This document shows, in pieces, positions 1 through 64,000 of a DNA stretch of 64,000 nucleotides (positions are counted from its first letter, which is position 1; each line of letters begins with the position of its first letter). This DNA comes from Novosphingobium sp. 28-62-57 (GTDB lineage Bacteria > Pseudomonadota > Alphaproteobacteria > Sphingomonadales > Sphingomonadaceae): contig NCGO01000002.1 of NCBI GenBank assembly GCA_002256985.1, forward strand, positions 372,001-436,000. Reading direction: 5' to 3'. The translations under genes were made by a program, and so were the position numbers. Below the pieces are notes generated by a model that did no database searches, had not been told where the DNA came from, and was given only the letters and a program-made list of their open reading frames with translations.

Positions 1-183
1 CGCGAGACTGCAAGAAAAGCCAAGCCCCGTGTCGAGCACGGGGCGACGGGGTGGTTGTTTGCGATGGCAATTTCCTGCGCAAAACCCTGAAATCTGCGGT
101 TGGTCTGGATGGAGCGCGAGCGTCGGCTATCGCGCTATCTGAAATAAAAGCGGACAGGCAGGAAACGACCCCTTAGTGGTCAT
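1..183. repeat. Intergenic region with a short hairpin
   Basis: No gene is visible here. Positions 25-43 form a perfect hairpin: CCCCGTG (25-31) pairs with CACGGGG (37-43) around a TCGAG loop, followed by a second G-rich run. It lies downstream of the leftward gene at 184-666 and could act as a transcript end or be a small dispersed palindrome. There is no T-tract to make it a convincing terminator. Confidence 0.45.
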
Positions 184-666
184 TCAGTCGAGAGCCGACT
201 GCCCAAAAGCAGCGAGGGTTTGACCTGCGCGATCCCTCATCACAGCCCAACATTTGTCGCCTTCGATCAGTTCTGAAAGGTTCGTGCGATCGTACAGCAT
301 GGTGCACCTACCCAAGCGCTCGATCGCCTCTCGAAGCACCGCCACAGCTTCACGCTGCGGCTCTGTTAGTTTGGCGTGTGTCAGGGGCATTTCCGCTCGT
401 TCGCAAAAGTGCCAAGCGTCATTGAGTATCTCGTCGGGCACGAGATACTTTTGGGCTGTCCCGCCAATGACAAAGCGACGCTGTTGGCCGATGGAGGCAA
501 GCGGCTCAAGCAAGTCGAGGGGTGGCTCTGTCATACGTGGATTTTGGGTCGAGGACACATGATCAGTCAATGTCCATTTCCCACCCAGTTCCAGCCATCC
601 CGGTAATTCCAGCGTCTTCCCGATAGCGGACTCTACCTCGGTTTCGAACCTGCCCCGCCGCCACAC
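184..666 (-). CDS. Hypothetical protein (160 aa)
   Basis: I do not recognise this protein. The frame runs from a GTG at 666 to a TGA at 184. The composition is protein-like: acidic, with a plausible helical C-terminal half (residues ~80-160) rich in Glu, Arg and Leu. The first in-frame ATG is codon 45 (position 534), so the true protein may be only 116 aa. No signal peptide, membrane segment or catalytic motif is evident. The GTG start abuts a dispersed CTCTGCG-type repeat at 669-700, which may have disrupted or replaced the native upstream region. Base composition seems a little less GC-rich than the neighbours, so this may be an accessory gene. It could also be chance open frame. Confidence 0.45.
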   Translation of the reverse strand: MWRRGRFETEVESAIGKTLELPGWLELGGKWTLTDHVSSTQNPRMTEPPLDLLEPLASIGQQRRFVIGGTAQKYLVPDEILNDAWHFCERAEMPLTHAKLTEPQREAVAVLREAIERLGRCTMLYDRTNLSELIEGDKCWAVMRDRAGQTLAAFGQSALD

Positions 667-668
667 TT

Positions 669-700
669 TCTCTGCGTTCCCTGCGCTCTCTGCGCGAGAC
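669..700. repeat. Single arm of the CTCTGCGC repeat family
   Basis: The stretch carries the repeated CTCTGCG / CTCTCTGCGCGAGACC signature that forms the right-hand end of the larger elements at 13825-13972, 23102-23276 and 28322-28485. No matching left arm is seen nearby, so this looks like a solo end or decayed copy between the gene at 184-666 and the fRMsr gene. Confidence 0.6.
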
Positions 701-723
701 CTCTTTAATCGGCAGGGGTTGGC

Positions 724-1206
724 TCAAATCCGTGCGGCAATAGCCTGCGCTAACGCCTCAATCCCCAGCGCATCGTCGGCATCGAAGCGGGCGGGGGTGG
801 GGCTGTCTAGGTCGATGACGGCGATGACCGTGCCATCGCGAATCACTGGCACGACCAGTTCCGATTGGCTGGCGGCATCGCAGGCGATGTGGCCGGGGAA
901 GGCGTGGACGTCGGGCACGAGTCGGGTCTCGCCGCTTGCCGCTGCTGCGCCGCATACGCCGCGCCCCACCGGGATGCGGATGCAGGCGGGTTTGCCGATG
1001 AAGGGGCCGAGCACCAGTTCGCCGTCCACCATGCGATAGAACCCGGCCCAGTTGAGATCGGGCAGGAATTGCCAGAGCAGCGCGGCAAGGTTGGCCATGT
1101 TGGCAATGCCATCGGGTTCATCCTGCGTGAGCGCGCGGGCGGCCTCCAGCAGGTCGGCGTGGAGATCGGCCTTCGATTGGCCTTCGGTGGGGGCGAATGT
1201 GAACAT
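724..1206 (-). CDS. msrC: Free methionine-(R)-sulfoxide reductase (GAF domain)
   Basis: The 160-aa protein is a single GAF domain of the YebR/fRMsr type. These enzymes reduce free methionine-R-sulfoxide in the cytoplasm, using thioredoxin as donor. The three family cysteines are present at residues 75, 85 and 109. Their spacing (10 and 24) equals that of the E. coli enzyme (Cys84, 94, 118), and the flanking motifs KPACIRIP, GRGVCG and HIACD fit. Length is normal for the family. It is convergent with the unknown gene downstream and divergent from the dehydrogenase at 1294, with about 90 bp between starts. Likely role: repair of oxidised methionine. The family assignment is strong; the symbol follows E. 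coli usage. Confidence 0.88.
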   Translation of the reverse strand: MFTFAPTEGQSKADLHADLLEAARALTQDEPDGIANMANLAALLWQFLPDLNWAGFYRMVDGELVLGPFIGKPACIRIPVGRGVCGAAAASGETRLVPDVHAFPGHIACDAASQSELVVPVIRDGTVIAVIDLDSPTPARFDADDALGIEALAQAIAARI

Positions 1207-1293
1207 GGCGGGGCTTTAGCCCGGTGTGACGGGAATGTCGCGCAGCACCTGCGTGCCATTGCTCTGACGCCGTGTAGCGCCTAGATTTGATTC

Positions 1294-2754
1294 ATGAACC
1301 TGATCAAGACCATCGCGGCCATGCTGGCCACTGTCATCGCCATTGCCGGAGTATGGGTGGCCTGGTCCGTCCGCGGGCCAGAGGCGGAATTCGCGCTGAG
1401 CGAAACCACCGGGCCGCGGCCCAAACTGGCCGAGCCGGACGAGCAGACCGTGCCTTCGATCAAGACCGCCGAGCCGGTGGGCTGGAAAGACGGCGAATTG
1501 CCGGTGGCGGCGCAGGGGCTGCAAGTGTCGCGCTTTGCCGACAAGCTCGATCATCCGCGCACGATGTTCACGATGCCCAATGGCGATGTGCTGGTGGCGC
1601 TGACCAATTCACCGCCGCGCGATGAAAGCGGGATTACCGGCATGGTGATGGGCTTTCTGATGAAGAAGGTGGGCGCGGGTGGGCCTTCGCCCAACAAGAT
1701 CGTGCTGCTGCGCGATGCCGATGGTGATGGCACGGCCGAGCAGCGCTTTGAAATGAGCAATCCGGCGCTCAGTTCGCCCGCGGGCATGGCGTTTCGCGAT
1801 GGGCGGCTGCTGGTGGCCAATCACGATGCGGTGCTGTCATTCCCCTATCAGCCGGGGCAGACAGCGCTGACGGGCAATCCCGAAAAGCTGATGGACCTGC
1901 CGGGCGGCGGCAACCACTGGGTGCGCAACCTGTTGTTGACGCCCGATGGGGCAAAGCTGTTCGTGACCGTGGGATCGGCTTCGAACATTGCCGAGGGCGG
2001 AATCGAGGCCGAGGCGGGGCGCGCAACGATCCACCAGTATGATTTTGCATCGAAGAAATCGATCGAGTATGCAGGCGGCTTGCGCAATCCCAACGGGCTG
2101 GACTTCAACCCGCACAGCGAAGAGCTGTGGACCACGGTCAACGAGCGCGACATGCTGGGCCCCGATCTGGTGCCCGATTACCTGACCAACGTGCCGTTCG
2201 GATCGAACTATGGCTGGCCGTGGGTCTACTGGAAGCAGAACATGGACTGGCGGGTTAAGCCGCCGATGCCGCAGTACCTGCTCGATTACGTGCGCAAGCC
2301 CGAATATGGGCTGGGATCGCATGTGGCGCCGCTGGGGCTGGCCTTTGCCAAGGGCGGCAACCTGATGGGGGCGAAGTTCAGCCAAGGCGCTTTCGTGGCG
2401 CGGCATGGATCGTGGAACCGGCGTCCGCTCGCGGGTTATGACGTGGTGTTCGTGCGGTTTGACGAGCGCGGCAATGTGCTGAAGCAGCCGCCGCTGCCGG
2501 TGCTGACCGGGTTCCTCAACGCCGATCAGGCGGCGCATGGGCGGCCGACGTGGGTGGCCTTTGCCAAGGACGGCGCGCTGCTGGTGAGCGACGATACTGG
2601 CGGGGTGATCTGGCGCGTGGTGGCACCGGGCGCTGCGCCTGCACCGGCGATCACGCCGCTGCCCAAGCGGGTTGCGCCGCCGCAAGGGAAGGGTTCGGGC
2701 AAGTTCATCATGAAGCCCAATGCGGAATCGGATTTGATGAAGCCGGAGCGGTAA
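1294..2754 (+). CDS. L-sorbosone dehydrogenase-like beta-propeller protein, membrane-anchored
   Basis: The 486-aa protein has an N-terminal hydrophobic segment (residues ~5-24) that acts as signal peptide or anchor. A six-bladed beta-propeller of the sorbosone dehydrogenase / soluble glucose dehydrogenase type follows. Visible blade motifs include GGLRNPNGLDFNP, VPFGSNYGWPWVYW and ARHGSWNRRPLAGYDV. Relatives oxidise sugars or sorbosone in the periplasm with PQQ as cofactor. The substrate cannot be read from sequence, and no PQQ synthesis genes are in the window. The C-terminal ~45 residues are Pro/Ala-rich and end in a basic tail. It is monocistronic; a perfect 28-bp inverted repeat follows the stop. 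Confidence 0.8.
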   Translation: MNLIKTIAAMLATVIAIAGVWVAWSVRGPEAEFALSETTGPRPKLAEPDEQTVPSIKTAEPVGWKDGELPVAAQGLQVSRFADKLDHPRTMFTMPNGDVLVALTNSPPRDESGITGMVMGFLMKKVGAGGPSPNKIVLLRDADGDGTAEQRFEMSNPALSSPAGMAFRDGRLLVANHDAVLSFPYQPGQTALTGNPEKLMDLPGGGNHWVRNLLLTPDGAKLFVTVGSASNIAEGGIEAEAGRATIHQYDFASKKSIEYAGGLRNPNGLDFNPHSEELWTTVNERDMLGPDLVPDYLTNVPFGSNYGWPWVYWKQNMDWRVKPPMPQYLLDYVRKPEYGLGSHVAPLGLAFAKGGNLMGAKFSQGAFVARHGSWNRRPLAGYDVVFVRFDERGNVLKQPPLPVLTGFLNADQAAHGRPTWVAFAKDGALLVSDDTGGVIWRVVAPGAAPAPAITPLPKRVAPPQGKGSGKFIMKPNAESDLMKPER

Positions 2755-2770
2755 GCTCGAAACCCTACCA

Positions 2771-2843
2771 CCGTTCGTGTCGAGCGAAGTCGAGACACCA
2801 TGGCGCGGTGTCAGCGTGTCTCGACTTCGCTCGACACGAACGG
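2771..2843. repeat. Perfect 28-bp inverted repeat between convergent genes
   Basis: Positions 2771-2798 and 2816-2843 are exact reverse complements (28 of 28) around a 17-nt loop. The core reads GTTCGTGTCGAGCGAAGTCG. It sits between the ends of the dehydrogenase (+) and the DUF815 gene (-), so transcripts from either side would fold it into a long hairpin. A diverged single arm (CTTCGCTCGACCCGAACGGG) occurs at 36651-36670, again between convergent genes, so this is a dispersed element. Confidence 0.85.
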
Positions 2844-2858
2844 AAAAGGGGAGGAGCT

Positions 2859-3674
2859 TTAAAGCGACCGTCCAGCGCGGCCTGCCAGTTCGTTGACATA
2901 TTGCCAGGCGACGCGGCCCGAGCGGCCGCCGCGCCGTTTTGACCATTCGAGGGCGTCGGCTTCTTCGTAGGTCAGGCCGTAGTTTGCGGCATAGCCTGCG
3001 ATGATCGCGAGGTAATCGTCCTGCGTGCAGTTGTGGAAGCCGAGGCTGAGGCCGAAGCGGTCGGCCAGGGCGAGGCGATCATCGATCACGTCGCGGGGGT
3101 TGATCGGGTCGTCCTGTTCGGACAAGTGCCGCTCGACTATCGCGCGGCGGTTTGAGGTGACGGCGAGGCGGACGTTGGCGGGGCGGGCTTCGACGCCGCC
3201 TTCGAGCCATGAGCGCAGCTTGCGCGCGCCATCGCCATCGCCCGCGTCAAAGCCAAGATCGTCGAGGAACACCAGGAAGCGGCGGTCAACCTTGCGCAGG
3301 GTGGCGAAAAGATCGGCAAGGCCCGCATCCGGGCTGGCCTGCACCAGCGCGATGGAGCCGGGGTTTGCCTGTTGCGCGGCGAGCGTGGCAGCGCGCAGGA
3401 GGGCGGATTTCCCCATGCCGCGTGCGCCCCACAGCAGCATGTCATGCGCCGCGGCCCCGCGCGAAAGGCGCGCGACATTTTCGACCACGGCGGCTTTCTG
3501 CTTGGCGATCCCTTGCATCAGGTCGAGCGCGGGGGCCTCAAGCGGGTCGATCCCGCGCGCAGCCTTGCCGTCCCAGACATAGGCGGGGAAGGCGTGCCAA
3601 TCGGCGCTTGCCTCACGCGGGGGAGCGAGACGTTCGAGCGCTTCGGCAATGCGGGTGAGCAGGGCTTCGTTCAT
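2859..3674 (-). CDS. DUF815-family P-loop ATPase
   Basis: The 271-aa protein is an AAA-like ATPase of the DUF815 group. Walker A is GARGMGKS at residues 83-90 and Walker B is FLVFLDD at ~133-139. An arginine-rich sensor region follows, and the C-terminus carries the GRSGRVAWQYVNEL signature. The cellular role of this family is not established. Its ATG overlaps the stop of the upstream acyl-CoA dehydrogenase gene by 4 bp (ATGA, 3671-3674), so the two are very probably co-transcribed and translationally coupled. No membrane segments are visible. Confidence 0.82.
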   Translation of the reverse strand: MNEALLTRIAEALERLAPPREASADWHAFPAYVWDGKAARGIDPLEAPALDLMQGIAKQKAAVVENVARLSRGAAAHDMLLWGARGMGKSALLRAATLAAQQANPGSIALVQASPDAGLADLFATLRKVDRRFLVFLDDLGFDAGDGDGARKLRSWLEGGVEARPANVRLAVTSNRRAIVERHLSEQDDPINPRDVIDDRLALADRFGLSLGFHNCTQDDYLAIIAGYAANYGLTYEEADALEWSKRRGGRSGRVAWQYVNELAGRAGRSL

Positions 3675-5389
3675 CCAGCCAGCGCTTCAGTATCGAGATC
3701 GTAGAGCAGTGCGGCACCGGCCATGGCTGAAGAGCCGAGCCCGCGCGCTTCGGGGACGATCACGCGGTTGAAGAACTTGGTGACCGCGATCTTGGCAGAC
3801 AGGCCCGAGGCGCGGGACTGGCGGCCGAGCTGCCATCCGGCGACGGCGACAGCGCACATCGTGGTGAAGGGAACCGAGCCTGCCAGCTTGTCATCCAGCG
3901 ATGCAGTGGTGCTCATCCACTGGCCGATGGCGGCGGCGTCCTTTGCCAGCGCTGCGACTTCGGGCACGTCTTCCATTTCCGCCGCGATTTCGGCCATCAG
4001 CGATTGGAGCACGCCGCCGTTTTCATAGCCCAGCTTGCGGGTGACGAGATCGGCGGCCTGAATGCCGTTGGTGCCTTCGTAAATCGGCGCAATCCGGGCA
4101 TCGCGCAAGTGCTGGGCCGCGCCGGTTTCCTCGATGAAGCCCATGCCGCCGTGGACCTGAATGCCGAGACTGGCGACTTCGCAGCCGATATCGGTGCCCC
4201 ACGCCTTGAGCATCGGCACGAGCAGTTCGGCGCGCTTCTGGGCGGCGTCATCGCCCAAGGAGCCGCGGTCGACCTGGCCTGCGGTGTAGTAGAGCAGGGC
4301 GCGGCTGCCTTCGGTCAGCGCGCGCATGCGCATCAGCATGCGGCGCACATCGGGGTGTTCGATGATCGCGACGGGGGTCTTGTCGGGGGAGCCTGCGCGG
4401 GCAGACTGGACGCGGTCGCGCGCATAGGCGGCGGCTTGCTGCAACGCGCGCTCGGCAATCTGGACGCCCTGGCTGCCGACATTGATGCGCGCGGAGTTCA
4501 TCATCGTGAACATCGCGCGCAGGCCGCCGTTCTCGTGGCCGACCATCTCGCCGATGCATTCGCCATTGTCGCCATAGGACATGACGCAAGTGGGCGAGGC
4601 GTGGATGCCGAGCTTGTGTTCGATCGAGACGCAGCGGACATCATTAGCTGCACCGATGGACCCGTCCTGTTCCACGTGGAACTTGGGCACAATGAACAGC
4701 GAGATGCCGCGCGAGCCTTCGGGCGCGCCGGGGGTGCGGGCGAGGACCAGGTGGACGATGTTCGATGCGGCGTCATGTTCGCCGAAGGTAATGTAGATCT
4801 TGGTGCCGGTGATGCGGTACTTGCCCGCGTGGGGGCCATCGGTGATCGGCACGGCGGTGGTGCGCAGCGCGCCGACATCGGACCCGGCCTGCGGTTCGGT
4901 CAGGTTCATGGTGCCTGACCATTCGCCCGAAATCAGCTTGGGCAGGTAGACCGCCTTCTGTTCCTGATTGCCGTGGTGCTCCAGCGCCTCAATCGCGCCG
5001 ACGGTGAGCATCGGCAGGAGCGTGAAGCCCATGTTGGCCGCGCCCAGCGTTTCCAGCGCGACCGTGGCGAGGGTGAAGGGCAGGCCCTGTCCGCCGAAAT
5101 CGGCAGACCCGGCGATGGAGTTCCAACCCTGTTCAACGAAAGCCTTGTAGGCACCGACATAGCCGGGCGGGAGGGTGACGACGCCATCGCGCCATTTTGC
5201 ACCGACCTGATCGCCTGCGCGGTGGAGCGGTGCCCATTCGCCTGCGGCAAAGGCGCCCACGCCTTCGACGATAGCCTCGACCAGATCGGGCGTGGCAGCG
5301 GCGAAGCGCTCGCTCTGCGCCAGTTCATCGATACCGGCGCTGACACGGATCGCGAGGATCTGGTCGGCGGTGGGCGGGGTGAAGGTCAT
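3671..5389 (-). CDS. Acyl-CoA dehydrogenase, large form with C-terminal extension
   Basis: The 572-aa flavoprotein shows the acyl-CoA dehydrogenase fold: an N-terminal helical domain, a central beta domain with LTEPQAGSDVGAL, and a C-terminal helical domain with PIYEGTNGIQAADLV, in which the Glu fits the catalytic base. The extra ~110 residues after the core match the DmdC / acetyl-CoA dehydrogenase-type C-terminal domain, so it belongs to the larger subgroup (~580-600 aa). It catalyses alpha,beta-dehydrogenation of an acyl-CoA using FAD. Chain length and substrate cannot be read from sequence. It is the first gene of a two-gene unit with the DUF815 ATPase and is divergent from the Sua5 gene (about 60 bp apart). 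Confidence 0.88.
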   Translation of the reverse strand: MTFTPPTADQILAIRVSAGIDELAQSERFAAATPDLVEAIVEGVGAFAAGEWAPLHRAGDQVGAKWRDGVVTLPPGYVGAYKAFVEQGWNSIAGSADFGGQGLPFTLATVALETLGAANMGFTLLPMLTVGAIEALEHHGNQEQKAVYLPKLISGEWSGTMNLTEPQAGSDVGALRTTAVPITDGPHAGKYRITGTKIYITFGEHDAASNIVHLVLARTPGAPEGSRGISLFIVPKFHVEQDGSIGAANDVRCVSIEHKLGIHASPTCVMSYGDNGECIGEMVGHENGGLRAMFTMMNSARINVGSQGVQIAERALQQAAAYARDRVQSARAGSPDKTPVAIIEHPDVRRMLMRMRALTEGSRALLYYTAGQVDRGSLGDDAAQKRAELLVPMLKAWGTDIGCEVASLGIQVHGGMGFIEETGAAQHLRDARIAPIYEGTNGIQAADLVTRKLGYENGGVLQSLMAEIAAEMEDVPEVAALAKDAAAIGQWMSTTASLDDKLAGSVPFTTMCAVAVAGWQLGRQSRASGLSAKIAVTKFFNRVIVPEARGLGSSAMAGAALLYDLDTEALAG

Positions 5390-5448
5390 CGCTCTCTCCT
5401 GTGGCGCAGCGCTTGGCGCAGGGCTTACTGCTCCCTATAGCCGGGCTT

Positions 5449-6396
5449 ATGGAGCCGACAAAGCCTTCGAAAGTGCAAGTGCCCGATGATCAGGGGCTTG
5501 CGCATGCGGCGCAAGTGATTGCGCAAGGCGGCACCGTGGCCGTGCCGACCGAGACGGTCTATGGCCTTGCCGCGCGCGCGGATCAGGATGCGGCGGTGGC
5601 GGGTATCTATCGTGCCAAGGGGCGGCCCGACTTCAATCCGCTGATCGTGCATGTGCCCGACGTTACGGCAGCGCGGGGCTATGCCCTGTTCGATGACCGC
5701 GCGCTAGCACTGGCAGAAGCGTTCTGGCCGGGGGCGTTGACCATGGTTTTACCGCGCCGGAGCGATGCCCGATTGGCGGCGGCCGTGAGTGCAGGGCTGC
5801 CAACCGTGGCGTTGCGGGTACCGGCCCATCCAGTGATGCAGGCCCTGTTGAAAACCTGTGGATACCCGCTGGCTGCACCATCTGCGAATCGCAGCGGCGG
5901 GGTGAGCCCGACCAGCGCTGCACATGTGGCGGATTCGCTTGCGGGTCGGGTGGACCTGATTCTCGACGGCGGCGAGACCGAGCGCGGGATCGAATCGACC
6001 ATCGTGGGGCTGCGCGATGACGGGACCTGGGCCTTGCTGCGTCCGGGCCCGATACCCGAGGCAGAGATTGCAGCGGTGCTGGGGCAGGGCAGCACGGCGG
6101 TCCATTCCACGCGGATCGAAGCGCCGGGGCAACTGGCCAGCCACTATGCGCCGGGAAAACCGGTGCGGTTGAATGCGATGGCAGCGCAGGAAGGGGAGTT
6201 CCTGATCGGGTTTGGTGCGGTTGGGGGAGACGTTTCGCTTTCAGCTTCCGGCGATTTGGCGGAGGCGGCTGCGCGGCTCTATGCCTGTCTGCATCTGGCG
6301 GCAGCTGCGCCTGAAGCGCTGATTGCAGTCGCCCCCATTCCCGATGAGGGCATTGGCACGGCGATCAACGACCGGTTGCGGCGGGCAGCCGCCTGA
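5449..6396 (+). CDS. L-threonylcarbamoyladenylate synthase (Sua5/YwlC type)
   Basis: The enzyme makes threonylcarbamoyl-AMP from threonine, bicarbonate and ATP for the t6A37 modification of ANN-decoding tRNAs. The N-terminal YrdC domain (residues ~15-200) shows TVAVPTETVYGLAARA, the KGRP motif with following NPLIVHV, and PLAAPSANRSGG. The ~100-residue C-terminal Sua5 domain includes GQLASHYAPGKP. At 315 aa it is normal for the two-domain Sua5 form rather than single-domain TsaC. The frame extends upstream to a GTG at 5401; I prefer the ATG at 5449 because homologous sequence begins after it. The tsaB/D/E partners are not in this window. Confidence 0.9.
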   Translation: MEPTKPSKVQVPDDQGLAHAAQVIAQGGTVAVPTETVYGLAARADQDAAVAGIYRAKGRPDFNPLIVHVPDVTAARGYALFDDRALALAEAFWPGALTMVLPRRSDARLAAAVSAGLPTVALRVPAHPVMQALLKTCGYPLAAPSANRSGGVSPTSAAHVADSLAGRVDLILDGGETERGIESTIVGLRDDGTWALLRPGPIPEAEIAAVLGQGSTAVHSTRIEAPGQLASHYAPGKPVRLNAMAAQEGEFLIGFGAVGGDVSLSASGDLAEAAARLYACLHLAAAAPEALIAVAPIPDEGIGTAINDRLRRAAA

Positions 6397-6399
6397 ACG

Positions 6400-6723
6400 T
6401 CACTCCGGCCCGTAGGGTATGGTCGCGCGCAGGTCCGTCATTTCATCATAGATGCGGCGGGCATCACTGCACGCGATTTCATCCCCATCACGGCATTCGG
6501 CGCGCGCACGATCATATTTGCGGGACAGCCGCCCGTAGCGTTCTTCTCGCTGGCGGATCTGACGGCCACGTTTCTGATCCCGCTCTGAATCGCTGACAGT
6601 GGCACGATCATAGATATCGGCACCAGCGCGCACGGGCAGGGTGGCCACATCCAGCACCGTTTTCGCCACGCAACCCGTCAAAAGCACGAAAGCACATGGC
6701 AGCATGGCGGTGGCAAAGTGCAT
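6400..6723 (-). CDS. Small hypothetical lipoprotein
   Basis: This 107-aa protein begins with a short hydrophobic signal ending in a lipobox (LLTGC), so it is probably lipid-anchored in the envelope. The rest is highly charged: a basic Arg-rich, probably helical stretch (~45-75) and an acidic C-terminus with two further Cys residues (EC...IACSDA) that could form a disulfide. I chose the ATG at 6723 because it places the signal peptide at the N-terminus; an in-frame start at 6753 adds ten polar residues. It is convergent with sua5 (3 bp apart). I do not recognise a family. Confidence 0.65.
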   Translation of the reverse strand: MHFATAMLPCAFVLLTGCVAKTVLDVATLPVRAGADIYDRATVSDSERDQKRGRQIRQREERYGRLSRKYDRARAECRDGDEIACSDARRIYDEMTDLRATIPYGPE

Positions 6724-6837
6724 GGGATTCTCCCTCTGGCTGGAAAGTCCCATTGTGCAGCGAACATAGCAAGTAAGGGATGCGCCGGTTCGGGGGATTT
6801 TGGAGGTTGGGGCAGGTTGGATGGCTGGTGTGTAACA

Positions 6838-6906
6838 TGCCCTCCCCCAACCCCTCCCGCAAGCGGGAGGGGGGTAAAAGGGGCGACCTCCCGCCTGCGG
6901 AAGGAG
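6838..6906. repeat. Palindromic intergenic repeat (CCCCTCCCGC type)
   Basis: CCCCTCCCGC (6851-6860) pairs perfectly with GCGGGAGGGG (6863-6872), followed by a second related unit (CCTCCCGCCTGCGG, ~6889-6902). It lies between two leftward lipoprotein genes. The composition recalls the element at 63074-63197. There is no T-tract, so I call it a dispersed palindrome rather than a terminator. Confidence 0.6.
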
Positions 6907-6918
6907 AGTCGCTTGGCC

Positions 6919-7695
6919 TTATTTTTCGGCAGCTTCGCTTTCATCGCTGCTGGGTGTTACGCCGTTTTCGCAGACCAGCTTGCCCGAGCCCATCGAACTG
7001 ACCGTGCAGGTGGCGCGGCCAAATACGCGGACTTCGCCTGAGCCCATGATGTTGGCCTTGACCTGCCCGTTGGAAGCGAAGCGGGCGTTGCCCGATCCGG
7101 CCACATCGACTTTGGCAGTATCGGCATTGAGGCCGTCCATTTCGGCATCCCCGCTGCCCGCGATGGTCAGATTCAGGTCCTTGGCCTTGCCCGCGGCGCG
7201 CAATTTGCCCGAACCGACAACATCGACTTCAAGCTTTTGCGCATCAATGGCCCGCGCCTCGACCGTGCCGGCTCCGGCAATCACGATCTTGGCATCGGCA
7301 CCGCCCATCTGATCGGTCACCAAAGTGCCCGTGCCCGCGAGCATGACATCGCTGAGCATGGGCAGCGTGACGTTGACGGTGGCGGCCTTGGTCTGCTGGC
7401 CGATTTTCCAGCCTTCGCGCGCGATGCCGAGCTGGCCTTCGGACAGGGCAAAACGCAGCGTGTCGGCCCCTTCGCCTTCGACGGTGATGGCCAGCTTGTC
7501 TCCGCGCACGACCCGCACATTGTCTGGCCCGAGCAGGGCGATGGCGGTGGGTGCAGGGCCGGTGGTGTCCAGATCGGCGAGGGGCACGCCCTTTTCGCCG
7601 TTGAATGCCATGCTGGGGCCATCACACCCGGCAAGCGCGGTGGCGAGACCAAACATGGCAACGCCAGCAATGGCACGAACGACATTTTGCAACAT
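6919..7695 (-). CDS. GIN-domain (DUF2807) lipoprotein
   Basis: The 258-aa protein has a signal peptide ending in a lipobox (ATALAGC, residues ~17-23). Repetitive beta-strand sequence with recurring Gly-Ser-Gly motifs follows (VVGSGKLRA, IAGSGDAEM, VAGSGNARF, IMGSGEVRV, SMGSGKLVC). This is the pattern of the head GIN domain, a right-handed beta-helix of unknown role in envelope proteins of many bacteria. The ATG at 7695 has an AGGAG ribosome-binding site about 10 nt upstream, which supports it over starts further up. No adhesin or transporter is adjacent. Confidence 0.82.
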   Translation of the reverse strand: MLQNVVRAIAGVAMFGLATALAGCDGPSMAFNGEKGVPLADLDTTGPAPTAIALLGPDNVRVVRGDKLAITVEGEGADTLRFALSEGQLGIAREGWKIGQQTKAATVNVTLPMLSDVMLAGTGTLVTDQMGGADAKIVIAGAGTVEARAIDAQKLEVDVVGSGKLRAAGKAKDLNLTIAGSGDAEMDGLNADTAKVDVAGSGNARFASNGQVKANIMGSGEVRVFGRATCTVSSMGSGKLVCENGVTPSSDESEAAEK

Positions 7696-7815
7696 GACCG
7701 AAGCTCTCCTGACTGTGTTGCTGATGTAACACGGTGGTGGTGGCAAGGCCACGTCGTTCGTGGGAAGGGGGATGGTGTTGGTCGGGTGGGCTTTGTGCCT
7801 AAGAAAGAGAAAAAT

Positions 7816-7888
7816 GAATCGCGCGGAGGCGCAGAGGCGCGGAGAGAAGAAAAGGGGGTCTCTGCGCCTCTGCGCCTCTGCGCGAAAT
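7816..7888. repeat. Short inverted repeat of the CTCTGCGC family
   Basis: The left arm (7816-7846, GCGCGGAGGCGCAGAGGCGC) and right arm (7860-7888, CTCTGCGCCTCTGCGCCTCT) are near-reverse complements separated by an A/G-rich loop of about 13 nt. It shares its arm motif with the longer elements elsewhere in the window and sits between the GIN lipoprotein and carD. It looks like a miniature or internally deleted copy. Confidence 0.7.
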
Positions 7889-7915
7889 GCTTTCAAGCCT
7901 TCGGCGCGACATACG

Positions 7916-7943
7916 AAAAAGGCCCCCGGTTTCCCGGAGGCCT
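7916..7943 (-). terminator. Rho-independent terminator of carD
   Basis: Read leftward, a GC stem (7934-7942 with 7921-7929, one mismatch) around a GAAA-type loop is followed directly by five T residues (AAAAA at 7916-7920 on the plus strand). It begins about 28 bp after the carD stop, the expected place. Confidence 0.8.
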
Positions 7944-7970
7944 CTTGCTTGCGCCAGCGCGCGGAACGGA

Positions 7971-8495
7971 TCAGGCCGTTTCGTAGTACTTGGGCGCGTG
8001 TTCGTTGAGGATCTCGAGGATCTTCTTGAGCGCAGCGGGCTCGTCCGTCTTTTCCATGGCGGCAAGTTCGCGTGCGAGGCGCGAGGAGGCAGCTTCGAAG
8101 ATCTGGCGTTCGGAATAGGACTGCTCTGGCTGATCATCGGCGCGGAACAGATCGCGCGTCACTTCGGCGATGGACACGAGGTCACCCGAATTGATCTTCG
8201 CTTCGTATTCCTGAGCGCGGCGCGACCACATCGTGCGCTTTACCTTGGGCTTGCCCTTGAGCGTATCGAGCGCTTCGCGCAGCGTCTTGTCCGAAGACAG
8301 CTTGCGCATGCCGATGGCTTCGACCTTATTGACCGGTACACGCAGCGTCATGCGTTCTTTTTCGAAGCGCAGCACATAGAGCTGCAGCTTCATGCCGGCA
8401 ATTTCTTCGTCCTGAAGTTCGACCACACGGCCGACACCATGCTTTGGATAAACGACGTAGTCCCCAACATCGAAGGCGAGAGCCTTGACTGCCAT
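7971..8495 (-). CDS. carD: CarD-family transcription regulator
   Basis: The 174-aa protein has the N-terminal Tudor-like RNA polymerase interaction domain (residues ~5-65, starting FDVGDYVVYPKHGVG). A helical C-terminal DNA-binding domain follows, including WSRRAQEYEAKI. CarD binds the RNA polymerase beta subunit and stabilises open promoter complexes, notably at rRNA promoters. The ATG at 8495 is preceded by AAAGGATT at a good distance, which decides against an upstream in-frame start at 8579. It has its own 350-bp leader region upstream and a clear terminator downstream, so it is probably a single-gene unit. Confidence 0.92.
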   Translation of the reverse strand: MAVKALAFDVGDYVVYPKHGVGRVVELQDEEIAGMKLQLYVLRFEKERMTLRVPVNKVEAIGMRKLSSDKTLREALDTLKGKPKVKRTMWSRRAQEYEAKINSGDLVSIAEVTRDLFRADDQPEQSYSERQIFEAASSRLARELAAMEKTDEPAALKKILEILNEHAPKYYETA

Positions 8496-8845
8496 TGGTA
8501 ATCCTTTCGACGCGGGCAGGGCTGGTGATGCGGGTGCAAGCAAGACCTTTTGGGGAAAGGTCTGAGGTTGTGATGACATGGGGCCGTCAATCAGACGGTC
8601 ATGCAGGGCTTGCGATCCGATTACCTGTTTTGTCCTGCCGGTTTCGTGGTGAAAAGACGCCGGACAGGCATAAGCCCACCGGCGCTCGGACTCTCACATA
8701 GCAGTTGAGCAACAAAATTACCACCCCTGAACGCGCAGGGCCAAGGCACAAAGCGTTTATTGCCACCAATCCTGTGACAATTGATGGTCAAATCCGCGTT
8801 CCGCCGCGCGCCGCAACGCACCGCTGGCCTGGTAACTGGCTGGAA
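8496..8845. promoter_or_regulatory. 350-bp leader/promoter region of carD
   Basis: There is no credible gene between carD and fdxA. The stretch must hold the leftward carD promoter and a long 5' leader. It contains a perfect 8-bp hairpin near the gene (AGACCTTT 8543-8550 with AAAGGTCT 8556-8563). A second imperfect hairpin (CCTGCCGG / CCGGACAGG, about 8635-8669) lies further out. I could not assign a promoter with confidence. Confidence 0.4.
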
Positions 8846-9184
8846 TCAGTCACCTTCGCCGGGTTCGGGCGAGAAGTACTTTTCGAACTTCCCATCTTCG
8901 CCCTTGTGCTCGTCCGCATCTGCCGGGGCATCGCGCTTGGCCGTGATGTTTGGCCATTCGGCAGAGTACTTGGTGTTGAGTTCAAGCCACTGTTCAAGGC
9001 CGGATTCGGTATCGGGCAGAATCGCCTCGGCCGGGCATTCGGGCTCGCACACGCCACAATCGATGCATTCGCTGGGATTGATCACGAGCATGTTGTCACC
9101 CTCGTAGAAGCAATCCACGGGGCAGACCTCGACGCAATCCATGTACTTGCAACGGATACAGGCGTCGGTGACGACGTAGGTCAT
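8846..9184 (-). CDS. fdxA: 7Fe ferredoxin FdxA
   Basis: The 112-aa ferredoxin carries one [3Fe-4S] and one [4Fe-4S] cluster. Cys9, 17 and 50 fit the 3Fe site and Cys21, 40, 43 and 46 the 4Fe site, the classic 7Fe arrangement (CX7CX3C ... CX2CX2CX3CP). The C-terminal ~50-residue extension is acidic and typical of the proteobacterial FdxA form. It is a soluble electron carrier with unknown partner. It lies 15 bp after the S4-domain gene in the same direction, probably the last gene of a helicase-S4-fdxA unit. Confidence 0.93.
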
Positions 9185-9199
9185 GGCAGAAGTGATCCC

Positions 9200-9538
9200 T
9201 CAGGTGTCCAATTCAGGCCGTGCTAGAGGCGATTCCCCCGGTGCGTCAAGCGGCCATTCGGACGAAGGTGGGGCCGCGCTGTAGTTCGCCGAGTCCAGCA
9301 GGCGATAGCAGGTGGCCGCTTCGGTGGCGGGTCCGCGCCGGGCGGGGATCTCCAGCACCTCGATCACGGTCACCCGGCTGCGCATCGGCAGGACAAGCAC
9401 ATCGCCCAGCTTTACCGCCGCGCTGCAGCGTTCGATGCGGCGCCCGTTGAGCCGCATGTGCCCGGCGCTGACCCAATCCTGCGCCAGACTGCGGCTGCCG
9501 GCAAAGCGGGTGAACCACAAAAACTTGTCGATGCGCAA
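9200..9538 (-). CDS. S4-domain RNA-binding protein (Hsp15-like)
   Basis: The 112-aa protein is a single S4 RNA-binding domain (residues 1-60, starting MRIDKFLWFTRF) plus a short C-terminal tail. Relatives such as HslR/Hsp15 bind the 50S subunit carrying a stranded nascent chain. Whether this does the same is inference. The start is a TTG at 9538, supported by AAAGGAGA 8-10 nt upstream and by the MR-hD-KfLW family start. It lies 21 bp after the helicase gene and 15 bp before fdxA, so is likely co-transcribed with both. Confidence 0.85.
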   Translation of the reverse strand: MRIDKFLWFTRFAGSRSLAQDWVSAGHMRLNGRRIERCSAAVKLGDVLVLPMRSRVTVIEVLEIPARRGPATEAATCYRLLDSANYSAAPPSSEWPLDAPGESPLARPELDT

Positions 9539-9559
9539 GTGCGGCCTCTCCTTTGGCGG

Positions 9560-12127
9560 TTATCGGGCGACCAGTGCGGCAAGCGCCGCAAAAGCACCGG
9601 TTTGCGGGGCGGATGGAATGCGTTCGGGCACGGGGTCAACTTGTGGAGAAGGCCGCTGCGGCCGCCAGTCCCACAGCGGCGGCTGCGGCGGGCCAAAGGC
9701 CTTGTCCGGCAGGGCCTGCCCCATATGCACACGAAATCCGCCTGCCCGCAGCAAGGCGGCATAAGCGGCGGTGGACAGGTTCATCGAACGGGCCACGGCA
9801 GGATCAAGGAACACCCGGCGCGCCTTAGCGTTCATGCGTGTGGCGTGGGCGGCGTGAAGCAGCTTTTCCGCCAGATCAACACGCAGGGATTCGCGCCCGA
9901 GACGGCGATAGCCCGCAGGCGCGATGCTGGTGTGAACCACTGGCTGCAGGGCTTCGGGCGGGAGCGGGGCGGGGTCATGACCGCTTCTCGCGTAGACTCT
10001 GGCAAGGCGGTGCCAGGATTGCAGCGCGGCAGGGCGCAGTGAAGCGGGCACGAACAGATCAAGCGCGCCGATGCGCACGCCCAGCTTTTTGAGGCGCGTG
10101 CGCTGGGTGGGATCGAGCCGCTCCAGCCCCGAATCTTCACGCGCAAGCACGCCGCCGGATTCGACCAGGTGGAGCAGCAGAGCGCGCAGTTCGGGGCCTG
10201 AGGCGGGATCGCGGCTTGCCTCGTCCAGCGCAATCAGCGGGGCGAGTGTGCGGGCGTGATGGTGGGCGAGCCATGCTTCGAGCGCGGCGATAACGCGGGC
10301 CTTGTCTGACGCGGACAGGCGATCGAGCGCCGGATCGGGGCGCAGGCGCGGATCGAGCAAGCGGCGACCGCGTTCGAGCCGGGCGATGACGTGGCTTTCC
10401 CAGACCAGTGCCGTGTCTTCGAATTCCAGACCTTGCGGCTGCGTGGCGGCTTGTATCAGCGCCCCAGCGCGGGAAGCGAGCAGGCCGGGCAAGTGGCGTT
10501 CGGCCGCGGCGAGGAGGAGGCGGCGGTCTTCGGCCCGGGCCAGCGGATCGACCATGAAGCGGAAGCCTTCGATGTGGCCGATGGGTTCATCGTCCACCAG
10601 CAGCGCGCCTTCATCGGACAGGCGCACCGGCAAGAGGCCCGCATCGGCCCCGGCCTTGCGCATCAGCACCGTGGTGCGGCGATTGACGAAGCGTTCGGTG
10701 AGCCGCGCGTGGAGCGCATCAGACAGGCGTGCCTCTACGGCACGGGCGCGGGCGGCCATTTCGTCGCGGGCCAGCACCCAATCGGGGCGTTGCGCAATGT
10801 AGGACCATGAACGGATCGCCGCGATGCGGGCCTGCAGCGTATCGATATCGCCCGAGGGGTTATCGAGCTGGGCGATGGCCTGGGCCACGAAATCTGCGCC
10901 GAGGTAACCGGCGCGCAAGTCTTGCCACAGCCGGGCGACGAAACGGCCATGGGTTTCCGAACCCTGCTGACGGAAATCGGGGAGGCGGCAAACGTTCCAG
11001 AAGCGCTGGACCGAACCCTTGCCACGCACGCTGGCGGCAACTTCGGGATCTTCGGCGAGAAATTTGAGCACGGCGAGATCAATCGCCTGCGGCGGCATGG
11101 CCAATTGGGGGAGCGGGGGGAAACTTTCCAGGTCATCGATCAGCGCGGTGATGCTGTCAAAACGCGGCTCGGCCTCGCGCCAGTAAAGGCGAGTGAGCGG
11201 GGCGAAGCGGTGTTCTTCGATCGCGTAGATTTCATCATCGGTGAATTCGGGATCGTGGCCGCCGGTTCCAGCCAGCGTGCCGAAAGTGCCATCGCGCTGA
11301 TGACGCCCAGCCCGCCCTGCGATCTGGGCCATTTCGGCGGTGGTCAGGCGGCGCTGGCGGTGACCATCGTATTTGGACAGGCCTGCGAAGGCGACATGAT
11401 GGACATCGAGGTTGAGGCCCATGCCGACCGCATCGGTGGCGACGAGATAATCGACCTCGCCCGCCTGATACATCGCGACCTGGGCGTTGCGCGTCTGCGG
11501 GGAAAGCGCGCCCATGACCACGGCAGCACCGCCCCGGAACCGGCGCAGCATTTCGGCCATGACATAGACCTGTTCGGCACTGAAAGCGACGATGGCGCTG
11601 CGCGGCGGGATGCGCGAGAGCTTCTTTGCGCCGACGTGGCTGAGCGTGGAGAAACGCGGGCGGGTGACGATCTCGGCTTCGGGGACCAGCGCCTTGACCA
11701 TCGGTTCCAATGTGGAGGAGCCGAGCAGCATCGTCTCTTCGCGGCCGCGGGTGTGGAGCAGGCGGTCGGTGAAGATGTGGCCACGTTCGGGATCGGCGGA
11801 GAGTTGGGCTTCGTCGAGCGCAACGAAGGCAAGATCGGGCCGGGAGGGCATGGCCTCAACGGTGCACAGATGCCAGCGCGCGCCCTTCGGTTCGATGCGT
11901 TCTTCGCCGGTGATCAGCGCGACGTTTTCGGTGCCCTTGATCGCGCAGACGCGGTCATAAACTTCTCGCGCCAGCAGACGGAGCGGAAAGCCGATGGCAC
12001 CGGACGAATGCGCGCAGAGGCGTTCGATGGCGAGGTGAGTCTTGCCAGTGTTGGTGGGACCAAGCACCGCCTTGACCACGCCGGTGTGGGCGGGCTTGCG
12101 TGGTTGCGCTGGCGTGCGGTTGGCCAT
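9560..12127 (-). CDS. SUV3/SUPV3L1-like ATP-dependent helicase
   Basis: The 855-aa helicase has Walker A GPTNTGKT at residues 23-30, a DEAQ Walker B motif in FVALDEAQL, and the helicase C domain with GMGLNLDVHHVAF and QIAGRAGRHQRDG. This is the arrangement of mitochondrial SUV3 and its alphaproteobacterial homologues, which unwind RNA or RNA/DNA duplexes, in mitochondria together with a 3'-5' ribonuclease. The C-terminal ~100 residues are Pro- and Arg-rich and probably disordered. I chose the ATG at 12127 (MANRTPAQ); a TTG at 12163 adds 12 residues and neither has a strong ribosome-binding site. Confidence 0.88.
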   Translation of the reverse strand: MANRTPAQPRKPAHTGVVKAVLGPTNTGKTHLAIERLCAHSSGAIGFPLRLLAREVYDRVCAIKGTENVALITGEERIEPKGARWHLCTVEAMPSRPDLAFVALDEAQLSADPERGHIFTDRLLHTRGREETMLLGSSTLEPMVKALVPEAEIVTRPRFSTLSHVGAKKLSRIPPRSAIVAFSAEQVYVMAEMLRRFRGGAAVVMGALSPQTRNAQVAMYQAGEVDYLVATDAVGMGLNLDVHHVAFAGLSKYDGHRQRRLTTAEMAQIAGRAGRHQRDGTFGTLAGTGGHDPEFTDDEIYAIEEHRFAPLTRLYWREAEPRFDSITALIDDLESFPPLPQLAMPPQAIDLAVLKFLAEDPEVAASVRGKGSVQRFWNVCRLPDFRQQGSETHGRFVARLWQDLRAGYLGADFVAQAIAQLDNPSGDIDTLQARIAAIRSWSYIAQRPDWVLARDEMAARARAVEARLSDALHARLTERFVNRRTTVLMRKAGADAGLLPVRLSDEGALLVDDEPIGHIEGFRFMVDPLARAEDRRLLLAAAERHLPGLLASRAGALIQAATQPQGLEFEDTALVWESHVIARLERGRRLLDPRLRPDPALDRLSASDKARVIAALEAWLAHHHARTLAPLIALDEASRDPASGPELRALLLHLVESGGVLAREDSGLERLDPTQRTRLKKLGVRIGALDLFVPASLRPAALQSWHRLARVYARSGHDPAPLPPEALQPVVHTSIAPAGYRRLGRESLRVDLAEKLLHAAHATRMNAKARRVFLDPAVARSMNLSTAAYAALLRAGGFRVHMGQALPDKAFGPPQPPLWDWRPQRPSPQVDPVPERIPSAPQTGAFAALAALVAR

Positions 12128-12210
12128 GGATTGGAATGTGGCGGGCAAGCCAAGCAGAAACAAGCGATGGCAGGGAATTTATCCCCTGCCCGAAGTGTCG
12201 CGCCAATCTT

Positions 12211-12308
12211 CGTCATTCCCGCGCAGGCGGGAATCCAGCGGTGAAAAAGCCGTCGCAAAGCGACGACGTTATTTGAAAGCTGGACCCCCGCCTGCGCGGG
12301 GGTGACGA
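12211..12308. repeat. 98-bp palindromic intergenic element (CGTCATTCCCGC family), copy 1
   Basis: The outer arms are near-perfect inverted repeats (CGTCATTCCCGCGCAGGCGG and its complement, with G-U-compatible changes on the right arm). They flank an inner region containing a small hairpin, CGTCGCAAAGCGACG. A second copy of the same size lies at 48573-48668. It sits between the helicase start and the rho terminator. The compensatory T:G changes suggest RNA-level folding or neutral drift of a mobile palindrome. Confidence 0.85.
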
Positions 12309-12335
12309 AAAGGGGGCTGGGAAGTGCTCGTCAAC

Positions 12336-12364
12336 GAAAGGAGGCCCGGATTTCTCCGGGCCTC
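12336..12364 (-). terminator. Terminator of rho
   Basis: On the minus strand a perfect 10-bp stem (GAGGCCCGGA with TCCGGGCCTC) closes on a GAAA tetraloop. It is followed by CTTTCG, a weak T-run. It lies 6 bp beyond the rho stop. Confidence 0.75.
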
Positions 12365-12369
12365 GCATC

Positions 12370-13626
12370 TTATTGATTCATCGTCGCGAAGAAATCTTCG
12401 TTGGTCTTGGAATCCTTGATCTTGTCGAGCAGGAATTCCATCGCGTCGATCGTGCCCATCTGCATGAGGATGCGGCGCAGCACCCACATCTTCGACAGCT
12501 GATCCTTCGGCACGAGCAGCTCTTCCTTGCGGGTGCCGCTCTTGCCCACGTCGAGCGCGGGGAAGATGCGCTTGTCGGAAACCTTGCGATCCAGCACGAT
12601 TTCCGAGTTGCCGGTACCCTTGAACTCTTCGAAAATCACTTCGTCCATGCGGCTGCCGGTATCGATCAGCGCGGTGGCGATGATCGAGAGCGAGCCGCCT
12701 TCCTCGATGTTGCGGGCTGCACCAAAGAAGCGCTTAGGGCGTTGGAGCGCATTTGCATCGACACCGCCGGTCAGGACCTTGCCCGATGATGGCACCACGG
12801 TGTTGTAGGCGCGGCCAAGGCGGGTGATCGAATCGAGCAGGATCACCACGTCGCGTTTGTGTTCGACCAGACGCTTGGCCTTTTCGATGACCATTTCGGC
12901 GACCTGCACGTGGCGGGTGGCAGGCTCGTCAAAGGTGGAGGAGATGACCTCGCCCTTCACGCTGCGCTGCATGTCGGTGACTTCTTCGGGGCGTTCATCG
13001 ACCAGCAGGACGATCAGGAACACTTCCGGGTGATTGTCGGTGATGGCCTTGGCCATGTTCTGCAGCAGCACGGTTTTACCTGTACGCGGCGGGGCGACGA
13101 TCAGCGCGCGCTGGCCCTTGCCCTGCGGGCTGACCAGATCGATCACGCGAGCCGACTTGTCCTTGACCGTCGGGTCGAGCGTATCAAGCCGCAGGCGCTC
13201 GTTCGGGTAGAGCGGGGTCAGGTTGTCAAAGTTGACGCGGTGGCGGACGGCGTCAGGCTCGTCAAAATTGACCTTGATCAGGCGGGTGATGGCAAAATAG
13301 CGTTCGCCATCCTTGGGCGCGCGGACTTCGCCTTCGACCGTGTCGCCGGTGCGCAGGCCCCATTTGCGGACCTGGTTGGGCGAAACGTAGATATCGTCGG
13401 GCCCGGCGAGGTAGTTCGCTTCGGGGCTGCGCAGGAAGCCGAAGCCATCGGGCAGGACTTCGATGGTGCCGATGCCAAGGATTTCTTCGCCGTCTTCGGC
13501 CATTTCTTTGAGGATAGCGAACATCAGGTCCTGACGGCGCAGCGTGCTGGCGCCTTCCACTTCCAGCTCTTCGGCCATCTGGACCAGCTCGGCAGGGGTC
13601 TTTTTCTTGAGTTCTTTCAGGTGCAT
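12370..13626 (-). CDS. rho: Transcription termination factor Rho
   Basis: The 418-aa protein has normal length for Rho. The N-terminal Rho-N and cold-shock-like RNA-binding domains span residues 1-125 ([13 protein letters not shown] in the primary RNA site). The ATPase core has Walker [12 protein letters not shown] and the Q-loop region [15 protein letters not shown]. Rho is a hexameric RNA translocase that ends transcription. The ATG at 13626 starts the canonical [15 protein letters not shown]; the open frame upstream to 13776 is not homologous. It lies leftward of the hemE/hemJ group, as in the origin neighbourhood of other alphaproteobacteria. Confidence 0.97.
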
Positions 13627-13997
13627 TTTCGTGTGATTCCAGTGGGAATGCAAAGGGGTAGGTCGATGGCCGGAAGCCTCTGAAGGGCTTGGAGAAAGCA
13701 AGAGGGCGGCTGCAGCAAAGGCAGCGCATTTGTTTCCGGACGACGCGTGGATATGCCGTGGGGCAGGTTTAGTCAATTGCGGAAAGCGGGGGCTGAGCCA
13801 TGTTGATGGCTCAGTTTGTTTTCCTGTTTCACGCAGAGACGCAGAGGATAGGGGAGAGCGCAGAGAGGCAATGCTGCGACGTGAGTGCTTTTCGCAGAAG
13901 CGCGTCAGAAGCGGCGTTACCGATCAGGAACCTTTGCGCTCTCCTGCTTTCTCTGCGTCTCTGCGAGAAACCGGGGCACAGCACATCCTGCAGAAGT
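13627..13997. other. 371-bp gene-free region upstream of rho
   Basis: I see no gene here. The part next to rho (13627-13820) should hold the rho promoter and leader, but no clear -35/-10 pair is visible. The remainder is mostly the inverted-repeat element described separately. Confidence 0.5.
13825..13972. repeat. 148-bp inverted-repeat element of the CTCTGCGC family
   Basis: The left end (GTTTCACGCAGAGACGCAGAG) and right end (CTCTGCGTCTCTGCGAGAAAC) are near-exact reverse complements. Second inner arms also match (GAGAGCGCAGAG with TTTGCGCTCTC). The interior differs from the copies at 23102 and 28322 although the ends are alike, so it is a related element with a different core. It lies between hemJ and rho. 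Confidence 0.78.
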
Positions 13998-14441
13998 CTA
14001 AAACGGCTTTACGATGACCATGATGACGATGATGGCTGCGGTGACGCCGGGGATTTCGTTGAGCAGGCGCAGCTTTTTGCCCGAAAGCTTGCGAATGCCA
14101 GCGGCAAGGTTTTGCGCATAGGCGGCAAGCCAGAAGTGGTAGGCGGTAAGCACCAGAACGGCGAGCAGTTTCACATGGAACCAGCCCTGCGTGAACCATT
14201 CGCCGCTGACAGTGAGCAGCAAGCCCAGCACCCAGACCACGACGAGTGCGGGCCACATGATGATCTTCATCAGCTTGCGCTCACGGTCCACCCAGATCGC
14301 GTTTTCGGGCGAACCTTCGGGCGCTTCCTGGTGATAGACGAAGAAGCGCGGCAGCATGAACAGGCCCGCCATCCAGAAGATCACGAAAATGACATGGCCG
14401 GCTTTCAGCCAGAGATAGAGCATCGCCAATACCTGCTGCAT
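13998..14441 (-). CDS. hemJ: Protoporphyrinogen IX oxidase HemJ
   Basis: The 147-aa integral membrane protein has four predicted membrane segments. The conserved N-terminal LWLKAGHVIFVIFWMAGLFMLPR motif contains the His used for haem binding in this family, followed by FFVYH. HemJ oxidises protoporphyrinogen IX to protoporphyrin IX, the penultimate step of haem synthesis, in bacteria that lack HemG/HemY. It lies downstream of hemE in the same direction with a GNAT gene between them. Confidence 0.9.
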   Translation of the reverse strand: MQQVLAMLYLWLKAGHVIFVIFWMAGLFMLPRFFVYHQEAPEGSPENAIWVDRERKLMKIIMWPALVVVWVLGLLLTVSGEWFTQGWFHVKLLAVLVLTAYHFWLAAYAQNLAAGIRKLSGKKLRLLNEIPGVTAAIIVIMVIVKPF

Positions 14442-14517
14442 GTGTTGCGCTCTCGCCTGCCGTTTGCGCCCCTCAGGCGGCTATTTCGGCGTGTAAGGCG
14501 CGGTTTGCAAGGGTCCA

Positions 14518-15030
14518 TCATGCCGTGCCCGGTGCCGGTTCCATTTCCAGCGTCCGGAACATGACCAGCGCATCGACGAACCCGAGCAGTGGATGATCGA
14601 AGGCAAGCGGCAAGCAACCGACTTCCGCAAAGCCGAGCGATTTCCACAAGCCGACGGCGCGTGTGTTGGAACTGACCACGAAATTGAACTGCATTGCGCG
14701 AAAGCCGCGCCTGCGGGCTTCGCTCAGCGAGTGCAGGCACATCGTGCGGGCAATGCCTTTGCCGGTGGCATCAGGGGCCGTCATGTAACCGCAGTTGGCC
14801 ACATGTGCGCCGCCGCCCTGCTGGTTCTGGCGAAGATAGTAGGTTCCCAGAATCGCGCCATCATGGGCTTGCGCGACAGAAGTGAATCGGTCTGCGCCGC
14901 ACCAATAGGCCAGTGCCGCTTCTTCGCTCATGCCCCGGTCGAGCGCATAGGTTTCGCCCGCCCGGATCACCGGCAGGACGATGCGACTGATCGAAGCATG
15001 GTCCGCCGGTGTGGCGGGCCGAATGATCAA
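14518..15030 (-). CDS. GNAT-family N-acetyltransferase
   Basis: The 170-aa protein has the GNAT fold. The acetyl-CoA-binding motif A is seen in MTAPDATGKGIARTMCLHSL (about residues 85-104), followed by FVVSSNTRAVGLWKSLGF, the usual motif B. The acceptor is unknown. The start is a TTG at 15030 that overlaps the hemE stop as TTGA, giving a 4-bp coupled junction; the open frame continues upstream inside hemE but is not homologous there. It lies between hemE and hemJ, so a passenger in a haem operon. Confidence 0.82.
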   Translation of the reverse strand: MIIRPATPADHASISRIVLPVIRAGETYALDRGMSEEAALAYWCGADRFTSVAQAHDGAILGTYYLRQNQQGGGAHVANCGYMTAPDATGKGIARTMCLHSLSEARRRGFRAMQFNFVVSSNTRAVGLWKSLGFAEVGCLPLAFDHPLLGFVDALVMFRTLEMEPAPGTA

Positions 15031-16067
15031 TGCGACCAGGCCCGCACGATCTTCAGCAGCGCCTCGACGTTTTCGATGGGCGTATGCTGGCCGATGCCAT
15101 GGCCAAGGTTGAACACATGTGGGCGGTCGGCGAAGGCTTCGAGCACGCGGATCGTGTGCTTTTCCAAGTCTGCGCCGCCTGAGAGCAGCAGCAGCGGATC
15201 GAGATTGCCCTGCACCGGCATGCCCGCAGGCAGTTCGCGCGCGGCCCAAAGCGGGTCGATGGTTTCATCGACACCCACCGCGTTCACGCCGGTTTCGCGA
15301 GCATAAGCGGCAAGCTTTTCGCCCGCACCCTTGGGGAAGCCGATGATCGGGACGTGCGGATAGCGGCGCTGCATTTCGGCGGTGATCTTGGCGTTGGGGG
15401 CAATGACCCAGCGTTCGAACTGGGCGGGCGAGAGGCTGCCGGCCCAGGAATCGAACAGTTGCAGGCCTTGTGCGCCGGCATCGGCTTGCCCCGAAAGGTA
15501 TTCGATCGTCACATCGCAGATCGCGTCGATGATCGCCTGAAATGCCGAGGGATCGCGATAGGCCAGCGCGCGCGTATCGTGATGATCGCGGCTGCCTTCG
15601 CCTGCGACCATGTAGGTGGCGACCGTCCACGGAGAGCCTGCAAAGCCCAGCAGCGTGGTTTCAGGGCTGATCAGCGCCTTCACCTTGGCCACCGTCTCAT
15701 AGATCGGGGAAAGACGCTCAGGCACGGCGGTGAGGCTTTCCAGCGCTACATCGAGCAGGCGGGGCGAAAGGTCAGGACCTTCGCCGACGAGGAATTTCAG
15801 ATCCTGGCCCATCGCATAAGGCACGATCAGGATATCGGAAAACAGGATTGCGCCATCGAAGCCGAAGCGGCGGATCGGCTGTACGGTGACTTCAGCCGCA
15901 GCATCGGTATCGTAGACCAGCGCGAGGAAACCGCCCTTCTCAGCACGGAGCGCGCGATATTCGGGCAGATAGCGCCCGGCCTGCCGCATCAGCCAGATCG
16001 GCCGGGACGCAAGGTTTTCCCCTTTGAGCGTGCGGAGAAGAGGGCCGGCTTCAGGCGTATCGGACAT
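15027..16067 (-). CDS. hemE: Uroporphyrinogen decarboxylase
   Basis: The 346-aa enzyme decarboxylates uroporphyrinogen III to coproporphyrinogen III in the cytoplasm. Family signatures are clear: RPIWLMRQAGRYLPEYR near the N-terminus, FSDILIVPYAMGQDL with the catalytic Asp region, and FNLGHGIGQHTPIENVEAL at the C-terminus. The ATG at 16067 (MSDTPEAG) is preferred to one five codons upstream. The gene is the left border of the putative replication origin, exactly as hemE is in Caulobacter. Confidence 0.96.
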   Translation of the reverse strand: MSDTPEAGPLLRTLKGENLASRPIWLMRQAGRYLPEYRALRAEKGGFLALVYDTDAAAEVTVQPIRRFGFDGAILFSDILIVPYAMGQDLKFLVGEGPDLSPRLLDVALESLTAVPERLSPIYETVAKVKALISPETTLLGFAGSPWTVATYMVAGEGSRDHHDTRALAYRDPSAFQAIIDAICDVTIEYLSGQADAGAQGLQLFDSWAGSLSPAQFERWVIAPNAKITAEMQRRYPHVPIIGFPKGAGEKLAAYARETGVNAVGVDETIDPLWAARELPAGMPVQGNLDPLLLLSGGADLEKHTIRVLEAFADRPHVFNLGHGIGQHTPIENVEALLKIVRAWSH

Positions 16068-16426
16068 CGTGTGTCGATCCATTCTACTTAAACTAGATTC
16101 TTAGAATCAGGTTGATGGTGTTAGTTGGCCCTGTGGATATCGGGGTTTGCGGTTATCTGCCCGATTTGTGAGTCCGCTTCCACACTTTTCGGTGTCTGCG
16201 ACTCTGGACAGAGTCGGAGGAGTCTTTCGTCAAGGCGAAGTTCTCACCACTCTCCACAGGCTGGGGAAAAGCCTGTCCACCTGTTCACAAGCGGGCATGA
16301 GCAGGACTCGCAGCGAGGGTGAAAAAGGGGTCTGAACTTGTCCCTGATCCTGTCCCGTGGTTTATCGGCGGGGTTTCCACAAGTCTGTCCCGATAGCGGG
16401 ATGGGCTCTCCACAAAGGCCTCACAG
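16068..16426. other. Putative chromosomal replication origin (oriC)
   Basis: This non-coding stretch separates divergent hemE and ppsR, the pair that brackets oriC in Caulobacter. DnaA-box-like 9-mers include ATATCCACA (minus strand, 16132-16140), GCTTCCACA (16176-16184), TCTCCACAG (16251-16259), TGTTCACAA (16282-16290), TTTCCACAA (16374-16382) and TCTCCACAA (16407-16415). None is a perfect TTATCCACA. An AT-rich stretch at ~16079-16127 could be the unwinding element. Seven GANTC sites occur between 16096 and 16309 (starts 16096, 16104, 16170, 16200, 16211, 16220, 16305), against about one expected. Flanking genes run away on both sides. The combination is strong but indirect. Confidence 0.85.
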
Positions 16427-17266
16427 ATGCGTTTGCACCTGCATCTTCTGTCGGATTCCACCGGCGAAACGCTGGAAATGATCGCCAAGGCCGCGCTGGC
16501 GCAGTTCGATGGGGCCGATGTGGTGCGGCACTTTTGGCCGATGGTGCGATCGATGCAGCATCTGGACCGCATCATGGGCGAGATTGCCGCAAATCCGGGG
16601 CTGGTGCTCTATACGCTGGTCAATACTGAAACGCGCGAACGGCTGGAGCAGCGCTGCATGGCGCTCGGCCTGCCGAGTGTCGCGGCGCTCGATACGGTGA
16701 CCGATGCCTTGCAGCAGCAGCTGGGCGTGCAGGCCAAGGGCCGTCCGGGCCGCCAGCACATCATGGACGAGGCCTATTTTCGCAGGGTCGATGCGATTCA
16801 GTTCACGATTGCGCATGATGACGGGCTGAACTGGGAGAACTGGGAGGAGGCCGACATCGTGCTGGCGGGCGTTTCGCGCAGTTCCAAGACGCCGACATCG
16901 ATTTACCTCGCCAACCGCGGATACAAGGTGGCCAACATTCCGATCGTGGTGGAAAGCCCGCCGCCGCCGATGCTGTTTTCGCTGCGCCGTCCGCTGGTGG
17001 TGGGGCTGACGACCAGCCCGGAGCGGCTGATCGCGGTGCGGCGCAACCGGTTGCTTTCCCTCAACCAGGCACCCGAAACGGCCTATGTCGACAATGAGCA
17101 CGTGACGCGTGAAGTGCAGTATGCCCGGCGCATGTTTGCCGATAATGGCTGGGCGGTGATTGACGTTTCGCGCCGCTCTATTGAAGAGACGGCGGCGGCG
17201 GTGATCAATCTTTACAACGAACGTGTGGCCGCCGGTGGCAGCGGGGATGGGGTGAAGCCGATATGA
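16427..17266 (+). CDS. ppsR: Pyruvate, phosphate dikinase / PEP synthase regulatory protein
   Basis: The 279-aa protein belongs to the DUF299 family, bifunctional serine/threonine kinases and phosphorylases. They switch PPDK or PEP synthase off and on using ADP and phosphate. The family nucleotide-binding loop [11 protein letters not shown] lies at residues ~148-158, after the N-terminal [13 protein letters not shown]. Which target enzyme is used here cannot be read. It starts immediately right of the origin, as the DUF299 gene does in related genomes. Its stop overlaps the maf start (ATGA), beginning a tight operon. Confidence 0.93.
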
Positions 17267-17850
17267 CCTTGGTGCTGGCAAGCCAGAGTGCATCGCGCAA
17301 GATGATGCTCGAAGCCGCAGGTGTGCCGTTTGAGGCGCGGGCTTCTGATGTGGATGAAGGGGCGATCAAGCGCGAATTGATCGGGGTGCCGGGCTGCCAG
17401 ATCGCCAGCGTTCTGGCCGAGGCCAAGGCGCTGTGCGTGTCGTCGGCCATGCCCGGGCGGCTGGTGCTGGGCGGGGATTCGCTGGTGGAAGTGGCAGGGC
17501 GGCAATTCGACAAGCCGGTGAGCCGCGAGAATGCCGTGGAGCATCTGGAATTCTTTTCGGGCAAGCAGATGCACCTACATTCCGCCGCTGTGCTGATGCG
17601 CGATGGACACGTGGTGTGGAAAACCTGCGAGACCGCAAAACTGCAGGTTCGAGCGCTTTCTCCACAATTTATCCAGAGCTATCTCGACAGGGAATGGCCT
17701 GCGGTTGCAGGCTGTGTCGGGGTGTTTCGCATCGAGGCGCTGGGGGTGCAGCTGTTCGAGCAGATTGACGGCAGCCACTTCAGCGTGCTGGGGATGCCGT
17801 TGCTGGCGCTGCTGGCGGCCTTGCGTGAGCAGGGGGAGCTGGCGTCTTGA
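17263..17850 (+). CDS. maf: Maf-family nucleotide pyrophosphatase
   Basis: The 195-aa Maf protein starts with [18 protein letters not shown], matching the family SxSxxRxxxL substrate motif. It has the GGDS segment at the usual Asp position and ends with a conserved [15 protein letters not shown]. Maf proteins hydrolyse non-canonical or canonical nucleoside triphosphates to monophosphates, and some restrain cell division. The GGDS variant replaces the more common ADT/ADQ, so substrate preference is uncertain. It overlaps ppsR by 4 bp (ATGA) and aroE by 4 bp (TTGA). Confidence 0.9.
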
Positions 17851-18704
17851 GCGGGCCTTATGCCGAAGTGATCGGGGATCCGATTGCGCAATCGAAATCG
17901 CCGGTCATCCATGGGTTCTGGCTCGAACAGCTGGGGATGGAAGGACGCTATGACCGGGCGCATGTGACGGCAGACGGGCTGGCTGACTATCTGGCCGCGC
18001 GGCGGGTGGACCCTGACTGGCGCGGTTGCAATGTGACGATGCCGCACAAGCAGGCGGTGATTCCGCTGCTCGACCGGCTGGATCCGCTGGCCGCGCGGAT
18101 CGGGGCGGTGAACACCATCGTGCCCGAAGATGGCGCGCTGGTGGGATACAATACCGATGCGCCGGGGTTTCTGGAGCCGTTGCGCGAAGAGCTGGGCAAG
18201 ACGCACTATTTCCGCATGGCGCGGGTGTTGGGCACAGGCGGGGCGGCGCGGGCAATCATCACGGCGCTGGCCGATGCGGGGATGGTGATCGTGCTGGCTG
18301 GGCGCAATGGCGACAAAGCGCGCGCACTGCTGGACGAGCTGGACCCGCGTGGGGAGCACCACGTTGCGCCGCTCGATCACTTTGCCGATGCGACCGACTT
18401 TGCCTTCGACGACCGGGAAGGGTGCTTTGATCTGGTGGTCAATGCTTCGTCGCTGGGGATGAGCGGGCAGCCGCCGCTGGTCTTTGACATGAGCCATGCG
18501 CCGCCGGGGTCGATCTTCTACGATATCGTTACTTCTCCGTTGGATACGGCATTCCTCAAGTCCGCTAGAGGTTTGGGATTCCGGACGGTGGATGGGCTAT
18601 CGATGCTGATCGGGCAGGCCGATCATGCGTTTCGCCGGTTCTTTGGCGCTGTACCGCCGCGGGGTGAGGCGGACGCGGAATTGCGGCAGAGGATTGCGGG
18701 TTGA
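17847..18704 (+). CDS. aroE: Shikimate dehydrogenase
   Basis: The 285-aa enzyme reduces 3-dehydroshikimate to shikimate with NADPH in aromatic amino-acid synthesis. The substrate domain shows [10 protein letters not shown] and NVTMPHK with the catalytic Lys. The nucleotide domain has [15 protein letters not shown], and [19 protein letters not shown] closes the protein. It begins with TTG at 17847 overlapping the maf stop, with AGGGGGAG just upstream as ribosome-binding site, and its own stop overlaps the coaE TTG start. Confidence 0.95.
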
Positions 18705-19312
18705 GCAGGCCCTATGTGCTGGGGCTGACCGGATCGATCGGCATGGGCAAGTCTGCCGTGGCGATGATGCTGCGCGAACTGGGCGTGCCGGTGTTCGATG
18801 CCGATGCCGCCGTGCATCATCTGCAAGGGCCGGGTGGAGACCTGCTGCCCGCGATCGAGGCGGCGTTTCCAGGCACGACCGGGCCGCAGGGCGTGAAGCG
18901 GCAGGAACTGGGGGCAAAAGTCTTTGGCGATGCAGCGGCGCTCGCGCAGTTGGAGGCCATTGTGCACCCGGCCGTGGCGCGGATGCGCGAGGCGTTCATG
19001 ATCGAGCACATGGGCGAGGCGATTGTCGTGTTCGACATTCCGCTGCTTTATGAAAAGGGCCATGGCAGTGATCTGGACGCGGTCATGGTGGTCTCTGCGC
19101 CTGCCCTTGTGCAGCGCGAACGCGTGCTGGCGCGGCCCGGCATGACCGCAGAAAAGTTTGCGCATATCCTGTCGTTGCAAGTGCCCGATGCGGAAAAGCG
19201 CGCGCGGGCCGACCATGTGATCGATACCGGGGTGACGCTGGCGCAGACGAAAGCGCAAGTGGCGCGGCTGGTGGCGCAGATACGGGAAAAAAACCCGCGC
19301 GCTAAGCCCTAG
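18701..19312 (+). CDS. coaE: Dephospho-CoA kinase
   Basis: The 203-aa kinase catalyses the last step of coenzyme A synthesis, phosphorylating dephospho-CoA. The P-loop GLTGSIGMGKS spans residues 7-17. The lid and CoA-binding features follow (VFDADAAVHHL, VFDIPLLYEKG). It starts with TTG at 18701 inside a 4-bp TTGA overlap with aroE. The pairing aroE-coaE-dnaQ next to the origin is conserved among alphaproteobacteria. Confidence 0.95.
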   Translation: MSRPYVLGLTGSIGMGKSAVAMMLRELGVPVFDADAAVHHLQGPGGDLLPAIEAAFPGTTGPQGVKRQELGAKVFGDAAALAQLEAIVHPAVARMREAFMIEHMGEAIVVFDIPLLYEKGHGSDLDAVMVVSAPALVQRERVLARPGMTAEKFAHILSLQVPDAEKRARADHVIDTGVTLAQTKAQVARLVAQIREKNPRAKP

Positions 19313-19354
19313 CGCCTCTTGCCAGCCCCCTGTTGCAGGTCCACATATCTGTGA

Positions 19355-20059
19355 ATGCGTGAGATCGTTTTCGACACCGAGACGACTGGACTGGACCCCA
19401 AGAGCGGGGATCGGCTGGTAGAGATTGGCTGCATCGAGATGGTCAACCGGGTGCCCACGGGCGCGGTTTTCCATTGCTATTTCAACCCCGAGCGCGACAT
19501 GCCGGCCGAAGCTGAGGCTGTGCACGGCCTGTCGATCACGTTCCTGGCCGACAAGCCGAAATTCGCCGAGAAGGCGGGGGAGTTCCTCGAATTCATCGCT
19601 GATGCGCCGCTGGTGGCGCACAATGCCGGGTTCGATTTCGGCTTCATCAACAACGAGCTGGAAATGTGCGGGATGGAGCCGGTCAGCCGTGACCGGATGA
19701 TCGATACCGTGGCCATCGGCCGCCGCAAGCACCCCGGTGCCAAGCTGAGCCTTGATGCGCTGTGCTCGCGCTATGGCATCGACCGCAGCCACCGCACCAA
19801 GCATGGCGCGCTGCTCGATGCGGAACTGCTGGCGCAGCTATATGTTGAGTTACTGGGCGGGAGGCAGATCGGGCTCGAACTGGCAGCTGAAGTGGCTGCA
19901 AGGGCCGATGCCGCTGTGGCGCAGGAGACCGTTGTGGTTTCTGGAAAAGCTCCCCGCCCCTATCGTTCCCCGCGCCCGCATGCCGCGAGCGCGGAAGAGC
20001 TTGCCCGCCATGATGCGTTCATGGCGGGTTTCAGCGAGCCGATCTGGTCGCGCGGATAA
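19355..20059 (+). CDS. dnaQ: DNA polymerase III epsilon subunit (proofreading exonuclease)
   Basis: The 234-aa 3'-5' exonuclease shows the DEDDh motifs: ExoI FDTETTGLDP, ExoII VAHNAGFDFGFI and ExoIII-epsilon HGALLDAELLA. The N-terminal ~180 residues are the catalytic domain. The C-terminal tail is Pro/Ala-rich and would tether it to the polymerase alpha subunit. It follows coaE after a 42-bp gap, so is probably in the same unit. Confidence 0.95.
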   Translation: MREIVFDTETTGLDPKSGDRLVEIGCIEMVNRVPTGAVFHCYFNPERDMPAEAEAVHGLSITFLADKPKFAEKAGEFLEFIADAPLVAHNAGFDFGFINNELEMCGMEPVSRDRMIDTVAIGRRKHPGAKLSLDALCSRYGIDRSHRTKHGALLDAELLAQLYVELLGGRQIGLELAAEVAARADAAVAQETVVVSGKAPRPYRSPRPHAASAEELARHDAFMAGFSEPIWSRG

Positions 20060-20074
20060 GCGCGGCAGATGGGT

Positions 20075-20094
20075 TGGCCGGAGCGATCCGGCCA
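20075..20094 (+). promoter_or_regulatory. Hairpin with GNRA loop in the hpf leader
   Basis: TGGCCGGA (20075-20082) pairs perfectly with TCCGGCCA (20087-20094) around a GCGA tetraloop. It lies 21 bp before the hpf ATG. No T-tract follows, so it is unlikely to be a simple terminator for dnaQ. It could stabilise or regulate the hpf message. Confidence 0.5.
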
Positions 20095-20115
20095 GAGCAA
20101 CAGGAGAAGTAAACT

Positions 20116-20700
20116 ATGGATATTCGCGTTTCGGGACACCAGGTCGATACCGGTGCTGCACTGCAGACTCATGCCGAAGAGCGCCTTGGCGCCATCGTCG
20201 AGAAGCATTTTTCCCGAGCGCTTTCCTCTCACGTGACCATGGGCAAGGCGCCGCACGGTGGTTTCCGATGTGATATCGTGACTCATGTGGCGCAGGGCCT
20301 GATCCTGAAGGGCAGCGCCGTGGCGCAAGACGCGCACATTGCGCTCGACCAATCGGCCGAAAAGATCGAAAAGCAGCTGCGCCGCTATCGCCGCCGGATC
20401 AAGGACCGGCATGAAGGCGCCGACCATGCGCGCAAGGCCGATGAGGCCAACTTTGTGGTGCAGGAAGCGGCCTACACGGTCTTTGCCCATGACGAAACGA
20501 GCGAGGACGAACCCGCCGATGCGCCGCTGGTCATTGCCGAGACGCGCGTTGACGTGCCCACCGCCAGCGTTTCAGACGCAGTGATGATGCTCGACCTGCG
20601 CAACACCAATGCGCTGCTGTTCAAAAATGCCGCAACCGGCACGCACAACATGGTCTATCGCCGCGGTGACGGATCGATTGGCTGGGTTGAACCGGGCTGA
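20116..20700 (+). CDS. hpf: Ribosome hibernation promoting factor, long form
   Basis: The 194-aa protein has the N-terminal S30AE/HPF domain (MDIRVSGHQVDTGAAL ... residues 1-105) and the C-terminal long-HPF domain (residues ~135-194, VMMLDLRNTNALLFKN ... GSIGWVEPG). The long form alone makes 100S ribosome dimers in stationary phase. A strong AGGAG ribosome-binding site lies 7-11 nt before the ATG. It is followed by a terminator-like hairpin and then ptsN, a frequent partner of hpf. Confidence 0.94.
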   Translation: MDIRVSGHQVDTGAALQTHAEERLGAIVEKHFSRALSSHVTMGKAPHGGFRCDIVTHVAQGLILKGSAVAQDAHIALDQSAEKIEKQLRRYRRRIKDRHEGADHARKADEANFVVQEAAYTVFAHDETSEDEPADAPLVIAETRVDVPTASVSDAVMMLDLRNTNALLFKNAATGTHNMVYRRGDGSIGWVEPG

Positions 20701-20854
20701 ACCTCGATAGGCATGCTGGCGACTTGTTCCCGAAGGCTGAAATTGGCCCTTGGGAACAGGCTGCCTTTGACAAAGTGTGACGAAACGCTTTGCACTTGCC
20801 TTCGCCAACATTCGGGCGCATTGCCCGCCGCACTTGAGCATGTTTTGAACCACT

Positions 20855-20877
20855 GAGCCCGTATTTACCGGGCTTTT
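20855..20877 (+). terminator. Probable terminator between hpf and ptsN
   Basis: AGCCCG (20856-20861) pairs with CGGGCT (20869-20874) around a 7-nt loop and is followed by TTTT. It lies about 155 bp after hpf and 28 bp before ptsN, so it could end hpf transcripts or attenuate read-through into ptsN. Confidence 0.6.
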
Positions 20878-20904
20878 GCACCTTAGTGATACCTTTCTGG
20901 CAGC

Positions 20905-21366
20905 ATGTCCGCTCTCTTCAACCTCGATCCTCAGGCCGTGCGCGTTGTTCGCGCGGATTCAAAGCAGCAGATCCTGACCGATCTGGCCGCCTGCTTTGCA
21001 TCGGTCTATGCGCTTGATGCCGACGTGGTGATCGATGGTATTGAAGAACGTGAAAAGCTGGGCAGCACCGGCTTTGGACGCGGCGTGGCCATTCCTCATG
21101 CCCGGATCGACGGGTTGGAACGCCCCGTCGCGGCGTTCTTTCGCCTGACTGCGCCGGTCGAATTTGCCGCTGCCGATGGCATGCCGGTCGATTGCGTGTT
21201 CGGCCTGCTCTCACCATCGCAGGCAGGCGCATCGCACCTTCAGGCGCTGGCCGCCATTTCGCGGCTGATGCGGGACGAGCGCATGCACGAACGGCTGGTT
21301 GCCGCGACCGATGCCGAAGCGCTCTATGGCTTGCTGGTCAACATCATCGATCGCGATGCCGCCTGA
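20905..21366 (+). CDS. ptsN: PTS IIA-like nitrogen regulatory protein PtsN
   Basis: The 153-aa PTS EIIA type-2 domain has the phosphorylatable His at residue 65 in VAIPHARIDG. In the nitrogen PTS it accepts phosphate from PtsO/HPr, which is charged by PtsP, and regulates potassium handling, carbon storage or stress functions. PtsP is encoded at 48767 in this window, so two of the three relay proteins are linked within 30 kb. Its end overlaps the next gene by 11 bp. Confidence 0.93.
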   Translation: MSALFNLDPQAVRVVRADSKQQILTDLAACFASVYALDADVVIDGIEEREKLGSTGFGRGVAIPHARIDGLERPVAAFFRLTAPVEFAAADGMPVDCVFGLLSPSQAGASHLQALAAISRLMRDERMHERLVAATDAEALYGLLVNIIDRDAA

Positions 21367-21850
21367 TTCAGCAGGTGGCGCAATAGCCGACAGCGCCAGC
21401 CTGCATTGGCGCGCACTGGAGGGGCTCTACGGTTCCGCGCCGATCAACGGTTTGTTCCAATCCCGGCTGGAAATCACCGGCGAGGGCCTGTCACGCATCC
21501 ATTTTGATGTGACACCTGCGTGTTTCCATGCCGCAGGCGCTGCGCATGGCACGATCTATTTCAAGATGCTCGACGATGCCGCGTTCTATGCCGCCAATAC
21601 GCTGGTGACCGACCGTTTCCTGCTGACCACATCGTTCAATCTGTTTTTCAGCCGCCCGATCAAGGGGGGACGGGTCATTGCCGAAGGGCGCTGGGTTTCA
21701 GGCCGTCGCCGCGTGCTGGTGGCGGAATCGCGGTTGATCGATGAAGCTGGCGAGGAAGTTGGCCGGGGCACCGGCACGTTCCAGCGTTCGCGCATCGCCC
21801 TTTCCAGTCTGGATGGATACAACGCGGGCTTGCGCGCTGTGCTGGCGTGA
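21356..21850 (+). CDS. PaaI-type hotdog thioesterase
   Basis: The 164-aa protein has the hotdog-fold pattern of PaaI/acyl-CoA thioesterases: HGTIYFKMLDDAAFYAANTL with the central helix, then a strand region SFNLFFSRPIKGGRVIAEGR. These enzymes hydrolyse acyl-CoA thioesters; the substrate is not apparent. I use the ATG at 21356, inside the ptsN end; the frame remains open further upstream but reads poorly. It is tightly packed between ptsN and the DUF1491 gene. Confidence 0.8.
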   Translation: MPPDSAGGAIADSASLHWRALEGLYGSAPINGLFQSRLEITGEGLSRIHFDVTPACFHAAGAAHGTIYFKMLDDAAFYAANTLVTDRFLLTTSFNLFFSRPIKGGRVIAEGRWVSGRRRVLVAESRLIDEAGEEVGRGTGTFQRSRIALSSLDGYNAGLRAVLA

Positions 21851-22191
21851 TGGAGCAGCGGCTTCCGGCGCATCTTGAAGTAAGCGGTCTGGTCCGCGCT
21901 GCGCAGGCAGCGGGCGACTTTGCCATGATCCTCAACAAGGGGGAGCGTGACGCGGGTACGATTCTGGTGGTTGTCATGGAAAATCAGGGGCTTGGCGTTC
22001 TTTACGAACGGATGCCCCAGCGCGATGGCACCCGCAAATGGACCGAAACCAAAGCGCAAGTATCTGATAATAAATCAGACTTTGATGACTACTTGGACCG
22101 CCGAAGCAGGCAGGACCCCGATCTCTGGATAGTTGAACTGACTGTCGCAGATCGCGAACGCTTCATCCGCGATACCCTGTCTAACGCCTGA
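21850..22191 (+). CDS. DUF1491 family protein
   Basis: The 113-aa protein fits the alphaproteobacterial DUF1491 family: start LEVSGLVRAAQAAGDFAMIL, centre GTILVVVMENQG, and C-terminal DPDLWIVELTVADRERFI. Function is unknown. ATG at 21850 shares its A with the stop of the thioesterase gene; a GTG one codon earlier (21847) would make a 4-bp GTGA overlap. Either start implies coupling. The rest of the gene holds no signal or membrane segment. Confidence 0.82.
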   Translation: MEQRLPAHLEVSGLVRAAQAAGDFAMILNKGERDAGTILVVVMENQGLGVLYERMPQRDGTRKWTETKAQVSDNKSDFDDYLDRRSRQDPDLWIVELTVADRERFIRDTLSNA

Positions 22192-22399
22192 ACGCGGGTT
22201 GACTCTGCGGTGAAGCGGAATAAAGGCCCGCTACCGATTTTTGCGCAGGCGGTGATGTGAGGCATGAAGCCAAGCACGCTGGCACGCAGACGGGGGGTAA
22301 CCGACATGGCCCTTCGGTACAGCAGCAGTCTGCGGATGTCCGCATGCTGCCCATGTATCGCGCCATGACCGGAAATCCACCGCCCAATGACGAACCTTG

Positions 22400-23017
22400 A
22401 TGAGCACGAAATTCAAATATGCAGCGGCAATCAGCCTTGCAGCGACATTCTTGACTACGCTTTTCAGCTCGGCCGGTTCCCAGGCCTCTGCACAAAGCTT
22501 TAATGCCCCCGCTGCCATTGCAGCGACGTTCATTTCCCAGCCCGTGGTACAGCCGCTCGCCCCGACGCTGAGCGACACCCCGGAAGTCAGCCCCGAAGCC
22601 CGCGCTTCGACGCTTGCCGAGCTGGTGGCAGAAACTTCCATCCCCGCCACGCTTTCAAAAGATCTGGAATGCCTTGCTGGCGCCGTGTTCTTTGAAGCCA
22701 AGAGCGAATCGCTGGCCGGACAGCTGGCTGTTGGCCGCGTAATCGTGGCCCGTGCGAATTCAGGCCGATTCCCCGCATCGTATTGCGGCGTGGTGTTCCA
22801 GCCTTCGCAGTTCTCGTTCGTTCGCGGTGGCGCGATGCCCGCGATCAACCGTGACAGCCGCGCCTGGCAGACCGCTGTGCGCATTGCCAAGATCGCCGAT
22901 GAGGGCGAATGGAAAAGCCCGGTCGAAGGCGCTATGTTCTTCCACGCTGCCTATGTCTCGCCGCGCTGGGGCAAGACCCGCATGGCCAAGGTGGACGGAC
23001 ACATTTTCTACCGTTGA
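22400..23017 (+). CDS. SleB-like cell wall hydrolase
   Basis: The 205-aa protein has a signal peptide or N-terminal anchor (residues ~5-33, ending ASAQS). A Ser/Pro/Thr-rich linker follows and then a Hydrolase_2 domain (from ~90): CLAGAVFFEAKSESLAGQ with the catalytic Glu, then RVIVARANSGRFPASYCGVV. Such domains act as lytic transglycosylases or amidases on peptidoglycan. In a non-spore-former the role is wall turnover. A strong terminator follows 22 bp after the stop. Confidence 0.88.
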   Translation: MSTKFKYAAAISLAATFLTTLFSSAGSQASAQSFNAPAAIAATFISQPVVQPLAPTLSDTPEVSPEARASTLAELVAETSIPATLSKDLECLAGAVFFEAKSESLAGQLAVGRVIVARANSGRFPASYCGVVFQPSQFSFVRGGAMPAINRDSRAWQTAVRIAKIADEGEWKSPVEGAMFFHAAYVSPRWGKTRMAKVDGHIFYR

Positions 23018-23038
23018 GCCTGCCGATCAGATGACGTG

Positions 23039-23074
23039 AAAAAGGCCGGTCCCCGGGTGGGTCCGGCCTTTTTC
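23039..23074 (+). terminator. Rho-independent terminator after the SleB-like gene
   Basis: AAAGGCCGG (23041-23049) pairs with CCGGCCTTT (23063-23071) and is followed by TT C; the plus strand ends in a run of five T. With A-runs on the left arm it could also work in the opposite direction. Confidence 0.85.
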
Positions 23075-23101
23075 GTTCTGCACTTTGCAGTCCAGCAGGG
23101 A

Positions 23102-23276
23102 AAAAGGTTTCGCGCAGGGTGCGCAGAGGAAGCAGAGATGAGGCGCTTGGCCGCGAGGCCATGTCACTCAGCTTTCTTGTCTAACACACGGCGTCAAGAT
23201 TCTTGAGACGGCTTCGCCGCATCTTCAAATTCTCTGCGGTCTCCGCTTCCTCTGCGCTCTCTGCGCGAAACCCTTT
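23102..23276. repeat. MITE-like inverted-repeat element, copy A
   Basis: The ends AAAGGTTTCGCGCAGGGTGC and CTCTCTGCGCGAAACCCTTT are near-reverse complements about 175 bp apart. The interior, for example ATTCTTGAGACGGCTTCGCC near 23199-23218, closely matches copy B at 28322-28485. There is no coding capacity. It lies between the SleB terminator and the end of purH. The paired ends plus conserved core suggest a miniature mobile element rather than a simple hairpin. Confidence 0.85.
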
Positions 23277-23286
23277 GACTGCGCGA

Positions 23287-24876
23287 TCAGTGGCGGAAGT
23301 GGCGCATGCCGGTGAAGACCATGGCAAGGCCCGCTTCATCGGCGGCCTTGATCACTTCTTCATCGCGCATCGAACCGCCCGGCTGGATCACGCATGTGGC
23401 TCCGGCTTCCACTGCGGCCATCAGGCCATCGGCAAACGGGAAGAACGCATCGGAGGCGACGGCTGAGCCGTGGGTGCGCACGGTGCTGAAACCGTGCGTT
23501 TCAGCCGCCTCCTTGGCCTTCGCCGCAGCAATGCGCGAGCTGTCGCGGCGGTTCATCTGGCCTGCACCGATCCCTGCGGTGACGCCGTCCTTGGCATAGA
23601 CGATGGCGTTGGACTTGACGTGCTTGGCCACGGTCCACGCAAACAGTGCATCGGCAAGTTCCTGTTCCGTGGGTGCGCGCTTGGTTACGACCTTGAGATC
23701 GGCCTTGTTCACTTTGCCGCAATCGCGGTCTTGCACCAGCAAACCGCCCGCGATGGGAACGGTGACCAGCCCGGTGCGATCCGCATCAGGGAGGCCATCA
23801 ACCAGCAGCAGGCGCAGGTTCTTCTTGCGCTCAAACGCTGCCTTGGCGGAATCGTCTGCGCCCGGAGCAACGACGACTTCGGTGAAGATTTCGCAGATCG
23901 CGTTGGCCGTGGGGCCATCGAGCGGGACATTGGTGGCCACGATGCCGCCGAAGGCCGAGACCGAATCGCATTCCAGCGCGGCTTTCCACGCATCGAGCAA
24001 TGTATCGGCAGTGGCCACGCCGCACGGATTGGCGTGCTTGACGATGACGACGGTGGGCTTGGCACCGTCAAATTCGGCAATCAGTTCCAGCGCGGCATTG
24101 GCATCGTTGTAATTGTTGTAGGACAATTCCTTGCCCTGCACCTGTTCGGCCTGCGGCAGACCGGTCACTGCAGGATTGCGCGGCACATAGAGCGCGGCGC
24201 TTTGATGCGGGTTTTCGCCATAGCGCAGCGTGGTGACGCGGGTGTGCGCGGCGGCCAGCACAGGGGGGAAGTGCTCACCCTGATCGACCGTGGCAAACCA
24301 CTGCGAAATGGCCGAATCATAGGCCGCGGTTGCGGCATAGGCCTTGGCCGCCATCTTGCGGCGGAAGGGTAGCGTGGTGGCGCCGCCGGTCTCGTCCAGT
24401 TCCTGCAGGAAGGTGGCGTAATCGGCAGCGTCGGTCAGGATCGTGACGTAATCGTGGTTCTTGGCGGCAGAGCGCACCATCGAGGGGCCGCCGATATCGA
24501 TGTTCTCGATCACTTCATCGCGCGCTGCGCCCTTGGCCACGGTCGCTTCGAACGGATAGAGATTGACGACGACCAGATCGATGGCGCCGATGGCATGTTC
24601 GGCCATGGCGGCGGCATGTTCGGGATTGTCGCGCACGGCCAGCAGTCCGCCGTGGATCGTGGGGTGCAGCGTTTTGACGCGGCCGTCCATCATTTCGGGA
24701 AAGCCGGTGTGCTCTGACACGTCTTTCACCGTCAGGCCTGAGTCGCGCAGCGCCTTGGCGGTGCCGCCGGTGGACAGCAGTTCCACGCCGCGCGCGGCCA
24801 GCGCCTTGCCCAGATCGACAAGGCCGGATTTGTCGGACACTGAAAGCAGCGCCCGCTTGATGATCACTTCGCTCAC
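23287..24876 (-). CDS. purH: Bifunctional AICAR formyltransferase / IMP cyclohydrolase
   Basis: The 529-aa enzyme performs the last two steps of IMP synthesis. The N-terminal IMP cyclohydrolase domain (residues 1-~195) begins with [16 protein letters not shown] and contains STGGTAKAL. The C-terminal transformylase domain holds [12 protein letters not shown] with the catalytic His, and ends with [11 protein letters not shown]. It has normal length. It is the third gene of a leftward run rpe-heparinase-purH, 18 bp after the heparinase-like gene. Confidence 0.97.
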
Positions 24877-24894
24877 GTGAAAAAATCCTGTCGT

Positions 24895-26820
24895 TTAACG
24901 CATTTTTTTGAGCAGCCAGGAGAAGCTTTCTCCGCTGCGGGGGACCTTGGCCGTGATGACCAACTGGCGTGTGCCAATAGGCCGCCCCTGTCCATCTGCC
25001 CAGAGGCTTTCCTCAACCGAGATCGGATCGCGGCCCGACCGGAACTGCCACAGGCTGCCATCGGGCAGGGCCAGCGAGATGCCTTTTCCGTCGGTGCTGG
25101 TGGCCAGTTCGATATGCGGACCAAGGTGGAAGCGCAGGGCGACTGCGATGGTGCCGCGCTTGCCTTTGCGTCCGGCAGGCACCAGCAGGTCTTCGCCGCG
25201 CAATTCGCTGCCATCATCGCGCAGGATCAGGATGCGGCGGTGGACGAGGCCATAGCGGCTGACATAGCCGTTGTGGCTCGCCTCAATCCGGGTGGCACCG
25301 CCGCCTGCGCCACTGGGGCCGCTGGCTTCTGCCGAAAGCGTGCGGCGGTCCACCTCAACCTCGGACACGCCAGAGCCGATGCGGCCGTTGATCAGCACGG
25401 CAGTGGAATTGAAATCGTCAATCGTCAGCGTGGAATGGGCAGCCGTGGCGCGCAGGCCCTGTTCGAGCCGCAGCGGGATCATCCCGCCCGCAAAGGCCGC
25501 ACCGCCGCAATTGACGATCAGGCGGTCCTTGCCATGGCTGAATTCAAACGCCAGCGTGGAGGCGCAGCCATCGCGCGCGTGGCGGGCGACGGGCGGGGGG
25601 CCGGCATCGAACTGCAGCACCGATTTGCCCGCAGTAGCGCGCTGGTATCCCCACTGCCGTGCATCGCGCAACGGGCGGGTGCGCACACCGCTGGCCTTGA
25701 CCAGCGTTTCGATCTGTTCGGCAGAAATGGCCCCTGCGCCCTGCCAGTTGCCCAAGCCGCCATCGCCGTGCAGCAGCGCCAGCAACGGCGGGACCAGCAA
25801 GGTCAGCATGGTCTGGATCTGCGGCAGGGGATCGGCGCGCACCGCTTCATAGCAGGCGCGCAGTTCGATCAGCAGCTCGATCGCTTCGATCTGGCAAATC
25901 GGGCTGCGTGAAAGCACGCCGCCATCATCGCTGACCAGTTCGCCCAAGGCGCGGACCAATCCGGCCTCGGCATAGAGGCGGCGCGGTTTGGCATCGGCCA
26001 TGATCAGGCCGGTGGCAACCAAGCCGCACCAGCCCGCCACTTCGCTCAACCGGTCGTCCACCTTGGTCACCCGCCGGTCAAGCCAGCGAGCGGTATCCTC
26101 GATCGTGTTCAGCACTTTGGCGCGGAAGGCGCGATCCTGGCCTGAAAGCACCAGCGGCGCGTGGACCATCCAGTTGAGCAGGCGGTGGCCGACATTGCCC
26201 ACGTCCCACGCAGGGGTGGGATCGGGTTTGGGATTGGCGGTGAGCCACGTGGCCAGAATGCGTTCGGCCACTTGCGCGCATTGGGCGCGCGTGCCGCCCG
26301 ATTCCAGATCGCGCAGCCAGCGAAAGCCGTGGACCATGCGTTCGAACGGCGGGGGCAGGCGCGGCCCGGAAAACGTTGTGTCGGCAATCGCCGACTTGAA
26401 GCCGTGGATCAGGAAATGCCCCGCACGCAGCGCCTTTCCGGTGGCGGGATCACCCGGCAAGGGTGGCTGCACGGTTGCGGTCAACCGCGTTTTAGCGCGT
26501 TTGCGGAACGGGTGAATCGTGCTGGCCGGAAGGCCAAGGCTGTAGGCAAAGCGCACCAGCCTGTCGCCCGCGCCAAGGGCAGGCGGGGCAAAATCGGCAA
26601 GGGCCAGCGCGCGGCCCGGTTCAATCACGCCGGGTTCAACACCGCCGGTATCGGGCAGGACAGCAGAAGCCGGGCTGCTTTTGGCAGAAGCGCTGGCGCC
26701 GATGGGGCTGGAATCGTGCAGTTCGGCCAGCGGTTCCTCCTGCAAGGCATCAAGCGGAATGGCGCGGCGGGCATCGGCCGCCGGGCGGCTTCCAGTAAGG
26801 GGGAAGCCGCTCTCTGCCAT
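24895..26820 (-). CDS. Heparinase II/III family protein
   Basis: The 641-aa protein has the alpha/alpha-toroid N-terminal half (residues ~150-330, HFLIHGFKSAIADTTF, WDVGNVGHRLLNWMVH) and a beta-sandwich heparinase II/III C-terminal domain (from ~390, with HARDGCASTLAFEFSHGKDRLIVNCG). These are polysaccharide lyases; here the substrate could be an acidic cell-surface polysaccharide. Sphingomonads commonly keep this gene between rpe and purH. The ATG at 26820 follows the rpe stop with one base between (TGATATG). No obvious signal peptide is seen, which is odd for a lyase. Confidence 0.82.
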   Translation of the reverse strand: MAESGFPLTGSRPAADARRAIPLDALQEEPLAELHDSSPIGASASAKSSPASAVLPDTGGVEPGVIEPGRALALADFAPPALGAGDRLVRFAYSLGLPASTIHPFRKRAKTRLTATVQPPLPGDPATGKALRAGHFLIHGFKSAIADTTFSGPRLPPPFERMVHGFRWLRDLESGGTRAQCAQVAERILATWLTANPKPDPTPAWDVGNVGHRLLNWMVHAPLVLSGQDRAFRAKVLNTIEDTARWLDRRVTKVDDRLSEVAGWCGLVATGLIMADAKPRRLYAEAGLVRALGELVSDDGGVLSRSPICQIEAIELLIELRACYEAVRADPLPQIQTMLTLLVPPLLALLHGDGGLGNWQGAGAISAEQIETLVKASGVRTRPLRDARQWGYQRATAGKSVLQFDAGPPPVARHARDGCASTLAFEFSHGKDRLIVNCGGAAFAGGMIPLRLEQGLRATAAHSTLTIDDFNSTAVLINGRIGSGVSEVEVDRRTLSAEASGPSGAGGGATRIEASHNGYVSRYGLVHRRILILRDDGSELRGEDLLVPAGRKGKRGTIAVALRFHLGPHIELATSTDGKGISLALPDGSLWQFRSGRDPISVEESLWADGQGRPIGTRQLVITAKVPRSGESFSWLLKKMR

Positions 26821-26821
26821 A

Positions 26822-27481
26822 TCAGCCAAGGGCCTTCAGCGCTGCAATATTTGCGGCATATTGCGACGGGCCGCCTTTGAACGAGGCGGTTCCGGCCACC
26901 AGCACATCGGCCCCGGCATCAACGCAGGAGCGGATCGTGGTGGTATCGACGCCGCCATCAACCTCAAGATGGATATCGCGGCCCGACTTGTCGATCATCT
27001 TGCGCACCGCTTCGATCTTGCGCAGCTGGCTGGAGATGAAGCTTTGCCCGCCAAAGCCGGGGTTCACGCTCATGATCAGGACCAGATCGACATCATCGAT
27101 CAGGTAATCGAGCATCTTGGCAGGGGTTCCCGGATTGAGCGAAACGCCCGCCTTCTTGCCCAGCGCCTTGATGGCCTGAACCGAGCGATGGATATGCGGC
27201 CCGGCCTCGGGATGGACGGTGATGATATCGGCCCCGGCATCGGCAAAGGCTTGCAGGTAGGCATCTACCGGCGAGATCATCAGGTGCACATCAAACGGCT
27301 TGGCTGTGTGCGGGCGCAGCGCTTTTACCACCATCGGGCCAATCGTGATGTTGGGCACGAAATGGCCGTCCATCACATCGATGTGGATCCAGTCTGCGCC
27401 TGCGGCATCGATCGCGCGCACTTCTTCACCCAGGCGGGCAAAATCGGCAGAAAGGATGGATGGCGAGATCAGCGGAGTCAT
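26822..27481 (-). CDS. rpe: Ribulose-phosphate 3-epimerase
   Basis: The 219-aa TIM-barrel enzyme interconverts ribulose-5-phosphate and xylulose-5-phosphate. Signature segments are [30 protein letters not shown] with metal ligands, [11 protein letters not shown] and [10 protein letters not shown]. The ATG at 27481 has AGGATATT upstream. It leads the rpe-heparinase-purH unit. Confidence 0.95.
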
Positions 27482-27802
27482 CTGGCGGCAATATCCTGCA
27501 GGTGGCGGCAGCGATTGCAACGCATTGCTCCTACCCCACACTCTCGCGCTTAGCTTTGGCGAATCGGGTGAACAAGCGGCGTTTGGGCTATTATCCACAC
27601 GGAATGTCCCGGATTGGACGCGCTTTACCGTTGAACGGCGGCTTGCGGCAGGGTTCAGCGATGGTTCACGGCGGGAATCTTACTTAACGGGCCAGAAATA
27701 TGCCGTTATGGCGCGAACAGACGCAGTCGGAACAAAGATGTAATGAACCGGGTTCATCGTCTGCCGGCTCGAAAGACACATCGAAATCGGGGCAATTTGA
27801 AT
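27482..27802. promoter_or_regulatory. Divergent intergenic region with a perfect DnaA box
   Basis: This 321-bp stretch lies between the divergent starts of rpe and the DUF2141 gene. It must hold both promoters, though I cannot assign them. It contains TTATCCACA at 27591-27599, an exact match to the DnaA-box consensus. I noticed no other exact match in the window, including in the putative origin 11 kb away. No gene is visible. Confidence 0.6.
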
Positions 27803-28309
27803 ATGAACACGCCGACACGCCGGCCAATTGGTTTGAAGGCCGCGGCGCTGGCCTTTGCCGTTGCCGCTTCAACGCTGGCTGGTGGTATCCCTGCCGCCAT
27901 GGCCGCTGCGCCCAATTGTGCCGGGCCAAAGAGCGATACGTGGATCAATGTGACCGTCGATGGCGTGCGCAATGGCAACGGCCTGATGGCGGTGACGCTT
28001 TATGCCGATGAACCGCGCAAGTTCCTGGCCAAGAAGGGCTCGCTCTATGTCGGACGGGTTGATGCCGATGCGCCCGAAACCCGCATGTGCCTGTTCGTGC
28101 CCAAACCGGGCGTCTATGCCTTGGCCGTCTATCACGACGAGGATTCGAGCACGAACCTGAAGCGCAGCGGTGTGCTCGGCCTGCCCGAGGAAGGCTTCGG
28201 CTTTTCAAACAACCCGCCGACCATTGCGAGCATTCCCTCGTTCCGGTCCGTGCGGCTGAACATCGCCAAATCGGGCCTGTCGACCCGCATTCACCTCAAG
28301 TATCCATAA
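27803..28309 (+). CDS. DUF2141 periplasmic protein
   Basis: The 168-aa protein has an N-terminal signal peptide (residues ~8-35, cleaved near AAMAAAP). The DUF2141 domain follows, recognised by VTVDGVRNGNGLMAVTLY, GVYALAVYHDEDS and GLPEEGFGFSNNPP. Function is unknown; the fold is probably a beta-sandwich in the periplasm. I chose the ATG at 27803 because it starts the signal peptide. The repeat element at 28322 begins 12 bp after the stop. Confidence 0.85.
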   Translation: MNTPTRRPIGLKAAALAFAVAASTLAGGIPAAMAAAPNCAGPKSDTWINVTVDGVRNGNGLMAVTLYADEPRKFLAKKGSLYVGRVDADAPETRMCLFVPKPGVYALAVYHDEDSSTNLKRSGVLGLPEEGFGFSNNPPTIASIPSFRSVRLNIAKSGLSTRIHLKYP

Positions 28310-28321
28310 GGGCAGAGCAGA

Positions 28322-28485
28322 AAAAAGTTTTCGCGCAGAGTTCGCAGTGGAAGCAGAGACGTAGAGAGTGAGCGCTGGGCCGACAGGTTGCTGATCCCAA
28401 TGTCGCTGCGGAAAACGCAACATCCTGATTCTTGAAACGGCTTTGCCGCACATCCAACCTCTCTGCGCCTCTGCGCGAAACCTTT
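28322..28485. repeat. MITE-like inverted-repeat element, copy B
   Basis: The ends (AAAAGTTTTCGCGCAGAG and CTCTGCGCGAAACCTTT) mirror those of copy A. The interior shares GCGCT(T/G)GGCCG after the left arm and ATTCTTGAAACGGCTTTGCC before the right arm. It is non-coding, about 164 bp, and sits between the DUF2141 gene and the first nucleotidyltransferase, both ending toward it. Confidence 0.85.
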
Positions 28486-28556
28486 GTCCTTGATAGAGGT
28501 GCAGGTTTTAAGAAGTGAGCAGGCTGGCCGCCGTTCAGGGTTTGGAACCCTGCGTC

Positions 28557-29318
28557 CTAAAGACCTTCTGCCGGAACCCCGATTTCGGCAAAGGTCCGGG
28601 CGAGGTGCCAGGGTGCCAGTTCTTCGGCCAGCGCATGAGCGCGGGGATCGTCTACGTCCATCCACCAGGCATCTTCGATGTCCATCGTGGCCGCGCGCCC
28701 TGCATCGGCAAGGCGCTGCATCCCGTCTGACAGGCTGCCGGGCTTGCCATCGGCAATGGCATCGCGAATGGCCAGCGCCAGTTCGGGCGTTGCCAGAAAT
28801 GCCCCGCAATCCACAGCATCGTAAGGCGTGATGGTCTTGCCGATGGCGGTGATGCGGCCTTCGCTGTCCATCCTGACCCATGTGGCATCATCAGGATCGA
28901 CCAGCGGATTATCAACGCGGCGGTCAATCGCCAGCGTGACGCCGCGGGTTGGCCGGTCTTCGAGCATCAGCCGGGCCAGAATATCGGCATCGAACATATG
29001 GTCGGCCATCATCAGCAGGTAGTTGCCATCGCAGCGCGTGGCCCCGGCCATGACCGAATAGCCATTGGGCGTGGACCAGTTGGTCAGCCTCACCGGCACG
29101 ATTTCCACCCCGGCCCGCAGCGAGAGATCCGCCAGAAAGGCTTCGAGCATCTCGGCATGGTGCCCGGTGACCACGACCACGCGGGTTATGCCTGCCAGCA
29201 TGGCCTGACGTATGCCGATTTCGATCAACGGCACGCCCGCAACCGGGGTGAGCGGTTTGGACGGCGATAAGTCGGCAAGGCGACTGCCGAAACCTGCGGC
29301 GATGATCAGGGCATCCAT
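28557..29318 (-). CDS. Inositol-1-phosphate cytidylyltransferase-like nucleotidyltransferase
   Basis: The 253-aa protein has the NTP-transferase signature ALIIAAGFGSRLADLSPSKP at residues 3-22. Further motifs include NGYSVMAGA, MMADHMFDADIL, DDATWVRMD, ITAIGKTITPYDAVDCGAF and a C-terminal WMDVDDP. The ADH, ATW and IGK...DCGAF pattern resembles the cytidylyltransferase half of the thermophile IPCT/DIPPS enzyme, which makes CDP-inositol from inositol-1-phosphate and CTP. The location directly after inositol-3-phosphate synthase supports that. It is the last gene of a leftward group. The substrate remains inference. Confidence 0.75.
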   Translation of the reverse strand: MDALIIAAGFGSRLADLSPSKPLTPVAGVPLIEIGIRQAMLAGITRVVVVTGHHAEMLEAFLADLSLRAGVEIVPVRLTNWSTPNGYSVMAGATRCDGNYLLMMADHMFDADILARLMLEDRPTRGVTLAIDRRVDNPLVDPDDATWVRMDSEGRITAIGKTITPYDAVDCGAFLATPELALAIRDAIADGKPGSLSDGMQRLADAGRAATMDIEDAWWMDVDDPRAHALAEELAPWHLARTFAEIGVPAEGL

Positions 29319-29349
29319 GACGGCGCTCCGGGTAACGGTTTCGCTGGCA

Positions 29350-29388
29350 AAAGAAAAGGGCTGACCAGACATTCGTCCGGTCAGCCCT
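29350..29388 (-). terminator. Terminator after inositol-3-phosphate synthase
   Basis: On the minus strand GGGCTGACC pairs perfectly with GGTCAGCCC (plus-strand 29358-29366 and 29379-29387), followed by TTTTCTTTT. It lies 26 bp past the ino1 stop and before the downstream nucleotidyltransferase, so it may partly uncouple the two genes. Confidence 0.82.
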
Positions 29389-29413
29389 GGTTCTTCAGGT
29401 CAACAAGCGGTGC

Positions 29414-30514
29414 TTATTCGGCAGCCAGCTTTTCGACCGAGGCGTATTCATCAACCATCTGCGCAGCAACATCATCGTTGAACTGCTGCGGCGGGTGCTT
29501 GCAGAAGTAGGCCGACGGGCCGATCAGCGCGCCGCCTTCACCACGATCCAGCGCAACCTTGCAGCAACGGATCGCATCCATCACGCAAGCGGCCGAGTTC
29601 GGGCTGTCTTCCACCGAGAGGCGCAGTTCGAGGTTCATGGGAACATTGCCCCACTGCTGGCCTTCCATGCGGATGAAGCACAGCTTGTTGTCCTTCTGCC
29701 ATGGCACATAGTCCGAAGGGCCAACGTGGATGTTTTCATCGGCCAGACGCGTGGCAAGCATGGCCTGCACGGCTTCAGTCTTCGATTCCTTCTTGCTGCC
29801 CAGACGCTGACGATCGAGCATGTTCATGAAATCGGTGTTGCCGCCGGTGTTCAGCTGGTACGTGCGCTCAACATTCACGCCGCGCGCTGCGAACAGGCTG
29901 GACAGGACGCGGTGGACGATCGTGGCGCCAACCTGGGCCTTGATATCGTCACCCACGATCGGGATGCGCTTTTCGCGGAACTTCGCTTCCCATTCCGGCG
30001 TCGAAGCGATGAACACGGGCATGCAGTTGACGACGGCAACGCCGGCTTCAAGCGCACATTCCATGTAGAATTCAGTGGCTTCCTGCGACCCGACGGGGAG
30101 GAAGTTGAGCAGCACTTCTGCGCCCGAATCCTTCAGAGCCTTGACGATGGTTTCCTGCGTGGCTTCGGCTTCATCAGCAACGATAAAGCCCTTTTCACCG
30201 ACCGACGTCATGTGCGCGGCAACGCCATCGGACACGCGGCCCATGATGACCTTTGCGCCGGTCATCGGCACATTGGCCTGAAACACGGTGGTGTTGTTGG
30301 GGGCTGCGAAGATGGCTTCGGCAATGTCCTTGCCAACCTTGCGCGCATCGACATCGACGCCGAGCACGAAATCGACGTCCCCTGCACCATATCCGCCAAT
30401 ACGGTCGTGGATGAGGCCCTGCGACGAATTGTTGTTGCGGTAATAGGCAACGCCCTGCACCAGCGAGCTAGCGCAGTTGCCCACGCCGATCACGGCGACC
30501 TTGATTGGCTTCAT
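29414..30514 (-). CDS. ino1: Inositol-3-phosphate synthase
   Basis: The 366-aa NAD-dependent enzyme converts glucose-6-phosphate to myo-inositol-3-phosphate (D-numbering). The Rossmann start IKVAVIGVGNCASSLVQG fits, as do GDDIKAQVGATIVHRVLS and QLNTGGNTDFMNML. It is the short form found in actinobacteria, archaea and some proteobacteria rather than the ~500-aa eukaryotic form. The ATG at 30514 has AAGGGATC upstream. It is surrounded by nucleotidyl- and CDP-alcohol transferases, which implies that the product feeds a phospho-inositol compound. Confidence 0.93.
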   Translation of the reverse strand: MKPIKVAVIGVGNCASSLVQGVAYYRNNNSSQGLIHDRIGGYGAGDVDFVLGVDVDARKVGKDIAEAIFAAPNNTTVFQANVPMTGAKVIMGRVSDGVAAHMTSVGEKGFIVADEAEATQETIVKALKDSGAEVLLNFLPVGSQEATEFYMECALEAGVAVVNCMPVFIASTPEWEAKFREKRIPIVGDDIKAQVGATIVHRVLSSLFAARGVNVERTYQLNTGGNTDFMNMLDRQRLGSKKESKTEAVQAMLATRLADENIHVGPSDYVPWQKDNKLCFIRMEGQQWGNVPMNLELRLSVEDSPNSAACVMDAIRCCKVALDRGEGGALIGPSAYFCKHPPQQFNDDVAAQMVDEYASVEKLAAE

Positions 30515-30812
30515 GAATAACGATCCCTTCAGACAGGCGCTTTGACAGCGGCTGTAATCAAACTGACTCAAAATACCGAAATGCTACCGAATGCAAGCCG
30601 ATTCCTCAGTTGGTCACGAGGAATCGAGGAACAGACATGCTGGTTTAGCCCCGCTTGCCTCGTCCAGTCTCCTGCGCCCTCATCCGCAATCTGCTTCCTG
30701 CGCTGCACCAAGGACCAGGCGCGCAGAACACAGCATCTTCCGATGGGACGCGGCCCTTAACCGAAAAATGCCGCATGTGATAGTGCGTTTCCGCAAGGTC
30801 CATCGCATGCTA
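30515..30812. promoter_or_regulatory. 298-bp region upstream of ino1
   Basis: There is no convincing gene. It lies between the HAD gene end and the ino1 start, both leftward, so ino1 probably has its own promoter here. A weak candidate on the minus strand is TTGCAT with TATTTT 15 bp later, at about 30565-30595. I see no strong repeat. Confidence 0.35.
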
Positions 30813-31520
30813 TCAACCGTTTGCGCAAACCGTGGCAAAAACGTCACCAAGTTCAGCAAGGGATGACAGGGTTTTCGTGCCTGGCACGGCTTGTTCAAAA
30901 TCGTCCATCGTGAACGCTTTGGTCAGCAATGCGCAGAACCGCACCCCGGCCGCGGCCGCGATGTGGGCGTCGTTGGGTGAATCTCCGGTGAACAGAAAAT
31001 GCGCGCGGTTTATGCCGAACCGGTTTTCCAGGGCCAGAAAATGCGCTTCCCCCTTGGCAAAGCCGGGATCTTCGGACGTTCTGGCCCGATAGCCCAGCGC
31101 GCAGTCCACTGGCCAGTCTTCCGAAAGGCGGTCAACATAGGCTTCCAGATTGTTCGACGAAATCGCAACCTTCAGGCCCTGCGCGCGCCAATCGGCCAGC
31201 AATTCTGCGGTGGCGGCCGGAAGCGCGATACCTGTCAGATATCCGTCCTTCCACGCTTCAAACTGCTCTGCCACCGGGTCCGTCTGCGCGCCGGGATAAA
31301 GTTGCCGCAGCTGCCGCTCGAACGGCAGGCCAGAGGTGGCAAAATAGGCGCGCCGGGCATCGGCCAGCGGTGTGCCAAAGGCTTGCGCCATCAGCTCTGC
31401 GGCCTTGTCGGCATAGTCCTCCATGGTTGGCACGAGCGTGCCATCCAGATCGAACACCAGCACCTTGATATGGGCAGGAGCTTGCTTCCTTGCGCGCGGC
31501 GGCGCGCCGTGATCGATCAC
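30813..31520 (-). CDS. HAD-superfamily phosphatase
   Basis: The 235-aa hydrolase has the catalytic loop VLVFDLDGTLVPT (nucleophile and acid Asp at DLD), motif II AISSNN and motif IV FTGDSPNDAHIAAAAG. The cap between motifs I and II is helical, as in subfamily I phosphatases. The start is a GTG at 31520 overlapping the upstream nucleotidyltransferase stop (GTGA). In its setting it could remove the phosphate left after CDP-inositol transfer, as DIPP phosphatase does in thermophiles, or act on another sugar phosphate; this is inference. Confidence 0.82.
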   Translation of the reverse strand: MIDHGAPPRARKQAPAHIKVLVFDLDGTLVPTMEDYADKAAELMAQAFGTPLADARRAYFATSGLPFERQLRQLYPGAQTDPVAEQFEAWKDGYLTGIALPAATAELLADWRAQGLKVAISSNNLEAYVDRLSEDWPVDCALGYRARTSEDPGFAKGEAHFLALENRFGINRAHFLFTGDSPNDAHIAAAAGVRFCALLTKAFTMDDFEQAVPGTKTLSSLAELGDVFATVCANG

Positions 31521-32251
31521 GCAGCCAGACTTTCGCGCGCCACGGCCAGATCTTCGGGCGTATCCACTTCGAACCACACCAGCCCCGACAGCCAGCAGAC
31601 TTTAGGAGAGAGGTCACTTTGGCCCGCGCGCGACGCAGTCCGGGCAAGCTCATCGAGCACCATTTCAACCGATGCTGTTGCCAGATCGCTATGGGCATTC
31701 ACCCGATCAAAGGCGCTCCAATAGCCGTCCGTCGCGCTTTGTGTGACACATGTCGTGCCGATGTAGGCCCCGTCATATTTCGGCAGAGTCTTGGAAATGG
31801 CCATCAGGTGACCGTTTATTTCGATCACTTTCATCTCATCAGACAGAACCGGACGCTCGCGTTCGCAAGCGATACCGATGCCATCGCTTACGACTGCGAA
31901 ATGGCGGGTATACATGTCGACCGGGAAAAGGTGGTCTGCATTGGTGAGGATGAACGCTTCTGTCCCGATCAGCGCGCGCGCAGCCCCCAGCGATGTCAGA
32001 TTGCCAGCCTCAAGCTGCGGATTGCGCACGGTTTGTACCGGAGCACCAGACCAGTGTGTGGCAATATGATCCTCAACAAGGTCTGCGCGGTAGCCGGTGA
32101 CCACGACGATCCGATCGACCACGGCCAGCAGCGCATCGATCGCAAAATCGAGACACGTTCTTCCGGCCACGCCGATCAGAGGTTTGGGCAGGGCTTCCGT
32201 TTCAACCCCAAGCCTGCTTCCGCGGCCCGCAGCCAGGATGACGCCAATCAT
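31517..32251 (-). CDS. NTP transferase, LicC/MobA-like cytidylyltransferase
   Basis: The 244-aa protein begins with GVILAAGRGSRLG and contains LPKPLIGVAG, RNPQLEAGNLTSLGAAR and ILTNADHLFP. It ends with WFEVDTPEDLAVARE. The layout matches small nucleotidyltransferases that activate phospho-alcohols or sugar phosphates with CTP, such as phosphocholine or aminoethylphosphonate cytidylyltransferases. It is translationally coupled to the HAD gene and lies 103 bp after the CDP-alcohol transferase. It probably supplies a second CDP-activated headgroup; the substrate is unknown. Confidence 0.75.
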   Translation of the reverse strand: MIGVILAAGRGSRLGVETEALPKPLIGVAGRTCLDFAIDALLAVVDRIVVVTGYRADLVEDHIATHWSGAPVQTVRNPQLEAGNLTSLGAARALIGTEAFILTNADHLFPVDMYTRHFAVVSDGIGIACERERPVLSDEMKVIEINGHLMAISKTLPKYDGAYIGTTCVTQSATDGYWSAFDRVNAHSDLATASVEMVLDELARTASRAGQSDLSPKVCWLSGLVWFEVDTPEDLAVARESLAA

Positions 32252-32354
32252 TCGTTTCTCGGTTCCCGGTTACAGAACTGTTACTACCCAATTTGGGGTA
32301 ACCAACGGGATCGTGCAAGAGGGGGACCGATTGAGGCTGGTCTTTACGCTTTTG

Positions 32355-33497
32355 TCACAACTGGCGCATGTGCGGCGGCAACAGCAATCCTTCGCCGTCT
32401 GCAGCGATCAGCGGCGCACACCATGCCACCGCGCCAAGCCAGATGCACAGGCCGCCCAGCAGCATTCCGGGGATCAGCCATGCCAGGCCCGACAGGCACA
32501 GGCAGCACGCGAGCAGCACATAGACATCGCGTTTGAACAGGCGTTCGAGCGTGAGCGTGACTTTCTGCAGCGTGGGGCGGCCTTCAAGCCGGTTCGTCAG
32601 CGCCGCGCGCAGCACATCGAAGCTGCCCCGCTTTGGCCCCATGCGCACCAGCACGCTCATTGCGCCAATACCGCACACCAGCAGCGCCACGCAGGCCAAT
32701 CCGATCCACGCATAGCCAAGGCCATAAGTGCCGACCACGCCGATCATCAGGCCGATCACGAAGCCAAGGTTGGCCACCATATCGCAGGCCGTATCCAGCA
32801 GCGCCCCGCGCCGGCTCATCGACCATGAAACGCGCGCGATATCGCCATCGACGCAATCGGTGATCGACACCACCTGAAACAGCACGCCGCCCAGCGCCAG
32901 CCAACCATAACTGCCCTGGGCAAGGACCACCGCCATGACTGCGGCCAGCAGCAGCGTGAACCACGTGATCGGATCCGGGCCGATGCCCAGCTTCATCGCC
33001 AGCGCCGACATGCGGAACGAGATCGGGCGGTTGATCCAGCGGCCGACCGGCCCTTCGGTGGGCTTCAGCGTGGCGTGTAGCAAGGCCATGACCGTGGCCC
33101 TTTCGGTGTCTTCGCGCACAAGACGCGGATCACCGCGCGCAAGCACCAGCGCGGGTTCTGCGGCCAAAGCTTCGAGCGCGGCTTTGGTCGGCAAGGCATC
33201 GCCGGGGAGCAGGGCCGTGCCTGCTGGCAAGTCTGCGGCAGACGGCAGGACGGTGACTTTGGGCAATGGGCGCGCGCGCAGGGCAAAGCTTTTGCGCCAG
33301 TCTTCATCAATCGGCTCTTCATCAATCGGCTCTTCATCAACCGGCTGATCGGCGATGATGAAGATGGCTTGTGCGCCTGCCACATCGGCCAGAATAACGC
33401 CGCGCGCAATTCCGGTAATGCCGCCAATCCGGCGTCGCAGAAAGGAACTTGCTGGAATTGCGACGAAAAACGGATTGCTCAAGTGCGTTTGCCCCAT
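32355..33497 (-). CDS. CDP-alcohol phosphatidyltransferase with N-terminal extension (DIPPS-like)
   Basis: The 380-aa protein has a soluble N-terminal region (1-~165), then a connector (ATLKPTEGPVGRWINRPIS) and a membrane CDP-alcohol transferase domain. The motif DCVDGDIAR...GALLDTACD (DGxxAR(x)8Gx3Dx3D) is intact, with about six membrane segments. The connector and NRPIS motif resemble the thermophile enzyme that joins CDP-inositol to inositol-phosphate. A 15-bp repeat (33301-33345, three units) encodes PVDEE-PIDEE-PIDED in the extension. The ATG at 33497 is chosen because sequence upstream is antisense to the divergent transferase at 33582. Confidence 0.82.
   Translation of the reverse strand: MGQTHLSNPFFVAIPASSFLRRRIGGITGIARGVILADVAGAQAIFIIADQPVDEEPIDEEPIDEDWRKSFALRARPLPKVTVLPSAADLPAGTALLPGDALPTKAALEALAAEPALVLARGDPRLVREDTERATVMALLHATLKPTEGPVGRWINRPISFRMSALAMKLGIGPDPITWFTLLLAAVMAVVLAQGSYGWLALGGVLFQVVSITDCVDGDIARVSWSMSRRGALLDTACDMVANLGFVIGLMIGVVGTYGLGYAWIGLACVALLVCGIGAMSVLVRMGPKRGSFDVLRAALTNRLEGRPTLQKVTLTLERLFKRDVYVLLACCLCLSGLAWLIPGMLLGGLCIWLGAVAWCAPLIAADGEGLLLPPHMRQL
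33301..33345. repeat. In-frame 15-bp tandem repeat, three units
   Basis: Three adjacent units of TCTTCATCAATCGGC occur; the first two are identical and the third has one base change. They encode an acidic pentapeptide (P-V/I-D-E-E/D) on the minus strand within the CDP-alcohol transferase. Copy number could vary without frameshift. Confidence 0.95.
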
Positions 33498-33581
33498 ACC
33501 GTGCGTCGCAGGCTCTTTCCACGCCCTATAGACCCGGCTACCGGTTGCGCCAAGTCGGCTTCCAGAAGAGGGATTGCAAGG

Positions 33582-34550
33582 GTGAACGTGGCAAAACGGG
33601 TAGGGACGATCGAGCGCCCAAAACGCCCGCGTGAATTGCAGGACGGCCTGAACTATCACCTTTACCACCCGCTGGCATGGCGTCTGGCGCGCGCGCTGGC
33701 GCATACGCCGCTGACGCCCAACATGGTCTCGGTATTCGGCGGCTTGCTCGTCGTGGCGGCAGGCGTGGTCTATTTCAACATGGATGCCACTGGCGGCACT
33801 TGGGCGCTGGGCTGGCCATGGGGCGCGCTGCTGGGGCTGGTGCTGCACATGAGCTGGCACGTGGTTGACGGGGCCGATGGTGATCTGGCGCGGATCACCG
33901 GCAAGACCAGCCCGATTGGCGAAATGGTTGACGGCATTTGCGATTATCTCAGCCATATCGTGCTTTATGTGCTGCTGGCCTTCGTGCTGACCCGGCAGAT
34001 TGGTGCAGGCGCGGCCTGGGCCTGGACGCTGGCGGCAGGGGCCAGCCACATCGTGCAATCGAACCATGTCGAAGTGCAGCGCCGGTTCTACCAATACTGG
34101 ACCTATGGCGTGCCCTGGCTGAACAATGCGAAGGACAATGGCGCGGGCCTGTTCGGATCGGGCGGACTGTTTGCGCGGCTGTTTGAACCGATTGCGCGGG
34201 CCTATCTGCGCCTTGCTGCCGGGATGACGCCGCATGCCCGCCAAATTGACGCTGCTGTGGGCGCGGCGATGGCATCGGGCGATGATGGCAGACTGGCCGC
34301 AATCCGGGCCGAAGTGGCGCGCGAACAAAAGCCGCTGCTCGATTTCCTGAAGCTGCTTGGCCCCAATCCGCGCGCTATCGTGCTGGGCCTTGCGATGCTT
34401 GCGGGCAGCCCGGTGTGGTATTTCTTCTATCAGGCCGTGGTGCTCAACGTGCTGCTGATCATCTCGGTCCAGCTGCACAACCGCGCGGCGATGGCCACGG
34501 CCTCACGGCTGGATGGCCCGCCCCCTCCGGGTTCCCCGGCGTTTAGTTGA
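33582..34550 (+). CDS. CDP-alcohol phosphatidyltransferase family membrane protein
   Basis: The 322-aa protein carries the CDP-alcohol transferase motif DGADGDLARITGKTSPIG followed by EMVDGICDYLSH, which matches the required DGxxAR, G and two Asp positions. It has about six hydrophobic segments. A helical amphipathic segment lies between the second and third segment groups (EVQRRFYQYWTYG). It moves a phospho-alcohol from a CDP-linked donor to a hydroxyl acceptor. The GTG at 33582 is preceded by AGAGGGAT. It is divergent from the DIPPS-like gene (84 bp apart) and convergent with the MFS gene. Donor and acceptor are unknown. Confidence 0.8.
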   Translation: MNVAKRVGTIERPKRPRELQDGLNYHLYHPLAWRLARALAHTPLTPNMVSVFGGLLVVAAGVVYFNMDATGGTWALGWPWGALLGLVLHMSWHVVDGADGDLARITGKTSPIGEMVDGICDYLSHIVLYVLLAFVLTRQIGAGAAWAWTLAAGASHIVQSNHVEVQRRFYQYWTYGVPWLNNAKDNGAGLFGSGGLFARLFEPIARAYLRLAAGMTPHARQIDAAVGAAMASGDDGRLAAIRAEVAREQKPLLDFLKLLGPNPRAIVLGLAMLAGSPVWYFFYQAVVLNVLLIISVQLHNRAAMATASRLDGPPPPGSPAFS

Positions 34551-34552
34551 AG

Positions 34553-35845
34553 CTAAACCGCGTCCTTGCGCACGGCAAAGACGCACAGCACCACGACCGA
34601 TAGCGTCAGCGCCTCGATCACGCCCCAAACCAGCCATGGCGAATGGCCATAGAGCCACACGCCAATGGCAGGCGCGGCGATATAGGCCGCACCATTGACC
34701 GATGTGACGATGCCTGCGGCCTGCCCCTGCTCTCCGCGACCGACGGCAAGGCTGGCGCCCGATGTGAAGCCGGGGCGGAACATCCCGAATCCCAGCGAAG
34801 CGACGGCAAAGCCGACCGCGATGGTGTGCAAGTCGCTCCCTGCGGCAATTGGCAGCACGCCCAGTGTGGCAAGGCCCATGCCCCACAGCGTGGAGGTGCG
34901 CGGGCCCATGCCCAGCATCGGGATCAACCCCCACTGCGCCAGCAAAGTGGCCACCGCCCCTGCCATCAGCACCAGCCCGACCGGGCCCGCCCCCGCATCG
35001 GGATCACCGCGCAACCCCAACCGGTCCAGCAGCAGGAACCCGATCACGCCCAGCACCATGGCTTGCGCATGGCCACCGATCAGCCCAGCCAACAGCCATG
35101 GACGCAGGCGCTGATCCCGCAGCCGCAGCCGTGCAGCTTCGACCGGTTGTTCGGCGGTGTCCTCTGCTGCCATCGGTGCATTCGATGATCCGCCATAAGG
35201 ATCGGCCATGACCTCGCCGCGCCCGGCAAAGCGCGGGTCATCATCAGGCAGGCGCGTGCGCAGCAGCACCAGCACGATCACGCCCATGATCGCAAAGACC
35301 GCAAAAGGCCCGACCAGACCGATGCCGGGCAGGATCATCAGCGGGGCGAGCGCCGGGCCCAGCACGGTGCCAAGGCCAAAGCTGGACGCCACCAGCGCGA
35401 GCGCCTTGGTCCGCTCGGCCCGGCCCGTTCTGCTCGCCACATAGGCCTGCACCGCAGGCGGCGCGGCCGATCCCAGCAGCCCGTAGAACGAGCGCGCCAG
35501 GGCAAACAGGCTCATCGTCATCACGCCGCTCAGCCAGCCATTGAGGCCGAAATGGAGGATGGCCCCGCACAGGGTGAACGAGAGGATGAAGCCGATGACG
35601 CCCAGCGCCATCATCGCCTTGCGGCCCCGGCGATCAGACCGGCGCGCCCAATAGGGTGCGAGCATGACCCACAAAAGCGCCGACCATGAATAGGCAAGGC
35701 TGACCCACACATCGGCGATGCCAAGCCGCGTGCCGACCGATGGCATGACCGATTGCATCGCCGTATTCCCGGCCGCTGTCACCAGCATCACCGCAAACAG
35801 CAGCGCCATGCGTTCCCGTGGCAGCCGAACCGCGCCCTCGGTCAT
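34553..35845 (-). CDS. MFS transporter
   Basis: The 430-aa membrane protein has twelve predicted membrane segments. The MFS loop motif between segments 2 and 3 (APYWARRSDRRGRKAMM, about residues 63-79) is well conserved, and the second half repeats it weakly. The overall style is that of the drug/metabolite:H+ antiporters (TetA/PmrA-like). It ends 2 bp from the end of the convergent CDP-alcohol transferase. The substrate is unknown; export of a phospho-inositol product is possible but speculative. Confidence 0.85.
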   Translation of the reverse strand: MTEGAVRLPRERMALLFAVMLVTAAGNTAMQSVMPSVGTRLGIADVWVSLAYSWSALLWVMLAPYWARRSDRRGRKAMMALGVIGFILSFTLCGAILHFGLNGWLSGVMTMSLFALARSFYGLLGSAAPPAVQAYVASRTGRAERTKALALVASSFGLGTVLGPALAPLMILPGIGLVGPFAVFAIMGVIVLVLLRTRLPDDDPRFAGRGEVMADPYGGSSNAPMAAEDTAEQPVEAARLRLRDQRLRPWLLAGLIGGHAQAMVLGVIGFLLLDRLGLRGDPDAGAGPVGLVLMAGAVATLLAQWGLIPMLGMGPRTSTLWGMGLATLGVLPIAAGSDLHTIAVGFAVASLGFGMFRPGFTSGASLAVGRGEQGQAAGIVTSVNGAAYIAAPAIGVWLYGHSPWLVWGVIEALTLSVVVLCVFAVRKDAV

Positions 35846-35976
35846 CGTCTTTCCTGCCCGCTTGTCTGCTGGTGGATCATTCTGGACGGTTAGGCGCGCT
35901 GCTCCGTGCTTGCAATGCCGTTACAAATTTGCGACTCGCATGAATTGTTCAGACCGGCAGAGGATGTCTTCCTGCA

Positions 35977-36603
35977 ATGACTTCGACCCAGGTTGCGCGC
36001 GCGCCCCTTCTCCAGCGGGCAAAGCGCAAGGCAGAACGCCTGCTCGGCCCTGCCGGGATCTTCTTCCGGGGCTTCCTCAAGCACCCGGGCATGGTGGGGG
36101 CCATTGTTCCGTCATCAAACCGCACGATTGAGCGGGTTTTGTCGGTGGTAGACTGGGAAGAATGCCAGCTGTTCGTGGAATATGGCCCCGGCGTTGGCAC
36201 ATTCTGCCGCCCGGTGCTCGACAAGCTGCGCCGTGACGGGCGGCTGATCGTGATCGATACCAATCCCGATTTCATCGACTACCTTCAGAAAACCATCGGC
36301 GACAGCCGCTTCATCGCGGTGCATGGTTCCGCGACTGATGTGGAAGAGATCGTGCGCGCCAATGGTTTTGAGCATGCCGATTACGTGCTTTCTGGCCTGC
36401 CCTTCTCGAACCTGCCCGAAGGGGTAGGTCCGGCGATCATGGGCGCCACGCACAGCGTGCTGCGTCCCGGTGGCGCATTCCTCGTCTATCAGTACACGGC
36501 GCGCGCGCGCGATCTGATGGGCCAGTTCTTCCGCCGCATCGACAAGGGCTTTGAGCCGGTCAACCTGCCGCCTTGCGTGATCAGCTGGGGCTGGAAAGAG
36601 TAG
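35977..36603 (+). CDS. Phospholipid N-methyltransferase-like SAM methyltransferase
   Basis: The 208-aa protein has the class I methyltransferase glycine motif LFVEYGPGVGTFCRPVLDKL, then LIVIDTNPDF (motif II) and DYVLSGLPFSNLP (the motif IV position resembling NPPY/GLPF). The N-terminus FFRGFLKHPGMVGAIVPSS is typical of the PmtA phosphatidylethanolamine methyltransferase family in alphaproteobacteria. It probably methylates a lipid headgroup. Length fits. It lies next to the CDP-alcohol/inositol gene group, which adds to the lipid theme. rRNA dimethyltransferases share motifs but are longer. Confidence 0.78.
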   Translation: MTSTQVARAPLLQRAKRKAERLLGPAGIFFRGFLKHPGMVGAIVPSSNRTIERVLSVVDWEECQLFVEYGPGVGTFCRPVLDKLRRDGRLIVIDTNPDFIDYLQKTIGDSRFIAVHGSATDVEEIVRANGFEHADYVLSGLPFSNLPEGVGPAIMGATHSVLRPGGAFLVYQYTARARDLMGQFFRRIDKGFEPVNLPPCVISWGWKE

Positions 36604-36650
36604 GCGCTTTTCAGCGATCTAGAATGAGATAAAGTTGAACGAACTCAGGT

Positions 36651-36670
36651 CTTCGCTCGACCCGAACGGG
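36651..36670. repeat. Single diverged arm of the GTTCGTGTCGAG inverted repeat
   Basis: CTTCGCTCGACCCGAACGGG resembles the right arm of the perfect repeat at 2816-2843, but no partner arm is nearby. It lies between convergent genes, like the intact copy. Confidence 0.55.
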
Positions 36671-36707
36671 ACTTGTTTTGGATCAGAGTAATGTCATCCG
36701 ACTCTGA

Positions 36708-37529
36708 TCAACCAAAGATGTCGCCAATCTCTTCTGCGCCATCGCCCGCCAACTGGCGATAGACCGCCGCCAGCATCGCCACGAAATAGACCAGCGCGCC
36801 TGCGGTCAGCGTGCTGGAGACCGCAGCGGTCAGGACTTGTTGCACGGTGCCGCCGGTGGTCAGCACCAGCACCACGCCCACCAGCATCATCGCCAGGCCA
36901 TAGATCACGGCAAATAGCAGTCCGGCCAGCACGAAGAACGTCAGCAACCGGCCCGAATTGCCACTGGTCAAGGCCCACGAGCGTTTCAGCGCCTGCACGG
37001 GATTGCGCTCTGCCTCAATCGCCAAGACCGGCGCGACCAGAGCCAGACGCACGCTGCACCAGATCATCGCGATGAATGCGCCGATGATGGCCACGGCCGC
37101 AATCGCCTGTTGCCCGGTCAAGGCCGCGGCGCTGACCAGCACCAGAAACCCCATGCCCAGCACCGCGCCGACCATGATCTGCGCCAGAATATAGGGGCCA
37201 AGCGCATGGAACCCGCGCCGGATCGCCTGTGCCACGGTGGGCAGGTGCCGGTCGGTCATCACGATCAGCATCGAGACGGTGCCGGCCATCTGCAGCAAGG
37301 TGACGACGATCAGCAGCGGCAGGGATTCGGTCCATGCATCGGCAATGGTTTCCATCATCTCGCGCGGGGGGGTGCCCGGTGCCATCTGCGGTTCGGGCAC
37401 GAAAACCGAGAACGCCAGGCTGGGGAACAGGAAGAACACACCGGCAATCGCGATCAGCACATCACGGTTGGCGGCGACAAGGCGCGTGGCGGTTTTCCAG
37501 GCAAGGCTGCTGTCAAGACGAGGGGTCAT
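36708..37529 (-). CDS. Membrane protein, glycerophosphodiester phosphodiesterase membrane-domain-like
   Basis: The 273-aa protein has about six membrane segments. The stretch [21 protein letters not shown] in a loop before the fifth segment is the signature of a widespread family of membrane domains found alone or fused to glycerophosphodiester phosphodiesterases. No phosphodiesterase domain is attached here, so function is unknown. It faces divergently the lipB gene (116 bp between starts). Confidence 0.72.
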
Positions 37530-37645
37530 GGCGCGTCTCTAGCAGCGCAAACCCGGTTGTGTCGAACGCCGCGTTACGGTTTTGGAACGCGCGGCGGTGG
37601 CTGCTCCCTCTTGATGCAACGGGGCGTCTGCGCCATGCGGTGATC

Positions 37646-38314
37646 ATGTCCGGTCAGCCTTCCATCGAAATCCGCCGTGAAGCCGCGCAAGTGCCCTATC
37701 GCACCGCGCTTGATGCCATGGCCGCGCGCAATGCGGCGATTGCCGATGGCACCGCGCAGGAACTGCTCTGGCTGCTCGAACACCCCCCGGTCTACACCGC
37801 CGGAACCAGCGCTGCGCCCGAAGAGCTGCTCGATCCGCGGTTCGAAGTGGTCGAGGCCGGGCGTGGCGGGCGCTATACCTATCACGGGCCGGGCCAGCGC
37901 ATCGGCTATGTCCTGCTCGATCTGCGCACGCGCGCACGCGACGTGCGCGGTTTTGTCCATGCGCTGGAAGGCTGGGTGATCGATACACTGGCCGATTTCG
38001 GCGTGGATGCCTGGCGGGCCGAAGGGCGCGTTGGCATCTGGACCCATGGCGCAGACGGGCGCGAGGCCAAGATTGGCGCAATCGGCGTGCGCATCCGTCG
38101 CTGGGTGACGATGCATGGCTTTTCGGTGAACCTGTCACCTGATCTTGCACACTTTGGCGGCATCGTGCCTTGCGGGATCGACGAATTCGGCGTTACCAGC
38201 CTTGCTGCCTTGGGCCGCCCTGTAACATCGGAAGCGTGGGATGAGGCGCTGCTGGCCCATCTTGATCGCTTCCTTGCCAAGCTCGACATGCCCTGCCCAC
38301 CGGAGTCTGCATGA
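37646..38314 (+). CDS. lipB: Lipoyl(octanoyl) transferase
   Basis: The 222-aa enzyme transfers octanoyl groups from acyl carrier protein to lipoyl domains. It shows [14 protein letters not shown], the [15 protein letters not shown] catalytic segment and [21 protein letters not shown] with the conserved Lys. The catalytic Cys is in [15 protein letters not shown] use the ATG at 37646; the frame is open far upstream but reads as antisense of the neighbouring membrane gene. Its stop overlaps the next ATG by 4 bp. Confidence 0.94.
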
Positions 38315-38601
38315 AGTATCACCGCCCTATTGTGCTTGCCCTGTGCGTGGCTTTGGCGGCCTGTGATCAGCAGGGCGGGGATAAGAGCGCCCCTGCCGGC
38401 AGTGGCGAAGTGCTGCCAGGATCGATTTCGGATGACATGATCGATCTGGATACATCCACGGCAGCCCCGCCGCTGGCTCCGGCAAAGGTGAAGGCAGCGG
38501 CAAAGAGCGCGCCCGATGCGAGTTCGGCGGCAAGCGAGCCGGAACCCGCTGTTGCCGCGGCTGCAGAAGCGCCTGCCGAAAGCTCAGGCCGAACCGAGTA
38601 G
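38311..38601 (+). CDS. Small Ala/Pro-rich lipoprotein
   Basis: The 96-aa protein begins with a signal peptide and lipobox (VALAACDQ, Cys at residue 19). The rest is low-complexity, rich in Ala, Pro, Ser and Glu, probably disordered in the periplasm. The start overlaps the lipB stop (ATGA), so it is coupled to lipB. Its end overlaps the convergent CitE gene by 18 bp. I do not recognise a family. Confidence 0.7.
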
Positions 38602-39465
38602 CTGCCGCGCCATCCGCAAATGTGGCTGATCAATCATCCGGCCATTGTATTGCAGCGTCCCGGCATCGGGATTTTCATCGAACAGGGCAAGGATTGCCTT
38701 GGCCTCGGCCAGTTCCGCCTCGGTCGGGGCGAAGGCGGCGTTGATGATCGGCACTTGTGACGGGTGGATCGCCAGCATCCCGGTAAAGCCATCAGCCCGC
38801 GCGGCTTCGGCGGCGCGTTTGGTCGCCGCTTCGTTGCGAAAATCGTCGTTCAGCGTGTCGATCGCCCACACGCTCCGGGCGTGGGCCACCAGCAGGCATT
38901 GTGCGCGGATAAAGCGGAAAGCATCGGTCCATGCTCCATCGGCATCGCGCTTGCGCGTGGCACCCAGCACCGCCGAAAGGTCCTCTGCGCCCCAGGTCAA
39001 TCCAGCGAGGCGCGGCATCGGGGCATCGGCATAGGCCGGAATGGTCAGCGCGGATCGCGCGGTTTCGCTCACCAGTGGCAGGATGCGGGTTGATCCGTTG
39101 GCAAGGCGGTGGCGCTGTTCCATCTCATAGATCTCTGCGGCCAATTGGCGCAGTTGTTCGGGGCCTTCGCACTTGGGCAGCATTACGCCATCGGGCGCGC
39201 CTGCCATGACGGTGGCCAGATCGTCCTGCCACACGCCGGTATCAAAGGCATTGATGCGCACCCAGCGCGCCACCGGTTTGCTTTCGGTCAGGTGATGGCG
39301 ATGGGCCGCCAGCCAATCGCGCGCCAGAATGCGTGCGTGTGGCTTGGCGGCAGGCGCCACCGCGTCTTCCAGATCGACAATCACCGCATGCGCGCCGGTG
39401 CTCATGGCCTTGCCCAGCTTCTTCTCGCTGTCACCGGGAACGAAAAGCCATGAACGTGGCGGCAT
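38584..39465 (-). CDS. HpcH/HpaI-type CoA ester lyase (CitE-like)
   Basis: The 293-aa TIM-barrel protein starts with PRSWLFVPGDSEKKLGKAM and has VIVDLEDAVAP, RVNAFDT-like RINAFDTG, MLPKCEGPEQL with the metal-ligand Glu, and MLAIHPSQV. Relatives are citrate lyase beta-like proteins and (3S)-malyl-CoA or citramalyl-CoA lyases or thioesterases. No citrate lyase alpha/gamma genes are near, so a stand-alone CitE-like role is likely. It is 18 bp downstream of the old-yellow enzyme gene in the same direction. Confidence 0.87.
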   Translation of the reverse strand: MPPRSWLFVPGDSEKKLGKAMSTGAHAVIVDLEDAVAPAAKPHARILARDWLAAHRHHLTESKPVARWVRINAFDTGVWQDDLATVMAGAPDGVMLPKCEGPEQLRQLAAEIYEMEQRHRLANGSTRILPLVSETARSALTIPAYADAPMPRLAGLTWGAEDLSAVLGATRKRDADGAWTDAFRFIRAQCLLVAHARSVWAIDTLNDDFRNEAATKRAAEAARADGFTGMLAIHPSQVPIINAAFAPTEAELAEAKAILALFDENPDAGTLQYNGRMIDQPHLRMARQLLGSA

Positions 39466-39483
39466 GCGGGTGTTCTCCTTGGA

Positions 39484-40617
39484 TCAGGCCGTTGCAGATT
39501 CCTCAGCCGCAGTTTCCTCGGCCGCACCTTCCTGCGCAAGCGTCGGATAGTCGGTATAGCCGTGTTCGCCGGGGAAATACCACGTTTGCGGCACACCGAT
39601 GTTGGGATTGAGGTGCGCGCCCTTGTGGATGCGCTCCACCAGATCGGGGTTCGAGATGAACGGGCGGCCAAAGCTGATCGCATCGGCGCGGCCCGATGCC
39701 ACGTCTGCGGCGGCTTCTTCCGGCGTGTAGTCGCTGTTGAGCACCAGTGGCCCGGTATAGATCGCGCGGATCACGCCATCCTGCTTGGGCACTTCGGTTG
39801 CGCCGAAAGTGCCGCCCGGCCCCGGCTGGCGCAGTTCGACAAAGCTGACGCCCAACTCCTGCAGCACGCGCGCGGCCTCGCCAAAGGTGGCGGCAGGGTT
39901 GCTGTCGTCGGTCCCTTGCGAATCGCCATTGGGTGACAGGCGGATCGAAACCCGGTCCTTGCCCCAGACTGCGATCAGTTCTTCCACCACTTCGCGCATC
40001 AATCGCACGCGGTTTTGCGGGCTGCCGCCGTAATCGTCATCGCGCAAGTTCGTGCCATCGCGCAGGAACTGGTCGATCAGATAGCCATTGGCGGCGTGAA
40101 GCTGCACGCCGTCGAACCCGGCCTTTTTCGCGTTTTCAGCAGCGCGGCGATAATCGCCGATCAGGCGCGGCATTTCATCGATGCCAAGGGCGCGCGCCTG
40201 TTCATAAGGCTTGGTGCCCTCGGCAGTGTGGGCGTGGCCCGGTGCAGTCGTGGCCGATGCCGAAACGGGCGGCTCTCCGCCAAGGAAGCTGGAATGCACC
40301 ACGCGGCCCATGTGCCACAACTGCAGCACGATGCGCCCGCCTTCGGCATGCACGGCCTCGACAATCGGCTTCCATGCTTCGGTCTGCTCATCGCTCCAGA
40401 TACCCGGCGCGCTGGGCCAGCCAAGGCCTTCGCGGCTGATGCCGGTGGCCTCGGTGATGATCAGCCCGGCGCTGGCGCGCTGGCGATAGTATTCGATCAT
40501 GATCGGCGTTGGCACGCTGTCACCGGTGGCACGACCACGGGTGAGCGGGGCCATGATGATCCGGTTGGGCGCTTCGATCGCGCCGAGACGGATGGGCTGG
40601 AACAACGGTTCATGCAT
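39484..40617 (-). CDS. Old yellow enzyme family alkene reductase
   Basis: The 377-aa FMN protein fits the OYE family: start LFQPIRLGAIEAPNRIIMAPLTR, then GWPSAPGIWSDEQ, FDGVQLHAANGYLIDQFL and DAISFGRPFISNPDLVERI. HAAN is the usual substrate-binding His-Asn pair. These NAD(P)H-dependent enzymes reduce activated C=C bonds or nitro compounds. The C-terminus is extended by an Ala/Glu-rich tail. It is upstream of the CitE-like gene and may be co-transcribed; the metabolic link is not obvious. Confidence 0.9.
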   Translation of the reverse strand: MHEPLFQPIRLGAIEAPNRIIMAPLTRGRATGDSVPTPIMIEYYRQRASAGLIITEATGISREGLGWPSAPGIWSDEQTEAWKPIVEAVHAEGGRIVLQLWHMGRVVHSSFLGGEPPVSASATTAPGHAHTAEGTKPYEQARALGIDEMPRLIGDYRRAAENAKKAGFDGVQLHAANGYLIDQFLRDGTNLRDDDYGGSPQNRVRLMREVVEELIAVWGKDRVSIRLSPNGDSQGTDDSNPAATFGEAARVLQELGVSFVELRQPGPGGTFGATEVPKQDGVIRAIYTGPLVLNSDYTPEEAAADVASGRADAISFGRPFISNPDLVERIHKGAHLNPNIGVPQTWYFPGEHGYTDYPTLAQEGAAEETAAEESATA

Positions 40618-40691
40618 GCTAGGAGGCCTTTCAATTCAACACTCGGCGAACCGCACTGGGTTTCGCTTTGAAACTGGATTAAGCAGCGCCG

Positions 40692-41603
40692 ATGGTGAAT
40701 TCAAGTGACGCGGACCAGTCATTTCGTCCCGGACCCAAGCATTTCCTTGCCCTGCTGACAGGAAACATTGCGCTGGCTTTGGGGCCATGGTTCGTGCGCG
40801 TGGCCGATAGCGGGCCGGTTTCGGCAGGGCTGTGGCGGCTGGCGCTGGCCTTGCCCCTGCTGGCGCTGTTCGCCTTCCGCGCGCGCGAACCGATGTGGGG
40901 CTTTGCGCGCAAGGACTGGTGGATCATCATCGCCGCAGGGGTCGTGTTCGCGCTTGATCTGGCCAGTTGGCACGTCGGGATCGAGATGACGAAGCTCGGC
41001 AATGCCACGCTGTTCGGCAATTCGGGCAGCGTGATCCTGATGATCTGGGGACTGGTCGCGATGCACCGCCGCCCGCACCTACGCGAGTTCGCGGCGGTGG
41101 CGATGGCGCTGGGCGGGGCGGGCCTGCTGCTGGGCCGATCTATGGAGATTGACGCGCGGACCTTGGCCGGAGACCTGTTCTGCATCCTCGCGGGCCTGTT
41201 CTATGTCGTCTACATCCTGCTGGTGCAGGGCATTCGCGGGCGCTTCGGATCGTGGAGCCTGCTGTTCTGGTCAAGCCTCGCCGGGGTGCCGGTGATGCTG
41301 GTGACGGCACTTGCGCTGGGCGAGCCAGTCTGGCCCACCGACTGGCGTCCAGTCATCGGGCTGATGTTTGCCAGCCAGATTGTGGGGCAGGGCCTGCTCG
41401 TCTATTCGCTGCGCCACTTCCCGCCGCTGGTGATCGGCTTGGTCCTGCTCACCCAGCCTGCAGTGTCGGTGCTGGTCGGCTGGGTGGCTTTCGACGAGAC
41501 GCTGGCCCTGCCAGACGCCATCGGCATGGCGCTGGTCGGCGCGGCACTGGTGCTGGCTCGGTTGGGTGAGAGTAAGGGCCCGGCCAACGAAGAAGCGGCC
41601 TGA
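40692..41603 (+). CDS. EamA/DMT-family transporter
   Basis: The 303-aa protein has ten predicted membrane segments arranged as two EamA repeats (residues ~17-150 and ~165-290). Typical motifs are NIALALGPWFVRVADSGPV, LGNATLFGNSGSVILMIWG and LTQPAVSVLVGWVAFDE. Such carriers export or import small metabolites. The substrate is unknown. Its start faces the old-yellow enzyme divergently. The short gap after it carries the operator of the toxin-antitoxin pair. Confidence 0.86.
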   Translation: MVNSSDADQSFRPGPKHFLALLTGNIALALGPWFVRVADSGPVSAGLWRLALALPLLALFAFRAREPMWGFARKDWWIIIAAGVVFALDLASWHVGIEMTKLGNATLFGNSGSVILMIWGLVAMHRRPHLREFAAVAMALGGAGLLLGRSMEIDARTLAGDLFCILAGLFYVVYILLVQGIRGRFGSWSLLFWSSLAGVPVMLVTALALGEPVWPTDWRPVIGLMFASQIVGQGLLVYSLRHFPPLVIGLVLLTQPAVSVLVGWVAFDETLALPDAIGMALVGAALVLARLGESKGPANEEAA

Positions 41604-41639
41604 AACCGCCATTCTCGACTTGGTCCCGCTGGCCTGCTA

Positions 41640-41654
41640 TATGTGATTCACATA
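41640..41654. promoter_or_regulatory. Palindromic operator candidate upstream of brnT
   Basis: TATGTGATTCACATA is a perfect 15-bp palindrome centred on T41647, 10 bp before the toxin ATG. It is a plausible binding site for the Xre-type antitoxin for autoregulation. It does not match any known site I can name. Confidence 0.6.
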
Positions 41655-41664
41655 GTCAGGGTGG

Positions 41665-41949
41665 ATGGAGTTCGAATTCGATCCCGCCAAAGATGAAGCC
41701 AATCGCTTCAAACACGGGTTGCGGCTGGCGTTTGGGATGGGGGTGTTCGGCGATCCCTTTCATCAGGTGATAGCATCGTTCCGACCCATTGATGGTGAGA
41801 GCCGATACAAGGCTGTCGGCTATATAGACGGCAAGCTTTTCACGGTGGTTTATGTTTGGCGTGGCGAACGTGTCCGTCTGATTTCAGTACGTCGGAGCAA
41901 TGGCAGTGAACAAAGAGACTACGATCGCGATTCCGGCGGACCCGAATGA
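41665..41949 (+). CDS. brnT: BrnT-family toxin
   Basis: The 94-aa protein matches BrnT toxins: EFDPAKDEANRFKHGLRLAFGM at the N-terminus, then DGKLFTVVYVWRGERVRLISVRRS with the conserved Arg and Ser near the C-terminus. BrnT is a RelE-fold ribonuclease that blocks translation. The palindromic operator sits just upstream. The start is 61 bp after the EamA gene and its end overlaps the antitoxin gene by 50 bp. Partner is an HTH protein, not canonical BrnA. Confidence 0.82.
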   Translation: MEFEFDPAKDEANRFKHGLRLAFGMGVFGDPFHQVIASFRPIDGESRYKAVGYIDGKLFTVVYVWRGERVRLISVRRSNGSEQRDYDRDSGGPE

Positions 41950-42193
41950 TCCCGAGGATTTCGATGTCAGCGTTGCGGCGCTTGAGCGCGCCCACATGGG
42001 GCGACGCTTCCGCATCCTGCGGCATCGCTTGGGATGCAGCCAGCAGGAGTTTTCGGCAGCCTACGGTATCCCGGTAGCAAACCTGCGCCAGTACGAACTT
42101 GGACGCCACATGCCCCCACCCGCAGTACGCGCCTACCTCAAGGTAATCGAGGCAGAGCCGGAAATGGTGCGGCGGGTGATGGCTGCCGGCTGA
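41900..42193 (+). CDS. Xre-type HTH antitoxin paired with BrnT
   Basis: The 97-aa protein has an acidic N-terminal arm (residues 1-30) likely to neutralise the toxin. A helix-turn-helix follows (~35-85): RFRILRHRLGCSQQEFSAAY then IPVANLRQYELGRHMPPPAV, of the HigA/NadS style. The ATG is preceded by GGAG. It overlaps the toxin gene by 50 bp in another frame, the usual toxin-first arrangement for BrnT. Canonical BrnA is ribbon-helix-helix, so this pairing is a less common variant. It ends 3 bp from nadA (convergent). Confidence 0.82.
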   Translation: MAVNKETTIAIPADPNDPEDFDVSVAALERAHMGRRFRILRHRLGCSQQEFSAAYGIPVANLRQYELGRHMPPPAVRAYLKVIEAEPEMVRRVMAAG

Positions 42194-42196
42194 ACC

Positions 42197-43195
42197 CTAA
42201 CCCCCAAACGGCCGCGCACCCAGATCGCCCATGCCGACGGTGCCACCGGCCATGTCCAGCATGCGGTCGAGGCTCTTCTTGGCGGCGAGGCGCAGGGGTT
42301 CTTCGATTTCGATGCGCGGCTGCAGGTCGCGCAGGGCGATGTAGAGCTTCTCCATCGTGTTCAGCGCCATGTAGGGGCAGATGTTGCAGTTGCAGTTGCC
42401 GTCTGCGCCCGGTGCGCCGATGAAGGTCTTGTCGGGGATCGCCAGCTGCATCTGGTGGATGATGTGCGGCTCGGTCGCCACGATCAGCGTGTCGCCGGTG
42501 AAGGTCTTGGCGAATTGCAGGATGCCGCTGGTCGAGCCGACATAGTCGCAATGATCGATGATGTGCGGCGGGCATTCGGGATGGCCTGCCACCGGTGCCC
42601 CGGGGTGCTGGGCCATCAGCTTGAGCAGCTCGGTCTCGCTGAAAGCTTCATGCACGATGCACACGCCCGGCCACAGCAGCATATCGCGCCCGAACTTGCG
42701 GTTCAGGTAGCCGCCCAGATGCCGGTCGGGGCCGAAGATGATCTTCTGTTCGGGCGGGATCTGCGCAAGGATCGTCTCGGCGCTTGATGACGTGACGATC
42801 ACGTCCGACAGCGCCTTCACCTCGGTTGAGCAGTTGATGTAGGTCAGCGCAATGTGATCGGGGTGGGCTTCGCGGAAGGCGCGGAATTTGTCGGGCGGGC
42901 AGGAATCCTCAAGGCTGCACCCGGCTTCCAGATCGGGCAGGACCACGATCTTCTGCGGGGACAGGATCTTGGCGGTATCGGCCATGAACTTCACGCCGCA
43001 AAACGCGATCACATCGGCATCGGTGGCCGCTGCCTTGCGCGACAGCTCCAGACTGTCACCAACGAAATCGGCAATGTCCTGAATTTCGGGGCGCTGATAA
43101 TAATGCCCCAGAATCACCGCATTGCGCTCCTTGCGCAAACGATTGATCTCTTCGCGCAGGTCAATTCCGGAAAGGTTGGTCGGCTGGGCAGTCAT
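42197..43195 (-). CDS. nadA: Quinolinate synthase A
   Basis: The 332-aa [4Fe-4S] enzyme condenses iminoaspartate with dihydroxyacetone phosphate to quinolinate, on the path to NAD. Expected features are HYYQRPEIQDIADFVGDS, GVKFMADTAKIL, FGPDRHLGGYLNRKFG, GHPECPPHI and GNCNCNICPYMALNTMEKL. The start is the ATG at 43195: GGGAGG lies 9 nt before it, while the ATG three codons upstream directly abuts that site and could not use it. nadB and nadC are not in the window. Confidence 0.95.
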   Translation of the reverse strand: MTAQPTNLSGIDLREEINRLRKERNAVILGHYYQRPEIQDIADFVGDSLELSRKAAATDADVIAFCGVKFMADTAKILSPQKIVVLPDLEAGCSLEDSCPPDKFRAFREAHPDHIALTYINCSTEVKALSDVIVTSSSAETILAQIPPEQKIIFGPDRHLGGYLNRKFGRDMLLWPGVCIVHEAFSETELLKLMAQHPGAPVAGHPECPPHIIDHCDYVGSTSGILQFAKTFTGDTLIVATEPHIIHQMQLAIPDKTFIGAPGADGNCNCNICPYMALNTMEKLYIALRDLQPRIEIEEPLRLAAKKSLDRMLDMAGGTVGMGDLGARPFGG

Positions 43196-43249
43196 CGCAG
43201 GCATCCTCCCGCCCGCTTGGCACGCGGACGAGAGGCGGACTTAGGGTCC

Positions 43250-43981
43250 TCAGCCGCCTGCCGCAATACCTTCTGCCAGTGAAACGAACGGCGGGAAGGC
43301 GGCCAGCGCCAGAATCGTGCCGGTCACCAGCATCAGCACGGCTCCCACGATGCGCGTGGCTGGATGGACTGCGCCGGTCATTTTGAGATCATGCCCCGCG
43401 ATGATCGCCACCACGCCAAGTTGCAGTGCCAGCTGGATCATTGGTGTGAACACTGGTCCGAGGATCGGAGCGGGGACAAGCCGTCCGAATGCCGGTTCCA
43501 TCACCAAAATCGTCGCGCCAAACATCAGGCGGCGGTGCCACTGCGTGTGCTTGCGCATGGCGATGCCGGAACCCACCATCACCGCAAAGGCCGTGGCTTC
43601 CACATGGGTCAGCGCGAGGAAAAAGGCATTGGTGAAGAACGGCGGCACGCGGTGCAGTTCCACCGCCATGCGCCCGGTAAACATGCCAAGACCGGCGATG
43701 ATGATGACCAGCGCAAAGCTCAGCCAGCCCAACTTCCGGTGCAAGGCCATGTTCTGCCCGTCCGCCAGCAGGTTCTGGGTCACGAACAGGCCGAGCCAGC
43801 CCAGCATGGCTAGCCCGTGCAAATGCACCCAGACCGGGACCGTCGTCGGGCTGACAAAGCCGCGCAAGGCCCATTGGGCAAAGGCAAACACGATGAACGC
43901 GGCGACGCCCATGGCCAGACGCGCAAAGAAGCGCTGGTCGCGGGTATAGGGATATGTGTTCAAAGCAGCGGCGGTTGCCAT
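43250..43981 (-). CDS. Seven-segment membrane protein of unknown function
   Basis: The 243-aa protein has about seven hydrophobic segments. Histidines sit at helix ends or inside helices (WVHLHGLAMLGWLGLF, MALHRKLGW, ALTHVEATAF, HTQWHRRLMFG), a pattern often linked to haem or metal binding. I cannot name the family. It follows nadA upstream in the same direction with 54 bp between, but a functional link is not evident. Confidence 0.7.
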   Translation of the reverse strand: MATAAALNTYPYTRDQRFFARLAMGVAAFIVFAFAQWALRGFVSPTTVPVWVHLHGLAMLGWLGLFVTQNLLADGQNMALHRKLGWLSFALVIIIAGLGMFTGRMAVELHRVPPFFTNAFFLALTHVEATAFAVMVGSGIAMRKHTQWHRRLMFGATILVMEPAFGRLVPAPILGPVFTPMIQLALQLGVVAIIAGHDLKMTGAVHPATRIVGAVLMLVTGTILALAAFPPFVSLAEGIAAGG

Positions 43982-44058
43982 AGGGTGTCTCCACCAGTCC
44001 CGCCGTGCCCGCTAGGCAACAATATCCGAATCGGCGGTGATCCTGATCACACCGGGAT

Positions 44059-44718
44059 TTATGGCCCGTCGAACGTCACCACAACCTTGGCCTTGCGATA
44101 GCCTGCCACTTGCAGCGGGATCGCAACATTCTGGCTGATCGCGTCCTTTGCGGCTTGGCGCGCAAAGTTCATCAGCACCGGATTGGCCGCCTGCTTCACC
44201 GCCTGCGCTTCGGCAAGGCGCGTGTTGTCGCGCGTCAGCTTGTCCTGCGCGTCGCGCGTGATCCAGATGCCATCGCGCAGATATTGCGCGCGCGCCTCGT
44301 CAAGGTTGGGGCGGCTGACGGTGAGTGGCGGCAGGCGCACGCCCAGCGTCTGCGTTTCCATGTTCCAAGACAGCCGATCACGCCCCACTTTGGCAAGGTC
44401 GATGGTATATTCCACCCGCGCCGGGATGACGGCGACCTGCTTGGAATTGACCAGCCCGAACATCCGCGAATCGTTGCTGGAGACGACCGGCGCAAGCTCG
44501 GCGCTGAACACGGTCAGCTTGTTCTGCTTTTCAAACGCGACCAGGCTGGTGGCCAGCGGATCGCCGATATCTTCGGGCTGCCACCACTTCCACGCAAAGA
44601 ACACAGCGGCCGCCAGCGCCAACAGAAACAGCGCCCAAGGCAGCAGCGATGCCCGCGCCAGCGAGGCTTCGCGCTTCACGATTGGGGCAGGCGGAGGGGT
44701 TACCGGAGAATCATCCAT
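44059..44718 (-). CDS. DUF4230 membrane-anchored protein
   Basis: The 219-aa protein has a Pro-rich cytoplasmic start, one membrane segment (~24-43, LLPWALFLLALAAAVFFAW) and an external DUF4230 domain: FSAELAPVVSSNDSR, PARVEYTIDLAKVG, then NPVLMNFARQAAKDAISQNV and a short C-terminal beta strand. Function is unknown. Its start overlaps the 3' end of the upstream metallo-hydrolase by 19 bp. Confidence 0.82.
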   Translation of the reverse strand: MDDSPVTPPPAPIVKREASLARASLLPWALFLLALAAAVFFAWKWWQPEDIGDPLATSLVAFEKQNKLTVFSAELAPVVSSNDSRMFGLVNSKQVAVIPARVEYTIDLAKVGRDRLSWNMETQTLGVRLPPLTVSRPNLDEARAQYLRDGIWITRDAQDKLTRDNTRLAEAQAVKQAANPVLMNFARQAAKDAISQNVAIPLQVAGYRKAKVVVTFDGP

Positions 44719-45617
44719 CGTTCACCTTCAACGGCCACGCGGCCCTGCCGTTCCAGATCGATCAGATGCGCCAGAACCGAACGCCCCGCGGCACCGCGGA
44801 GGCGTTCATCGAGGCCCTTGTACATCGCACTTACAAACGCAGGGATGACATGCGGCCCCTCTTCTTCCAGCAAGCGCACGATCTGGCGTTCGCGCTGCCG
44901 CCGGTGCCCCATCATGCCGCGCACAAGCTGGCGCGGATTGTCGATCTGGGGGCCGTGTGCGGGATAGAGCACCCGGTCTTCGCGGTCATAAAGCTTCTGC
45001 AGGCTGGCCATGTAGGCGGCCATATCGCCATCGGGGGGTGATACGACCGAGGTGGACCAGCCCATCACATGATCGCCGGTAAACAGCGCACTGCTTTCCA
45101 CCACGCTATAGCACAAGTGGTTGCTGGTGTGGCCGGGCGTTGCCACCGCTTCCAGTGTCCAGCCATCGCCCGAAATCCGCTCACCATCAGTCAAGACGCG
45201 GTCCGGCGCATAGTCTGCGTCAAAGGCCGCATCGGCGCGCGGGCCATCATCATCCAGCATCAGCGCAGCACAGCCGATGATCGGCGCGCCTGTGGCGGCT
45301 TGCAAAGGGCGCGTGGCGGGGCTGTGATCGCGGTGGGTGTGGGTGCAGACGATGGCGACGATTTTTGCATCGCCCACGGCGGCCAAAATCGCCTCGACAT
45401 GGCCTTCGCTTTCCATGCCGACAGCGTCGCCCGAGCCATAAGGGCCGGGATCAATCACCGCCACTTCGGCCCCTGCGCCAACGATATACGTCTGTGTGCC
45501 GGTGAAGGTATAAGGCGAAGGATTGGGTGCCAGCACGCGCCGGACCAGCGGTTCCAGCTGTTCGGCGCGGCCTGTGGGCCATTCGCTGCGATCGGGGATG
45601 GGGGGCATTTGGGCCAT
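44700..45617 (-). CDS. Metallo-beta-lactamase fold hydrolase (LACTB2-like)
   Basis: The 305-aa protein has the zinc motif THTHRDHSPAT (HxHxDH-like), further ligands in GHTSNHLCY and FTGDHVMGW, and the C-terminal winged-helix-like region HRRQRERQIVRLLEEEG. This matches the LACTB2 branch, whose members act as endoribonucleases or hydrolases of varied substrates. It is divergent from glpD with 92 bp between starts and overlaps the DUF4230 gene downstream. Confidence 0.87.
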   Translation of the reverse strand: MAQMPPIPDRSEWPTGRAEQLEPLVRRVLAPNPSPYTFTGTQTYIVGAGAEVAVIDPGPYGSGDAVGMESEGHVEAILAAVGDAKIVAIVCTHTHRDHSPATRPLQAATGAPIIGCAALMLDDDGPRADAAFDADYAPDRVLTDGERISGDGWTLEAVATPGHTSNHLCYSVVESSALFTGDHVMGWSTSVVSPPDGDMAAYMASLQKLYDREDRVLYPAHGPQIDNPRQLVRGMMGHRRQRERQIVRLLEEEGPHVIPAFVSAMYKGLDERLRGAAGRSVLAHLIDLERQGRVAVEGERWMILR

Positions 45618-45709
45618 AGGACCGGTATGGGCATAGTCCCTGCGCCATGCAACCTTTGCAGAATGGTACCGGCTTGCACAACGGGGCTGCCCGTATCAGG
45701 ATGCTGCCC

Positions 45710-47200
45710 ATGGAAAGCGGAATGGACGTGCCCTTTGATCTTGCCGTGATCGGCGGCGGGGTGAATGGCGCGGCGATTGCCCGGGATGCGGCGGGCCGGG
45801 GCTTGTCGGTGCTGCTGCTGGAACGCGGCGATCTGGCGCAAGGCACGTCGTCTGCCTCGACCAAGCTGATCCACGGCGGCCTGCGCTATCTGGAACACCG
45901 CGAATTTGCGCTGGTGGCCGAAGCGCTGCACGAACGCGAAGTGCTGTGGGCACAGGCTCCGCACATCGTCTGGCCGATGCGCTTCGTGCTGCCTATCGTG
46001 CCCGAAGGCCGCCCCTGGTGGATGCTGCGCACCGGCTTGTGGCTCTATGACCGGATCGGCGGACGCAGGACTTTGCCACCCACCCGGCGGGTGCGGCTGG
46101 AAGGGCGCATGGGTCTGCAATCCGATATCCGGCGGGGATACGAGTACTCCGATTGCTGGGTCGATGATGCGCGGCTGGTCGTGCTGCTGGCGCGCGATGC
46201 GGCGGATCGTGGCGCGGAAGTGCGCACGCGCTGCCCCGTCACCGCGCTGCGCCGCGAAGGGCATCTGTGGCGGATTGACGCTGGCGGAGAGGTGTTCCAC
46301 GCCGCGATGACAATCAATGCCGCGGGGCCGCAGGTGGGCCAGTTGCTCGATGCGGCCCACGCGCCACGGCCCGGCACGCTGCGCAAAGTGCGCGGCTCGC
46401 ACATCGTCGTGCCGCGCCTGCATGATGATCCGCGCGCGCTGTTCCTGCAACTGGCCGATGGCCGGGTGTGCTTTGCCATCCCCTGGCAACACGCCTTCAC
46501 CCTGATCGGCACGACCGACAGCGAAGACGGCGCCGACGCCGATCCACCGCAGGCCAGCGAGGCCGAAATCACCTACCTGCTCGATGCCGCCAATCGCCAC
46601 TTCCGCCGCCAGCTATCCCGCGCCGATGTCGTCTGGACGTATGCCGGGGTGCGCCTGCTGGCCGATGATGGCAGCGGCAAGCCGGAAGCGGCCACGCGTG
46701 GCTACCGGTTCGAGCTTGACCGGGGCCGCGATGGGCCCCGTGACGGGCACGGCGCGCCGCTGCTGTCGGTGCTCGGCGGCAAGATTACCACGCATCGCAC
46801 GCTGGCCGAGGCGGCGCTCGAACGGCTCGGCCTGATGGACAATGCCGGATGGACAGCCAGTGCCCCTCTGCCCGGGGGCGATTTCAAGCCTGATGGGATG
46901 GACGAGGCCGATAACCTTGCCCCACTGGAGCAGGAAATTCGTGCGCAGGCGCAGAACCTGTCACGCGCCACGGTCCACCGCTTGGCCCGCGCCTATGGCA
47001 CCGAAGCGCTGGGGTTTGTGCGCGGCGATATGGGGCGGGCCATTGGGCAAGGGTTTACCGAGGCAGAGCTGGATCATCTGGTCACGCGCGAATGGGCGCA
47101 GACCGCGCAAGACGTGCTGTGGCGGCGGTCAAAGCTGGGCCTGTGGTTCAGCGATGATGAAGTGACGCTGCTGGAAAGTTTGCTTCCCACTGCGTCATGA
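45710..47200 (+). CDS. glpD: Aerobic glycerol-3-phosphate dehydrogenase
   Basis: The 496-aa FAD enzyme oxidises sn-glycerol-3-phosphate to dihydroxyacetone phosphate at the inner membrane, passing electrons to quinone. The dinucleotide motif is LAVIGGGVNGAAIARDAAGRG. Further signatures are TSSASTKLIHGGLRYLEHRE and SVLGGKITTHRTLAEAAL. The C-terminal helical GlpA/GlpD domain is present. The start is uncertain between ATGs at 45701, 45710 and 45722. No glpF/glpK is adjacent. Confidence 0.93.
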   Translation: MESGMDVPFDLAVIGGGVNGAAIARDAAGRGLSVLLLERGDLAQGTSSASTKLIHGGLRYLEHREFALVAEALHEREVLWAQAPHIVWPMRFVLPIVPEGRPWWMLRTGLWLYDRIGGRRTLPPTRRVRLEGRMGLQSDIRRGYEYSDCWVDDARLVVLLARDAADRGAEVRTRCPVTALRREGHLWRIDAGGEVFHAAMTINAAGPQVGQLLDAAHAPRPGTLRKVRGSHIVVPRLHDDPRALFLQLADGRVCFAIPWQHAFTLIGTTDSEDGADADPPQASEAEITYLLDAANRHFRRQLSRADVVWTYAGVRLLADDGSGKPEAATRGYRFELDRGRDGPRDGHGAPLLSVLGGKITTHRTLAEAALERLGLMDNAGWTASAPLPGGDFKPDGMDEADNLAPLEQEIRAQAQNLSRATVHRLARAYGTEALGFVRGDMGRAIGQGFTEAELDHLVTREWAQTAQDVLWRRSKLGLWFSDDEVTLLESLLPTAS

Positions 47201-47221
47201 CGTCAATCTGATCGCATTGAA

Positions 47222-47746
47222 TCAGGCCGCACTGGGCGCATCGCCAACCGCGCGGATCAGCCGTTCGCGCAAGCGGCGCACCGCGCTTTCCCCGGTCAGG
47301 TTCGTTGTGCGCCATGATGCTTCAAGCCGCTGAATGCGTTGATAAAGCCGCTCGCTTTCATGGACGAGCGCTTGCACATCGGCAGGAAGGCTTTCCACGA
47401 CAGCAAGCTCGCTCGCGGGGAAATTGGCGATCAGTCGCCCATGGCGGCGGAGCTGCAGTTCGGACAGTTCCCCTGCAAAATGCGCGCGATGATTGAGCAG
47501 CCATGCAAGGCAGTGCATGACCCGCGTGGTCGTGCGCAACGCCTCACAGCTTACTTGTACCCGGCGCAGATCTTCGTCGTCCTCGCCGCTGTTTGCCGCA
47601 GTTTCCACGCGCAGCCGCTCAAACCGCTGGCGCACGGCTTCGGCAAGACCGAGCGCTTCGGCATAGAGCGCTTCAACAATGCGCGGGTTGAGGCTGGGCA
47701 AAAGGGCCATGCAATCCGCATAGGCCCGCTGTTGCGGTTTGGCCAA
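47222..47746 (-). CDS. DUF1465 protein, RcdA-like
   Basis: The 174-aa helical protein has the DUF1465 pattern: LYAEALGLAEAVRQRFERLR, then VQVSCEALRTTTRVMHCLAWLLNHRAHF, and FPASELAVVESLPADVQALVHESERLYQRI. In Caulobacter the DUF1465 protein RcdA is an adaptor for ClpXP degradation of CtrA. CtrA control would fit the CcrM sites at the putative origin, but whether this protein is a true RcdA is inference. It ends 21 bp from the glpD end. Confidence 0.78.
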   Translation of the reverse strand: MAKPQQRAYADCMALLPSLNPRIVEALYAEALGLAEAVRQRFERLRVETAANSGEDDEDLRRVQVSCEALRTTTRVMHCLAWLLNHRAHFAGELSELQLRRHGRLIANFPASELAVVESLPADVQALVHESERLYQRIQRLEASWRTTNLTGESAVRRLRERLIRAVGDAPSAA

Positions 47747-47837
47747 CCGGCCAGCGGCCCACAGACTGTCCCATTTCCTGAACGTTTCTTAACGGGACAG
47801 ATGCCTGTCTCGGCGGGCTGGCGTCATCGCTTTGAAA

Positions 47838-48035
47838 TCAGGCAATAATATCCGGGATCAGATAGTCCTCGATCATCGCGATCTGATCCTTGAGCAACAA
47901 TTTGCGTTTCTTGAGCCGGGCAATTTGCAACTGGTCGCGCGTTCCGGCGGCGGTCAGCGCGTCAATCGCCGCATCAAGATCGCGATGCTCGATGGTCAAC
48001 GCGGCAAGCCGTTTGCGCATTTCCTCTTCGGTCAC
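47838..48035 (-). CDS. YdcH-like DUF465 small protein (1)
   Basis: The 65-aa protein is a predicted two-helix coiled coil with the DUF465 signature LKKRKLLLKDQIAMIEDYL at the C-terminus. Function is unknown, perhaps an RNA-associated or adaptor protein. The start is a GTG at 48035 (MTEEEMRKRL) with GGGCGGAAC before it. It is upstream of the RcdA-like gene in the same direction, divergent from a second DUF465 gene. Confidence 0.8.
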   Translation of the reverse strand: MTEEEMRKRLAALTIEHRDLDAAIDALTAAGTRDQLQIARLKKRKLLLKDQIAMIEDYLIPDIIA

Positions 48036-48333
48036 GTTCCGCCCAACTCCCTCGCACGCAAATCACGCCACATTCTGCCAACGCCACATTCTCGGCACGG
48101 CCTGCAAAAATCTTGCCAGCGACCTACGGATCAACCCGTAAACCGGCACGATCCAGCGCGGCCGCTCTTGCAAGATACGAGTAATGTGGGAGCATGACAA
48201 CGCGTTGACGGCGCGAGTCGGAATCATGACGAAACCGAACCCTGCTGTGCAGCGCAAGCCTGCGGCAAATCTCCCTGTCGGGATGGCTTGGTGCAGGCGG
48301 TTGAAGGGGGCTTTCCCCAAAGGAGGAAAACGA

Positions 48334-48492
48334 ATGGAATCAACGCATATCAGCGCTCTCCAGAACAAGCATGCCGGTCTTGAAAGACAGATTCAGGCAG
48401 AGATGTCCCGGCCCCTCCCCGATGACAGGCTGGTTGCCCAGCTCAAGCGAAAAAAGCTCAAGATCAAGGAAGAGATCAACGGTCTCCACTGA
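48334..48492 (+). CDS. YdcH-like DUF465 small protein (2)
   Basis: The 52-aa protein is short and helical: HISALQNKHAGLERQIQAEM then LVAQLKRKKLKIKEEINGLH, the DUF465 core with the K-x(2)-KLKIKEEI end. A strong AGGAGG ribosome-binding site lies 7 nt before the ATG at 48334, which decides this start over longer frames. A clean terminator follows. It is a paralogue of the gene at 47838-48035, facing the opposite way. Confidence 0.88.
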   Translation: MESTHISALQNKHAGLERQIQAEMSRPLPDDRLVAQLKRKKLKIKEEINGLH

Positions 48493-48518
48493 TCGCCGCG
48501 CATTGTGTTTCGCTTAGG

Positions 48519-48545
48519 GAGCCGCCCTGCAGGGCGGCTCTTTTG
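48519..48545 (+). terminator. Rho-independent terminator of the DUF465 gene
   Basis: GAGCCGCCCTG (48519-48529) pairs perfectly with CAGGGCGGCTC (48530-48540), followed by TTTT. The transcript would form a strong hairpin right after the short gene. Confidence 0.92.
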
Positions 48546-48572
48546 CATTCCAACTTTCGGAACAATACATTT

Positions 48573-48668
48573 CGTCATCCCCGCGCAGGCGGGGATCCAG
48601 CGTCAAAGAGGCCTTCGCATCGCGACGACATTTCCTCTGGCTGGATTCCCGCCTGCGCGGGAATGACG
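48573..48668. repeat. 96-bp palindromic intergenic element (CGTCATTCCCGC family), copy 2
   Basis: The arms CGTCATCCCCGCGCAGGCGG and CCGCCTGCGCGGGAATGACG are near-perfect inverted repeats with an inner part including CATCGCGACGAC. Size, arm sequence and layout match copy 1 at 12211-12308. It lies between the DUF465 terminator and ptsP. Confidence 0.87.
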
Positions 48669-48766
48669 AATGGAGGGGGATTTTCCCACTCATACCAATT
48701 CATCACAATCCCCACCGCATCGGATTTCACGCAACATTCCCAAAACATCTGCGGTAGGGTAGTCCT

Positions 48767-51046
48767 ATGCCCATGCTCAGCGCCGTTACCGCCGCCCGCC
48801 TGATTTTAACCTCCTTGCACGAGGTGATGGCCTCGCGCGCCGGTGCGCAGGCCAAGCTCAACCAGATCGTCGAAGTCATCGGCAACAATCTCGATTCCGA
48901 GGTCTGCTCGATCTACCTGCTGCGCGAAGGCATGCTCGAACTGTTTGCCACACGCGGCCTCAATCAGGCGGCCGTCCATGTCACCCGGCTGGCCGTGGGT
49001 GAGGGTCTGGTCGGCACGATTGCAGGCAATGTGGAAACACTGAACCTTGCCGAAGCTGCCGCCCATCCGGACTTCGCGTTCCGCCCCGAAACCGGCGAGG
49101 AAAAGTTCCACTCCTTTGCCGGGGTGCCGATCGTGCGGCGCGAACGCGCGGTGGGCGTGGTGGCGGTGCAGCATGTTGAGCCGCGCCGCTATGAAGAGGT
49201 CGAGATCGAGGCGCTGCAGACCGTGGCGATGGTCCTGTCCGAACTGATCGCCAATGCCGAACTGATCGATGATGAAGAAGTGCTGGGCGTGCCTGCACAC
49301 TTGACCGGGCCGGACCGGATCACCGGCCTCACGCTGGTCAAGGGCCTCGCCAGCGGCGTTGCCGTGTTCCACCAGCCCCGCGTCACCATCGAACATATCG
49401 TTGCCGAAGACACCGAGGCCGAGCGTCAGCGCGTGTATCTGGCGTTCGATAAGATGCGCGAACAGATTGATCGCATGGCGAGCCAGGCCGAATTCGGCAT
49501 GGGCGGAGAGCATGAGGAGGTGCTCGAAACCTACCGCATGTTCGCCTATGACGAAGGCTGGTCGCGCCGCATCAACGAAGCCATCGATTCCGGCCTCACC
49601 GCCGAAGCCGCGATTGAGCGTGTGCAGCAGCGCACCCGCATGCGCATGCGCCAGATTGATGATCCGCTGCTGGCAGACCGGATGCACGATCTTGAGGATC
49701 TGTCCAACCGCCTGCTGCGCATCGTCTCGGGCCAGCTGGGCACCGCGGCCACGATGGGCCTGAAGGGCGATGCCATTCTGATTGCCCGCAATCTGGGCCC
49801 TGCGGAACTGCTGGAATATGACCGGCGGCGGCTGAAAGGCGTGATCCTCGAAGAAGGCTCGCTCACCGCGCACGTGGTGATCGTCGCGCGCGCCATGGGC
49901 ATTCCGGTGGTGGGCCGCATGCGCGCGCTGCGCGGCAAAGTGCGCGAAGGCGATCACTTGCTGCTCGATGGCGATCAGGGCGTCGTCGATGTGCGCGCCG
50001 CGCCTACGCTGATCGAAGCGTTCGAGGCGCGCTTTGCCAAAAACCGCGAAAAGCAGGCGCATTATGCCACGATGCGCGATGTGGAACCGTTCAGCCGCGA
50101 TGGCACCCGCGTCACCGTGCTGATGAACGCAGGTCTGCGCGATGATACGCCGATGCTGGGGCTGACCGGCGCGGACGGGATCGGGCTGTTCCGCACCGAA
50201 TTCCAGTTCCTCGTCTCGGCCACGCTCCCCTCGCGCGAACGGCAGACGCGGCTCTATCGTGATGTGCTCGAAGCCGCCGGAGACAAGCCGGTGGTGTTCC
50301 GCACCGTGGACATCGGCGGGGACAAGGTCCTGCCCTATCTGCGCCACAACGAAGGCGAGGCCGAGGAAAACCCCGCGATGGGCTGGCGCGCGCTGCGCGT
50401 TGCGCTCGAGCGCGATGGCCTGCTCAAGGTTCAGGCCCGCGCCCTGCTCGAAGCCGCCGGGGGCCGCACGCTCAACGTGATGTTCCCGATGGTAACTGAA
50501 CCGTGGGAATTCGATGCCGCCAAGGCCGTGTTCGATAGCCAGCTCACCTTCCTGCGTCAGCGCAAGAAGCTGCTGCCCGAAGCGATCCGCTATGGCGCGA
50601 TGCTCGAAGTCCCGGCGCTGGCCGAATGGCTTGATGTGCTGGCCCCGCGCCTGTCGTTCCTGTCGATCGGCACGAATGACCTGACGCAGTTCCTGTTCGC
50701 CGCTGATCGCGCCAATCCCAAACTGGCCGAACGCTACGATTGGCTCTCGCCCGCAATCCTGCGCTTTTTGCGCCGCGTGGTGACCAGCGTTGCGCCCTTC
50801 GGCACCGATGTCACCGTGTGCGGCGAAATGGGCGGTCGGCGGCTGGAAGCATTGGCGCTGCTCGGCCTTGGCATCACCCGCCTGTCGATCACGCCCGCTG
50901 CCGTCGGCCCGGTCAAGGAACTGGTGCGCAAGATCGATATTGCCGAAATCCGCGCCGCAATGGACCGCTGGCTGGCCGAACCGCCGCACGATATGCGCGC
51001 CACGCTGGCCGCATGGGCGGCGGAACGCGGAATTGAGTGCGATTAG
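48767..51046 (+). CDS. ptsP: Phosphoenolpyruvate-protein phosphotransferase PtsP (EI-Ntr)
   Basis: The 759-aa protein has an N-terminal GAF domain (residues ~15-165: VEVIGNNLDSEVCSIYLLREG, FHSFAGVPIVRRERAVGV). The enzyme I core follows: N-terminal phosphohistidine domain with the reactive His at residue 369 in EGSLTAHVVIVARAMGIP, and the C-terminal PEP-binding barrel with GLFRTEFQFLV, TVDIGGDKVLPYL and ANPKLAERY. It starts the nitrogen PTS relay, whose PtsN is at 20905. The GAF domain senses glutamine or 2-oxoglutarate in relatives. Confidence 0.96.
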   Translation: MPMLSAVTAARLILTSLHEVMASRAGAQAKLNQIVEVIGNNLDSEVCSIYLLREGMLELFATRGLNQAAVHVTRLAVGEGLVGTIAGNVETLNLAEAAAHPDFAFRPETGEEKFHSFAGVPIVRRERAVGVVAVQHVEPRRYEEVEIEALQTVAMVLSELIANAELIDDEEVLGVPAHLTGPDRITGLTLVKGLASGVAVFHQPRVTIEHIVAEDTEAERQRVYLAFDKMREQIDRMASQAEFGMGGEHEEVLETYRMFAYDEGWSRRINEAIDSGLTAEAAIERVQQRTRMRMRQIDDPLLADRMHDLEDLSNRLLRIVSGQLGTAATMGLKGDAILIARNLGPAELLEYDRRRLKGVILEEGSLTAHVVIVARAMGIPVVGRMRALRGKVREGDHLLLDGDQGVVDVRAAPTLIEAFEARFAKNREKQAHYATMRDVEPFSRDGTRVTVLMNAGLRDDTPMLGLTGADGIGLFRTEFQFLVSATLPSRERQTRLYRDVLEAAGDKPVVFRTVDIGGDKVLPYLRHNEGEAEENPAMGWRALRVALERDGLLKVQARALLEAAGGRTLNVMFPMVTEPWEFDAAKAVFDSQLTFLRQRKKLLPEAIRYGAMLEVPALAEWLDVLAPRLSFLSIGTNDLTQFLFAADRANPKLAERYDWLSPAILRFLRRVVTSVAPFGTDVTVCGEMGGRRLEALALLGLGITRLSITPAAVGPVKELVRKIDIAEIRAAMDRWLAEPPHDMRATLAAWAAERGIECD

Positions 51047-51215
51047 GTCCATCTCAAGACCATTTCATCGCGGAATTCCGCCATTCTTCCGCGAACAACG
51101 TTGACTTTTGTGGCTTTGCAGCGAACCCTTCACAAACGGTTGCCAAATACTAAGACCAAATACCAAGCAAAAATACGGGAGTCGCGTTTTGACCGAAGCT
51201 GGCGGGTTGCACGCC

Positions 51216-52244
51216 ATGAGCATTGATACGGATGCTCCCATCCCAGCGGGTGAGCCGAACCAGTCTTCGGCGGGCAAGCTGTCGGTGGGAGAAACCTTGC
51301 GCGCTGCGCGCGAAGCGGCCGGGCTTGACATAAAGCAGCTGTCACAACGCACCCGCGTAACCTCGCGCCATCTCGAAGCGCTGGAAAGCGGCGATTACGC
51401 GACCTTGCCCGGACGGCCCTATGCGCTGGGCTTTGCCAAAAGCTATGCGCGCGCGGTCGGCCTTGATGATGCGGTGATTGCCGATGCCATCCGGGCAGAG
51501 TTGGAAACACAGGCCCCGCCTCCCCCGCCGCGCGTAATCAACCAGTTCGAAGTGGGCGATCCGGCCAAAACCCCGTCACGCCTTACCACGTGGCTGGCGC
51601 TGGGCCTGACTGTCGCCATTGCCCTGGCTGGGCTCGTTTTCTGGCGCAGCTATTATCTGCCCGCAGGCGATTTGCCCTCGCTGTTGACGGCAGAGGAAGA
51701 GGCGCCAGCTGCGGCATCTTCAGGTCAGGTTGCCGTTGTGCCGCTGCCCAGCGCCGCCCCTTCCGGCCCTGTCGTGTTCACCTCCACCGAAGATGCGATC
51801 TGGGTCAAGTTTTATGACGGTCAGGGCCAGCAGATCCTGCAGAAGCAGCTTGCCATGGGTGAGAGTTTCACCGTGCCCGAAACCGCCCAGAACCCGCAAT
51901 TGTGGACCGGTCGGCCCGATGCTTTGACGGTGACGATCGGCGGCCAGCAGGTGCCGAAAATCGCCGAGCGTGAGGGCATTGTGAAGGATGTGCCCGTCAG
52001 CGCAGCGGCGCTTCTTGCACGTGCCGCACCACAAGCTACAGCGGCTGGCACACCTGCGCCTTCGCAGAATGCTGCCCCGGCAAGATCGGCGCGTCCGGCT
52101 GCGCGCCAATCAGGCTCGCGTCGCACCGCATCTGCTCCTCAGGTGCAGGCACCAGTTGCGCAAGAGGTGCCGCCCTCGGCTCCTGCACCTGCTGCGCAAA
52201 CGCCGCCAGCATCCACCGGGCCAGCATCCACCGGATTGCGTTGA
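51216..52244 (+). CDS. RodZ-like helix-turn-helix membrane protein
   Basis: The 342-aa protein has an N-terminal cytoplasmic Xre-like HTH (residues ~22-95: LSVGETLRAAREAAGLDIKQ, RPYALGFAKSYARAVGLD), one membrane segment (~130-148) and a periplasmic DUF4115 domain (~190-265, FTSTEDAIWVKFYDGQG, PQLWTGRPDALTVTIGG). A long Ala/Pro/Gln-rich disordered tail follows. This is the RodZ architecture, which links MreB to the wall machinery. I use the ATG at 51216; a TTG at 51189 would add 9 residues. Confidence 0.85.
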   Translation: MSIDTDAPIPAGEPNQSSAGKLSVGETLRAAREAAGLDIKQLSQRTRVTSRHLEALESGDYATLPGRPYALGFAKSYARAVGLDDAVIADAIRAELETQAPPPPPRVINQFEVGDPAKTPSRLTTWLALGLTVAIALAGLVFWRSYYLPAGDLPSLLTAEEEAPAAASSGQVAVVPLPSAAPSGPVVFTSTEDAIWVKFYDGQGQQILQKQLAMGESFTVPETAQNPQLWTGRPDALTVTIGGQQVPKIAEREGIVKDVPVSAAALLARAAPQATAAGTPAPSQNAAPARSARPAARQSGSRRTASAPQVQAPVAQEVPPSAPAPAAQTPPASTGPASTGLR

Positions 52245-52353
52245 GCTGTCTCGACTTGCGGGCCGCTCTGGGGCATTCAGGCAATTGGGGTTATGGCCTT
52301 CAGGCTTCAGGATGCGCACCCGGATCGGGCGTATCTGCTCAACGGGAACGATG

Positions 52354-53319
52354 ATGACTGTAAAATTCCGCACTATCACTCCGCTTGCTGCATTTGTGCT
52401 GGGTGTTGCCGCGCCGATGGTGGCACCGGTCCACGCGCAAACTGCCACGCAGGCTGATTCCGAAACGCGTCTGCGCCGGATCGAGGCGGAAGTCCGCGCA
52501 ATCCAGCGCAAGGTTTTCCCCGAAGGTGCAGGCAAAACCTTCGTGCCCGAAATCACCCCGGGACAAGCCGCTCCTGTCACCACGGGCACGCCTGCAGCAT
52601 CGGCTGTGTCAGATATTCTGGCGCGGATCGATGCGATGGAAGCGCAGATGGCGCGGCTGACCGCGCAGGTTGAGGAAGGGCAGAACCGTGCGGCCAAGCT
52701 GGAAGAGCGTGTCGCCCGGCTTGAAGCCGCCGCTGCACCGCCGCCCGAGGCAACGCCTGAACCCGCACCTGCGGCCACGCCTGTGGCTGTTGCGCCCACC
52801 GCCGCGCCCACACCAAAGCCTGCAACGCCTGTTGCGACGAAACCTGCCACCACCACGCCTGCCAAACCGGCCACGCCTGCCGCCGCACGCGTCGCTGCGG
52901 TGCAGGCCATCGAAAAGCCGTCAACCGGCGATGCCGGGCAGGATGAATACATGTATGGTTTCCGCCTGTGGGAGGCCAAGTTCTATCCCGAAGCGCAGCA
53001 GCAGTTGCAGATCTTCGTGGACCGCTATCCCAAGCACAAGATGATCAGCCATGGCCGCAATCTGCTGGGCCGCGCATGGCTTGATGATGGCAAACCGGGC
53101 ACTGCGGCGCAGTTCTTCCTTCAGAATTATCTGGCCGACAAGAAGGGCATGCGCGCACCGGACAGCCTGCTCTATCTCGGCAATGCCATGGTCAAGCTCA
53201 AGGACACCGAAAAGGCCTGCGGTGCCTTTGCCGAAATGGCCGCGACCTATCCCGAAGAGACCATCGGTCGCCTGAAGACTCAGTACGACGCCGCACGCGC
53301 GTCGGTTAAGTGCAAGTGA
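52354..53319 (+). CDS. cpoB: Tol-Pal system protein CpoB (YbgF)
   Basis: The 321-aa periplasmic protein has a signal peptide (residues 1-~30, ending VHAQ) and a coiled-coil N-terminal part (ILARIDAMEAQMARLTAQVE...). A Pro/Ala/Thr-rich linker and a C-terminal TPR domain (~190-321) follow: GQDEYMYGFRLWEAKFYPEA, NLLGRAWLDDGKPGTAAQ and SLLYLGNAMVKLKDTEKAC. CpoB coordinates Tol-Pal with peptidoglycan synthesis. Here tolQRAB-pal is not upstream; tilS and ftsH follow as usual. ATGs at 52351 and 52354 are both possible. Confidence 0.9.
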   Translation: MTVKFRTITPLAAFVLGVAAPMVAPVHAQTATQADSETRLRRIEAEVRAIQRKVFPEGAGKTFVPEITPGQAAPVTTGTPAASAVSDILARIDAMEAQMARLTAQVEEGQNRAAKLEERVARLEAAAAPPPEATPEPAPAATPVAVAPTAAPTPKPATPVATKPATTTPAKPATPAAARVAAVQAIEKPSTGDAGQDEYMYGFRLWEAKFYPEAQQQLQIFVDRYPKHKMISHGRNLLGRAWLDDGKPGTAAQFFLQNYLADKKGMRAPDSLLYLGNAMVKLKDTEKACGAFAEMAATYPEETIGRLKTQYDAARASVKCK

Positions 53320-53409
53320 GCCGCCGATGACGGTGCCGGGAATAGCCTGACCGCTGCTGCTGCTGCGCGCTTTGCTGCGCAGTGGCGGGCGGTCGCTCCG
53401 CACGGAAAA

Positions 53410-54294
53410 GTGGGCCTAGCCGTATCGGGCGGGTCGGACAGCCTGGCCCTGCTGCTGCTGTTCCATGAAGTTGCGCCGCGCAACTTCTGCGTCGCCACGG
53501 TCGATCACGGCTTGCGGGCAGAAGCTGCGGCAGAGGCAGCGATGGTGGCAGCACTCTGCGGCCGGTTGGGCGTGGCCCATCATACGCTGTCACTATCTTT
53601 GGCCAAAGGCAGCGCCGTGCAGGAACGCGCCCGCACCGCCCGTTATGCAGCGCTTGGCCAATGGTGCACAGACCACGGCCTTGCCGCGCTCGTCGCCGCA
53701 CATCATGCCGATGATCAGGCCGAAACCATGGTCATGCGCCTCAATCGCGGCGCAGGCTTGCGTGGGCTTGCCGGGATGCGCTCTTGCGCGCCTGTGCCGG
53801 GGATGGCGGACCTGCCCCTGCTGCGCCCTTTGCTTGATTGGCGCAGGGCCGAATTGGCGCAGGTCGTGCAGGCAGCGGGCCTTGCCGCAGCAGACGATCC
53901 CTCAAACCGCGATACGGCCTTTGAACGGGTGCGCGTGCGTGCCGCCATGACCGCAACCGATGCCTTTGATGCAAAAGGCTTTGCGGCCAGCGCGCAGCAT
54001 CTGGCAGCGGCGGATCAGGCGCTGGATTGGGCCGTGGACCGGCTCTGGCAAGACGTGGAAGAGCATGAGGACCGCATCACGTGGAACCCGCCCCATGGGC
54101 TGCCGCCGGTGCTGGCCTTGCGCATTCTCGAACGCATTCTAACTGCTTATGGCCGTAACGACTCGCGCGGTGCAGACCTGTCACGCTGGCTGGACACTTT
54201 GCAGGCGGGGGGCGTTGCCACGCTCGGTAATGTCAAAGGCGATGCCCGCCGCGCGCCATGGCGTTTCACGATTGCGCCCAAGCGACGGCACTAA
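53410..54294 (+). CDS. tilS: tRNA(Ile)-lysidine synthase
   Basis: The 294-aa protein has the PP-loop [10 protein letters not shown] at residues ~6-15, [34 protein letters not shown] and DDPSNRD. It modifies the AUA-decoding tRNA anticodon cytidine to lysidine using ATP and lysine. The GTG at 53410 leaves only five residues before the P-loop, unusually few. In-frame sequence upstream reads plausibly protein-like (AAAAARFAAQWRAVAPHGK) but has only a CTG at 53347 as start. The C-terminal extra domain of longer TilS is lacking; short forms exist. Confidence 0.88.
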
Positions 54295-54416
54295 GGGACA
54301 TCCCACCACAGGGCAGGTCGCTCAAAAAGCATGAACGCGCTATATTGCGCTTTAACCGGTCAGTCCTACATTGGCTCGGGACAGCGCCTGTTGTGGCGAA
54401 TGTGGAAAGACTCCCG

Positions 54417-56351
<1,935 letters not shown>

Positions 56352-56372
56352 TCGCTGTTGAATTGAAACGGA

Positions 56373-56402
56373 AAGGGCGGGGGGAAACTCCCGCCCTTTA
56401 TG
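56373..56402 (+). terminator. Rho-independent terminator after ftsH
   Basis: AAAGGGCGGG (56373-56382) pairs with CCCGCCCTTT (56391-56400) around an 8-nt loop, followed by AT. The A/T ends of the stem give a bidirectional-type terminator. Confidence 0.85.
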
Positions 56403-56440
56403 CGTGCGCAATCTCAAGCCCACCCGCCCACCAAAAAGCC

Positions 56441-56467
56441 GCTCGTCCTGAGCCTGTCGAAGGACGC
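56441..56467. repeat. Single arm of the TCCTGAGC-TGTCGAAGGA repeat family
   Basis: CGCTCGTCCTGAGCCTGTCG matches one arm of the intact inverted repeat at 61370-61456. No second arm is seen, so it is a solo arm between ftsH and the M23 gene. Confidence 0.7.
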
Positions 56468-56520
56468 CAAACCGCGCAGCAACCCGTGCTCATTCAGCGC
56501 AATTTCACCGAACATTAACC

Positions 56521-59134
<2,614 letters not shown>

Positions 59135-59701
59135 ATGACCTACCCCGATGTTTCGATCATCACGCTGAACGGCAAGACTCCGCGCATTCACGAGAGCGCC
59201 TTCATCGCGCCGGGGTGCCGGATCATCGGCGATGTCGAGATCGGGCCCGACGTGTCCATCTGGTATAATTGCGTGCTGCGTGGCGATGTGAACCGCATCC
59301 GCATCGGCGCGCGCACCAATGTTCAGGATGGCAGCGTGATCCATGTTGACAGCGCGTGGCCTGAAAAGCCCGACGGCTTTCCCACCGTGATCGGCGAAGA
59401 TGTGCTGATCGGCCATCTGGCGATGGTGCATGGCTGCGTGATCGAGGATCGCGGTTTCGTGGGGCTGGGGGCCATCGTGATGAGCGGCGCGCATATCGAA
59501 AGCGATGGCATGCTGGCGGCAGGCGCGATGCTGACCGGCGGCAAGCGCGTGCTATCGCGCCAGCTGTGGAGCGGGCGGCCTGCATCCTACATGCGCGATC
59601 TGAACGATGCGGCCATCGTGGAAATGCAGCGCGGCGTGCAGCATTACGTGCGCAATGGGCAGGCGCACAAGGCTGCGGTTCTTGGCACGCCCGAAGGCTG
59701 A
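59135..59701 (+). CDS. Gamma-carbonic anhydrase-like hexapeptide-repeat protein
   Basis: The 188-aa left-handed beta-helix protein has hexapeptide repeats (CRIIGDVEIGPDVSIWYN, LRGDVNRIRIGARTNVQDGS) and the metal His set in VIHVDS and IGHLAMVHGC. This is the CaiE/YrdA/gamma-CA group. Carbonic anhydrase activity is likely but not certain. The ATG begins directly after the hemB stop. Its end overlaps the DUF167 gene. Confidence 0.9.
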   Translation: MTYPDVSIITLNGKTPRIHESAFIAPGCRIIGDVEIGPDVSIWYNCVLRGDVNRIRIGARTNVQDGSVIHVDSAWPEKPDGFPTVIGEDVLIGHLAMVHGCVIEDRGFVGLGAIVMSGAHIESDGMLAAGAMLTGGKRVLSRQLWSGRPASYMRDLNDAAIVEMQRGVQHYVRNGQAHKAAVLGTPEG

Positions 59702-59966
59702 TCTGCCCGCAGCGGCTGATCTCCAAGCGCTGGCTGACGCCGAGGGACGGCTGGCCGTGCGCGTGACGCCCGGTGCGCGGAGCGAGGGCATCGAAATTGC
59801 AGATGGCCGCGTGCTGGTGAAAGTGCGCACCAAGCCCGAAGACGGTAAGGCCAGCGCGGCGGTGCTGGAATTGCTGGCGCAAGCGCTGGGCGTTGCGCCA
59901 TCGCAAGTGGAAATGTTGCGCGGCGCAACTTCGCGCGAAAAGCTGTTCAGGATTCCGCGAGCGTAG
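59655..59966 (+). CDS. DUF167 (YggU) family protein
   Basis: The ~103-aa protein carries the YggU core: LAVRVTPGARSEGIEIADGRV, VKVRTKPEDGKASAAVLELLAQ and a final GATSREKLFRI. Function is unknown. I give the ATG at 59655; a TTG at 59682 would make a 94-aa protein that fits the family length better. It overlaps the gamma-CA gene by 47 bp (20 bp with the TTG) and its end overlaps the convergent DUF1275 gene by 20 bp. Confidence 0.82.
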   Translation: MGRRTRLRFLARPKADLPAAADLQALADAEGRLAVRVTPGARSEGIEIADGRVLVKVRTKPEDGKASAAVLELLAQALGVAPSQVEMLRGATSREKLFRIPRA

Positions 59967-60600
59967 CTCCGGGTGGAAGCCTGAGGGCCACTGCGACCAT
60001 CAGCGCACAATAGGCTGCGGCCAGCCACAGACATCCGGTGGGCAAGCGGTCCTGCAGGAAAGCGCCCAGCACCGCGCCGGCCAGCAAACCGCCCCAGAGG
60101 CTGGCCCAGGCTTGCCACCCGCTGTTGGCCTTGCCCGCCAGAGCATTGGCGATGCCTTGTCCGAGCTTTACGAGGGCGCCAGTCATGTAGGTCAGGCCGA
60201 CGGTCACCTCGCCGCCGCGCTGAAAGGTGTTGTTGAGCGCACCCATCGCCACAACCAGCCCGCCGAGCATCAGGGCTGGCAGGCCAACCATTCGCCCTAT
60301 CGCCGCAGTCAGCAGCATCAGCGCGACCAGCGAGAGCACCACAGGTTTGCGCCGTGGCCCCGCCCAGTGCGAAAGCAGCGCGCCGCCGGTCACCCCGCCC
60401 AGAAAACCGACAATCAACAGCGCGGGCATGGCCGCATGCACCGGATCGGTGCCGAGCGACACGCCAAGCCGCGTGGAATTGCCCGACATGAACGACACGA
60501 AATAGCCGTCTGCCGACAGAAAACCGACCGCATCGATAAACCCGGCCATGGCGGCAAGCGCGATGGCAAAGCGGCGGCGCGGGCGGTCATACTCGATCAT
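59947..60600 (-). CDS. YoaK family (DUF1275) membrane protein
   Basis: The 217-aa protein has six hydrophobic segments, starting with FAIALAAMAGFIDAVGFLSADGYFVSFMSGNSTRLG, a sequence diagnostic of DUF1275. The middle holds GALNNTFQRGGEVTVGLTYMTGALVKLGQ. Function is unknown. It overlaps the DUF167 gene at the 3' end and follows the truncated globin gene in the same direction. Confidence 0.88.
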   Translation of the reverse strand: MIEYDRPRRRFAIALAAMAGFIDAVGFLSADGYFVSFMSGNSTRLGVSLGTDPVHAAMPALLIVGFLGGVTGGALLSHWAGPRRKPVVLSLVALMLLTAAIGRMVGLPALMLGGLVVAMGALNNTFQRGGEVTVGLTYMTGALVKLGQGIANALAGKANSGWQAWASLWGGLLAGAVLGAFLQDRLPTGCLWLAAAYCALMVAVALRLPPGATLAES

Positions 60601-60621
60601 GCGCGCAACGTAGTGCGAAGG

Positions 60622-61032
60622 TTAGTCCCGCGCCATACTCATGGCCATGCGCGCCAGCACGTCGGTCAGGGCATCGGCGATTTCGTGATCCCGCAAATCG
60701 GCATCGGCGATGGCGCGGGTCATGCAATCGGCCCATTGCTGAGCGGTCTTGCGCGTGATGGGAAAGGGTTTGTGCATCGACATCATGCACTTTCCGGGGT
60801 TGGCCTGCGCCCAATCGCGCGGACCGCCGCACCATCCTGCCAGAAAAGCCGGAAGCGATTCGCGCATCGGCGCAAGGTCTGCCGTATGCATGGCCCGAAG
60901 CGCCTTGAACGCCGGGTCCGTGTCCATCAGATCATAGAACCGCTCGGCAATTCGGCGCAGCGCCTGGCTGCCGCCGACCCGTTCATAAGGGGTGCTGGCA
61001 AGAGGCGCAGCGGCTTGGACTTGGGTGGACAC
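60622..61032 (-). CDS. Group II truncated hemoglobin
   Basis: The 136-aa globin has the truncated fold: YERVGGSQALRRIAERFYDLM (A/B helices), then AFKALRAMHTADLAPMRESL, FLAGWCGGPRDW (the E-helix region), and NPGKCMMSMHKPFPITRKTA with the proximal His in MHKPF. It ends with a G/H helix region. Such globins bind oxygen or detoxify NO and other reactive nitrogen species. It is upstream of the DUF1275 gene, probably co-transcribed. Confidence 0.87.
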   Translation of the reverse strand: MSTQVQAAAPLASTPYERVGGSQALRRIAERFYDLMDTDPAFKALRAMHTADLAPMRESLPAFLAGWCGGPRDWAQANPGKCMMSMHKPFPITRKTAQQWADCMTRAIADADLRDHEIADALTDVLARMAMSMARD

Positions 61033-61102
61033 AGGGCAGCTCCAGCTGGGAATCGGGAGCCTCAGGTGTGCCGGGCGGAGTGCCCACCAACATTGACCGG
61101 GA

Positions 61103-61291
61103 TCAACCCCGCTCAGGCAAAGCCATCACCGCAAGGCCTGCCGCCATCCCGCCAAGCGCAGCCCCGATGGCAAGATGGGTCGCCACCGCATCCCATTGCC
61201 GGTGGCGCATCCATTCACCGCCCGTACGCAGCGAAACCCACGCAAGTTTACCCAGCATCACAGCAGGTGCGGCCAGCAGCAGGCTTGGCAT
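61103..61291 (-). CDS. Small hydrophobic protein, unknown
   Basis: The 62-aa protein has one or two hydrophobic segments (MPSLLLAAPAVMLGKLAWVS and HLAIGAALGGMAAGLAVMAL). The ATG at 61291 has GGGGAG upstream with 8-nt spacing, which supports translation. I do not recognise a family; it may be a small inner-membrane protein. Confidence 0.5.
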   Translation of the reverse strand: MPSLLLAAPAVMLGKLAWVSLRTGGEWMRHRQWDAVATHLAIGAALGGMAAGLAVMALPERG

Positions 61292-61369
61292 GTCATGCTC
61301 TCCCCGTTGTTTTGCAGATAACGGAGAGGGCGGGGCCGGGTTCCTGTTCAATCCGCTCCCATCCAAAAT

Positions 61370-61456
61370 CCGCTCATCCTGAGCTTGTCGAAGGATGCCG
61401 ACCCCAGCGCAAACATCCTTCGCCCATCGACAAGCTCAGGATCTCAGGATGAGCGG
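61370..61456. repeat. TCCTGAGC-TGTCGAAGGA inverted repeat
   Basis: CCGCTCATCCTGAGCTTGTCGAAGGATG (61370-61397) is mirrored by the sequence at about 61413-61456, where the complement is interrupted by short insertions (CCA and ATCTC). A single arm lies at 56441-56467. It sits between the small protein gene and the end of the ligase gene. Confidence 0.8.
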
Positions 61457-61474
61457 GGGTGGGGGAGGGTCGTC

Positions 61475-63070
61475 TTAATCGGCTATCAGTGCCTTGAGCG
61501 CATCAAGCCGGTCGGCTTCGTGCGCGGGCTTGTCGGTGCGGATGCGGCTGATGCGGGGAAAGCGCATGGCGACGCCCGATTTGTGGCGCTTGCTGGTGTG
61601 GACCGAATCGAACGCCACTTCGAACACGAGCGACTTGTCAGTCTCGCGCACCGGGCCGAATTTGCCGACCGTGTGCTGGCGGACGTGGCGGTCGAGGAAC
61701 TTCAGCTCCTCGTCGGTGAAGCCGAAGTAGGCTTTGCCGACAGGGAGCAGTTCCGCGCCCGCATCAGGATCGCCGTTCCAGCAGCCGAAGGTGAAATCGG
61801 AATAGAACGACGAGCGTTTGCCGCTGCCACGCTGCGCATACATCAGCACGCAATCGATCAGCAGCGGATCGCGCTTCCATTTGTACCACAACCCGGTGCG
61901 ACGCCCGGCGACATAAGGCGAGTCGCGGCGTTTGAGCATGACGCCCTCGATGGCCTCATCGCGGGCGCGGCTGCGGATTTCGGCGAGGTCCTCGAAGTTC
62001 TTGGCCGGGATGACCTGCGACAGGTCAAAGCGGGAGGGATCAAGCCGCGGGACAAGCGCTTCCAATCGGGCGCGGCGCTGCTCCCAGGCCCATTCGCGCA
62101 AGTCTTCCCTGTCCTCGATCAGCAGGTCGTAAAGGCGCACGAAAGCGGGGGATTCGGCGAGCATCGCCTTGGACACGGTCTTGCGGCCAAGGCGCTGTTG
62201 CAGTGCGTTGAAGCTGGCCGCACCGCCAGTTTCGCCGCCCTGATGCGCGCCGCGCACCAGCAGTTCGCCGTCCAGAACGCACGGTGTGGTGAGGGCGGCG
62301 GTGACTTCGGGGAACGTGGCGGAAATGTCATCGCCGCTGCGTGAATAGACGCGCGTTTCTCCCGCTACATGGACGATCTGCACGCGGATGCCGTCCCATT
62401 TCCATTCGGCGGCATATTCGGAAAGGTCCAGCGTCTCGGCTTCGAGCGGATGGGCGAGCATGAAGGGGCGGAACAGTGGCAGCAGATCGGTGCGCGGCGG
62501 GGCTGCACCATTTGCCGCCCAATCGAACAGCGGGGTGTAGGGCGGGGACTGGCCGTGCCAGTATTCCTCCACATCCTCAACGCTGACGGAGAATGCTTGC
62601 GCGAAGGCGACCTTGGCGAGGCGCGCGGAGATGCCGATGCGCATCGCACCTGTCGCAAGCTTCAGAAGTGCATAGCGACCGTTGACGTCAAGACGGTCAA
62701 GCAAGTCGGCCAGAATGGCGGGCGCGGTGGTGCGGGTGGTGGTGTGGAGGGTGGCGACCACTTCGGCCACGGTGGGAGCGGGCATGCGTTGCCCAAGGGG
62801 TTCGGGCCACAGCAGACTGGCGGTTTCCGCCGTATCGCCCACGTATTCGCGGCTCAAGGTCCACAGTACCGGATCGACGCGCTCGGCCATCAGGCTGCGG
62901 ATCAGGCTGGCTTTTACCGCAGGGAAATCGAGGCCGTCAGTGAGTGCGGCAAGTGCCCAGCCCCGGTCAGGGTCAGGCGTTTCGCGCAAGTAATCCGCCA
63001 GCAGCGCCAGTTTGGCATTGCGTGAGGGGGTGAGGACGAGGGCATCGAGCAGGGCGGCGAAGCGGTTCAT
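61475..63070 (-). CDS. ATP-dependent DNA ligase (exonuclease-associated type)
   Basis: The 531-aa ligase has an N-terminal DNA-binding helical domain (1-~195), the nucleotidyltransferase domain with EWKWDGIRVQI (the catalytic Lys near residue 223) and the OB-fold domain (YSDFTFGCWNGD and SLVFEVAFDSV). It joins nicked DNA with ATP. The ligase-associated exonuclease is directly upstream in the same direction, a known pairing. Start is the ATG at 63070 (MNRFAALLD). No Ku or polymerase domain is present, so it is not the NHEJ LigD type. Confidence 0.92.
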   Translation of the reverse strand: MNRFAALLDALVLTPSRNAKLALLADYLRETPDPDRGWALAALTDGLDFPAVKASLIRSLMAERVDPVLWTLSREYVGDTAETASLLWPEPLGQRMPAPTVAEVVATLHTTTRTTAPAILADLLDRLDVNGRYALLKLATGAMRIGISARLAKVAFAQAFSVSVEDVEEYWHGQSPPYTPLFDWAANGAAPPRTDLLPLFRPFMLAHPLEAETLDLSEYAAEWKWDGIRVQIVHVAGETRVYSRSGDDISATFPEVTAALTTPCVLDGELLVRGAHQGGETGGAASFNALQQRLGRKTVSKAMLAESPAFVRLYDLLIEDREDLREWAWEQRRARLEALVPRLDPSRFDLSQVIPAKNFEDLAEIRSRARDEAIEGVMLKRRDSPYVAGRRTGLWYKWKRDPLLIDCVLMYAQRGSGKRSSFYSDFTFGCWNGDPDAGAELLPVGKAYFGFTDEELKFLDRHVRQHTVGKFGPVRETDKSLVFEVAFDSVHTSKRHKSGVAMRFPRISRIRTDKPAHEADRLDALKALIAD

Positions 63071-63073
63071 GGC

Positions 63074-63197
63074 AATCCTCCCCGGCACGGGGAGGGGGAC
63101 CAGCGAAGCTGGTGGAGGGGCACCATCGGCGAAGCGCTACCCTGCGGGTGCCCCTCCACCATCCTGCGGATGGTCCCCCTCCCCCGGTGGGGGAGGA
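63074..63197. repeat. Compound inverted repeat (CTCCCC family)
   Basis: The outer arms, ATCCTCCCCGGCACGGGGAG and the CCCCCTCCCCCGGTGGGGGA region, and inner arms (GGTGGAGGGGCACC with GGTGCCCCTCCACC) pair. It sits between the exonuclease and ligase genes of one operon, so both would be transcribed across it. It resembles 6838-6906 in composition. Confidence 0.75.
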
Positions 63198-63208
63198 ATG
63201 GTGCGCGC

Positions 63209-64000
63209 TTAATCATCCTCATCCTCATACCCCACCAGCGCCAGTGCGCGCGCCTTGCGCTGGGTGAGTTCGCACCAGCGCAGCAGGGCTTCTTCACGGC
63301 CATGGGTGACCCATGTTTCGGTGGGGTTCACTTGAGTGATGGTCTGGGTCAGTTCGTCCCAGTCGGCATGGTCGGAGATGATAAGCGGGAGTTCCACCCC
63401 GCGCTGGCGTGCGCGCTGGCGCACGCGCATCCAGCCTGATGCCATCGCGGTAACCGGATCGGGCAGACGGCGGCTCCAGCGGTCGTTGAGCGCAGAGGGC
63501 GGGCAGATGATGATCGCGTTGGTCAGCGCCGCCTTTGGGACACCGGCCACCGGTTGTAGATCGCCCAGATCGACGCCGTGGTCTTCGTAAAGGCGGCACA
63601 TGCGCTCCATCGCGCCGTGGAGCCAGATGGTGTCGCGATATCCGGCGGCGCGCAGTTCGGCGATCACCCGCTGGGCTTTGCCCAAGGCGTATGCGCCGAC
63701 GAGGACGCAGCGGCCCTGCTCGTTCTCGCGCGCTTTCAGCAGCTTGGCCATTTCATCGGCAATCGGTGGGTGGCGGAAGACGGGCAGGCCGAAGGTGGCC
63801 TCGGTCACGAACACATCGCACGGTGTCACCTGAAACGGAGGGCAGGTGGGATCGGCGCGGCGCTTGTAATCGCCCGTCACGATTACCCGCTCGCCTGCGT
63901 ATTCCAGCAGGATCTGGGCAGAGCCAAGGACATGACCGGCGGGGACGTAAGTCGCCTTGACGCCGCCCTTGAGCGTGACGGTTTCGCCATAGGCCACGGG
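63209..64000 (-). CDS. Ligase-associated DNA exonuclease (MBL fold), partial
   Basis: The visible 263 residues are the C-terminal part; the start lies beyond the window edge. They carry the metallo-beta-lactamase/beta-CASP features GHVLGSAQILLEY, VIVTGDYKRRADPTCPPF, FVTEATFGLPVF, ELPLIISDHADWDEL and ETWVTHGREEALL. It belongs to the SNM1-like exonuclease group that pairs with an ATP-dependent DNA ligase and often a DExH helicase. The ligase follows after 138 bp. The helicase is not downstream in this window, so it may lie upstream, beyond the edge, or be absent. Confidence 0.88.
   Translation of the reverse strand, partial: PVAYGETVTLKGGVKATYVPAGHVLGSAQILLEYAGERVIVTGDYKRRADPTCPPFQVTPCDVFVTEATFGLPVFRHPPIADEMAKLLKARENEQGRCVLVGAYALGKAQRVIAELRAAGYRDTIWLHGAMERMCRLYEDHGVDLGDLQPVAGVPKAALTNAIIICPPSALNDRWSRRLPDPVTAMASGWMRVRQRARQRGVELPLIISDHADWDELTQTITQVNPTETWVTHGREEALLRWCELTQRKARALALVGYEDEDD

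Follow-up and report, generated by a model that had tools for sequence, protein, structure and literature searches.

Genes of the locus

The window analysed here is a stretch of 64,000 nt from Novosphingobium sp. 28-62-57 (assembly GCA_002256985.1, contig NCGO01000002.1, positions 372,001-436,000). By open reading frame and profile searches, we located at 28557-36603 of the window all eight genes that a first-pass annotation had described within 8 kb, each with the expected domain type (NTP_transf_3 twice, Inos-1-P_synth, HAD hydrolase, CDP-OH_P_transf twice, MFS_1, and an OlsG/PmtA-like methyltransferase below family cut-offs). They comprise a three-gene core of MIPS, NTP1 and CDP2; a second, variable set of CDP1, NTP2 and HAD; and an MFS carrier and a methyltransferase that flank these. 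CDP2 and CDP1 are divergent, with 84 bp between them.

27743-28309, + strand: DUF2141 small protein (PF09912), adjoining NTP1
28557-29318, - strand: NTP1, predicted IPCT-type CTP:inositol-phosphate cytidylyltransferase (from solved IPCT relatives, clade and conserved residues); core
29414-30514, - strand: MIPS, myo-inositol-phosphate synthase (PF01658, 4e-36); core
30813-31520, - strand: HAD phosphatase (PF00702/PF13419), with a presumed GTG start overlapping the NTP2 stop; variable second set
31517-32251, - strand: NTP2, putative second cytidylyltransferase, outside the NTP1 clade; variable second set
32355-33497, - strand: CDP1, DIPPS-like CDP-alcohol phosphotransferase with a degenerate IPCT-like N-half; variable second set
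about 33582-34550, + strand: CDP2, CDP-alcohol phosphotransferase (PF01066); core
34553-35845, - strand: MFS carrier (PF07690); flanking, non-core
35977-36603, + strand: OlsG/PmtA-like methyltransferase (NF041658, 8.4e-25, 87.6 of 350 bits); flanking, non-core

Conservation across relatives

Neighbourhoods were counted in the best 80 loci retrieved with NTP1 (the NTP1-found set) and in 60 MIPS loci from across the window's order, with 14 further MIPS matches (12 strong and 2 weak partial) left out of all neighbourhood counts. MIPS adjoins NTP1 on the same strand, at most 400 bp away, in all 80 of the best NTP1-found loci and in 39 of the 60 order-wide loci. CDP2 is present in 48 of the 49 loci among these best 80 that have 8 kb on either side, and every order-wide locus with CDP2 also has NTP1 (37/37). 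Among 196 genomes of the order, 71 encode a full-length MIPS, 62 a strict CDP2 and 60 both (Fisher p = 2.5e-36, a value overstated because the genomes are related). The grouping of the core thus exceeds chance.

The co-occurrence of all eight genes envisaged in the first-pass annotation held for MIPS, NTP1 and CDP2 only, and we rejected the eight-gene unit because conservation does not extend to the MFS carrier, methyltransferase, NTP2 and HAD. NTP2 and HAD occur together in 7 of the best 80 NTP1-found loci and never in the 60 order-wide MIPS loci (HAD itself in 7/80), the MFS carrier in 25/80 and 3/60, and the methyltransferase in 17/80 and 3/60. The DUF2141 gene accompanies 54 of the best 80 NTP1-found loci but only 5 of the 60 order-wide MIPS loci, its association with the module being limited to Novosphingobium. 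Proteins resembling the DUF2141 protein were also seen in four ceramide clusters (L174, L203, L220 and L221). Relatives of PF01943 flippases are found in 23 and of MMPL transporters in 12 of the 60 order-wide MIPS loci, and a gene of family f11 adjoins CDP2 in 13 of 16 cases.

NTP1 is missing from 11 of the 60 order-wide MIPS loci. By our reading, contig ends truncate two of these loci but not the other nine, and seven of the nine have sugar-type genes (the radical SAM, f8/f24/f25/f40 sugar gene and f41 labels were assigned by eye). In one genome (G009; L023, L212), CDP2 adjoins NTP2 and HAD, and MIPS lies on a short contig without NTP1, so NTP2 might do the job of NTP1 there.

When the best six candidates per genome were scored, strict CDP2 turned up in 3 of 385 class genomes, two of them outside the window's order, and in 5 of 378 genomes of the phylum, all from that order; a further CDP2 genome search scored the best 12 candidates per genome. 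Scoring all CDP2 candidates in the 29 class genomes that have MIPS and lie outside the family returned the same two carriers, and a plasmid search found no CDP2. Class genomes without CDP2 have an IPCT in 6 of 27 loci.

Cytidylyltransferases and the second gene set

The proposal of an inositol-phosphate pathway with IPCT chemistry in a mesophile is supported, NTP1 being IPCT-like and the host a mesophilic sphingomonad. The best solved relatives of NTP1, as anticipated in the first-pass annotation, are IPCTs: 2xme (8.9e-16), the IPCT-DIPPS 4mnd (5.4e-15) and 4jd0 (9.4e-13) are the top three among 30 matches, covering residues 1-226 of 253. Its clade in our tree includes IPCTs fused to MIPS or to DIPPS, and MIPS and NTP1 form a single open frame in L173, L176, L179 and L187. 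R13, K21 and D106 of NTP1 are invariant in 19 rows, NTP2 included, and were equated by eye from motifs, with no overlay, with R16, K26 and D112, given as critical residues of the Thermotoga maritima IPCT in the accessible text of PMC12275187. Given this IPCT homology, the MIPS fusions seen in other genomes and the conserved catalytic residues, we infer that NTP1 converts inositol phosphate to CDP-inositol. The same text describes CpgD as sharing the IPCT-type fold yet using phosphoglycerate. MIPS scores 419 bits against TIGR03450, under the cut-off of 638 of this mycothiol model.

The tree places NTP1 and NTP2 in separate clades (100/99), which led us to reject a duplicated IPCT/DIPPS pair; what had been read as a duplicated activation and transfer pair is two different sets. 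Against solved structures NTP2 matches 2xme (1.3e-9) and 6pd1 (1e-7), and in the tree it groups with cytidylyltransferases near spt, the serine palmitoyltransferase (SPT) gene, in L220 and L222. HAD adjoins NTP2 in L069 too. The top Foldseek match of CDP1 is the IPCT-DIPPS 4mnd (3.6e-8, TMq 0.60, 457 alignment columns with gaps), and its predicted structure is a two-domain fold in which the CDP-alcohol half is of DIPPS type. The GxGxRL motif and following K of an active IPCT half are absent from the CDP1, f16 and f11 rows seen, and CDP1 thus appears to be DIPPS-like with a dead, degenerate cytidylyltransferase-like N-terminal half. The earlier description of IPCT and DIPPS halves as separate genes is therefore apt for NTP1, a free IPCT, but not for CDP1, which keeps this N-half.

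Candidate product and alternatives

The two CDP2-carrying class genomes from other orders have the trio about 5 kb or less from spt (L174, and L173 joined to L203 through an exact 127-base overlap of their contig ends within spt). Its neighbours there are genes for LptF/LptG, an acyl-AMP ligase, CerR-like and CerS-like (GNAT) proteins and a fatty-acid hydroxylase, the CerS-like and CerR-like proteins being so labelled because their gene order and domain types resemble those of the Caulobacter cluster. In L174, SPT passes its NCBIfam cut-off (667 versus 500 bits), and the acyl-AMP ligase scores 874 versus 600 bits. SPT is also present in the window's genome. Since every good genome of the order has it (173 of 173), we rejected its presence as evidence within the order, and no SPT match was seen at any of the 60 order-wide MIPS loci. 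Outside the family, each of the 29 class genomes with MIPS has an SPT match at 1e-40, the enzyme family being wide, and seven have one at 1.7e-93 or better. Both CDP2 carriers are among these seven, which by itself would arise by chance with a probability of about 0.05 and is weak; it is the physical linkage of trio and spt, seen in two genomes, that carries the weight.

We propose, with a probability of about 0.66, that MIPS, NTP1 and CDP2 form the head-group pathway for an inositol-phosphoryl-(dihydro)ceramide via CDP-inositol, and that the second set modifies or extends this head group in the window's lineage. MIPS, by its family function, would make inositol phosphate, which NTP1 would activate with CTP to CDP-inositol; CDP2 would then transfer phosphoinositol to the hydroxyl of a ceramide supplied by the genome's serine palmitoyltransferase pathway, with both acceptor and product suggested by gene neighbourhood. 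In the least certain part of the scheme, NTP2 may make another CDP-alcohol, CDP1 may transfer it to modify or extend the head group, and HAD may remove a phosphate, a tailoring similar to that proposed for CpgD and CpgA of Caulobacter; some relatives have in that place a related fusion, unaccompanied by NTP2 and HAD, that may add a second phosphoinositol. The first-pass annotation had left the product as a phosphatidylinositol-type lipid, a solute or a polymer; its inositol-phosphate pathway is supported, and the neighbourhood points to a sphingolipid, which it had not named.

In the accessible text of PMC9246714, a PI-DHC-like (inositol-phosphoceramide-like) lipid is reported from Novosphingobium acidiphilum, with homology to both known inositol-lipid clusters lacking in this species. 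The trio could explain that lipid and is a small, specific and testable candidate for its unassigned genes; the N. acidiphilum genome is not among the named loci (best 80 of 499 relatives), and two recent papers on Novosphingobium and Sphingomonadales are silent on inositol. If the proposal is true, bacterial inositol sphingolipids would be possible by a CDP-inositol route, the trio would be a marker to predict which sphingomonads make them, and CDP2 would be one more transferase with an unusual acceptor. We hold a further-reaching version to be doubtful: a bacterial counterpart of fungal and plant inositol sphingolipids with CDP-inositol rather than phosphatidylinositol as donor, in which CDP2 would be a new ceramide-acceptor CDP-alcohol transferase, the dead-IPCT/DIPPS enzyme would add a second phospho-alcohol to give a di-(phosphoinositol)-ceramide-like lipid, and GT4 and PIG-L-like proteins would glycosylate it in some relatives.

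CDP2 has a complete D1xxD2GxxAR...GxxxD3xxxD4 motif, invariant in 30 rows (D96, D99, G100, A103, R104, G113, D117 and D121); its acceptor cannot be read from its sequence. Its AF2 model has a mean pLDDT of 90.7, and hydropathy and AF2 secondary structure indicate about six membrane helices and a cytosolic insert, with the three to four extra C-terminal helices of Kennedy-type choline/ethanolamine phosphotransferases absent. Lipid-acceptor CDP-alcohol transferases typically have such extra helices, and acceptors are soluble for the prokaryotic enzymes characterised up to 2015 (PMC4634129), so the six-helix topology counts against a lipid acceptor. We rejected fold as a judge of the acceptor because Foldseek mixes AF2299, CEPT1, DIPPS and PIPS at weak E-values (1 of 292 matches below 0.001). 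An alternative product is phosphatidylinositol, with CDP2 either placing phosphoinositol on diacylglycerol in a Kennedy-like reaction or acting as a PIP synthase that joins CDP-DAG to inositol phosphate, and the six-helix topology would suit a soluble acceptor. CDP2 does match AF2299 (phmmer, 2.5e-7) and CEPT1 (3.5e-6; also CPT1) weakly, as it does the archaetidylinositol-phosphate and PIP synthase models, but it falls far under the curated cut-offs of the latter two (41.5 of 180 and 30.8 of 170 bits). A CDP-DAG donor would, moreover, leave NTP1 idle despite its presence in each of the 37 order-wide CDP2 loci, and both CDP2 clusters outside the order are ceramide clusters; we consider phosphatidylinositol unlikely. 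The Bacteroides thetaiotaomicron BT_1522-1526 and mycobacterial PIP-synthase routes likewise make an inositol lipid from the MIPS product, but the window's module conserves a cytidylyltransferase instead of the CDP-DAG route and its CDP2 lacks a PIP-synthase-level score.

Di-myo-inositol phosphate or a related soluble solute, with CDP1 acting as DIPP synthase on inositol phosphate and HAD removing the phosphate, appears very improbable. The IPCT-like NTP1, the 4mnd-like fold of CDP1 and the HAD gene in the operon fit it, as do bifunctional IPCT-DIPPS frames adjoining MIPS in L064, L181, L182 and L183. The DIPPS-like fusion is, however, dispensable, and we rejected an obligatory DIP pathway: of the six trio genomes tested that have no fusion at the locus, none has a full-length one anywhere else, so that CDP2 would be the only module-linked CDP-inositol user there. 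One genome (G022) keeps its bifunctional IPCT-DIPPS MIPS locus (L064) apart from a separate NTP1, f11 and CDP2 locus (L037), which hints at separate roles for the two, and CDP2 and the flippase, MMPL and spt neighbours are ill-suited to a soluble solute. Least probable is a role in capsules or other surface glycans, with phosphoinositol serving as their decoration or lipid anchor; in its favour, the module adjoins GT4 and ABC-2 export genes (capsule-type in our own reading) in L015-L017, L019 and L020, but in just these 5 of the 60 order-wide loci and not around the window.

The proposed ceramide head-group pathway has partial parallels in known systems. Compared with the hyperthermophile IPCT/DIPPS enzymes (2xme, 4mnd, 4jd0), NTP1 is IPCT-like and CDP1 matches in sequence and predicted fold; in contrast, the window's IPCT is a free enzyme, the IPCT half of CDP1 is degenerate and the conserved partner is CDP2. 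The putative alternative inositol-lipid cluster of Bacteroides vulgatus and Prevotella, for which the accessible text of Heaver 2022 (PMC9246714) proposes a CDP-inositol route with no PIP step, is like the window in gene content (MIPS, NTP transferase, CDP-alcohol transferase and HAD), although HAD is missing from the locus in most relatives of the window's trio and the authors find there no homology to that cluster in N. acidiphilum. In Caulobacter, the accessible parts of PMC11324152 and PMC12275187 propose that CpgD and CpgA extend ceramide phosphoglycerate, again pairing a cytidylyltransferase with a proposed CDP-alcohol transferase on a phosphosphingolipid in the company of LptF2/LptG2. 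That pathway starts with ceramide kinase and phosphoglycerate, whereas an inositol head group would be expected from the window's MIPS and IPCT-type enzyme. Cluster L220, which looks like the Caulobacter one, has genes similar to NTP2 and to the f11-type fusion; its CDP-alcohol protein is closest to f11b (3.5e-19) and matches CDP1 weakly (1.9e-4).

Gene layout and conserved core

Domain searches agreed with the assignments that the first-pass annotation had given to the eight genes. On the minus strand, from 33497, lie CDP1 (a DIPPS-like CDP-alcohol phosphotransferase with a degenerate IPCT-like N-terminal half), NTP2 (a second cytidylyltransferase), a HAD phosphatase, the inositol-phosphate synthase MIPS and the IPCT-type cytidylyltransferase NTP1, with a 4-base overlap between NTP2 and HAD provided that the GTG at 31520 is the start codon of HAD. 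The other CDP-alcohol phosphotransferase, CDP2, is encoded on the plus strand and diverges from these genes across an 84-base gap; an MFS carrier gene (minus strand) and a methyltransferase gene (plus strand) come after it. The MFS gene directly abuts CDP2 in the window (34550-34553); in loci L080, L081, L084 and others from close relatives, a flippase relative sits between the two, as it does in 13 of the best 80 of at least 499 NTP1 relatives. Among the matches listed from named records, with the window's own genome excluded, the closest relatives of NTP1 are from Novosphingobium, which places the window in this genus.

At E 1e-10 we detected MIPS in 73 of the 196 Sphingomonadales genomes, two of them weak partial matches, and our order-wide counts rest on 60 loci fetched from the 74 matches outside the window. 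NTP1 occurs anywhere in 49 of these 60 loci, and in 39 it shares the strand of MIPS and lies no more than 400 bp from it; CDP2 occurs in 37, every one with NTP1, the degenerate fusion (a CDP1-like transferase) in 21, a PF01943 flippase relative in 23, and NTP2 with HAD in none. A search of named genomes with an NTP1 profile gave at least 499 relatives, and almost all of the best 80 come from records with the name Novosphingobium or that of another sphingomonad. Among these best 80 loci, MIPS adjoins NTP1 in all 80, CDP2 is present in 66 (67 at a looser cut), the fusion in 31, MFS in 25, the methyltransferase in 17 and NTP2 with HAD in 7; CDP2 rises to 48 of 49 when only loci with 8 kb on both sides are counted. 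Strict CDP2 matches occur in 62 of the 196 genomes of the order, 60 of which also have MIPS, the other two being incomplete genomes. Where CDP2 lies away from MIPS (16 fetched loci), its neighbour is an f11-type fusion in 13, NTP2-HAD in one and neither in two. Based on this co-occurrence, MIPS, NTP1 and CDP2 form a core, the transferase with the pseudo-IPCT half is its frequent partner, and the NTP2-HAD pair is rarer. Of the eight grouped genes, only the trio is conserved as a unit; NTP2, HAD, MFS and the methyltransferase fall outside it.

In one genome, G009, a 4.3-kb contig (L069, L212) has NTP2 and HAD beside CDP2, and NTP1 was not found on the contig with MIPS (L023), so NTP2 might act there as a stand-in for NTP1.

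Cytidylyltransferases and CDP-alcohol phosphotransferases

Alignment with solved IPCTs bore out the earlier IPCT-like label of NTP1, as its best solved matches are three IPCT entries. In a midpoint-rooted maximum-likelihood tree (34 rows, three long branches), NTP1 falls in a supported clade (100/99) with MIPS-fused IPCTs and IPCT-DIPPS proteins, and NTP2 is on the other side with cytidylyltransferases near serine palmitoyltransferase (SPT) in L220 and L222. Four genomes encode MIPS and NTP1 as a single reading frame (L173, 625 aa; L176, 698; L179, 631; L187, 643). By sequence, NTP1 is a predicted IPCT-type enzyme. Its fold alone cannot decide the substrate because Caulobacter CpgD, with an NTP1-like fold, takes phosphoglycerate (PMC12275187, in excerpt); the substrate argument depends mostly on the MIPS fusions and MIPS adjacency. 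CDP-inositol would be the intermediate of the NTP1 route.

The N-terminal half of CDP1 is dead, missing the nucleotidyltransferase signature that is retained in NTP1 and in the bifunctional IPCT-DIPPS frames of the Alphaproteobacteria. The AlphaFold2 model of CDP1 (mean pLDDT 90.6) matches the IPCT-DIPPS protein 4mnd, with AF2299 also among the top matches; a domain resembling cytidylyltransferases is present in AF2299 as well, whose structure contained the glycerol moiety of CDP-glycerol (PMC4634129, in excerpt). CDP1 looks like a DIPPS-type enzyme whose activated substrate is now supplied by a separate enzyme, and the CDP1-NTP2-HAD set may have a tailoring role.

Genome-wide searches with the fusion profile (positive controls G000 and G150) gave no full-length match in G145, G156, G136, G044, G546 or G438, leaving CDP2 as the only transferase linked to the core module in these six genomes. 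Among 27 fetched MIPS loci from genomes of the class without strict CDP2, six have an NTP1 relative (L176, L179, L181, L182, L183 and L187), which is accompanied by a DIPPS-like partner in five; the majority of the 27 have neither. SPT matches in four of the five genomes with the partner are weak, level with other members of the enzyme family, whereas a true SPT is present in the fifth, G563. One genome, G022, has two MIPS loci, L064 with a bifunctional IPCT-DIPPS frame and L037 with NTP1, the degenerate fusion and CDP2, which suggests two separate inositol pathways.

Ceramide-type clusters outside the order

MIPS is present in 31 of 385 genomes of the class and strict CDP2 in three: the window's genome, G438 and G546. 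In G546 (L174), the genes run radical SAM (by eye), PIG-L-like, GT4, DUF2141, SPT, LptF, LptG, CDP2, NTP1 and MIPS, followed by a glycosyltransferase, fatty acyl-AMP ligase, CerR-like reductase, CerS-like GNAT and fatty-acid hydroxylase. G438, from a different family, has equivalent gene company split over two contigs whose ends share an exact 127-base overlap inside spt, the SPT gene: LptF, LptG, CDP2, ligase, CerR-like and SPT in L203, and SPT, hydroxylase, CerS-like and a MIPS::NTP1 fusion in L173. SPT and the ligase score above their curated-model cut-offs; the CerS and CerR labels, for which no curated model was used, come from order and domain-type likeness to the Caulobacter cluster (PMC11324152, in excerpt). 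The module lies in spt clusters in two families, and ceramide would be the acceptor of the head group. In the L220 cluster CDP2 is replaced by a CDP-alcohol protein, cytidylyltransferases and a DAGK-type kinase, which in the Caulobacter scheme is a ceramide kinase. It looks as though one chassis had received a different head group.

Both spt/inositol clusters encode a glycosyltransferase of the GT4 type together with a PIG-L-like protein (L174:860-2759; L203:8078-10005), the latter in L203 scoring 26.9 bits for PF02585, slightly below the cut-off of 28.2, as if the inositol lipid carried an amino-sugar glycosylation. Another recurrent gene in sphingolipid clusters, which adjoins NTP1 in Novosphingobium, is:

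27743-28309, DUF2141 protein, beside NTP1

Its relatives occur in L174, L203, L220 and L221. DUF2141 is present in 54 of the best 80 of at least 499 NTP1-found loci; as it is in only 5 of the 60 order-wide MIPS loci, we treat it as a hint and no core member. It is possibly a helper in sphingolipid export.

Points against a ceramide acceptor, literature on inositol lipids, and other MIPS neighbourhoods

Helices 4 and 5 of CDP2 are separated by a cytosolic insert, and the enzyme lacks the CEPT1-type extra C-terminal helices, an absence that counts against ceramide as acceptor. Use of ceramide as acceptor is not known for any CDP-alcohol transferase from bacteria. The absence of NTP1 from 11 of the 60 order-wide MIPS loci also weighs against this reading. 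None of those 60 loci has an SPT match, and linkage to spt is seen in only two genomes, both outside the order; sphingolipid genes are described as scattered in Sphingomonadales (PMC11324152, in excerpt).

In excerpts of PMC9246714, N. acidiphilum has a lipid consistent with inositol-phosphoceramide, yet no homology to either Bacteroidetes cluster, and Sphingomonas paucimobilis has a different lipid, tentatively phosphohexose. We recognised no paper naming genes for the N. acidiphilum lipid in the open-licence literature searched, and "inositol" is absent from two Sphingomonadales/Novosphingobium papers (PMC13028669 and PMC13318209).

MIPS without NTP1 or CDP2 in L024, L042, L051, L052, L059, L060 and L061 has sugar-epimerase-, methyltransferase- and dehydrogenase-like neighbours (by eye), and would represent a different inositol use. 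In one branch of the family (L015, L016, L017, L019 and L020), GT4 and ABC-2 export genes adjoin the module.
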